A DNA stretch of 39,559 nt. It comes from Candidatus Aenigmatarchaeota archaeon. GTDB taxonomy: Archaea; Aenigmatarchaeota; Aenigmatarchaeia; CG10238-14; SCSR01. The position numbers and the translations under genes were made by a program. This document shows positions 1-39,559 of the stretch, piece after piece. The notes under the pieces were generated by a model that did no database searches, had not been told where the DNA came from, and saw nothing but the letters and a program-made list of their open reading frames with translations. The stretch spans positions 1-39,559 of the forward strand of contig JABABT010000024.1 of assembly GCA_014238095.1 (NCBI GenBank). The letters run 5' to 3'. Positions within the stretch are counted from its first letter, which is position 1; every line of letters starts with the position of its first letter.

Positions 1-86
1 AAAACATAGAAAAAATAAAAGCAAAATCAGAAGATGGAAAACATATTGATAAATTTATAAAGAAAGCTGAAAAAGAAATTAAATAA
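1..86 (+). CDS. C-terminal fragment of an unidentified protein (…NIEKIKAKSEDGKHIDKFIKKAEKEIK*)
   Basis: Open frame from the window edge (codons from nt 3) to TAA at 84-86; 5' end outside the window. Confidence 0.45.
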   Translation, partial: NIEKIKAKSEDGKHIDKFIKKAEKEIK

Positions 87-186
87 TATAAAAATAAAAG
101 AAAAAAATAATTTTCTAAAATTTTTAAACATTTTCAAGAAAATAAATGTACAACTTGCAATGAATGTGAATGTAAAAAATTTATTC

Positions 187-210
187 CTTAATTTTAATTA
201 AGAATTTTTT
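187..210 (+). terminator. Short hairpin CTTAAT-TTTA-ATTAAG followed by a T-rich tract
   Basis: 6-bp perfect inverted repeat 187-192/197-202 followed by AATTTTTTAATTTT. Confidence 0.35.
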
Positions 211-279
211 AATTTTATCTCTTAAAATTTGGTGAAATAAAACAAAATTTCTTAATTTCGCCAAAAAGCCATAATTATA

Positions 280-297
280 GAAAAGTTTATATATATA
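280..297 (+). promoter_or_regulatory. BRE/TATA-like element (gaaaagtttatatatata), likely leaderless promoter of the 318 CDS
   Basis: A-rich BRE then TTTATATATATA centred about 28 nt upstream of the GTG at 318. Confidence 0.5.
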
Positions 298-317
298 TTA
301 AATATTACTTAATAGTA

Positions 318-875
318 GTGAAAATAATGTTAGATAAATTAAGTAGTTCACTTTATGGAACTGGAGAATATTTACTTGAAAATGTTAAAGATTTGGGTGT
401 GAATTTTTCACATAAAATTAGTTCTTTAGGTGTTCAGAAAGCTTATGGAGATATTTATAAAGGAGAATATTTTTGTGGTCATAGAGAAGTGGAGGAAGTA
501 ATGTATAAAGATAAAATTGCAGATATTGATTATGCTTTAAATAAACAATTAGAACGTGGATTATCTGAAGAAGATGCTATTACTTCTGTTTTTGATTATA
601 ATCATATAATAAATGATATATCAAAATGTCTTAAAGAAGTTCATAATGTTGATCCAGATACAGTAGCACAACTTGATAATGTAAGTAAAGAATTGGTGGA
701 AAATAATTTAGATAAAGTATATGAAATTGTTCCAGAATTTGTAAAATATGCAGATGTTCCATTTACAGGTAATCCTATATTGGATACTGCAATTATAGTT
801 GGTGGTGTAGCTGGATTTATGACTTATGCTAAAATAAGTGGGAAATTTAATAATTTATTTTATAATAAATATTAA
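318..875 (+). CDS. Hypothetical protein, 185 aa, hydrophobic C-terminal segment
   Basis: Intact ORF with GTG start and TATA-like box upstream; no family recognised. Confidence 0.7.
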   Translation: MKIMLDKLSSSLYGTGEYLLENVKDLGVNFSHKISSLGVQKAYGDIYKGEYFCGHREVEEVMYKDKIADIDYALNKQLERGLSEEDAITSVFDYNHIINDISKCLKEVHNVDPDTVAQLDNVSKELVENNLDKVYEIVPEFVKYADVPFTGNPILDTAIIVGGVAGFMTYAKISGKFNNLFYNKY

Positions 876-2104
876 TTATTATCTAAATTTTTAGTAAATG
901 TTATAGCTGCACAATTATTAAAAAAATTAAAAATAGGTGATGTTTTTTCTGCATAAACTGAATAAGTTATCTTCTCATTATTTAAATTATTTATTTTAAA
1001 ATTACATTTACTTATTCTTGTTCCAAGTTCTTCTAAATTATTATTAATTGTTCTTTCTTGGAATTGATTACATCTACTTCCTGCTTGGCAATTTTTTGGT
1101 TCATAATTTGAATATATTTCTGCTGCATGTTTTTCTCTTTGTTCTTTGTTCAATTCAGACCAATTAACTAATTTACTTTTACATGTTTCATCTCCTGTTT
1201 CTTCATCAATGGAACATAAAGTTATTTCATATTCAGCATCCTTGAATTTTTCTGCTAATATTTCTATCTCTCTAGAATTTGGTATAGGAATATTATCAGA
1301 ATTTGTTATTGGATTTTCATATTCACATTCAGATTTAGTATTTGAATTAGAAGTAAACATTCCATTTTCAATATAAATTCCACCTGGATGTCTTTTTTGG
1401 GATATAGTTTCAAATTCTAATATTGGAGTTAAAAGTTTATCAAAATTTTTATCTTTATATACAAGTCCAAGAAAACAACCACCAGCATAATTTTCATCTG
1501 ATGGTAAAAGAATAAGTTCACCTATTTGGGAAATAATAAATTCACCTGATTTTGCTATCATAAGACAAGAAGATGTTTCTCCTTTCAAAAAGTCTGCTGT
1601 ATTGGCCAATGGTATATAAGATGTAAATGTATCTAAATCATGTCCAAAAATCATAATAGATTTACATAACAATTCTGGATTTGATATTTTATCTAGTTGT
1701 CCAGATTCAAGTGAAACAACATTTCCAATTATATAATCAGAAAATTGAAAATCAAGTTTGAATTCATATCCACAATAAAACATATTATTACCATTTATTT
1801 GTGGAGAAATGAGTATGTTATTGAAAACTGAATTTGGAACTTGTGAACAAGTTAAAAGACATTCACCATTTTCTCTTATTAAACAACCAACTGCATTAAC
1901 TTCTGGAGAAGGAGTTCCATCTGTATTAAATCCTTCTGTACACATAGCTAAAGAACAAGTTGCCCAACGAGAAAGTTCATGTGTTCCACTAGGTGGAAAT
2001 AAAGGTTGTAAAGTTGTAACATATACTATTGGAACTAAAGATGCACCTAAAACAATAACCCCTAAAACAATTATCATTGTTTGACTAATTGCGAACCCTT
2101 TCAT
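872..2104 (-). CDS. Large pilin-like / N-terminally anchored secreted protein, Cys-containing
   Basis: N-terminus MKGFAISQTMIIVLGVIVLGASLVPIVYV resembles an archaeal type III (pilin-type) signal; large polar ectodomain; lies downstream of pilus genes. Confidence 0.7.
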   Translation of the reverse strand: MKGFAISQTMIIVLGVIVLGASLVPIVYVTTLQPLFPPSGTHELSRWATCSLAMCTEGFNTDGTPSPEVNAVGCLIRENGECLLTCSQVPNSVFNNILISPQINGNNMFYCGYEFKLDFQFSDYIIGNVVSLESGQLDKISNPELLCKSIMIFGHDLDTFTSYIPLANTADFLKGETSSCLMIAKSGEFIISQIGELILLPSDENYAGGCFLGLVYKDKNFDKLLTPILEFETISQKRHPGGIYIENGMFTSNSNTKSECEYENPITNSDNIPIPNSREIEILAEKFKDAEYEITLCSIDEETGDETCKSKLVNWSELNKEQREKHAAEIYSNYEPKNCQAGSRCNQFQERTINNNLEELGTRISKCNFKINNLNNEKITYSVYAEKTSPIFNFFNNCAAITFTKNLDNN

Positions 2105-2139
2105 AAAATTAATATGAATTTAAAACTTAAATAAGAAAT

Positions 2140-2277
2140 TTAAATTATGGAAATTGTATCTATTGTATTGAAAAGTTCTTTGGTTATATACTCATAATTT
2201 GAATATACCCAAAAAATCAGAACAGCTAAACAGATAATAATTATTGTCATTTCTATAACTAATTTTATTGCAACCAT
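2140..2277 (-). CDS. Small single-TM pilin-like protein, 45 aa (absent from supplied ORF track)
   Basis: ATG at 2277 to TAA 2140-2142: MVAIKLVIEMTIIIICLAVLIFWVYSNYEYITKELFNTIDTISII; fills the gap between two pilin-like genes on the same strand. Confidence 0.6.
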   Translation of the reverse strand: MVAIKLVIEMTIIIICLAVLIFWVYSNYEYITKELFNTIDTISII

Positions 2278-2314
2278 AAATAAAATTAGATAAATTACTT
2301 AAAATTATTTTGTA

Positions 2315-2506
2315 TTATGAATTTGTAGGACATAATGCTCCTACAATATCACAATTTTGAGAAGCTAATTTATCAGATGAATCTATAAATGAATCAATTA
2401 ATTTGTCTTTTGTTCCAAATATCAATATATAAGAAAGAGCTAGAACAATTGAAATAATTATTATACTAATTACAATTACAAGTGGTAATGAAACTTCTCC
2501 TTTCAT
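2315..2506 (-). CDS. Small type IV pilin-like protein
   Basis: MKGEVSLPLVIVISIIIISIVLALSYIL: KG-x-V-S-L plus hydrophobic helix, class III signal style; C-terminal Cys pair. Confidence 0.65.
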   Translation of the reverse strand: MKGEVSLPLVIVISIIIISIVLALSYILIFGTKDKLIDSFIDSSDKLASQNCDIVGALCPTNS

Positions 2507-2536
2507 ATAATAAATATAGGGAAAGATACAAATAAA

Positions 2537-2749
2537 TTAATTACATTGAATTGTACCAAGTATTGGATTGTTAAAAGTTTCACAATAACTAGATTTTGTA
2601 AATAAATTATCAGAAAGATATGTCATAAATTCACTTTGTAATAAAACAAACATAACTAATAAAAGTAATAATGAAATTGCAAGTATTATGAATAGGATTT
2701 TCTGAAATCCTACTATTCCTTTATTATTATTATCCAATAATTCCAACAT
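2537..2749 (-). CDS. Small type IV pilin-like protein
   Basis: NNKGIVGFQKILFIILAISLLLLLVMFVLL then short polar tail with two Cys; overlaps the 3' end of the platform gene's operon neighbour. Confidence 0.65.
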   Translation of the reverse strand: MLELLDNNNKGIVGFQKILFIILAISLLLLLVMFVLLQSEFMTYLSDNLFTKSSYCETFNNPILGTIQCN

Positions 2750-4691
2750 CTACTATCCCCTGGAATGCCACAAAAGTGATTATTCCTATTAAAGTAAATA
2801 TGAAAGTACCCATAAATAACCCTTTAGCTATTGTTTTATATCTTTCAATTGGGTCCTCACCATACTTCAAAGTAGAAATTAAAAATGCTAATGATAAAAG
2901 AACTTCAATCATGTAAACACCTACAATTACAGTTAACCATTCTATAGGTACAACTTTATCAATATCACCAAGTACACTAATTAAACCACCATCTCCTATA
3001 GGTAATGATTCTGTAAGTCCTACAGCATCAACGAAAAATGTCGAAACATTAAACAATACTAAAGATAACAGAGCTGAAAGTCCTATAATTATTCCCATAG
3101 CAACAGGAACTAATAATCCCATCATGAAATTCATTTCTGATGTTGTTTCAGACATCATTTCACGTAAAAATGTTTCAACACGACTTACATTTTTCATATA
3201 ATTAGATATTGAAATCATTGCTGAAGCTGTAGTTCTTGATCCTTTCTTTAATGATTCAGAAAAAACTTTCAAAATATTTTTGATTGTGGAAGATGGGTAG
3301 AATTTTATTACACCAACTTCTGGATCAAATATTGATTTTTCAAAAGTATATCCAAAATTTCTTATATTTCTCAAAGCAAGACCAAATAATTCAGAAATTT
3401 TTAGATTTCTGATTTTATTAAGAAGTTTTTCTATAGATGTTTCTACCGAATAACCTGATTGTAAAATCAAACCAAGCTCGAATAAAGAAGTTGCAAATTC
3501 ATTCTCAGTTTCAACAATACCTTTTCTTATTTTATCATTACCTTTGTATGAAAAATATGAATAGAAAACTATTGGTGCAACTATTCCCCATATTATAGAA
3601 TTTCCTCCTAATATTTTTTGTAAAGAAACTACATCTGTAGATGAGAAAATTAAGAAAAATCCAAGAGAGAAAAACCCTATTGATATTAAAATTGCAAATG
3701 GCCATACTTTTATTTTTCTATTTTTTATCATCATTTCTCCTGCTGCATGTGCATCAGGATGATTGGAAACGTCTCGTGACCCAAAGGCCATAGGACGTTT
3801 TGATAACGTATCATTAATTAAAAACCAAACAAGAATTGGTAGAACAATATTGTAAACAATAACTAAAAGATAAGGAGGAACAGCTTCAGTTAAGAAAATT
3901 GTTAAGATTGGAAATAATATTATTGTCAATACTGGTAATGTTATACCCATATAATTTATTATTGCTAATGGTTGGGAAAGTTTTTGAGTATAATTTTTCA
4001 TTCTGTCTGTGTTTCTTTCTAATATTATATTTATAGCTTCTTCATACAATTTACTTCTAGATGATTCAGTTTTGAAAACTGAAGTTCTAAGAATGTCCAT
4101 TGCTTCTGAAAATTCTTGATTTTGTTCTTTCCATTTATCTGCAAATACTTCTAATGCTTGATCTGCATTATCATATTTTCTTAATGATAAATCCCAAGCT
4201 ATTTTTTTTAAATCACGACCAACTACACCTTTTGTATTCATTGATGCAAATATCAATGCATTTTCAAAGTTAGGTGTAAGTCTTAATGAAATTACAATAT
4301 ACAAAACAGAAACTAAAAGATCTGCTGTTGCTCTAATTCTAGTAAACGTTACAACATGATTTAGAAAAACTGTCCAATAAAATGCAATAGCACCTGAACC
4401 ACCTATTGCTAATATTATGAAAATTGAATCTGTATTAAGAAAAATTAAACCAGTTCCAATTATAATTCCAATTATAAAAATCATCAAAGCTGATCTATAA
4501 ATATTTTGAGGAGAAGTTCTATAACCTACGAACTGAAGTTTCTGCCAAATTTCTTGTTCCTTATCTAAACTTAGAGGTATTTTTATTGGTATTTTACCTC
4601 CTAATTTATTAGATATTTTTTCATAGAATGTTGGTTCTCTTTTTATAAGTTCATCTTCCAAATATTTCTGATAATCTCTTGATACAGGCAT
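2730..4691 (-). CDS. Archaeal type IV pilus/archaellum membrane platform protein (FlaJ/TadC type, tandem T2SSF domains)
   Basis: 653 aa with two helix-bundle/TM repeats (e.g. 'ENALIFASMNTKGVVGRDL', 'SVETSIEKLLNKIRNLKISELF'); directly follows a secretion ATPase. Confidence 0.85.
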   Translation of the reverse strand: MPVSRDYQKYLEDELIKREPTFYEKISNKLGGKIPIKIPLSLDKEQEIWQKLQFVGYRTSPQNIYRSALMIFIIGIIIGTGLIFLNTDSIFIILAIGGSGAIAFYWTVFLNHVVTFTRIRATADLLVSVLYIVISLRLTPNFENALIFASMNTKGVVGRDLKKIAWDLSLRKYDNADQALEVFADKWKEQNQEFSEAMDILRTSVFKTESSRSKLYEEAINIILERNTDRMKNYTQKLSQPLAIINYMGITLPVLTIILFPILTIFLTEAVPPYLLVIVYNIVLPILVWFLINDTLSKRPMAFGSRDVSNHPDAHAAGEMMIKNRKIKVWPFAILISIGFFSLGFFLIFSSTDVVSLQKILGGNSIIWGIVAPIVFYSYFSYKGNDKIRKGIVETENEFATSLFELGLILQSGYSVETSIEKLLNKIRNLKISELFGLALRNIRNFGYTFEKSIFDPEVGVIKFYPSSTIKNILKVFSESLKKGSRTTASAMISISNYMKNVSRVETFLREMMSETTSEMNFMMGLLVPVAMGIIIGLSALLSLVLFNVSTFFVDAVGLTESLPIGDGGLISVLGDIDKVVPIEWLTVIVGVYMIEVLLSLAFLISTLKYGEDPIERYKTIAKGLFMGTFIFTLIGIITFVAFQGIVDVGIIG

Positions 4692-4740
4692 TAATTAAAA
4701 TTAGAATTGTTGAAATAAAAGGATTTTTTATAACTTTTAT

Positions 4741-5070
4741 TTAAATCCATTTTTTGTATCTTTCATCTAATTCATTTCTTTCAGTATTTTTAATATAATT
4801 TTTTATTTGGTTAAATGTTTTTTCGTTTAATTGTTCAATAGAAATTATTTTAGATACTTTATATTTCCTATGATTATTTGTAGATTTTTCATAATCTATT
4901 TGTAAAAATCCATTATTATATAATTTAGTTAAATTATTACGAGAATTATCATTATATTCAAAATTATTTAAATCTGTACCAGAAAATGTAATATCTTTAT
5001 CACCAGATTCTACAACATAATTTACTATTTTATCCCAAGTATTTCTTGTCTGTTTTCTATTAGTTAACAT
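4741..5070 (-). CDS. Hypothetical small protein, possibly winged-helix-like
   Basis: 109 aa between ATPase and platform genes; 'NNLTKLYNNGFLQIDYEKSTNNHRKYKVS' has wHTH-like character. Confidence 0.55.
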   Translation of the reverse strand: MLTNRKQTRNTWDKIVNYVVESGDKDITFSGTDLNNFEYNDNSRNNLTKLYNNGFLQIDYEKSTNNHRKYKVSKIISIEQLNEKTFNQIKNYIKNTERNELDERYKKWI

Positions 5071-5099
5071 AAAATTAATTGTATTAAAAGAATAAATGA

Positions 5100-7349
5100 T
5101 TAATAATTTGTGTTTCTTAATTTTTCTTTATACCATTCCAACCATTTTTCATAAATCATTTTTGGATCAAGAGTACCAACTTCACTTTTTACATTTTCAG
5201 AAATTATATGATACATACTATTACTTATGGTAATCCAATCAGATTCTAATATTTCTGGTCTCTCAAGTTTTACAGACATATCAACCATTTTTTGTTTTAT
5301 ACTAGAACGTAACATTATATTTTCCCAAACTTTATCCCAAGAACCTTTCCATTCACGAACATTATTTGCAATACCATTCAAAACTTCAGATTCTCCATCA
5401 AGTAAAATATCAGTTGGTTTTAATTTATCTTCTTTTGCTGAATATTCCATTAATGGTACAAAACCACCTTCTTCTAAAGGATCATCTTTCCATTTTTTCC
5501 TTACTTCAGTCATTTCAACAACACGTCTAAATCTATGAAGACCATCTGATGATTTCAACATATTAGCAACAATAATTACATCAATAGCTTTGAAACTTGT
5601 TGATTTTACTCCAAGATCATTTACAACTCTATCATAAACTCCATATGGTGACTCACCATGAATAGTGCCTGCTACTACATTTGCAAGAGCACCAATTCTC
5701 ATAGCTTCAAATAATGCAACAGACTCTGTTGATCTAACTTCACCAACAATTAAAACAGAATCACCAAGACGTAATGCTGTTCTAAGTGCTTCTTCTGGTG
5801 GAATTTCTGTTTCAACTTTTGTAATTACTGAACGAGATTTTAATCTACATATATTAAATCCTAATTTTCTCATTGCAACAATAGGTAGTTCTAATGTATC
5901 TTCAACAACAATTATTCTATGTCTTTTCATTATTTCCAACATAATTGAACCCAATAAAGATGATTTACCACTTCCCCTTCCACCAGCAATTAACATTGCA
6001 CGACCACCATCTACAATAAAACTATTGATACCTGAAAACAAGGAACCAAAATAATTACTTTTCATAAACAATGGAAATGTCCATGGTCTTTCTCTATGTC
6101 TTCTAAAAGCATAAGCAAGTCCATCTGGTGAAAGTGTTCTTGTAATAGCAGCAACTCTTGCTCTTCCTGTCGGTGTGTTTAATTCAGTATCAAGTACTGG
6201 ATTTGCTTCATCTAATGGACGTCCAGAAAATAATCTAAATCTAGTTGCCCATGCTTCTGCATCTTCACGTGTTGGTATTAAATTTGTTTCACATTCTTCA
6301 AAATCTTGATGATAAATATATACAGGAGATTGTCCTACTGGAGAATTAATATAGAAATCCTGTATCTTAGGATCGGATATAAGTAATTCTAAAATACCAA
6401 ATCCTGATGTATATCTTACAAGAATTTTAGCTAGATTTTCTAATTCTTCTGGAGTTAATCTAATTCCTTTATTTGTAGCAATATCTTTCAACATATCTCT
6501 ACTAATATTCATAAAAATATCAATTGATTTATTAGAATCCATAAAATCATTTTCAGTTGGTTTATGTTCTGACATATAATGTCTTGCCTTATCAAGTAAA
6601 CTATATTGTTCTTCAGAAAGTTTGAATTCTTGTGGAGTTATATGATAAAGTCTACGTACTTTTTCTGGTATTTGAAAAATTTCAACTAAAGTATTCCCAA
6701 CATAATATTTTTCAAGAACTTTTCCATTCTTTGGCGGCATAGCCATATAACGTGTTAACATAAAATTTGGACGAATAACTGGTGTGAAAAATTCTCTATA
6801 AAGTGTTCTATCACCAAACTTGAAATCTTTTAATCTAGGAATAACACTTCTAATCAGAGTTGTGTTTTCAAGAATATTTAACATTGGTTGTAAACAATTA
6901 ATAAGAAAATATTCATGAGATTTTTGATCTGGACCAATTGTATTTGAAAGTCTATTCTCTGTATTTTCCATAACATTTAATCTAACATAAGCTCCAATAG
7001 GATCTTTTCTCAAAACTTCTAATATTAGGAATTGTAAGTCTGCAAGTCTTCTTGGTGTAAAATGAGAAGAATTTGAACCTTCTATTTTTTCAATACTTAA
7101 CAATCTATCTTCATTCAATATTTTATTATAAGCTTGTGAAATTTCACGAAGCATTTTTGTTTGATTAAAATTATATTCATTTTCTCTAGTTTCAGCAAGA
7201 ATAACTCTGCTAATATCTTTTACTTCAAGTAATTTATCAATAACAATTGCCATAGCACCTTCAGAATCTTCAATACTTGGTGGTATTGCCCAATTAGTTG
7301 CATTAATTCTAAGAGTTCCTTCTTCAACCTTATAATCAATTTCTACCAT
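5100..7349 (-). CDS. Type II/IV secretion system ATPase (FlaI/TadA/VirB11-like)
   Basis: Walker A GGRGSGKSS, Walker B-like DSVLIVGEVRS, Asp-box VVEDTLELP, His-box AGTIHGESP. Confidence 0.93.
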   Translation of the reverse strand: MVEIDYKVEEGTLRINATNWAIPPSIEDSEGAMAIVIDKLLEVKDISRVILAETRENEYNFNQTKMLREISQAYNKILNEDRLLSIEKIEGSNSSHFTPRRLADLQFLILEVLRKDPIGAYVRLNVMENTENRLSNTIGPDQKSHEYFLINCLQPMLNILENTTLIRSVIPRLKDFKFGDRTLYREFFTPVIRPNFMLTRYMAMPPKNGKVLEKYYVGNTLVEIFQIPEKVRRLYHITPQEFKLSEEQYSLLDKARHYMSEHKPTENDFMDSNKSIDIFMNISRDMLKDIATNKGIRLTPEELENLAKILVRYTSGFGILELLISDPKIQDFYINSPVGQSPVYIYHQDFEECETNLIPTREDAEAWATRFRLFSGRPLDEANPVLDTELNTPTGRARVAAITRTLSPDGLAYAFRRHRERPWTFPLFMKSNYFGSLFSGINSFIVDGGRAMLIAGGRGSGKSSLLGSIMLEIMKRHRIIVVEDTLELPIVAMRKLGFNICRLKSRSVITKVETEIPPEEALRTALRLGDSVLIVGEVRSTESVALFEAMRIGALANVVAGTIHGESPYGVYDRVVNDLGVKSTSFKAIDVIIVANMLKSSDGLHRFRRVVEMTEVRKKWKDDPLEEGGFVPLMEYSAKEDKLKPTDILLDGESEVLNGIANNVREWKGSWDKVWENIMLRSSIKQKMVDMSVKLERPEILESDWITISNSMYHIISENVKSEVGTLDPKMIYEKWLEWYKEKLRNTNY

Positions 7350-7398
7350 ACTATTATTTTATGTTTATGGAAACAAATATTCTTTGTATGGTAGAAAT
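7339..7398. repeat. 13-bp perfect inverted repeat spanning two divergent start codons
   Basis: ATTTCTACCATAC (7339-7351) versus GTATGGTAGAAAT (7386-7398). Confidence 0.85.
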
Positions 7399-7780
7399 GA
7401 GTTCGGACCTTAAAGTCCTTGCAACAGAATTAGTAAAAAGGGTAAATGGTGAAACAAGAAGAACTAGATTATTAGAACAAAAAGTTGATAGATTTGAAGC
7501 AGAAATATCAAATCTTGAGAATACAATTAAGTCACAAAATTCTGATTTGAAAAATATTCTTCAAAATTTTGAAGATACATTAAAAGAAATATCTAATCGA
7601 GTTCTTATTATGGAAAATTCTATTAAAAGAATTGAAAAAGAATTAAGTAAAAAGGCTACCAAAAATGAATTCAAAACAATAGAATCTTATATGGAATTAA
7701 TGTCTCCTATAACTGGTAATTATGTAACACGTGCAGAAATGGAACGTGTTATAAGTGAAAAAACTCAGAAGAAATTCTGA
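7388..7780 (+). CDS. Coiled-coil protein, possible FlaC/D/E-like archaellum/pilus accessory
   Basis: ORF track gives 7361; an internal ATG at 7388 (MVEMSSDLKVLATELVKRV) is a better start. Long coiled coil and 'ESYMELMSPITGNYVTRAEMERVISE' tail. Confidence 0.6.
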   Translation: MVEMSSDLKVLATELVKRVNGETRRTRLLEQKVDRFEAEISNLENTIKSQNSDLKNILQNFEDTLKEISNRVLIMENSIKRIEKELSKKATKNEFKTIESYMELMSPITGNYVTRAEMERVISEKTQKKF

Positions 7781-8005
7781 AATTATATATAATTATTTTT
7801 ATAATATTCCTATTTTTAGAAATTTAATTTTGTTATATAAAAATATTTTTTTATAAAGTAAAATAATAAAAAATACCAAAAAAAATAGAAAAATTAAATT
7901 ATATTTTTTAATAATAAATTGAATGGAAAAATATCTTTAAAAATGTTTAGAATTTATACAAATTAAATATTGTACCAAAATTTTTTTATTAAAAAGAAGT
8001 AAAAT

Positions 8006-8176
8006 TTAAATAATAAATCTTAGAATAAAAAAAATTAATATAAATGTAATAAAAAATATTAAAAAAATAATTCCATCATAATATTTTTTTCATTCTTCCA
8101 TAAATATTTTATATTTTTCAATATGTTCTAGGTTTTTTAATTTTTCTTTGTGAAATTTTTTAGTTACATTAAATTT
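8006..8176 (-). pseudogene. Possible degenerate small coiled-coil + TM protein with in-frame TGA
   Basis: Frame reads KFNVTKKFHKEKLKNLEHIEKYKIFMEE*KKYYDGIIFLIFFITFILIFFILRFII*; TGA at 8090-8092; no recognisable start codon. Confidence 0.35.
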
Positions 8177-8309
8177 TTATTTTATTTATTATATTTCATA
8201 ATATTTTATTATTTTATTTGAGGATTTTATTGTTTCATTTACATTAAAATAAATAAAAAAGATTATAATGACTATCTTTAAAAGAACAAAAGCTTAATTT
8301 ATTTATAAT

Positions 8310-9092
8310 ATGTCATTATTTGGAAAAAAGAAGAATAAAGGTAAATTAAGACCTGGAAAAGGATTTGATCCTATTGCTAGAGTTAGAGAAATGGCTGCAC
8401 GTGGATTTTCAGAACCAGAAATGATTGATGTTTTAAGAAGGGATGGATTTGGAGCTAATGAAATTGATAATGCATTAACACAAGCATTGAGAATAGGTGT
8501 TGGACAAAACCAAAAAATGCAACAAAATAATTATCAAATGCAAAAACCTCAAATGCAACAACCTCAAATGCAACAACCTCAAATGCAACAACCTCAAATG
8601 CAACAACAAATGCAAAAACCTCAAATGCAAAGTAACCGAAATAATGAAAATGAACTTCCAACAATTGATTCTATAACCTCAATGACAGGACAACCAAATC
8701 AATTGAGTGGATCTATGCCACAAATACCAGAAACAAGTTTACCAGAAGGATATTATTCACAAACATATTCAAGTGAAGATTATGTTGATTATGTAGTACA
8801 ACAAAGACTTGGAGAAGTTACAGAAAAAGTAAAAGAATTTCAAGAATATTATAAAAAATTAAATAATAAAATAAGTGAATTAACAGATAATTTAAAAAAT
8901 ATGGAAACAAAATCAGAACCTAATAAAAATGCTGTTAATAATAAAATAGAAAATTTTACTTCATCAGTTTCAGATATAGATAATAGATTAAGTGGTTTAG
9001 AAAAGGCTTTCAAAGAAACACTTCCAGATTTAATTGATTCAGTACGTACTTTAAGTGATCTTGTTCAAAAAATAAAAAAAGATAAAGAGTAA
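8310..9092 (+). CDS. N-terminal UBA-like helical domain, MQQPQ repeat linker and C-terminal coiled coil; hypothetical
   Basis: Intact 260-aa ORF; 'REMAARGFSEPEMIDVLRRDGFGANEIDNALTQAL' looks UBA-like; M-Q-Q-P-Q tandem repeats. Confidence 0.75.
   Translation: MSLFGKKKNKGKLRPGKGFDPIARVREMAARGFSEPEMIDVLRRDGFGANEIDNALTQALRIGVGQNQKMQQNNYQMQKPQMQQPQMQQPQMQQPQMQQQMQKPQMQSNRNNENELPTIDSITSMTGQPNQLSGSMPQIPETSLPEGYYSQTYSSEDYVDYVVQQRLGEVTEKVKEFQEYYKKLNNKISELTDNLKNMETKSEPNKNAVNNKIENFTSSVSDIDNRLSGLEKAFKETLPDLIDSVRTLSDLVQKIKKDKE
8538..8630 (+). repeat. In-frame 15-bp tandem repeat (atgcaacaacctcaa) encoding MQQPQ
   Basis: ATGCAAAAACCTCAA then four ATGCAACAACCTCAA units, a truncated unit, ATGCAAAAACCTCAA and ATGCAA. 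Confidence 0.9.
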
Positions 9093-9093
9093 T

Positions 9094-9117
9094 AAGTCTT
9101 AAAATCAAGACTTTTTT
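9094..9117 (+). terminator. Terminator-like hairpin (AAGTCTT-AAAATC-AAGACTT-TTTT) abutting the next start codon
   Basis: 7-bp perfect stem, 6-nt loop, run of six T ending at 9117; ATG at 9118. Confidence 0.55.
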
Positions 9118-9498
9118 ATGGTAGATTCTACACAGGTATTAAATCAAATTATTACTTTCTTTTCTGATTTATTTTATGTACAACCAGAATGGTTAATTTT
9201 TCCAGGTATACTTACATTATTTTTCTTTCCATTAACATTGAATATTTTTGCAATTTATTATTTTATGGAAAAAATAGTAAAAGTATTTTCTGGTACTGGT
9301 ATGAATCTTGTTATAGCTGGTCTAGTCAGTTTTCTTATGTTACCATATAATGATATAACTAGATTCATAACTCCAATTATTGTTGGATACTATTTAACAA
9401 GAAATAATATTTTAAGAATATTATTTATTTTAATTATTTATGGATTTGCATTCTCTTTACCAGAAATTTTATTTTACTTAAATAATTTTTATTTTTAA
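9118..9498 (+). CDS. Small multi-TM protein, probable divergent member of the local membrane-protein family
   Basis: 'IFAIYYFMEKIVKVFSGTGMNLVIAGLVSFLMLPY' resembles the core of the 10260 protein 'IYAIFLGLLRTLRIFSGAGNVEHLISLLVSLSALFIGW'. Confidence 0.65.
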   Translation: MVDSTQVLNQIITFFSDLFYVQPEWLIFPGILTLFFFPLTLNIFAIYYFMEKIVKVFSGTGMNLVIAGLVSFLMLPYNDITRFITPIIVGYYLTRNNILRILFILIIYGFAFSLPEILFYLNNFYF

Positions 9499-9523
9499 TT
9501 TATTGAAATAGTTAAAATTAAGA

Positions 9524-10195
9524 TTAATTTTTATAATATTGTCTTACTTCTTCTATGTCTGAGTATGAAATTTCATATAGATTTGATAACATAGGATTTT
9601 TTGGAGGATTTAGTTGTGTTGTATATGTTGGAGGAGGTAACATAGGTAAATTTTTTGGAGAAGGTAACATATGAGTTTCTGGTGAAAGTGTAGATTTTTC
9701 CTCATTATAATTATTTTTTACTTTATAATCTTTAATTTGTTTTTTGAAATAGGATGATATTTTTTCAACTAATTTAGGAATTATTTTATCATTAACATAT
9801 TCTTCCATTGAATTATATCCTTTGAATTCCCAGTAAGGTTTATCTAAATTTTCTTGTTTTTGTTTGTAGGATTTAGAATTTTTTAATAATTCATTTAATT
9901 GTTTTGCTGTTTCGTATTCTTTTAATTCTTCTAATGATGGTTTATCAGTATTTGAATATTGTTGATTATTAGAATTTTCTGGTTTTAAAAATGTTTTACC
10001 AAATAAAGTTGGAGGAGACCTAACAGGTTGATTATATTGTTCGTTTGAATTATTTCCCATTGTAAAATATATAGGTAATTTTATATTTTTGGGGTTTGCA
10101 TCATATCTCAAATTGTCGATATTATTTATTGAATCATTAGCTATCCTTATTCTTTCATCTAAATATTCTGGTGTTTCTATTAATTTTTGTTCCAT
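9524..10195 (-). CDS. Hypothetical cytoplasmic protein with Pro-rich segment
   Basis: 223-aa ORF; promoter-like AAAACTTTATATATT upstream (minus strand, about 10230). Confidence 0.65.
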   Translation of the reverse strand: MEQKLIETPEYLDERIRIANDSINNIDNLRYDANPKNIKLPIYFTMGNNSNEQYNQPVRSPPTLFGKTFLKPENSNNQQYSNTDKPSLEELKEYETAKQLNELLKNSKSYKQKQENLDKPYWEFKGYNSMEEYVNDKIIPKLVEKISSYFKKQIKDYKVKNNYNEEKSTLSPETHMLPSPKNLPMLPPPTYTTQLNPPKNPMLSNLYEISYSDIEEVRQYYKN

Positions 10196-10259
10196 AATAC
10201 CAATTACTACTATGGAGTGACAATATATAAAGTTTTGTATATTATTGTATACATAATAT

Positions 10260-10943
10260 TTATGTAACTTCTCTTAAAACATGATTAAGTTTAATTTTTT
10301 CTTCTTGTTTTTTTGCTAGTTCTTCTTCTCTTTTTATTATATTTTTATCTATAGATTTTAATTTTGCTGATGTTAAGTCTTTATCATTCAATTTTTGAGA
10401 TTTTAATTCTTCTATTATTTGTTCTAATTTTATCATTCTATCTGATATTTGTTTATCTCTTTTTTTATAAGAATTGAATATTTGAGTAGTAGCATTAAGT
10501 TTAATGAAATAACCTTTTGTATACAAAATAGTACCAACAACAAAAATTAAAACGAATATTAAAAAGGCAAAATTTCCAAGACCATATAATGCATAGCTGA
10601 TATAACCTACCCAACCAATAAATAATGCTGATAAAGAAACTAAAAGAGATATAAGATGTTCTACATTTCCTGCACCAGAAAATATTCTTAATGTTCTAAG
10701 TAAACCAAGAAAAATAGCATAAATAGCAATTGTTGGTATTATAGCATTAATTATAAGTTGTCTTGGTTCATTTAACCATTCTTTATCAAAACCAAATAAT
10801 TGTACCCAAATATATTCACAATAACCATTTTGTGTACATGTATTAGAAAAATTAGTACTTTGAGCAGAAACAATTATAGGTGATACTAATAATGCTACCA
10901 TGAATACAGAGAAGAAAATTGATATTGGATTTTTTGTTTTCAT
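10260..10943 (-). CDS. Signal-peptide-bearing multi-TM protein with C-terminal coiled coil; local paralogous family
   Basis: Signal MKTKNPISIFFSVFMVALLVSPIIVSAQS; 4-TM core; coiled-coil tail; SD-like AGGAGA upstream. Confidence 0.75.
   Translation of the reverse strand: MKTKNPISIFFSVFMVALLVSPIIVSAQSTNFSNTCTQNGYCEYIWVQLFGFDKEWLNEPRQLIINAIIPTIAIYAIFLGLLRTLRIFSGAGNVEHLISLLVSLSALFIGWVGYISYALYGLGNFAFLIFVLIFVVGTILYTKGYFIKLNATTQIFNSYKKRDKQISDRMIKLEQIIEELKSQKLNDKDLTSAKLKSIDKNIIKREEELAKKQEEKIKLNHVLREVT
10860..10943 (-). repeat. 84-bp signal-peptide cassette, copy A (inverted relative to copy B)
   Basis: Reverse complement matches 12170-12253 at 83 of 84 positions (TCA versus ACA at codon 8 is the single difference). 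Confidence 0.95.
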
Positions 10944-10947
10944 TATA

Positions 10948-11520
10948 TTATCTCCTTAACTTACCTGAAATTAATGCAACTATTATCATTAATACCATAA
11001 ATATAATTAATGCCGCAACAATTATAACTATATCGGAATTTGGAGATGGTGTATCTGCTTCAATTCCAGTTGCTATTGGGTTTCCTATATTTGTAAAAAC
11101 TCCTACTAATCCACTTGTTACAAATAATCCAATAACAATTGCTAACATTAACCATACTAAACCTGATGACTTTAATTTTTCACCTAAAACAGCACCAACA
11201 TTTGGATAGAAAACAGCTGCAATAATAACTGCTGTTATCATAAGAAATATCCAAACAGTCGATTGTAATAAAAATGTTGTAATTTCTGTTGTTAAACTGA
11301 AACCTACAATTAGTGGAAATCCTATAAATAATAAACCAATTGATACTGCAATAATTCCATTAATTCCAACACTATCACCAAGCATATGACTTTTCTTTAA
11401 CAAAGCAAAAATTATTAAAGACACAATTAAAAATGGAAGTAAGAAATCGTATACTCCAATATTTATTAAATTTTCAATTGCTGTTTCAAATAATGTTGTG
11501 TTATCTGCTGCACTTGCCAT
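10948..11520 (-). CDS. Multi-TM membrane protein, local paralogous family
   Basis: 'ENLINIGVYDFLLPFLIVSLIIFALLKKSHMLGDSVGINGIIAVSIGLLFIGFP' core shared with the 12170 protein. Confidence 0.75.
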   Translation of the reverse strand: MASAADNTTLFETAIENLINIGVYDFLLPFLIVSLIIFALLKKSHMLGDSVGINGIIAVSIGLLFIGFPLIVGFSLTTEITTFLLQSTVWIFLMITAVIIAAVFYPNVGAVLGEKLKSSGLVWLMLAIVIGLFVTSGLVGVFTNIGNPIATGIEADTPSPNSDIVIIVAALIIFMVLMIIVALISGKLRR

Positions 11521-11578
11521 ATTAATCTAATAATATAAGAATAGATAAAGTTTTAAACCCATTATTTTTATTGAAAAA

Positions 11579-12109
11579 TTATACTCCTTTTAATCCAAGT
11601 AATTTTTCTCTTTCTTTTCTCATTTTCAAAATTTCATCTTCATATTCTGATGCTGCTGCATAATTTCCTTTATTACGAGCTTCTTGTAATTTTTTATATC
11701 TATCTTCCATATGTTTATCTAATTTTTTAAGTGTTGATTTGCTATTTGATAGTTGATATAATTCTTGAGAATTAAATACTGCTTTACCTCTACCAATAGC
11801 CCAAATGATACCACCAACAATAAATAGAACAATAAATAATCCAAATGCAAAAGCTCCTGTTAATGCTGATATTTGAGTAATCAATAATCCCCATACATCA
11901 GTAACTGCAACTAATATAGCAATAATCAAAGATACAATAATATTAATTTTTTTTGTTGTCTTATCTGTAGGTGGACCAAATATTTTTAACATACTTAAGG
12001 TTCCCCAAAATATTGCGAAAATTAACATGAAGGGTAATAAAAATTGTACCAATAATGTATTTGGTTCTATAGTTCCTATTGATCCAAATAATTCAAATAT
12101 GTTTGCCAT
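11579..12109 (-). CDS. Multi-TM membrane protein with C-terminal coiled coil, local paralogous family
   Basis: 'LLVQFLLPFMLIFAIFWGTLSMLKIFG...KKINIIVSLIIAILVAV' core; charged helical C-terminus. Confidence 0.75.
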   Translation of the reverse strand: MANIFELFGSIGTIEPNTLLVQFLLPFMLIFAIFWGTLSMLKIFGPPTDKTTKKINIIVSLIIAILVAVTDVWGLLITQISALTGAFAFGLFIVLFIVGGIIWAIGRGKAVFNSQELYQLSNSKSTLKKLDKHMEDRYKKLQEARNKGNYAAASEYEDEILKMRKEREKLLGLKGV

Positions 12110-12169
12110 AAATAATATTGGATAGTAAAACTAATAAGCTTAAATGTTTATGGAACATATTTTTATTTA

Positions 12170-12253
12170 ATGAAAACAAAAAATCCAATAACAATTTTCT
12201 TCTCTGTATTCATGGTAGCATTATTAGTATCACCTATAATTGTTTCTGCTCAA
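12170..12253 (+). repeat. 84-bp signal-peptide cassette, copy B
   Basis: See copy A at 10860-10943; similarity begins at the ATG and ends at the codon after the predicted cleavage site. Confidence 0.95.
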
Positions 12254-12823
12254 TCTCCATTTGAAAGAGTTATTGATAATTTAATTGATCTTGGATTCTT
12301 TGGATTTGTATTACCATTTTTACTTACAGCAGCAATATTTTATGGTTTACTTAGAAAATCACAAATATTTGGAGACCCAGCATCAAACGTTTCAATAAAT
12401 GCAATTGTTGCAATAACAGCTGGATTTATGGTTTGGGCATATCCTACAATTTCTGGTGTTGATGTAGCTGAACAACTTAGTAAATTCTTTTTCCAAGGAG
12501 CAATAGCTATACTTGGAGTTATTGTAAGCATACTTATTGCAGGAATATTTTTACCTAAAGATCTTCCTAGTGAAATTTCTAAACATATTAAATCTGGAAA
12601 AGGTGTCGCATATATTGTAATTGGAGGTTTAATTGTTGGAATGATTGTTCTATTAAGTAGTGGAGTAGGAGAATTTCTAATACCTAATCTTTCTGGAGGA
12701 CCATTAGTAATTAATCCTGGATATGGTAGTGGATTAAGCTCTGATGATATACTTACAATAATTGTTGTTATTGGAATGATGGTTGTTGTTGGACTTATAG
12801 CAAAAGGTGAAAGTAAAAATTAA
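12170..12823 (+). CDS. Signal-peptide-bearing multi-TM membrane protein, local paralogous family
   Basis: Signal MKTKNPITIFFSVFMVALLVSPIIVSAQS; 'NLIDLGFFGFVLPFLLTAAIFYGLLRKSQIFGD...INAIVAITAGFMVWAYP' core. Confidence 0.78.
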   Translation: MKTKNPITIFFSVFMVALLVSPIIVSAQSPFERVIDNLIDLGFFGFVLPFLLTAAIFYGLLRKSQIFGDPASNVSINAIVAITAGFMVWAYPTISGVDVAEQLSKFFFQGAIAILGVIVSILIAGIFLPKDLPSEISKHIKSGKGVAYIVIGGLIVGMIVLLSSGVGEFLIPNLSGGPLVINPGYGSGLSSDDILTIIVVIGMMVVVGLIAKGESKN

Positions 12824-12832
12824 GTGTATTTT

Positions 12833-13387
12833 ATGTCTAGTTTAGAAAATGTAATTAATAATTTACAATCTGCTGGAATATTTGAATTTTTCTTACCTTT
12901 TATTCTAATTTTTGCTGTTGTTTTTGGGTTAATGCAAAAGGTTGGAATTTTTGGAGATAAAAAAGAAAGTGAAGTAAGAAAATTAAATGCATTGATTGCT
13001 TTTGTTTTTGCTGCATTCATTATGATTTATCCAACAACAAATGATTTAGTATTTAATTTAACAGATTATATAGCAAATTTTGTTGGAGGAACATTCATTT
13101 TCATACTTGGTATAATTTCATTTATGATTATGGCATTTATGATTTCTAATGCTTCAGGTGAAAAAAATGATGATAAAAGTAAATTTAAACTTGGTAGTAC
13201 GTCTATTGGTATAGCATTAGTTTTAGTTATAGCATTATTTTTAACAAGTGGTGGAGTTTTATCATTAGGTGGATTACAATTTAATTCTAATTTTAATTTA
13301 AATTTTGGAAATATAGATCCTAATGTTATAGCATTAATTGGTGTGTTAGTTGCAGTAGGTGTTGGTATTTGGTATTTAACTAAATAA
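12833..13387 (+). CDS. Multi-TM membrane protein, local paralogous family
   Basis: ORF track gives GTG at 12824; ATG at 12833 (MSSLENVINNLQSAG) is more plausible. 'FFLPFILIFAVVFGLMQKVGIFGD...LNALIAFVFAAFIMIYP' core. Confidence 0.75.
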   Translation: MSSLENVINNLQSAGIFEFFLPFILIFAVVFGLMQKVGIFGDKKESEVRKLNALIAFVFAAFIMIYPTTNDLVFNLTDYIANFVGGTFIFILGIISFMIMAFMISNASGEKNDDKSKFKLGSTSIGIALVLVIALFLTSGGVLSLGGLQFNSNFNLNFGNIDPNVIALIGVLVAVGVGIWYLTK

Positions 13388-13392
13388 AAAAA

Positions 13393-14157
13393 CTATTCTT
13401 TAAAAATTTCTAAATAATCTTTTTCTGTAAAATGTAATTTACTAGGAATTATCAAAACAGATGGTGTTGTATTAATTGTTTGTTTCTGTAATAATTCTAT
13501 ATTATCAAAAAATAATTGTGACGATTGGCCTGCTCTTGATAAAATAATAATTTTTTGAGAATTTTCAATCACATTTTCATTAAATTTATTTTCAAGTTTC
13601 AATAAAAAATCAATAGCATGATTTGGAGTCATTAAATGAGTTGTATCATTCCCAATATCAAGAAGACATAATGTATGTAAACCAATTTTCTTGTTTTCTC
13701 TTATAGAATCATAAATAGATTTTGGTAATATTCCTCCAGTTTTATCAAGAAATGGTATAGTAATTGTTGCTCCGAATTTGTAAATATGTAAACCTGTTTC
13801 AGATATAGCAGAAAAAATAGATGAATTATGAATTATAGATGTATGTATACCCATTTTTTTTGCATCAACTAAAAGTGAAGAATGAGTTGTTGCTACCATT
13901 GGGTCTCCTTGGATTAAAATTGCTATTTTCTTATTTTTTGCTTCATTAAGAATTTTTTGGGAATTCTCTTCAAGATCTATTCTTTTAATAGGTATAATAT
14001 TATCATGTTCAATTATTTCTTTGAGTTTTTCCATATATCCGTTCCATTTTCCTGTATATAATTCAAAATAAACTTTATCGGCTTTTTTTGCAGCAATAAT
14101 ACCACGTAAATTCATATCATTTTCATCTGACAAACCTAACCCAATTAAAATAAGCAT
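13393..14157 (-). CDS. dph5: Diphthine synthase (diphthamide biosynthesis methyltransferase)
   Basis: MLILIGLGLSDENDMNLRGIIAAKKADKVYFELYT; 'LIQGDPMVATTHSSLLVDAKK' typical of Dph5/SAM (corrin-type) methyltransferases. Confidence 0.92.
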   Translation of the reverse strand: MLILIGLGLSDENDMNLRGIIAAKKADKVYFELYTGKWNGYMEKLKEIIEHDNIIPIKRIDLEENSQKILNEAKNKKIAILIQGDPMVATTHSSLLVDAKKMGIHTSIIHNSSIFSAISETGLHIYKFGATITIPFLDKTGGILPKSIYDSIRENKKIGLHTLCLLDIGNDTTHLMTPNHAIDFLLKLENKFNENVIENSQKIIILSRAGQSSQLFFDNIELLQKQTINTTPSVLIIPSKLHFTEKDYLEIFKE

Positions 14158-14218
14158 TAAAATACTTAGTAAACTTATATTAAATTAATTTCTTAAACTT
14201 TGATAATTTATTATTAAT

Positions 14219-14998
14219 ATGGGTGTAGATTTAATAGGTTCAGAAAATAAAATGGTAGCCATAGTAGAAACAAAAAATAATTCAAAGTCAGAAATTGAAA
14301 AATCTATTATTAAAATAAAGAAAAATCATAAAAATGTAAAATCCATATTAAAGAAAAATTCTGGACCTAAAGGAGAATTTAGAATTAAAAAATTAGAACT
14401 AATTGATGGTGAAGAAAATACTGAAGTAATTCATAAAGAAAATAATTATCTTATAAAAATAGATCCGAGGAAAGTTTATTTTTCATCAAGAGAAGGAACA
14501 ATAAGGGAAAAAATTTCATCAGAAATGAAAGCTGGAGAAAAAATTTTGATAATGTTTGCTGGTGTAGGACCATATTTAGTAAGTATATCTAAAATACAAC
14601 CAAAAATTAAAGAAGTAATAGGTATTGAAAATAATCCTATAGCTGTAAAATATATGGAAGAAAATATTAGGATAAATAAAATAGCTCATCTTGTAACACC
14701 AATTGAAGGTGATGTAAATGAAATATGTAAAAATTATTCAGAAGAGTTTGATAGAATAATTATGCCAATGGTATATGCTAAAAATTATTTAGATATAGCA
14801 ACAAAAATAATAAAAAATGGTGGATTAATTTATATTTATATGATAAGTGAGGAAAATGATTTCAAAGATATAGATTATTTTGTATCTAAATTTTTTGAAA
14901 ATTCAAATAGAAAATATAAAATATTGGAAAAAAACATAATATGTTTATTTTCCCCAAATAAATATAAAATACTAGTAAAAATGGAAGTGAGTAAATGA
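14219..14998 (+). CDS. Trm5/Tyw2-family tRNA (guanine-37) methyltransferase
   Basis: 'IDPRKVYFSSREGTIREKI', SAM motif 'MFAGVGPYLVSISK', 'IGIENNPIAVKYMEENI'. Confidence 0.85.
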   Translation: MGVDLIGSENKMVAIVETKNNSKSEIEKSIIKIKKNHKNVKSILKKNSGPKGEFRIKKLELIDGEENTEVIHKENNYLIKIDPRKVYFSSREGTIREKISSEMKAGEKILIMFAGVGPYLVSISKIQPKIKEVIGIENNPIAVKYMEENIRINKIAHLVTPIEGDVNEICKNYSEEFDRIIMPMVYAKNYLDIATKIIKNGGLIYIYMISEENDFKDIDYFVSKFFENSNRKYKILEKNIICLFSPNKYKILVKMEVSK

Positions 14999-15846
14999 AT
15001 GTAAAAGAATATATTAAAAACTGTCAGCTTGTTGTACATTCTGGAGGAAAAGGTGAAAGATGGTCATCAATAACAAAAAATGAAATTGTAAAACCTATGA
15101 CTGAAATAGGATTAAATCCAAGACCAATGTTTGATTGGTCAATATTACCATTTGTAAAATCAGGTATTCAAAATATTTATCCTACTTTGTGGTTTAAATC
15201 TGATTCTTTGAAACAACATGCTTATAATATATCAGAAAATACTAATTTGAATTTTATTTATCTTGAAGAAAAAGAAAAGAGAATTGGTCGTGCAGGTATA
15301 ATAAAAGAATCAATTAAAAATGGTTTATTAGATCCAAAAAAACCAATAATTTCAATTAATGGTTCTGATATTATTTCAATTGATGTTGAGAAATTGATTA
15401 AATTTCATATTGAAGGTGTAGAAAATGGTTTTTATGTAACAGTTGTTGGAGCCACTGAAATTCCTACAGAATTTGGACAATACAAAATAGATCCAAAAAC
15501 TAATGTTGTTAGTTGTTTTAAAGAAAAACCTGTTGTGAAAATTTCAAAATATGAAAATGTTCATACTGGAATTTTTGTTTTTGATTCTAATGCTATTAAT
15601 TTTTTTGATAAAATAGATGAAAAATCTTATCCAATAAACATTGAAGATCTTAAAGGAGAAGCATCAAATTGTATTTTTAATAATGCAAGAAGTTATAGTG
15701 GAATAATTCCATTAAAAGAGTGGGTATTTTTTAAAAATCCAAAAAATTATAAAGATTTTAGTAAAATAGATTTTGAAAATTTCTTAAAAGTTGAAAATGT
15801 TGAAAATTATCTAGGAAAATATAATAGAAATAATGAATATATTTAA
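14995..15846 (+). CDS. Sugar nucleotidyltransferase (NTP_transferase family)
   Basis: 'VVHSGGKGERW' pyrophosphorylase motif; 'IISINGSDIIS' metal-site region; overlaps preceding gene by 4 nt. Confidence 0.85.
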   Translation: MNVKEYIKNCQLVVHSGGKGERWSSITKNEIVKPMTEIGLNPRPMFDWSILPFVKSGIQNIYPTLWFKSDSLKQHAYNISENTNLNFIYLEEKEKRIGRAGIIKESIKNGLLDPKKPIISINGSDIISIDVEKLIKFHIEGVENGFYVTVVGATEIPTEFGQYKIDPKTNVVSCFKEKPVVKISKYENVHTGIFVFDSNAINFFDKIDEKSYPINIEDLKGEASNCIFNNARSYSGIIPLKEWVFFKNPKNYKDFSKIDFENFLKVENVENYLGKYNRNNEYI

Positions 15847-15870
15847 TAATACAATTTTTCAATATATTTT

Positions 15871-16125
15871 ATGCCAGGAGATAAGAAGGTTAGTGTAACA
15901 AAATTTGGAGAATTTAAATTAAATGAATATTCAGTTTTAGTCATTAATAAAACAGATTATTCTGGTGAAGATAAAATAGATTTCCGTGTTTGGAAAAATT
16001 CACCAAAATATAAGGGACCTACAAAACAAGGTTTTGTATTATCTATGGATCAAATAAATGATTTTATTAAACTTACTAATGAAATTAAAGATAAATTATC
16101 AAAAGGAAAGAAAACTAAAAAGTAA
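15871..16125 (+). CDS. PC4/p15-like ssDNA-binding transcriptional coactivator
   Basis: 84 aa: 'EYSVLVINKTDYSGEDKIDFRVWKNSPKYKGPTKQGFVLSMDQINDFIKL' fits the PC4-type pattern. Confidence 0.65.
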   Translation: MPGDKKVSVTKFGEFKLNEYSVLVINKTDYSGEDKIDFRVWKNSPKYKGPTKQGFVLSMDQINDFIKLTNEIKDKLSKGKKTKK

Positions 16126-16150
16126 ATAAAGTAGAAATTTATATTTAATT

Positions 16151-17017
16151 ATGATAACTCCAATCCCATTAGATTTATTAGCAATGATTCTATTTTTTGG
16201 TATAATTAGTGTTTTAATTATTCGAGATAGGAAAAATGTAGATTTCCATTATGGTTTAATAATTAAGAGATGGAAAAAAGGAAATAAGGTTATGGATAAA
16301 TGGATATTCTCACATAAAAAAATATTGAATAAATTAGGAACTATTGGAGTCTATATTGGAGTAGGTGCTTCTATAATTGCATTGATATCAATTATTTATC
16401 TAGTTTCAATTAATCAACAAGCTGCTGCATTAATTTTACCTACAGTAAATAATTATGAATATCCAACTGATGCTATCGTTGGTGTTCCTTTTTGGTTTTG
16501 GATAATTAGTATATTTGTTGTTTTGGTTGTACATGAACCAATGCATGCTATATATTCACGTTTAGCAGGTATACCAGTAAAAAGTTGGGGAGTTATGTTA
16601 TTACTTTTTATTCCTATAGGGGCTTTTGTTGATCCAGATATGAGAAAAGTTAATAAACTCAAATTTATGCAAAAGATGAAAATTTATGCTGGAGGATCAT
16701 TTGGTAATTTTATAACAGCAGGAATAGTATTATTAATTACATTTGTTTATGGATTTTTAATTAAAATTTTCGGATTCCAGATACCTATATTATCTGAACT
16801 CCTTCAATGGTTGTTTATTTTTAATATAGGAATTGGTATATTCAATATGCTTCCAATGAAACCATTAGATGGTGGATTAATGTTTGAGACTATATTTGAA
16901 AAAATCTTCAAAAGTAAAAAGAAGGCTTCAACTGCAATTAAAATAAGTTCAATAATTGTTCTTGGAATTATAATTATGGCAATATTTGGAAAAGAAATTT
17001 TTGGAATTATTTTATAA
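16151..17017 (+). CDS. Membrane metalloprotease, M50 (site-2 protease-like)
   Basis: HExxH-type 'VVHEPMHAIYSRL' in a TM segment and 'NMLPMKPLDGGLMFE' second metal motif. Confidence 0.88.
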   Translation: MITPIPLDLLAMILFFGIISVLIIRDRKNVDFHYGLIIKRWKKGNKVMDKWIFSHKKILNKLGTIGVYIGVGASIIALISIIYLVSINQQAAALILPTVNNYEYPTDAIVGVPFWFWIISIFVVLVVHEPMHAIYSRLAGIPVKSWGVMLLLFIPIGAFVDPDMRKVNKLKFMQKMKIYAGGSFGNFITAGIVLLITFVYGFLIKIFGFQIPILSELLQWLFIFNIGIGIFNMLPMKPLDGGLMFETIFEKIFKSKKKASTAIKISSIIVLGIIIMAIFGKEIFGIIL

Positions 17018-17564
17018 TTTCAGTTTTTCTAATTTCAAAATTTCTTACAGGATATATAGTTCTAATTTCTCTTAAAATATAAGATTTTATTTTATCATTT
17101 AAAATTCCTTCTACAATATCCTCTAATTTTGATTTTAATACAACATCTTCAATTAAATAATTAATATGTTTTCTAATTCTCTTTAATGTATTACTTTTTG
17201 CTTTTCTAGAAAGAACAGCCATTCCCTTGACTCTAATTTTTACTTTATCTTTTGTTGTTAAATCTTGTACAGTATCGATTCTTTTGATATGTCTAATAAC
17301 CATTCTTGCTATGTAATCACGCATACATTCTGAACCATTAAAATCAGTAGAAAGTTTATCTCCATCAAGATTAGAAACACGTAAAATAAATTTCATATAA
17401 TACTTACTAAAATTATTTGTAACTTCAACTGCTGAAACAATAACCTTTCTTCCAATTAATTTTTTGGAATCTGATACCATTGTTTTTCCAATAATTTTTC
17501 TTCCAAAAAATTTTGGAGACATTATTGTATACCATTCTTTGGATTTTGATTTTTTTGCTCCCAT
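17007..17564 (-). CDS. rps3ae: Ribosomal protein eS1 (S3Ae)
   Basis: 'KEWYTIMSPKFFGRKIIGKTMV...LSTDFNGSECMRDYIARMVIRH' characteristic of archaeal S3Ae. Confidence 0.93.
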   Translation of the reverse strand: MGAKKSKSKEWYTIMSPKFFGRKIIGKTMVSDSKKLIGRKVIVSAVEVTNNFSKYYMKFILRVSNLDGDKLSTDFNGSECMRDYIARMVIRHIKRIDTVQDLTTKDKVKIRVKGMAVLSRKAKSNTLKRIRKHINYLIEDVVLKSKLEDIVEGILNDKIKSYILREIRTIYPVRNFEIRKTEIIK

Positions 17565-17566
17565 TT

Positions 17567-18937
17567 TTACACCATTTTTTGTTTTATTATTTCTCCACCA
17601 ATAATTCGGATGAATTCATCCTCTTTGTTTATTGGTATTACAGCTCCGGCTGCTGAGGGGTGACCTCCACCCTCTCCACCAACACTTATTGCTGTTTTAG
17701 AGATAATACTTTTAAGATTAATTGGTTTTAAGGTTTTCGAGATTCTTGCTGAAACCTTAATTTTGTCTTCTCCAGAATATGCCATTCCAAATATAGGCTT
17801 ACTTGAATCAATTATTTCAGAATTTAATAATATCATAGATACAGTTCCTATAATAGATTCATGTATATTTTTCTTAGCTAAAATGAAAGTTGCGTTTTCA
17901 GTTTTTATTATGTTTTTTGGATTATTTTTTATCCAATTTAATCCACTACTTATCATACCTCTATATTTTTCCATAACTGTCCAAGATTTTTCAATTGCAG
18001 AATAATCACCTAAAAGTAATCTTAATGCTATTTGATGATTTCCTGTTCTACCACAAGAATTAATTATAGTTGCAAATTCTCTTACATCTTGTAATTCTTC
18101 AGGTCTTTCTAAAAGTGTGTAAATATCACCAAATATATCAGAAGCGTCTTTTTCTGTTTTTATTCTTTTCATAATTATTGCTGAAGCAAGTTTTTGTTGT
18201 TCTTCCAATGTAAGATCTTTTAATTTTTTCCATTCTTTTCCTTCCTTAACAGAAATTCCTAATTCTGATAAGAATTGAACTGCTTGCGGTTCAGATCCAG
18301 AAATCCCTGGAATTAATGGATCAAATGTAAATGCAAGTGATTTAAATATTGGTCTAGAATTTCTTCCATAAAATCTTAATCCACGATTAACTGAAATTTT
18401 TCCAATAAGTTCACCTTCTTCTAATATTTTTTTTATTAATCCTTTAAATTCCCATTTCTCATCTGCTGAATCTGCTACTGCTCCTATTATTGCAATATCT
18501 ACAAGATCTACATTTTTCAAATTTAAAAATTTTGCATACAAATAACAAACAATTGATGCTGACATTTCTTTTTCATTAAAAAGTAATGGATTAATATGAT
18601 AAAGATTTTCATGTTTATATTCAAATGGTTCATGATGATCTAGAATTATAACATTTGTTTTTTCTATAATATCTTTCAACATATTTAATTGTCCACTTCC
18701 AAAATCTGAAAGTATTAAAATATCTTTTTCTGTAACAGATATTTTTTTTATTTCATTTGAAGTTAATTGCTTCAAAATCCTCAAATCAAATTTAACATTT
18801 TCTCTCATAAATGCTTTAACTAAAATTGCTGCTGAACTTATTCCATCTGCATCAAATTGAGAAAGTAATTTTATATTTTTATCTTTGAATAAATTTTTAG
18901 ATATACGAGCAATTCTTTCTATCTCGTCTAAAAACAA
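17567..18937 (-). CDS. DHH-family ssDNA phosphoesterase/exonuclease, RecJ/GAN-like
   Basis: 'LLSQFDADGISSAAIL', 'ILSDFGSGQ', 'ILDHHEP', 'GGEGGGHPSAAGAVI' (DHHA1). Confidence 0.92.
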   Translation of the reverse strand: MFLDEIERIARISKNLFKDKNIKLLSQFDADGISSAAILVKAFMRENVKFDLRILKQLTSNEIKKISVTEKDILILSDFGSGQLNMLKDIIEKTNVIILDHHEPFEYKHENLYHINPLLFNEKEMSASIVCYLYAKFLNLKNVDLVDIAIIGAVADSADEKWEFKGLIKKILEEGELIGKISVNRGLRFYGRNSRPIFKSLAFTFDPLIPGISGSEPQAVQFLSELGISVKEGKEWKKLKDLTLEEQQKLASAIIMKRIKTEKDASDIFGDIYTLLERPEELQDVREFATIINSCGRTGNHQIALRLLLGDYSAIEKSWTVMEKYRGMISSGLNWIKNNPKNIIKTENATFILAKKNIHESIIGTVSMILLNSEIIDSSKPIFGMAYSGEDKIKVSARISKTLKPINLKSIISKTAISVGGEGGGHPSAAGAVIPINKEDEFIRIIGGEIIKQKMV

Positions 18938-18943
18938 TCATAA

Positions 18944-19402
18944 TCACTTCTGTATAATTAATTTTATTTTTTCTGGGTTGTATTTGAATCCTTTATCAAT
19001 TTTACCTTCTCTTGAATAATATTTTACTAGTCTTCTAATTTTAGATTCAAGATGTTCAAGTCCTTTTATAGCTTTCTTATCTTTTTTATTAATGTTTAAA
19101 TGTTCATGTAAGAAAACTGCTTTCTTAAAAAGACTCATTAAGTCTTCTGGCATTTCTGGATAAAGATTATTTTTCTGCATAACTTCTGTGATTCTTTTTT
19201 TCATTAAAATTCTTGCATCTGGGACTCCATGTTGATCTCTTAATATTGTTCCAATTTGAGAAGATGTTTTTTTAATTCTAGCATATTCTAAAACCAAATT
19301 TTCAACATCTTTCGCACTTTTTTTCATCCATTTTGGAATTATTTTCATTGGAGGTTTTGTAGATCCTGAAATTCCTTTTTTTCTGCTATACATTCTTGCC
19401 AT
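18944..19402 (-). CDS. rps15: Ribosomal protein uS15
   Basis: 'MARMYSRKKGISGSTKPP...IGTILRDQHGVPDARILMKKRITEVMQKN...DKKAIKGLEHLESKIRRLVKYYSREGK'. Confidence 0.96.
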   Translation of the reverse strand: MARMYSRKKGISGSTKPPMKIIPKWMKKSAKDVENLVLEYARIKKTSSQIGTILRDQHGVPDARILMKKRITEVMQKNNLYPEMPEDLMSLFKKAVFLHEHLNINKKDKKAIKGLEHLESKIRRLVKYYSREGKIDKGFKYNPEKIKLIIQK

Positions 19403-19404
19403 AA

Positions 19405-19641
19405 TTATACAACCTCTTCTACTATGAACCAGTAAAAGACTAAAATTATTATTGAAATGAATGTTATAAAGCTACCGATTAAAGCTATTATTGTAAATAT
19501 TCCTTGATTTTGAAATATAGTTCCTAATATACCAATTCCAACTAATAATATTCCAAAAACAATACCTATTATTGAATATAATTCAATTCTTTTTTTACCT
19601 TTAGTTTTTATAAATAATTTCTTTATATAATCTAAACACAT
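19405..19641 (-). CDS. Small two-TM membrane protein, hypothetical
   Basis: 78-aa ORF with two hydrophobic helices, in the same strand run as uS15. Confidence 0.6.
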   Translation of the reverse strand: MCLDYIKKLFIKTKGKKRIELYSIIGIVFGILLVGIGILGTIFQNQGIFTIIALIGSFITFISIIILVFYWFIVEEVV

Positions 19642-19676
19642 AAAAATAAAGTATTTTTTTAGTTCTTAAATTTAAT

Positions 19677-19710
19677 TCTAAATATTATTTGTATCTAAAT
19701 ATTATTTGTA
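19677..19710. repeat. 17-bp tandem duplication (tctaaatattatttgta x2)
   Basis: Identical copies at 19677-19693 and 19694-19710, covering the stop of the Bud32 gene. Confidence 0.85.
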
Positions 19711-20319
19711 TCTAAATCTATTTTCTATTTTTTGCATTTGTTGAAATATAATTTCATATTTTGGATTTGTTTTTTTATAACCTTTAATAATATTACTCCA
19801 ACATTTTTTGGATATTTTATTATGAGTAGCATTAATAGAATTTAATAGAACAATTAAATCTGTAGCAACATCTTCAACTTTATTTGAAAATTTACCTAAT
19901 CCAAAATCAATGAAAACTATATCAGATTTCCTAATAATTAGATTAGAAGTTGTTAAATCACCATGAATTATTCCAACTAAATGTAATTTACCTATTTCTT
20001 TTCCAATCTTCTGACAAATTTTTTCATAATTTTTGTTATTATTTAAAAAATCTTTAATTATTTCACCATTAATTTTTTCAAATATAATTTTAAAATTATT
20101 TTCATTTGATGATATTATTTTAGGTGTAAATATTCCATATCCTCTTGCTTCTTTAATTAATTTTATTTCTTGTCTATGTCTATTCTTTCTTAATTTTAAA
20201 TCTATTATATTTAATCTATAATTTTTTTTTATACGTTCTTTAATTAAAACATGTTCTCCATCTTTTATATCTGAATAAATTATAGCTTCTGCTCCTTGAT
20301 TAAACTTCTTTTTTTTCAT
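19702..20319 (-). CDS. bud32: KEOPS complex kinase Bud32
   Basis: 'FNQGAEAIIYSD', 'IIHGDLTTSNLIIR', 'VFIDFGLGKFSNKVEDVATDLIVL'; stand-alone, not fused to Kae1. Confidence 0.94.
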   Translation of the reverse strand: MKKKKFNQGAEAIIYSDIKDGEHVLIKERIKKNYRLNIIDLKLRKNRHRQEIKLIKEARGYGIFTPKIISSNENNFKIIFEKINGEIIKDFLNNNKNYEKICQKIGKEIGKLHLVGIIHGDLTTSNLIIRKSDIVFIDFGLGKFSNKVEDVATDLIVLLNSINATHNKISKKCWSNIIKGYKKTNPKYEIIFQQMQKIENRFRYK

Positions 20320-20332
20320 AAAATATATTAGT

Positions 20333-21382
20333 TTACAAATCTTTTAATCCTGATTCTTCAATTTTGAATATTGCTTCTCCTTCTGGTAAATTTGCTGCAT
20401 CCATTAATTTTGCAATTCTTGATCCTGCTCTTCCTTTTCTGAAATAAAGTCTATAAGTTGCTTGATGTGCTAATACATGTCCTCCAATTGGAACTGTTGG
20501 GTCTCCAAATAATATATCTGGTCTAGCCATAACTTGATTTGTAATATAAACAGCAACATTATGTGCATCTGCTATTTTTTGTAGTACATGTAAATGTTTA
20601 TTTAATTTTTGTTGTCTTGGAGCAAGTTCACCACGTCCAACAAAATCTGATCTAAAATGTGACATTAATGAATCAATAATAACTAATCCAATATTGTTTT
20701 TTTCTATTAATTCTATAGCCTTTTCAGTAAGCAACATTTGATGTTCAGAATTATATGCACGTGCTACATGAACATTTTTCAAAGTTTTTTCTGGATCTAA
20801 TCCTCTAGCTTTTGATATTTGTAATATTCTCATTGGTGAAAATGTATTTTCAGTGTCAATAAATAAACAACCTTTTTCTAAACCACCTTTATCTTTTGGT
20901 AATTGTACATTTACTGCAAGATTAAATCCAAGTTGAGATTTTCCACTTGCGAATTGTCCATATACTTCTGTTATTCCTTGTGTTTCAATACCACCACCCA
21001 ACAAAGTATCTAAGTTTTTACTTCCTGTGGTTATTTTTAATGCTGCTATTTTTCTTTCTAAAACTTTATCAGCTGTTTCAAAACCAATATCAAGTTTTTG
21101 ACGTATAGAATGAATTATTTTTTGTGCTGTTGATTCTCCAATTTCAGCTAAAGCTGCAAGTTCTTTTGGAGATGTAACAGCAATTGTCATTGGATCTGTA
21201 TAACCAATATCTGTAAGTTTTTCAGCAGTTACTGAACCAACACCATCTATATCTTTAATATCAAATTTTTTATTTTTTGTTAATATTACTTCTTCATTAA
21301 TTAATTCTTCCTTTTTTTCTTCTGATTTAACATCAGGTTTTATTAATTCATTTTCTTTTTTCTTTTTATTCATTATATACAC
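20333..21382 (-). CDS. radA: DNA repair/recombination protein RadA
   Basis: HhH domain 'VGSVTAEKLTDIGYTDPMTIAVTSPKELA'; Walker A 'GQFASGKSQ'; 'ITNQVMARPDILFGDPTVPIGGHVLAH'. A start at 21373 (MNKKKKENE) is possible. Confidence 0.96.
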   Translation of the reverse strand: MYIMNKKKKENELIKPDVKSEEKKEELINEEVILTKNKKFDIKDIDGVGSVTAEKLTDIGYTDPMTIAVTSPKELAALAEIGESTAQKIIHSIRQKLDIGFETADKVLERKIAALKITTGSKNLDTLLGGGIETQGITEVYGQFASGKSQLGFNLAVNVQLPKDKGGLEKGCLFIDTENTFSPMRILQISKARGLDPEKTLKNVHVARAYNSEHQMLLTEKAIELIEKNNIGLVIIDSLMSHFRSDFVGRGELAPRQQKLNKHLHVLQKIADAHNVAVYITNQVMARPDILFGDPTVPIGGHVLAHQATYRLYFRKGRAGSRIAKLMDAANLPEGEAIFKIEESGLKDL

Positions 21383-22334
21383 CTAGTTTTGATTTTATTT
21401 CATTTTCTAATATTTTACTTTCGTTTAATGGGTTTACATCATTTGTTATTTCTGCTATTAGTTCTAAACAATCAAAAAAAGTATTCTTTTTTATATTTCC
21501 TGAAATAAGAAATTCTTTTCCTAATAATGCTTTCTTTACAAAGTCTAATCTATCTTGTTCAGATAAATTAATTATGTCATCTGGTTTCATACCAGAAATT
21601 TTTTCTGCTATTTCTCTGAAAAATACAACACGTAAATTTCCTGTTCCATCATCAACCATAGAAGATATTACAAGACCTTTGTCTGAATCTTCTCCAAAAA
21701 TAAATTTTCCTCTAAATATTTGAACTATGGTTCCTTTAATTTCAAATTTTCCTGGAATAATATTTTCAATTTTTATTCTTCCAGTTGGTCTTGAAATATA
21801 AGTATTATTTAAATTTTCTAATGATGGTATATTATTTTCTGAATTTTCTATTTTTTCTATTTTACCAAACTTTCCAATCATTAATTCTGTTTCTCCATAT
21901 ATGTTTTCTTTTGTCATTGCATTGTTTATTTGAATTGTGTCTCCCATACTAAAAACTTCCTCTTCTATCATTTTAACATGATCATTCCATAATGGAATTC
22001 TTGTATATCCTGTTCCATCTGAAATGAAAACATTCGCAACTTTTCCAGATTTTCCATTTTTCTTTTGGAACTCATTAATTGGTGATATTTTAAATATTTT
22101 TCCGACAATATTAACTCCTCTAATATTTGCTACTAAATTCTTTATCTGTAATTTAGTTTCTATTGTTTTTGGGAGTTCAATTCCGATTGTTTTAGCAACA
22201 ATAAATGTTGCTGTTTTTTTATCTATCATTCCATTTACTTTTTTAATTTCATTATCAATAAGTTGATTAATTTCATCTAAAGATTTATTAGATTCTTTAA
22301 TTATTTTCTGAATAATTTCATCTGTTGAAAACAT
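21366..22334 (-). CDS. Replication protein A-like OB-fold ssDNA-binding protein
   Basis: 'NIVGKIFKISPINEFQKKNGKSGKVANVFISDGTGYTRIPLWNDHV' OB-fold and a second OB-fold 'FEIKGTIVQIFRGKFIFG...DDGTGNLRVVFF'. Confidence 0.88.
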   Translation of the reverse strand: MFSTDEIIQKIIKESNKSLDEINQLIDNEIKKVNGMIDKKTATFIVAKTIGIELPKTIETKLQIKNLVANIRGVNIVGKIFKISPINEFQKKNGKSGKVANVFISDGTGYTRIPLWNDHVKMIEEEVFSMGDTIQINNAMTKENIYGETELMIGKFGKIEKIENSENNIPSLENLNNTYISRPTGRIKIENIIPGKFEIKGTIVQIFRGKFIFGEDSDKGLVISSMVDDGTGNLRVVFFREIAEKISGMKPDDIINLSEQDRLDFVKKALLGKEFLISGNIKKNTFFDCLELIAEITNDVNPLNESKILENEIKSKLGVYNE

Positions 22335-22377
22335 ATTAATAAATTGTATATATAATAATTAAATATTTTGGTTTATT

Positions 22378-22596
22378 TTAGAAATTATAATATAATTTTC
22401 TTTTAGCCATACGTACATCATCAATATTTATTGTTTTTCTACCAGCATGTTTCGCAAGTATTATTGCCTCTACAGAAATTTTGTTCATTTTTTCTTCCAT
22501 AATTGCTGCGAATTGATCAAGAGAAGATTGAGAAACTCTTTTTGCACCTGCTTTTTTTAAGATTCTTTCAAATGGCATTTTTGGTAAAATTCCCAT
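22378..22596 (-). CDS. Archaeal histone
   Basis: 'LPKMPFERILKKAGAKRVSQSSLDQFAAIMEEKMNKISVEAIILAKHAGRKTINIDDVRMAKRK' histone fold, HMf-like. Confidence 0.96.
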   Translation of the reverse strand: MGILPKMPFERILKKAGAKRVSQSSLDQFAAIMEEKMNKISVEAIILAKHAGRKTINIDDVRMAKRKLYYNF

Positions 22597-22625
22597 AATT
22601 AATATTAATTTATATTAAAAAAAGT

Positions 22626-24950
22626 TTAGTTATTTATATTTATATCAAAAATTTTCATTTCAGAATTCTTATATCTAAGATTGAAATTTTTCAAAGGATC
22701 TATTCCAAGTATGATTTCACCTTTTCCATCAAAGAAAAACATATTAGTAAATACAGAATCTCTTATTTCAGGTGACATAAAAATTAAATTACTGAATGAA
22801 GGATCTATCCAAACTAAACCATCAATTACATTTAGAGAATCTGAATTTTTAAATGCTAATTGTTGGCCATTTTGATAAATTACTAAATCAGTAATAATAG
22901 AATTTCTAATACCTTGTAATGGAGAATTTAATACAACACTTACTTCTCCTGATGTTTGATTTTGTAATAATGATATTTCAGTTTGTGTTCCAGAATAACA
23001 AGAATAGCTTATTTTTGATTCTGTAATTTGATTTTGATTTATATCACATTGTACAAATTGATCTCCTTTTGAAGTTCCAAAAAATGATAGCCAATAATAT
23101 TTATAAATTAAATCACTTGTTGCTAAAATATACATTTCTGTTGGATTTTTACATAGAGATTCATCAAATTTATCATTAAATCTTTCCGTTAAAATTCTAC
23201 ATTGATCATCTGTAAATTCTGTATATTTTTTCAGAATATTATATGATTCATTTTCATCTGATATTGCAAATGCTCTACCCATATCAGTTATACGTGTATT
23301 ATGATCATAAAATATACATGAATCTGGTCCACAATGAAAACCATCTGCCATTACTCTTAATCCTGTATATCCTGTTATTGTATGTCCAGGATCCCACCAT
23401 GTTGCTATAATTGAGTCTTTATCTGCATTTTGAATTAACCATTCTAAACCATCTTTGAAATCAGGAGTTATTTGTTCCCCACCTAATTGATTTGATAATT
23501 CATAACTATTATTGAAATGAATAAGAACACTAATTAAAATAATTGATATTACTGTTGTAAGTAATATAGGATTTGATTTTTTCTTTACATAAATTAAAAT
23601 ATTTCCAATTGTGAAACCTGCTGCAACAATTACTGGTATAGAAAGTAATAGAGTAAATCTAACACCTTTTGTTGCTAATAATAATGAAATTATAAACCAA
23701 ATTATTATAAAATATTCTATATTATTTATATTTTTTCTGAAAATTAATTTAATAAATGTTATAGCAAATGCTGAGAAAGCAAAAATAATTGGAATTATTC
23801 CAATTCTTTGAATCATTATTGAAATTAATTCGGGTAAACTTGTTATTGGTTGTAATTCTGCTACAGATTGATTTACAATTAAATCAATACCAGTAATTCC
23901 AAATGAAATTAATATAATTGATAATAAAATTCCTATTGCTATTCCAATTAATGGTAATATTTTTTTACCAAATGCAATTCCAACTATTCCACCTAATATA
24001 CCAAATCCTATTATGAAAACTCCTAAAAATAATCCACTAGCTTCAAGAATGTTTAAACCTTCAACAAGTTGATAATGTGGTGTGGATGTGTTGAATGGCC
24101 AGTCTGATGTAATTAATGTTATAGCTTCACCTAAAATACCAATTAAAATAATTGCAAATATTAAATTTTTCTGCTTTTTTATAATATCTATAATTGTTTG
24201 GAAATTGATTTTGAATTTGTTACTGATTAAATTTTCTATAACTCTAAAAATTATTAAAATTGGTATGAAGAATAAAAATATGAAATAAATATACCAACTA
24301 CTATTCCAATTAAATGCAAATAACCAAAATGCAATTATTGCTGGTATTAAATAAATTAAATATTTTTTGAAAGTTCTTATGAATGATTCTTTATTTGTAT
24401 AATCCATAATTTCTGCTTTCTTTATTGCAAATATAGTTGTTGCAGCTGTTAATAATGTATAAAATACAACAATTGTATCTGTATCTGTATAACCTGCATA
24501 AGAAACTGAAAGGAAAATTATTGTTGTTAAAACAAAAAATGCTGTTGCAAGACCTCCCCAAATATTTGTTATTTGTTTGCCTAAGAAATAAGCAGGTATT
24601 GCTGATAATGAAGCGAAAAGTGCTACAAAAAATCCTGCTGATTCTGCTACAGTTACATTTTTTATTTGGATTACGAATTGATGGAAAAGTGCTATAGTAT
24701 AAGACCAACCTAATTCAAAATCAACTGGTCTTCCATGTGGTGCAAAACTTAAAAAATCCCATTTTGATGAAATAAAATTATTACTTAATATTTCTTCTGT
24801 ATATCTATAAAAAAATTGAGGATCGTAAGCTGTTATTTCACCAGGAATCCAGTTAAGAGTTCTTAAATATATTCCAACTAAAATAATTCCTATTAATATG
24901 AACCAATGAAAATTATTCATAAAAAATTCATTAAGGTTTAATTTAACCAT
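22626..24950 (-). CDS. aglB: Oligosaccharyltransferase catalytic subunit STT3/AglB
   Basis: Multi-TM N-terminus, 'ITAYDPQFFYRYTEEIL' and 'TWWDPGHTITGYTGLRVMADG' (WWDxG catalytic motif). Confidence 0.93.
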   Translation of the reverse strand: MVKLNLNEFFMNNFHWFILIGIILVGIYLRTLNWIPGEITAYDPQFFYRYTEEILSNNFISSKWDFLSFAPHGRPVDFELGWSYTIALFHQFVIQIKNVTVAESAGFFVALFASLSAIPAYFLGKQITNIWGGLATAFFVLTTIIFLSVSYAGYTDTDTIVVFYTLLTAATTIFAIKKAEIMDYTNKESFIRTFKKYLIYLIPAIIAFWLFAFNWNSSWYIYFIFLFFIPILIIFRVIENLISNKFKINFQTIIDIIKKQKNLIFAIILIGILGEAITLITSDWPFNTSTPHYQLVEGLNILEASGLFLGVFIIGFGILGGIVGIAFGKKILPLIGIAIGILLSIILISFGITGIDLIVNQSVAELQPITSLPELISIMIQRIGIIPIIFAFSAFAITFIKLIFRKNINNIEYFIIIWFIISLLLATKGVRFTLLLSIPVIVAAGFTIGNILIYVKKKSNPILLTTVISIILISVLIHFNNSYELSNQLGGEQITPDFKDGLEWLIQNADKDSIIATWWDPGHTITGYTGLRVMADGFHCGPDSCIFYDHNTRITDMGRAFAISDENESYNILKKYTEFTDDQCRILTERFNDKFDESLCKNPTEMYILATSDLIYKYYWLSFFGTSKGDQFVQCDINQNQITESKISYSCYSGTQTEISLLQNQTSGEVSVVLNSPLQGIRNSIITDLVIYQNGQQLAFKNSDSLNVIDGLVWIDPSFSNLIFMSPEIRDSVFTNMFFFDGKGEIILGIDPLKNFNLRYKNSEMKIFDININN

Positions 24951-25024
24951 AAATGATTTTTCTTATTTTAATTGATAAACTTAATGTATGATTAAATATT
25001 TGCTAATTGTATAAAATTCAAATA

Positions 25025-25040
25025 ATTTATAAATAATGTT
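25025..25040 (+). promoter_or_regulatory. TATA-like element upstream of the 25056 CDS
   Basis: AATTTATAAATAATG about 25 nt upstream of the ATG, consistent with leaderless initiation. Confidence 0.4.
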
Positions 25041-25055
25041 ATTTATTATAAAATT

Positions 25056-26726
25056 ATGGAATTGGAGTTTTCTTTTAATAAAGAAATTTTGAAAAAAGTT
25101 TTGATTCTCTCTTTATTATTAAGTGTATTTTTGATAGAAATTAACCTTACATTAAATAATCCTATTGCATTTGGAGATGAAGCATTTCATATAAGTATTG
25201 CAAAATATATAGGTACTGAATTAGAATATTCGTCTGAAATTCCTTTAGGTAGTACAAAAATTGAATCTGAAAATTATACAAGATCTCCTTTTTGGAACAT
25301 ATTAGAAGGAAGTTTTTACTTTTTATTTGGATTTAATGAAAATATTGTTAAAATTTTAATACCATTTATTTCATTTTTAACAGGACTTGTTGTATTTATT
25401 TTCATAAATAAACTTTATTCTTATACTTCTGGTTTAATTGCTTCAATAATAACAGTTACAATTCCTTCTTTTGTTACATATTCCGTTTTATTTTATTCTA
25501 CAGTTCCATATGTTTTTATTTTCACTATTGCTTTTCTAAGTCTAATAACTGCAATTAAAAAAAATGATAAAAAGTTTTGGTATTTAGCTGGAATTTTTTC
25601 TGGTTTATCTATTTTAATAAATATTCAAGGTGTCTTAATATTTTTTGCTATAATTGGTTGTGGAATAATAAACCTTTTGAAAAATAGTAATTATAATTTT
25701 AAAAATGAATTTAAAAATACATTCAAAACTTATGGTTTTGTTGTAATTATTATACTTTTAATTATTTCTCCATGGGTTATTAGAAATTCCGTTGTTTTTT
25801 ATGAACCTAATTGTTATAATTTAGAACAAATAATTAGAGGAAGTTGTCCTAATAATGTTGAAGAAACTGAATATATTAAATTTGATAATATAATTGTTGA
25901 TACTGGATCTAATCAAGGAATATTAAATTTTGGTATTCTTAATTATCTACAATTTTCATATGGATTTTATAATGAAAACTTCTTAGTAAATTTAATTGGT
26001 ATTTTATTTATTCCATTTGCATTTATTGGGGGACTTGTATTATTTGTTTCAAAGAAAGATATGGTTGGTTGGTTGATGATAGTTTCATTTATAATAATAT
26101 TTTATATATTTTATTCATCAAATCCAAGAACAGAAGATCTTTCAAGATATACATTAAGTATTGTTCCAATAATTGGTATACTTTCAGGTGTTTATTTATC
26201 AAAAATAAAAAATCTATTTAATAAATATAATAAATATAATAAATATTTAACATATCTGATAATTTTTATTGTTATAATATTTTCATTCTATAGTTTAAAA
26301 GAAAAAATAACTGGACTGGATCAAATAAAAGATTTTTCACCATTATTTTTTGATACTTGTGATTGGGTAAAAGAAAATATTCCAAAAGATGAAATAATTT
26401 TATCTCTTTACAAATATCCAACAAGATATAATTGTGAAAGAACTGCTGTATGGGAAATAAATATACCAGATCTTTCAAATATTTTGATAAGTAATGATAT
26501 TGATAAAATAAGTTCAACAATAAACAAACATGGATATGGGTACATATTTGTACAAAAATTTGCTATTAGTTCTGGTTCAGTACAACAATCATATCCAATA
26601 GAATTTATTAGAATATTAGAAAATAATACAGATGTTTTTGAGAATGTTTTTGAAAATGGATTACCTATAGAACAATGTTTACAGAGAAATTGTGATGGGT
26701 CAATTATTTACAAGGTAATTATATGA
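25056..26726 (+). CDS. GT-C/ArnT-PMT-like membrane glycosyltransferase
   Basis: Multi-TM with early acidic loop 'FGDEAFHISIAKYIG'; adjacent to N-glycosylation genes. Confidence 0.75.
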   Translation: MELEFSFNKEILKKVLILSLLLSVFLIEINLTLNNPIAFGDEAFHISIAKYIGTELEYSSEIPLGSTKIESENYTRSPFWNILEGSFYFLFGFNENIVKILIPFISFLTGLVVFIFINKLYSYTSGLIASIITVTIPSFVTYSVLFYSTVPYVFIFTIAFLSLITAIKKNDKKFWYLAGIFSGLSILINIQGVLIFFAIIGCGIINLLKNSNYNFKNEFKNTFKTYGFVVIIILLIISPWVIRNSVVFYEPNCYNLEQIIRGSCPNNVEETEYIKFDNIIVDTGSNQGILNFGILNYLQFSYGFYNENFLVNLIGILFIPFAFIGGLVLFVSKKDMVGWLMIVSFIIIFYIFYSSNPRTEDLSRYTLSIVPIIGILSGVYLSKIKNLFNKYNKYNKYLTYLIIFIVIIFSFYSLKEKITGLDQIKDFSPLFFDTCDWVKENIPKDEIILSLYKYPTRYNCERTAVWEINIPDLSNILISNDIDKISSTINKHGYGYIFVQKFAISSGSVQQSYPIEFIRILENNTDVFENVFENGLPIEQCLQRNCDGSIIYKVII

Positions 26727-27748
26727 TAGAAATATTAATTGGTGTTATTGTTGCATTTTTTGTAACATTTTTTTTAACTCCATATGCTATTCGTTATTTA
26801 AAATTTATTGGTTTGGTAACTACAGATATTCATAAATTTAAGAAAACAAAAATACCATATCCTGCTGGATTATCTGTAAGTGCAGGATTGATTGGTGGAC
26901 TTTTGGTTTTTGTTTTTTTTAGTACTTTTTTAAATAATATTTCTATAGATTTCGTTACATTATTTGCAGGAATAACAAGTATTCTAATAATTTCTTTTAC
27001 TGGATTTTTGGATGATATAAATTCTAAACAGAAAAAAGAAGGTTCATATATAACTGGTAAAATTGGTTTAAAAACGTGGCAGAAACCTCTTCTTACTATT
27101 CCTGCTGCTATACCATTAATGGTAATAATGGCTGGAAATTCAGAAATATATATTCCAATATTAGGATCATTGAATTTTGGTATTTTGTTTCCATTATTGT
27201 TAATACCTATTGGTGTTGTTGTTTCCTCCAATATGGTGAATATGTTAGGAGGATATAATTTCTTACAAATTGGAATGGGAATAATAATTACATTTGGTTT
27301 AGGTTTGGTTGGATATTTAGAAGGAAATATTCTTGCTACAACAATATTTTTTATAACATCTGCTGCTTTACTTGGTGTTTCAATATTCAATAAAAATCCT
27401 GCTAAAATACTTTCAGGTGATGTTGATTCTTATTTAATTGGTGCTGTTATTATTGTAGGTGGTATAATTGGTAATATTGAACGTGCTGTTTTTATTATGG
27501 CAATTCCATTTTTCATACAAGCTGCTCTGAAATTTTATGGTAGATATAAACTTGGAAAATTTCCATCAGATACTGGAATTATAAATAAAAAAGGTATAAT
27601 AAAATCTAGATATGGAAATGGAATTTATTCATGGACTCATTTAATAATGAAAATTGGAAATATAACTGAAAATAAATTAGTTAGTATAATGTTACTAATA
27701 CAAACTATATTTGTTATATTACCTTTACTAAAATATATTGGGATTTAA
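26723..27748 (+). CDS. Glycosyltransferase family 4 / GlcNAc-1-phosphate transferase (Alg7/MraY superfamily)
   Basis: 'GFLDDINSKQKKEGSYITGKIGLKTWQK', 'NMVNMLGGYNFLQIGMGI'; 4-nt overlap with upstream gene. Confidence 0.9.
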   Translation: MIEILIGVIVAFFVTFFLTPYAIRYLKFIGLVTTDIHKFKKTKIPYPAGLSVSAGLIGGLLVFVFFSTFLNNISIDFVTLFAGITSILIISFTGFLDDINSKQKKEGSYITGKIGLKTWQKPLLTIPAAIPLMVIMAGNSEIYIPILGSLNFGILFPLLLIPIGVVVSSNMVNMLGGYNFLQIGMGIIITFGLGLVGYLEGNILATTIFFITSAALLGVSIFNKNPAKILSGDVDSYLIGAVIIVGGIIGNIERAVFIMAIPFFIQAALKFYGRYKLGKFPSDTGIINKKGIIKSRYGNGIYSWTHLIMKIGNITENKLVSIMLLIQTIFVILPLLKYIGI

Positions 27749-29256
27749 TATTTTATTGATAAAATATTCATTAATGATTTTAAAATTTTATTTAAAATAT
27801 TAGATTTAGAACCTAAATATTTTAATACTTTCAAATCTTCTTTTGTATAATAGTTAATTAATTTTAAAACTACTAAATAAATTAATATTCCTGAAATTAC
27901 TAAAAATATTTTTACAAATAATGAATCAAATAAATTATTAAGAGGTAAAATTATAATTATAAATATAAATGAAGCTGTAAATATTTTTAAAATACTTTTA
28001 TATTGTATTTTTAATTTTATTTTATTTTTAATATAAAAATAACTAGTCAAAACTAAAAATAACATTGAAAATAAATAAACTAATCCCATTCCAAATCCAG
28101 ATAAAAATATTGTTGCTGGAATTGAAAATACAACAAACAACAATATAGATATTATAGTAATATTTATTACAGCTTTTCTTTTTCCTAATGAAAATATACT
28201 TAAAATAAATATTTGTCCTATTCCTAACAAAAATGTTGCTGGTATAACTAAAATGAACAATTCAGAAGATTGTAAATATTCTAATTGGGAAAAAATTAAA
28301 ATGATTTCATTTGAAAAAATTATTAATAAACTTATTATTGGGAATGAAATAAATATTGAATAACGAATGACAGAAGTAATTAATTTACTTTTTATTTTAT
28401 CTGTATTTTTTTGGACAGATAATCTAGAAATTATAGGAAATAAAGCTTGGTTTAATGTCATTGGAATGAAAAGTATTGGAGTTGCAATTGTTAATGACAA
28501 TGCAAACAAACCAGTTATAAAATTAGTTGTTAATGAATTCAATATAATATTTGGTAAATTTAAAAAAATTAACCATATTATACTTGGAAGAAATAATGGT
28601 AAAGAATATTTTTTAAAAATATATTTTATGTCTATTTTATATGAATTCCTTAAATGAAAAATATTATATCTCATAAATATTGTCACAATTAAACTAATTA
28701 AAAGTGCAATTAAAGGACCAATAAAATTGGAAAATATTAAAAACAAAATTAATGTAAAAGAAATTTTTATTATATTTCCTATTAAATTAGATTTGTAAAT
28801 TGTTTTCATTCTTTCAAATCCTTGTAAAATTCCTGTTGTTAGAAGCCAAAAAGTCCATCCAAAAATAAGTAAAGATGTTATCCATATTGCTTCTATTGGT
28901 AAATTTGTAAATGTAGAAATTTTATCTGAGAAAATTAATATTGATAATGAAATTAAAGAATTTACTAAAAATGAAAATTTAAAAGAAAATTTAATTAAAC
29001 CTTTTATTTTTTTTGTGTTTCTTTTATGTAAATATTTTGATATTAAACTTGTTGTTGCATTTGGTAAACCTATTAAAGCAACTGCTGAAATTAATAATGA
29101 AATATTTATTGATGTAGCAATTATTCCAAAATTTTCTACTGATAATGTTTTTCCAACAATTAACCAAAAAATAAATGATAATGATGTTACAATTAAAAAA
29201 TCTGCCATTAAATAAAAACTATTATTTATTAATTTGGAATTATTTTTATGTATCAT
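27745..29256 (-). CDS. Wzx-like polysaccharide/lipid-linked oligosaccharide flippase (MOP superfamily)
   Basis: ~14 hydrophobic segments; 'LLTTGILQGFERMKTIYKSNLIGNIIKI' typical of Wzx-like proteins. Confidence 0.88.
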   Translation of the reverse strand: MIHKNNSKLINNSFYLMADFLIVTSLSFIFWLIVGKTLSVENFGIIATSINISLLISAVALIGLPNATTSLISKYLHKRNTKKIKGLIKFSFKFSFLVNSLISLSILIFSDKISTFTNLPIEAIWITSLLIFGWTFWLLTTGILQGFERMKTIYKSNLIGNIIKISFTLILFLIFSNFIGPLIALLISLIVTIFMRYNIFHLRNSYKIDIKYIFKKYSLPLFLPSIIWLIFLNLPNIILNSLTTNFITGLFALSLTIATPILFIPMTLNQALFPIISRLSVQKNTDKIKSKLITSVIRYSIFISFPIISLLIIFSNEIILIFSQLEYLQSSELFILVIPATFLLGIGQIFILSIFSLGKRKAVINITIISILLFVVFSIPATIFLSGFGMGLVYLFSMLFLVLTSYFYIKNKIKLKIQYKSILKIFTASFIFIIIILPLNNLFDSLFVKIFLVISGILIYLVVLKLINYYTKEDLKVLKYLGSKSNILNKILKSLMNILSIKY

Positions 29257-29292
29257 TTAATCACTTAAATAAATATTATTATATATTATAAT

Positions 29293-30018
29293 ATGAAAAA
29301 TAAGATGAAATATATTGTTATTTTATTAGTTTTAGTTTCATTTATTAGTATATTTGTTGCTTATTCTTTTTTAAATACAAATAATTATTTTGTTGAAGAT
29401 GTTGTTGATCTTTATGATGAAAATGATTTAGAGAATGGTGTTGAATATAGATTTGTTTTTGAAACAAGTTGGAGTGAAGGAACCCATAATAGTGCTTACC
29501 CAAATGGTGCTCATTTATCACCATTAGTTGGTTTACTTCATAATAATGAATTAATTATTTGGGAGGAGGGAGGAATATCTTCTGATGGTATGGAACTTAT
29601 GGCTGAAACTGGAAGTAGAAGTATATTGAACAAAGAAATAAATAATTATATAAATTCTAATAAAGCAAACAAACTTCTTCAAGGAAATAATGTTTTTCAT
29701 TCTCCTGGTAAAGATGAAATAAGATTTATTGCTAATGAAGAATTTAATCAAATAACAATAGTATCTATGATTGCTCCTAGTCCAGATTGGTTTGTTGGTA
29801 TACATAATTTTGAATTATATAATAGTACAAATGGGTGGATTGAAAATGCAACAATAAATTTATTTCCTTATGATGCTGGAACAGATGATGGTATAGATTT
29901 TAATTCAAGAAATAAAGATACAAATCCTAGAGGAAAAATAACTAAATTAGTAGAATATCCTTTCAATAATGTAAATAAAGTTCCTATTGGAACATTTTAT
30001 ATAGAATTAATTAAATGA
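29293..30018 (+). CDS. Membrane-anchored extracellular spondin_N-domain-like protein
   Basis: N-terminal TM; 'FETSWSEGTHNSAYPNGAHLSPLVGLLHNN', 'ITIVSMIAPSPDWFVGIHNFEL', 'LFPYDAGTDDGIDFNS' match the recognised spondin_N signature. Confidence 0.8.
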   Translation: MKNKMKYIVILLVLVSFISIFVAYSFLNTNNYFVEDVVDLYDENDLENGVEYRFVFETSWSEGTHNSAYPNGAHLSPLVGLLHNNELIIWEEGGISSDGMELMAETGSRSILNKEINNYINSNKANKLLQGNNVFHSPGKDEIRFIANEEFNQITIVSMIAPSPDWFVGIHNFELYNSTNGWIENATINLFPYDAGTDDGIDFNSRNKDTNPRGKITKLVEYPFNNVNKVPIGTFYIELIK

Positions 30019-31377
30019 TTTTATTTCTTGCTTGATTATTTTTATTGAATAATTTAAAAGATCATTTGATTTTTTTTCTGTTTTGGCTTCTGTATTTGTT
30101 TTAATCATAGACATTGTATTAGATGGTCTTATTAAAATCCAATTATTTTCTTTATCAAATGCTTTAATCCCATCAATAGATAAAATTCTATAATTTTTCT
30201 TTCTTAATTTTTCACCAATTCTTTTTACAACTTCAAATTTTATTTTATCAGAACAATTAATTTCTTCTACTTTTGATGTTGGATATGTTGGAATACTGTC
30301 TACAATATCAGAAAAATTTCTTTTTGATTTAGAAACAATTTCACTCATTTTTAATCCTGCATAAATAGCATCATCAATTCCAAACATACTTGCAAAATAA
30401 AGATGATTACTATACTCTCCACCAAATACTGCTTTCTCCTCTAGAATTTTGTTCATAATATAAGAATGACCTACTCTACTTGGAATTGCTATTCCTCCAT
30501 TAAATGTTATAAATTCTTCAATGTATGAAGAACAACAAATATCATAAACTATTTTTTTATTTTTACTTGATATTAAATATTTAGAAAAAATAGGTATGGT
30601 TACATTACCTGATTTTACATATCTTCCTAAATTATCTACAAAAGCAACTCTATCTGCATCACCATCAAATGCTATTCCTATATCTGCATTTTGTTTTTTT
30701 ACTTCTTTTATCAAATCTTTAATATTTTCTTCTTTTGGGTCGGATGGTCTAAATGGAAAAGAACCATCTGGTTTTCCATTTATAACAATTACATTGTGGC
30801 CAATTTTCTTGAATAATTTTTCAGCTATTTTACAAGCAGTACCATTTCCAGGATCTAATACAATTTTAAGAGGTTTTGATATTTTTATTTTATCTAAAAC
30901 AAATTTACTATAAATTTCTTCTATATTTAATTTTTTAATTAAACCTTTCTTTTTTGGTTTTGTGAATTTATTTTCTGAATAATTTTTCTTTATATCTTCC
31001 ATACCCATTCCTTCTGAACAAAGAATACCACCATTTTTAGTCATTTTAAATCCATTCCATTTAGCAGGGTTATGAGAAGCTGTAATTGAAACACCACCAT
31101 CATATTTTTTCTTGATTAATATAAAATACATCATTGGTGATGATGTTATTCCAATGTCAATAACATTACAACCAACTGAAATTAAACCAGAAATAAATTT
31201 TTTCTTTAATTTTATTCCACTATTTCTAGTATCTCTAGATACAACAATATTTTTACCTTCTCCAATAAATTTTCCAAAAGATTTTCCCAATAAAAAAGAT
31301 TTTTTATCTGTTAAGTCTTTTCCATAAATTCCTCTTATATCATATGCACGAAATATTTTTTCATTATATTTTATCAT
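30007..31377 (-). CDS. Phosphomannomutase/phosphoglucomutase (ManB/GlmM-like)
   Basis: 'FRAYDIRGIYGKDLT', 'SITASHNPAKWNGFKM', 'GIAFDGDADRVAFVD', 'GGEYSNHL', 'RPSNTMSMI'. Confidence 0.95.
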   Translation of the reverse strand: MIKYNEKIFRAYDIRGIYGKDLTDKKSFLLGKSFGKFIGEGKNIVVSRDTRNSGIKLKKKFISGLISVGCNVIDIGITSSPMMYFILIKKKYDGGVSITASHNPAKWNGFKMTKNGGILCSEGMGMEDIKKNYSENKFTKPKKKGLIKKLNIEEIYSKFVLDKIKISKPLKIVLDPGNGTACKIAEKLFKKIGHNVIVINGKPDGSFPFRPSDPKEENIKDLIKEVKKQNADIGIAFDGDADRVAFVDNLGRYVKSGNVTIPIFSKYLISSKNKKIVYDICCSSYIEEFITFNGGIAIPSRVGHSYIMNKILEEKAVFGGEYSNHLYFASMFGIDDAIYAGLKMSEIVSKSKRNFSDIVDSIPTYPTSKVEEINCSDKIKFEVVKRIGEKLRKKNYRILSIDGIKAFDKENNWILIRPSNTMSMIKTNTEAKTEKKSNDLLNYSIKIIKQEIKSFN

Positions 31378-31434
31378 ATATACTAAAAATATATTACAAA
31401 GAAGTTAAATATTAATTATTGTATATTAATTTCT

Positions 31435-32295
31435 ATGGAATTAGATCTTAGGAAATTAATTTTCATTCCTATAATATTATTTGTAGTATCTGTTGGTATT
31501 CTTTTTTATAATTATTCTCAAACTGGGGAGTTTATTTTAAAAGATGTAGATCTTAAAGGAGGAACCTTAATAACAATAAATACAGATAAACCAGTTGATG
31601 TTGTTGGTCTTGAAGTAAAAATTGTGGAAAGATTTGGAAGTGGTATCATAAATGGTATAAAATCTTCTAATGGTTATGGTGCTACAATACAGGTAGCAGA
31701 AAATACCAGAGCTTCAGATGTATTATCAGTTGCTGAAGATTCTGGGATTATTGTTAATAATTATGAAGAAGAAACTGTTGGTTCATTTCTTGGTGATACA
31801 TTTTTTAGACAGGTTACGTATATTTTAGCAATTTCATTCATTCTAATGAGTTTTGTTATATTTCTAATATATAGAAATGTTTTTTCTAGTTTTGGTATTG
31901 TATTTGCATTATTGGGTAATATATTGACAACTATAGCTTTCACAAGTATTTTAGGAATAAGTATGAGTTTTGCTGGATTTGCAGGTTTGTTAATGTTAAT
32001 TGGTTTCACTGTTGATAGCAATATAGTTTTGACAAGTAGAGTTACTGGTAGTGGGAATGAAAGTTTTAAACAAAGATATAAAAAAGCTCTTGTAACTGGT
32101 ATTACACTTGTAGCTACAATAACAGCTACAATGATTTTGGTAATATTCTTATCAACTTCAAAACTTCTTGTAAATATAGCAGAGGTTCTTGTAATAGGAT
32201 TTTTAGCTGATTTGATTTTTACTTGGATTTTTAATGCTGGATTACTTCAAATATATTTCAAAAGAAAACATGGAAATTTAGGAGAGGTTAAATAA
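31435..32295 (+). CDS. secF: Protein-export membrane protein SecF
   Basis: 'DLKGGTLITINTDKP', 'GFTVDSNIVLTSRV', 'ALVTGITLVATITATMILV'. Confidence 0.93.
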   Translation: MELDLRKLIFIPIILFVVSVGILFYNYSQTGEFILKDVDLKGGTLITINTDKPVDVVGLEVKIVERFGSGIINGIKSSNGYGATIQVAENTRASDVLSVAEDSGIIVNNYEEETVGSFLGDTFFRQVTYILAISFILMSFVIFLIYRNVFSSFGIVFALLGNILTTIAFTSILGISMSFAGFAGLLMLIGFTVDSNIVLTSRVTGSGNESFKQRYKKALVTGITLVATITATMILVIFLSTSKLLVNIAEVLVIGFLADLIFTWIFNAGLLQIYFKRKHGNLGEVK

Positions 32296-34103
32296 TGATA
32301 GAAAAAATTATTAAAGATATCAGATTTATTATATTAATTTTACTTTCAATTTCATCTTTTATTTTGATTATTTCTCCATATTATTTGAATTTGAATGATG
32401 TTACTGTTGATTCTGTTACAAATAATAATTGTTCAATTCAAATTGGAGATGTTATTAATCAAATTTCTGGTAATATAATAACAAATGAAGAAGAATTTAT
32501 ACAATCTTTTGAAAATCGTCGTTCAGATGAATTTATTAATATTGTTGTTAATGGAGAAAATAAAGGATGTAAAATAAATGAAGATGGAAATATTGGAATA
32601 ACTGTAATTAAAGAAAATAAAGAACCATTGAATTTTGGAATTGATATACAGGGTGGAACAAAAGTTCTTTTAAAACCAACATCATCTATAAATGAAAAAG
32701 AACTTGATGAAACAATAAAAACATTAGAAAATAGAATTAATTTCTTTGGATTAAATGAAGTAAAAATAAGTCCAATAACAAATGTTCTTACTGAAGATAG
32801 TTTTATACAAATTGATATGTCTGGTGGAACAGGAGATGATGTTAGAGATTTCCTTTCAAAACAAGGAGTGTTTGAAGCAAAATTATCACAAAGAATTAAT
32901 TTTGTTGATGGTCAAGGTGAATTACGATTAGGTGAAGATTTTCATATAATTAGATTTGATGATGTTAGGAAAGTCATACTTCTTGAAAATGATATTACTT
33001 ATTCTGTTAATGATTCATTTTCAATAGATAATGAAACAATAACAATAATTTCTATTGAAGATACTATTGCTGCTGTTTATATTGACTTATTTGAAGGTTC
33101 AGATGTTGAAAATGTTCTTTCTGGTAGTCAAAGTAGTCAAGTTATACCAAGGGGTGATGGAACTTATGAATTTAGTTTTACTGTTCAAGTAAGTGATTAT
33201 GGAGCTGGAAAATTTAGAAAATTAACTTCTGGATATTCTTCTAATAGAAATTCTTTTGATAATAATTATATTGAACCTAAACTTATTTTATTACTTGATG
33301 GAAGATTAATAACAGAATTAAATATAGCAACATCTATTGCTGGTACATTTGCAAAAACAGCAACAATAAGTGGTGGTGCTAATTCATTAGAAGAAGCAAA
33401 TAGAGAAAAATTATTAATTGAATCAACATTACGTTCAGGTAGTTTACCTGTAAAATTAGAAATTGTAAAAGTTGATACAATAACTGAATCTTCTGGAAAA
33501 GAACTTGTTAGATCAACAGTATATGTAGCACTTGCTGGAATTATAGCTGTAATAATTATTATTGCTTATAGATATCGTGATTATAAAATAATTTTACCAA
33601 TGATTTTAATTAGTTTACTTGAAATTTTAATTGTTTTAGGAATGGCATCAAATCAAATTTTTGCTGGTGTTGTAATTTTACTTGCTGTTGTTATTGGAGT
33701 AATTAAAAAAGAGGTTACAGGATTAATTGGTTGGATTACATTTATTGCTATGATTGGTGTTGCTTCAAGTATAGTTATTACACAATGGACAATAGATATT
33801 CCTGTAATAGCTGGATTTATTGCAATACTTGGTGCTGGTATTGGTCAATTAATAATTATGACTGATCAGTTGTTTAAAGAAAAAGGTAAACATTTAGATG
33901 AAAGACGTAAAGTTGCTATGCATATGATATGGTCCTCTGCCGCAACAATTGTGTTTGCAATGATTCCTCTTATATTGGGTGGAATTGGATCATTGAAAGG
34001 TTTCGCAATAGCAACAATTATTGGAGTATTTATTGGTATATTAATTACAAGGCCTGCATATGTAGCAATTATAGAAAGATTAAAGAAAAAAGAATTAGTT
34101 TAG
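32295..34103 (+). CDS. secD: Protein-export membrane protein SecD
   Basis: 'NFGIDIQGGTKVLLKP', 'RSGSLPVKLEIVKVDTITESSGKELVRSTVYVALAGI'; starts at the last nt of secF. Confidence 0.93.
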   Translation: MIEKIIKDIRFIILILLSISSFILIISPYYLNLNDVTVDSVTNNNCSIQIGDVINQISGNIITNEEEFIQSFENRRSDEFINIVVNGENKGCKINEDGNIGITVIKENKEPLNFGIDIQGGTKVLLKPTSSINEKELDETIKTLENRINFFGLNEVKISPITNVLTEDSFIQIDMSGGTGDDVRDFLSKQGVFEAKLSQRINFVDGQGELRLGEDFHIIRFDDVRKVILLENDITYSVNDSFSIDNETITIISIEDTIAAVYIDLFEGSDVENVLSGSQSSQVIPRGDGTYEFSFTVQVSDYGAGKFRKLTSGYSSNRNSFDNNYIEPKLILLLDGRLITELNIATSIAGTFAKTATISGGANSLEEANREKLLIESTLRSGSLPVKLEIVKVDTITESSGKELVRSTVYVALAGIIAVIIIIAYRYRDYKIILPMILISLLEILIVLGMASNQIFAGVVILLAVVIGVIKKEVTGLIGWITFIAMIGVASSIVITQWTIDIPVIAGFIAILGAGIGQLIIMTDQLFKEKGKHLDERRKVAMHMIWSSAATIVFAMIPLILGGIGSLKGFAIATIIGVFIGILITRPAYVAIIERLKKKELV

Positions 34104-34170
34104 ATTTTAATTTTTTTGTATTTGATATTATGTAAAAATCCATAAAATATTTTTGTTGTTCATATAAAAA

Positions 34171-36867
34171 TTATATTATAGCTGATTTGGATTTTATTTC
34201 TCCAGAATAAAATGATAATTTACCTGAACATGAATCACATTTACCTAAAATTGGTGGTCTTCTAAAAGTTTCTGAACATGAATCACAAATAACACCATCC
34301 ATATTTTCTAAAATATTTTGTTTTTCTGGTTTTTTAGTAAAAGATAACATATTTTTTTGGTCTGGAATTAAAATATCTGTTTTAGTTATTCCTAAAGATT
34401 CAAATACCCTTTCTAATGGAGGAGCTAATTGATTTTCTTTATAATATTTAGAATCAATTTTCAAACCATTTTCTTTTACATAATCTGGATCTTCAGCACG
34501 TTTTGAAGTTAATTGAGAACCACTAATTATTACATATGGTACTCTATCTCCAATTGATGGAGCAGTTGAAATATCTCTTTTCTGCATTTTTTTCATAACT
34601 TCTACATGAGGCATTATACCTTTGTATTGCTTCAATGATTTTGAAATTGATTTTGTGATTACTAATTTTTCTAATGGTATTTTATTATTATCAAGATCTG
34701 AAATTATTTCTTTTACATAATTTAATGCTTTCTTTGGATTTTGTTCTCTTAAAATAATATCTAAAACTCTATTTAAAGTGGAACCTGTAAGATCACACCA
34801 ATCTCTTCTTACAGTTTCAATTCCTTTCATAACTGTTTTTTCTTTCCAAATTCCATTTGGATTTGGTTCAACACTTATTCCAGCATACCTTTTTTTGGAT
34901 AAAATAAGTAATGTTTTAAAAACATTTTCTATTTTTATTGTTATTTTATTTTCAAGTACTTTATTTATTTTTTTTTCTAAATCTTGTCCAATTTTAAATG
35001 CTTCTTCTGGTGATTTTGCTTTTGAAATTTTTACCATTACAGAATCTGTGTCACCATAAACAACTTTCATATTTTCAATATTGTTAACAGTGTCTCGTGT
35101 TTTTTCTATTAATGTTCTTCCTATACCAGTAATTGCTGTTGCTACATGTAAATTATATGTTTTTGCTCTGATGTATCCTGTATAACCATAAAAAGCATTT
35201 GTCATATATTTAACAGCAATTTGTTTTGATTCTAATATTTTTTTTAAATTTACATCTGTGGTTTTATTTGCTTCTGTTCTTATTCTATCTCTTTCATTGA
35301 TTAAATGTTGTACAATTTTTGGTATTATACCAAAACGAATTGAGTTTGGAACAAATTTAGAACCTAATGGTGTTTTTATATTTTCTCCAGTGTAAGAGGA
35401 TTCTTTTGTTATTAATGTTGTTGGACATATATTAAATGATATAAAAATAGTTGGGTACATTGATTTGAAATCTAAATATACAATAGGAATAGTATGTAAT
35501 CCAGTGTTTGGTTCTAAAACAAGTGCTCCTTTAAAACCTAACTCATCTTTTTCAATTAATCTTTTATTCATTTCATTAGAATTTGGTTTTAATGGTAAGA
35601 GAAATTCTTTTTTGTTAAATTCTTTCAATAATATATTTTCTATTCTAGTTGCTTCTCCTCCATCTAAAATATCTTGCATTAATAAACCAGAAACTTTTGA
35701 TAACTCAAAAAACTTATCTAATAAATTCTTTTCAAGAAGTAATCTTAAAGCAAGTATACTATCCTGTCTTGCATAATCAACTAATTTCATAACATCTTCA
35801 CTACTACCTTCCCAAAGTTTTGGAATATCTTTATAATGAATATCATGTTTTCCTTCTCCTAGAAGAGCAAGAGAAACATCATTTAATCCATATCTTTTTA
35901 ATTTAGGAAATCCTTTTTCTGCTAATTGAGTTTTTATTTGCATTTCTTTTATCATTACATAATCGTCAACTAAAATTCTTCCTGGTATAGAACTTTTTGT
36001 TGAACCAATTATTGTTCTATAATAAGATTGTTTATCATTCCTACCAAGTATTTGTTTTATATTATTTTGTTTTAATCTATCCAAAATATATGGTATATCA
36101 AAATTATTACTATTATAACCTACAACAATATCAGGATCATATTTTTGTAATATTTCTAAAAATTCTTCTAACATTTCTTTTTCATTAATGAATCCTTGAG
36201 AATCATTAATATTTTTAATTGGTTTTGCAACTAAAACAAGGGATTTTTTATTATTGAAATTTGGACTAAATGCTAAACTTATCATAATTATTGGAGATAT
36301 TTCTGCTTTTGGTAATCCTTCTGTTGAAACAACTTCAATATCTAATGATAAAGTTTTAAAATTTGAATTTTTTTCTTCTGTTTCTTTTATTTCTAATAAA
36401 TTAAAACTTCTATTTGTTTTTACTGTTGATGTTGTTATTGGAGTTCCATTTGCTTTATACCATCTACTACCATTCAATCCTTTATCTGCCATAAATCTAT
36501 ATTTGAATAAAATATCTGCTTCAAATATTTTTTTAACAATTCCTTCTTTCCATAAATCATCTCTAATTATAGGAATATTAGATGGGTCTTTACAAGTTAT
36601 TTTAATGATTTTTGTTTTTTCTTTCATATAACAATGTGGTAAAAATTTCATTACTGGTTCAATTTTAATTATTTCATTATTATATTTTTCTAGGAAATTT
36701 TCTACAATTTCATCTTTTTCTAAAGATTGGATATAAAAATATGGATTATAATTATTTACGAAAAATGTAACTGTTTTACCATCTTCACATTTTCCAAATA
36801 TTCTTACAACAACTTTACCACCAACCATAACATAATCTACATCAATTAATTGAAAGAAAATATCCAT
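34171..36867 (-). CDS. polB: Family B DNA polymerase with C-terminal 4-Cys finger
   Basis: Exo motifs 'LSLDIEVVS', 'GYNSNNFDIPYI', 'YARQDSILAL'; pol motifs 'DFKSMYPTIF', 'KYMTNAFYGY', 'VYGDTDSVMV'; tail 'CDSCSETFRRPPILGKCDSCSGKLSF'. Confidence 0.96.
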   Translation of the reverse strand: MDIFFQLIDVDYVMVGGKVVVRIFGKCEDGKTVTFFVNNYNPYFYIQSLEKDEIVENFLEKYNNEIIKIEPVMKFLPHCYMKEKTKIIKITCKDPSNIPIIRDDLWKEGIVKKIFEADILFKYRFMADKGLNGSRWYKANGTPITTSTVKTNRSFNLLEIKETEEKNSNFKTLSLDIEVVSTEGLPKAEISPIIMISLAFSPNFNNKKSLVLVAKPIKNINDSQGFINEKEMLEEFLEILQKYDPDIVVGYNSNNFDIPYILDRLKQNNIKQILGRNDKQSYYRTIIGSTKSSIPGRILVDDYVMIKEMQIKTQLAEKGFPKLKRYGLNDVSLALLGEGKHDIHYKDIPKLWEGSSEDVMKLVDYARQDSILALRLLLEKNLLDKFFELSKVSGLLMQDILDGGEATRIENILLKEFNKKEFLLPLKPNSNEMNKRLIEKDELGFKGALVLEPNTGLHTIPIVYLDFKSMYPTIFISFNICPTTLITKESSYTGENIKTPLGSKFVPNSIRFGIIPKIVQHLINERDRIRTEANKTTDVNLKKILESKQIAVKYMTNAFYGYTGYIRAKTYNLHVATAITGIGRTLIEKTRDTVNNIENMKVVYGDTDSVMVKISKAKSPEEAFKIGQDLEKKINKVLENKITIKIENVFKTLLILSKKRYAGISVEPNPNGIWKEKTVMKGIETVRRDWCDLTGSTLNRVLDIILREQNPKKALNYVKEIISDLDNNKIPLEKLVITKSISKSLKQYKGIMPHVEVMKKMQKRDISTAPSIGDRVPYVIISGSQLTSKRAEDPDYVKENGLKIDSKYYKENQLAPPLERVFESLGITKTDILIPDQKNMLSFTKKPEKQNILENMDGVICDSCSETFRRPPILGKCDSCSGKLSFYSGEIKSKSAII

Positions 36868-36874
36868 GTAATGA

Positions 36875-38059
36875 TTATGTTAAATCTATTTTTATATTTT
36901 CTCTTGTTTTTAAATTAACCCCCCAAAAAATAGGATTTTCTATAAAACTTCCTAAAGATATCAAAGTTACACCTTTATAATTCATTATTGAAGGTTCATG
37001 ATAATGTCCTATAACAAAAATATCGGGTATATTATCAATTATCAATTCTTCTGTTTTTATTATAGAATTTGATTTAAATATTGGGAAAAGATGTCTTTTT
37101 TTCAATAATTGTAATATCATATTTTCTGGTGTTAATCTAAATTTTTCATAATATTTTTGGAATTTATCTCCATGTGAAAGAAATATTCTAACTCCATTAA
37201 TATCTAAATGGGATGGATCTGGTAACCAATTACCTGATTTAATATGTTTTAAATGACCTCTTAGAAAATTAACAGAAATTTTTTCTGGTATCATTTTCTT
37301 GAATTTTTCTATATCTTCTTCTTTTTCTGAAACATCACCAATAACAAAAACATTTGTTTTAATTTTTTGTTTCTTTAAAAAATCTATAAATTTTTCTAAT
37401 TTATATTGGTCAAAATTTTTATTATCCATATGAATATCAGAAACAAAAATTATTAAAATTTCCTCTTTAGAACTTCTTATTTTTGTAGTGAGTGGTATGT
37501 CTGGTTGAAATATTCTTACTACATTATTTTTATACGTTCCATATTTATCACAAACAACTCCAATTACCTCATCTTCAACAAGAAATCTAAAATCACCTAT
37601 TATACTATCTGATATGTGTAAAGTAATTGTTCCTGTTAAATCTTCAACTAAAATTGATTTTTCTCCAGAATTAATTTCCTTAATCATAACAATTAATGAA
37701 AATTTTTCTTGTTGTTTAATTCTATTAATAGAAATTAAATTTAATAATTGTTTATTTTTTATTAGAATATCAGACATTTTTTGATAACGTTTAATAAAAA
37801 TTTTTGTTAATTCGTCTATGGATATATTCTTACTTTTTCTAGAAAATGTATTTAATATTTTCATTTCTAATTCTGAATTTTTATTTGAAAATATTTCATT
37901 TATTGTATCTAAAGTTATTATTGACTGGTCAAGTCTTCCTTTTGTAATATCTAAAAATTTTTGTATTTTACTTTCATTTTCTACAAAGAATAGGAGAGAC
38001 TCTTCTGTTAATTGATATCCATTTGAAAGGAATTTTTGTACTATATATGGCTTTTCCAT
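36875..38059 (-). CDS. PolD small subunit (DP1)-like protein with altered phosphodiesterase motif
   Basis: OB-fold segment 'EDLTGTITLHISDSIIGDFRFLVEDEVIGV'; PDE motifs 'FVSDIHMDNKNF', 'VIGDVS', 'IFLSHGDKF', 'VIGHYHEPSIMNYKGVTLISLGSF'; expected GNHD position reads RGHLKH. Confidence 0.88.
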   Translation of the reverse strand: MEKPYIVQKFLSNGYQLTEESLLFFVENESKIQKFLDITKGRLDQSIITLDTINEIFSNKNSELEMKILNTFSRKSKNISIDELTKIFIKRYQKMSDILIKNKQLLNLISINRIKQQEKFSLIVMIKEINSGEKSILVEDLTGTITLHISDSIIGDFRFLVEDEVIGVVCDKYGTYKNNVVRIFQPDIPLTTKIRSSKEEILIIFVSDIHMDNKNFDQYKLEKFIDFLKKQKIKTNVFVIGDVSEKEEDIEKFKKMIPEKISVNFLRGHLKHIKSGNWLPDPSHLDINGVRIFLSHGDKFQKYYEKFRLTPENMILQLLKKRHLFPIFKSNSIIKTEELIIDNIPDIFVIGHYHEPSIMNYKGVTLISLGSFIENPIFWGVNLKTRENIKIDLT

Positions 38060-38089
38060 AATTTAATCTATTTTTAGAAATTATTAAAT

Positions 38090-38362
38090 TTAATGGGATT
38101 TTAAAGAATATACTGTTAAACCATTACGATTTATGTTTTTTGAATGTGGTAAAATAATATAATTTATTTTTTCTTGATTTAATAATTCATTAATATATTT
38201 TTGAATTGTATTCCAGCTTATTTTTTTGTTTAATTTTTTTGAAATTGAAGTAGTAATATTTGATGTTGTTAATGGAGTTCTTGAATTTTTTAATATTTCA
38301 ATTAATTCTGAAATTATAATATTTCTTATATTTGGACGTCCTCTTTTCATATAAACTATCAT
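38090..38362 (-). CDS. Small winged-helix-like DNA-binding protein
   Basis: 'RTPLTTSNITTSISKKLNKKISWNTIQKYINELLNQEKI' wHTH pattern. Confidence 0.6.
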   Translation of the reverse strand: MIVYMKRGRPNIRNIIISELIEILKNSRTPLTTSNITTSISKKLNKKISWNTIQKYINELLNQEKINYIILPHSKNINRNGLTVYSLKSH

Positions 38363-38560
38363 ATTTTTAGTTTTAAATATTTTGTGGGAAATAAATGAAA
38401 TTATGAGAAAATTAAGATATAAAATGATTTTTTAGAATTTTATAAGAACCTTTTTAATAAAAATGTTCAATATTTTTTTGATTTATACATATTGTAATTT
38501 TTTTATTTTATTAATAATAATAATATTTTAATTAAATAATATATATTATAAATATGTTAT

Positions 38561-38616
38561 AATAAATATTATTTTTATAATATAATATAATAAATATTAT
38601 TTTTATAATATAATAT
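38561..38616. repeat. Two exact tandem copies of a 28-bp all-A/T unit
   Basis: aataaatattatttttataatataatat at 38561-38588 and 38589-38616. Confidence 0.9.
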
Positions 38617-38667
38617 AATATATATAAAAAAATAAAATATTCATACGTATAGATTAATTTTGTTCTA

Positions 38668-38716
38668 AATTGTCATTATAAGTCATTTTATATTTGGAAT
38701 TGTCATTATAAGTCAT
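38668..38716. promoter_or_regulatory. Two 19-bp direct repeats, putative operator pair
   Basis: aattgtcattataagtcat at 38668-38686 and 38698-38716, 30-bp spacing, upstream of the 38753 wHTH gene. Confidence 0.6.
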
Positions 38717-38752
38717 AAATAAACATAAAACAATCAAAATATAAGAAAATAT

Positions 38753-39016
38753 ATGCCTAGAATAATAATTCAACCAAGTACAATTAACATAGCTATGAAA
38801 ATTCTTCAAGAATCTAAAATACCTTTAACTATAGAACAATGGAGACAAAAATTAACATATAAAATATACCCTAAAGTAACAGAAGAAGAAATAAAGAAGA
38901 AAAAAGGTGTATCTTGGAACACTATGCGTACTATAACACGCCAATTAACCAATAATAGACTTATTGAACCAGTTTATGCAGGTAAAATCATACTTTATAG
39001 GGTAAGACCATTATAA
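38753..39016 (+). CDS. Small winged-helix-like DNA-binding protein, related to the 38090 product
   Basis: 'SKIPLTIEQWRQKLT...KKGVSWNTMRTITRQLTNNRLIEPVYAGKIILYRV' parallels 'SWNTIQKYINELLNQEKINYIIL'. Confidence 0.65.
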   Translation: MPRIIIQPSTINIAMKILQESKIPLTIEQWRQKLTYKIYPKVTEEEIKKKKGVSWNTMRTITRQLTNNRLIEPVYAGKIILYRVRPL

Positions 39017-39018
39017 TA

Positions 39019-39381
39019 TTAAATTAATTCATTATTTTCCATAAATCTGTTAATTACAGCTCTAATTAGTCTTTTTCTTTCTTCAATTGGAAAATAATTA
39101 GCTGGATTTGTTCTACCTATTTTTTTTACAATCTTCATAGAAACTAAATTATCTAATCTTTTTCTTAATGCTTCTTGACCAATTTTTATTTTATGAAATG
39201 ATTTCATTTCCATAAATAATACAGAGAAGCAATATGGTTGTGTATCATTTGGAAAAGATTTATTTGTTTGATAAAATTTCCTTAATATTTGAATATTTAT
39301 GAAATCTAACTTTTCTGCTAGAGAAGATATGAGATCTTGACTTTCCATCACTGTTGAAATCGATTGTTTGTCAAAATTCAT
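39019..39381 (-). CDS. Winged-helix-type transcriptional regulator-like protein
   Basis: ORF track starts at 39429; internal ATG at 39381 (MNFDKQSISTVMESQDLI) is more plausible. 'KIGQEALRKRLDNLVSMKIVKKIGRTNPANYFPI' wHTH-like. Confidence 0.6.
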   Translation of the reverse strand: MNFDKQSISTVMESQDLISSLAEKLDFINIQILRKFYQTNKSFPNDTQPYCFSVLFMEMKSFHKIKIGQEALRKRLDNLVSMKIVKKIGRTNPANYFPIEERKRLIRAVINRFMENNELI

Positions 39382-39559
39382 AATAACCAAGAAACAAGTA
39401 AAGTGATTGAAGATATAAAAAGATAACATTTTAATAAAATTTATCCATCAACAATTAATTTACCAATTATATTAAAATTAAATCTATGTTAAAAATATTT
39501 TCTAAAAGTAAAAAATTATGTCAATTTTTCTTTAGATATTAAAAAATGGTTTCATAATT

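Follow-up and report, generated by a model that had tools for sequence, protein, structure and literature searches.

A probable one-off inversion with a duplicated leader in a secretion or pilus-like locus of an Aenigmatarchaeota genome

Two adjacent membrane protein genes (A and B) in the small genome of a Candidatus Aenigmatarchaeota archaeon (DPANN) are inverted relative to all known relatives, and by sequence comparison this is a clear evolutionary rearrangement. The inverted segment lies between near-identical copies of an 84-nt leader, one of which is fused in frame to the neighboring gene C. Very probably, a single inversion that duplicated breakpoint sequence gave rise to the arrangement within this lineage. 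The result is best read as a breakpoint footprint together with a chimeric gene and is unlikely to act as a switch.

Gene content and setting of the locus

The window, that is, the whole stretch of DNA that was analyzed (contig C36; 39,559 nt), belongs to a draft assembly of 516 kb in 39 contigs that is 93% complete. Its relatives carry the label Aenigmarchaeota in the public collection, and a scan of public genome contigs returned two Aenigmarchaeota records, neither of them close to the window. The gene coordinates given in the initial annotation were right, and the relevant features are as follows.

2730..4691, minus strand: putative membrane platform protein, next to the TadA/FlaI-like ATPase
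5100..7349, minus strand: TadA/FlaI-like secretion ATPase, in the same conserved locus as genes A to E
8310..9092, plus strand: conserved coiled-coil protein gene, which in relatives precedes genes A to D
9524..10195, minus strand: gene F, co-directional with E and following it
10260..10943, minus strand: gene E, signal peptide plus membrane protein with three transmembrane (TM) segments, now behind B
10860..10948, minus strand: inverted repeat, left arm, containing the leader (signal peptide) of gene E, ATG at 10943-10941
10948..11520, minus strand: gene B, 5-TM membrane protein, inverted in the window
11579..12109, minus strand: gene A, 3-TM membrane protein with a charged tail, inverted in the window
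12110..12169: A-C intergenic region, 60 nt, predicted divergent promoter region, presumably the former E-A intergenic region
12165..12253, plus strand: inverted repeat, right arm, containing the E leader copy that is in frame with gene C, ATG at 12170
12170..12823, plus strand: gene C, chimera of the E signal peptide (residues 1-28) and a C-family membrane protein (from residue 29, SPFE...)
12833..13387, plus strand: gene D, 5-TM paralog downstream of C, as in relatives

The start of gene D is at 12833 (ATG) or 12824 (GTG). The ATPase encoded at 5100..7349 matched PF00437 (T2SSE family) above the cut-off (5.7e-16) and TIGR03819 at 1e-34, which is under the curated cut-off of that model. The protein encoded at 2730..4691 had no match in Pfam or NCBIfam; its gene adjoins the ATPase gene in relatives too, and its position and length suggest that it is probably TadC/FlaJ-like. 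As read from the sequences, the function of the A-E products is placed no finer than a secretion or pilus-like locus.

The mature E and C proteins had initially been described as strongly divergent. They are indeed distant, but they are not unrelated, because sequence comparison and a tree identified A to E as paralogs of one membrane protein family. None of the five had a Pfam match above the cut-off, and C and E had none in NCBIfam. Hydropathy analysis called five TM segments in B and D, three in A, three in mature E, and four in mature C together with one further hydrophobic stretch, and positive-inside charge counts placed the N-terminus outside for A, B and D. A further C-family paralog is encoded elsewhere in the genome (G000:C14:8586-8978). 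A structure model of C, based on a nine-row alignment, was all helical and of low confidence (pLDDT 65, pTM 0.47), gave no meaningful PDB match and was set aside.

The locus resembles the type IV pilus-like dark-matter islands of DPANN archaea (PMC6393860), in which numerous small, unannotated proteins, membrane-bound or secreted, accompany type IV pilus or Tad components. The leader-bearing proteins of those islands were called diverse pilins, whereas the A-E proteins have 3-5 TM segments and are not pilin-like; the likeness is one of description.

The inverted repeat

A repeat search identified two arms of 89 nt in opposite orientation, 1216 nt apart and matched at 87 of 89 positions (98% complementary). 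Exact inverted matches in the window reached a length of 62 nt, compared with maxima of 16-22 nt in 20 Markov shuffles. Within the arms, the 28 codons from the ATG through Ala-Gln are identical at 83 of 84 nucleotides, including third codon positions, which confirms the shared gene starts noted in the initial annotation; the sole difference is TCA/ACA (Ser/Thr). There were 0 differences at about 19 synonymous sites, so that dS between the two leader copies is below about 0.16.

The similarity ends directly after Ala-Gln on the downstream side and reaches no more than 5 nt upstream of the ATG. The upstream flanks of the two arms have only TAATG in common, next to the leader, and this short sequence is possibly microhomology at the outer junction. 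No third copy of the repeat was present in the genome, and a search of viral contigs with the leader DNA gave no match.

Gene order in relatives

C, E and A served as queries against relatives up to the same order, and the loci found were then read. In 29 related genomes and in record L058, C lies behind a co-directional B-type gene. The count covers relatives with C and its upstream neighbor on one contig; in a few of them, B is divergent and its score against C slightly exceeds that against B. A upstream and D downstream are also retained in several relatives. A and B lie on the strand opposite to C in the window alone. The tree placed the window genes B, C and E in the B, C and E clades with support values of 0.994, 0.848 and 0.979, respectively, and placed A and D less well. 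The E clade consisted of the window and genomes G008, G007, G005 and G002, with the G008 gene as sister to the window E.

When the segment between the repeats was flipped in silico, all frames remained intact and E became divergent from a run of A>B>C>D, which is equal to the order found in G008. Because the flip restores this order, a single inversion with ends exactly at the two repeats leads from a G008-like order to that of the window. The flip product predicted in the initial annotation, with A-B running into C-D, is the conserved, ancestral arrangement in relatives. A starting state with divergent E is taken from G008 as its sole basis, as E is divergent from A only there and lies upstream on the same strand in G005, G007 and G002. 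The divergent E-A intergenic region of G008 is 72 nt long; its comparison with the A-C intergenic DNA of the window was not significant (660 of 2000 shuffles scored equally high) and is uninformative at such divergence.

Donor and recipient of the leader

The leader was absent from all 20 C orthologs whose N-termini were read in detail. The closest of them start with MVSPFETV (G007 and G004) or MASPFETA (G008), following the pattern M-x-S-P-F-E, and the window C reads ...VSAQ-SPFERV. The leader is joined to C in frame at codon 3, with its last residue standing at the place of the second codon of C. Moreover, each of the E orthologs in G008, G007, G005 and G002 starts with its own leader-like sequence. 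Since C orthologs lack the leader and E orthologs have their own, E is identified as the donor and C as the recipient. In the uninverted arrangement the leader is single-copy at the family level, the compared genomes all belonging outside the genus.

These observations also bear on the alternative proposed in the initial annotation, gene conversion, taken here to act on two ancient leaders of equal function. An identity of 83/84 that includes third positions would be in keeping with conversion, but C orthologs without a leader provide no ancient pair to homogenize, and a recent origin suffices for 0 differences at about 19 synonymous sites. Gene conversion is thus unneeded as the source of the identity, which recent duplication explains, and we consider it very improbable.

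At the other end of the segment, 4 nt separate the end of B from the ATG of E, with AAGGAGAT in front; in most relatives, 2-13 nt separate the end of B from C. As this spacing matches the B-C arrangement in relatives, E occupies the former translation start of C. The AAGGAGAT in the 3' end of B is probably the ancestral ribosome-binding site of C, which now stands before E.

A proposed one-off inversion that duplicated breakpoint sequence

We propose that a 1.2-kb segment comprising the E-A promoter region, A and B was inverted inside the conserved TadA/FlaI-type secretion or pilus-like locus, with one breakpoint in the E leader and the other at the C start codon. The 84-nt leader would have been duplicated in the process, as by staggered-break repair or template switching, leaving one copy on E and the other in frame on C at codon 3. 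C would have gained the old promoter side, the start codon and the signal peptide of E, and E would have come to lie behind B, at the old ribosome-binding site of C. An inverted duplicate is present at both ends of the inverted segment, and the repeat would be the footprint of the inversion event. Occasional re-flipping by RadA-type homologous recombination might still occur.

Predicted cleavage of the chimera between VSA and QSPFE would leave C almost unchanged. The fusion may have been tolerated because cleavage after VSA would nearly restore the ancestral N-terminus, which was probably already outside, and because the N-out topology of the family would suit a cleavable leader.

The same final structure would result from two steps, in which the E leader was copied onto C by ectopic conversion or a short duplication and a single inversion by homologous recombination came later. 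This sequence of steps overlaps with the one-off inversion in outcome and differs in the order of events. The sequences compared, which come from beyond the genus, would be compatible with the leader having been copied either first or with the inversion. Homologous recombination would explain an exchange that respects both start codons, and an inverted copy first with inversion later was also argued for Helicobacter pylori (PMC3046158). However, two events are invoked where one suffices, and no intermediate was seen among the relatives examined. We regard the two-step order as possible but rather unlikely.

The junctions of the proposed one-off inversion are taken from an assembled contig of the draft genome, and with 39 contigs an assembly or amplification chimera might be suspected. 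Two independent junctions would then both need to preserve ribosome-binding sites as well as reading frames. Unlike a copied artifact, the two arms also show a single-base difference in their coding part. A chimera of this sort is extremely improbable.

Footprint or switch

The initial annotation interpreted the segment as invertible and as a candidate for phase variation. The inversion did occur and the repeats do bound the inverted segment, but a phase-variation switch is not likely, given no recombinase match, no second orientation and no OFF state. If the segment were a reversible switch, homologous recombination between the arms would flip it within present-day populations. The orientation would then decide whether E or C-D lies downstream of A-B, and which genes lie behind the opposite promoter. 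The copies of the 84-nt near-perfect inverted repeat are 1.2 kb apart, all frames are intact in both orientations, and what we take from its sequence to be a RadA-like recombinase is encoded at 20333-21382, all of which would favor such flipping. In addition, there are archaeal populations in which a minority carries inversions bounded by inverted gene duplications, for example 17% or more in Pyrobaculum oguniense (PMC3558965).

However, integrase/Xer (PF00589) and resolvase/invertase (PF00239) models found no match in the 93% complete genome, in a search that gave matches in 14 of 14 and 10 of 14 control genomes, respectively. The assembly contains one orientation alone. The comparison with relatives suggested in the initial annotation did reveal the other orientation, in the genomes counted above, but uniformly so and with C genes that lack the repeat, as expected for a single event. 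Moreover, E, A-B and C-D each stand behind a predicted promoter region in either orientation. A flip would swap E with C-D and turn no gene off, because the divergent promoter region is inside the segment. A reversible switch is accordingly improbable. We likewise give little credence to the idea that the leader repeats are active recombination sites at which a RadA-mediated flip swaps E with C-D behind A-B, so that a secretion or pilus-like machine at the cell surface would exist with two different subunit stoichiometries.

No XerA was detected in this genome (no PF00589 match); the gene may truly have been lost, or it may be encoded in the 7% that the assembly lacks.

Comparison with known systems

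Duplication associated with inversion was reported in Helicobacter pylori by Furuta et al. (2011), as related in PMC4671568. There, as in the window, inversion leaves an inverted duplicate of the breakpoint sequence and changes or creates genes. The window differs in that it belongs to an archaeon, has a very short duplicate (84 nt) and yields a paralog with an in-frame signal peptide fusion. Staggered-break inversions in Drosophila (PMC5080602) are likewise accompanied by inverted duplications that stem from one breakpoint and are confined to the derived arrangement. Those are eukaryotic chromosomal inversions, whereas the window segment is a 1.2-kb part of a gene cluster in a prokaryote.

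Invertible promoters or invertons, such as fimS, are similar to the window in that inverted repeats flank a promoter-bearing segment (PMC5903667). Unlike these, the window has no recombinase match, contains whole genes in the segment with the promoter region for both directions inside, and is seen in one orientation. Inversions were not found in any of the 6 archaeal data sets covered by the inverton survey (PMC5903667). In the archaeon Pyrobaculum oguniense, the segments are also bounded by inverted gene duplications, but they are 22-173 kb long and both orientations occur in reads, whereas the window segment is 1.2 kb long and has one assembled orientation (PMC3558965). A literature search on short-homology recombination in Sulfolobus returned nothing useful.

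The locus is a well-resolved case of a membrane protein gaining a cleavable (predicted) signal peptide by rearrangement, in which an inversion breakpoint copies the leader of a neighbor. Near-identical inverted repeats around genes need not indicate a phase-variation switch, and gene order in relatives can help to tell a footprint from a switch.

Other observations

The position and strand of E relative to A vary among L042 (3869-4561), L043 (4310-4936), L040 (7310-7993) and L039 (5694-6296), with E upstream on the same strand in three and divergent in G008, and the E edge of the locus rearranges often among relatives. In G008, the place of gene F is taken by a small ORF that shows weak similarity in a Pro/Met-rich stretch (E=0.003, from one pairwise comparison). 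An AT-rich tandem-repeat stretch lies near the contig end (38504-38640). Within the coiled-coil gene (8310-9092), positions 8534-8630 form an in-frame, Met/Gln/Pro-rich tandem repeat of about 6.7 copies of a 15-nt unit, the copy number of which could vary.
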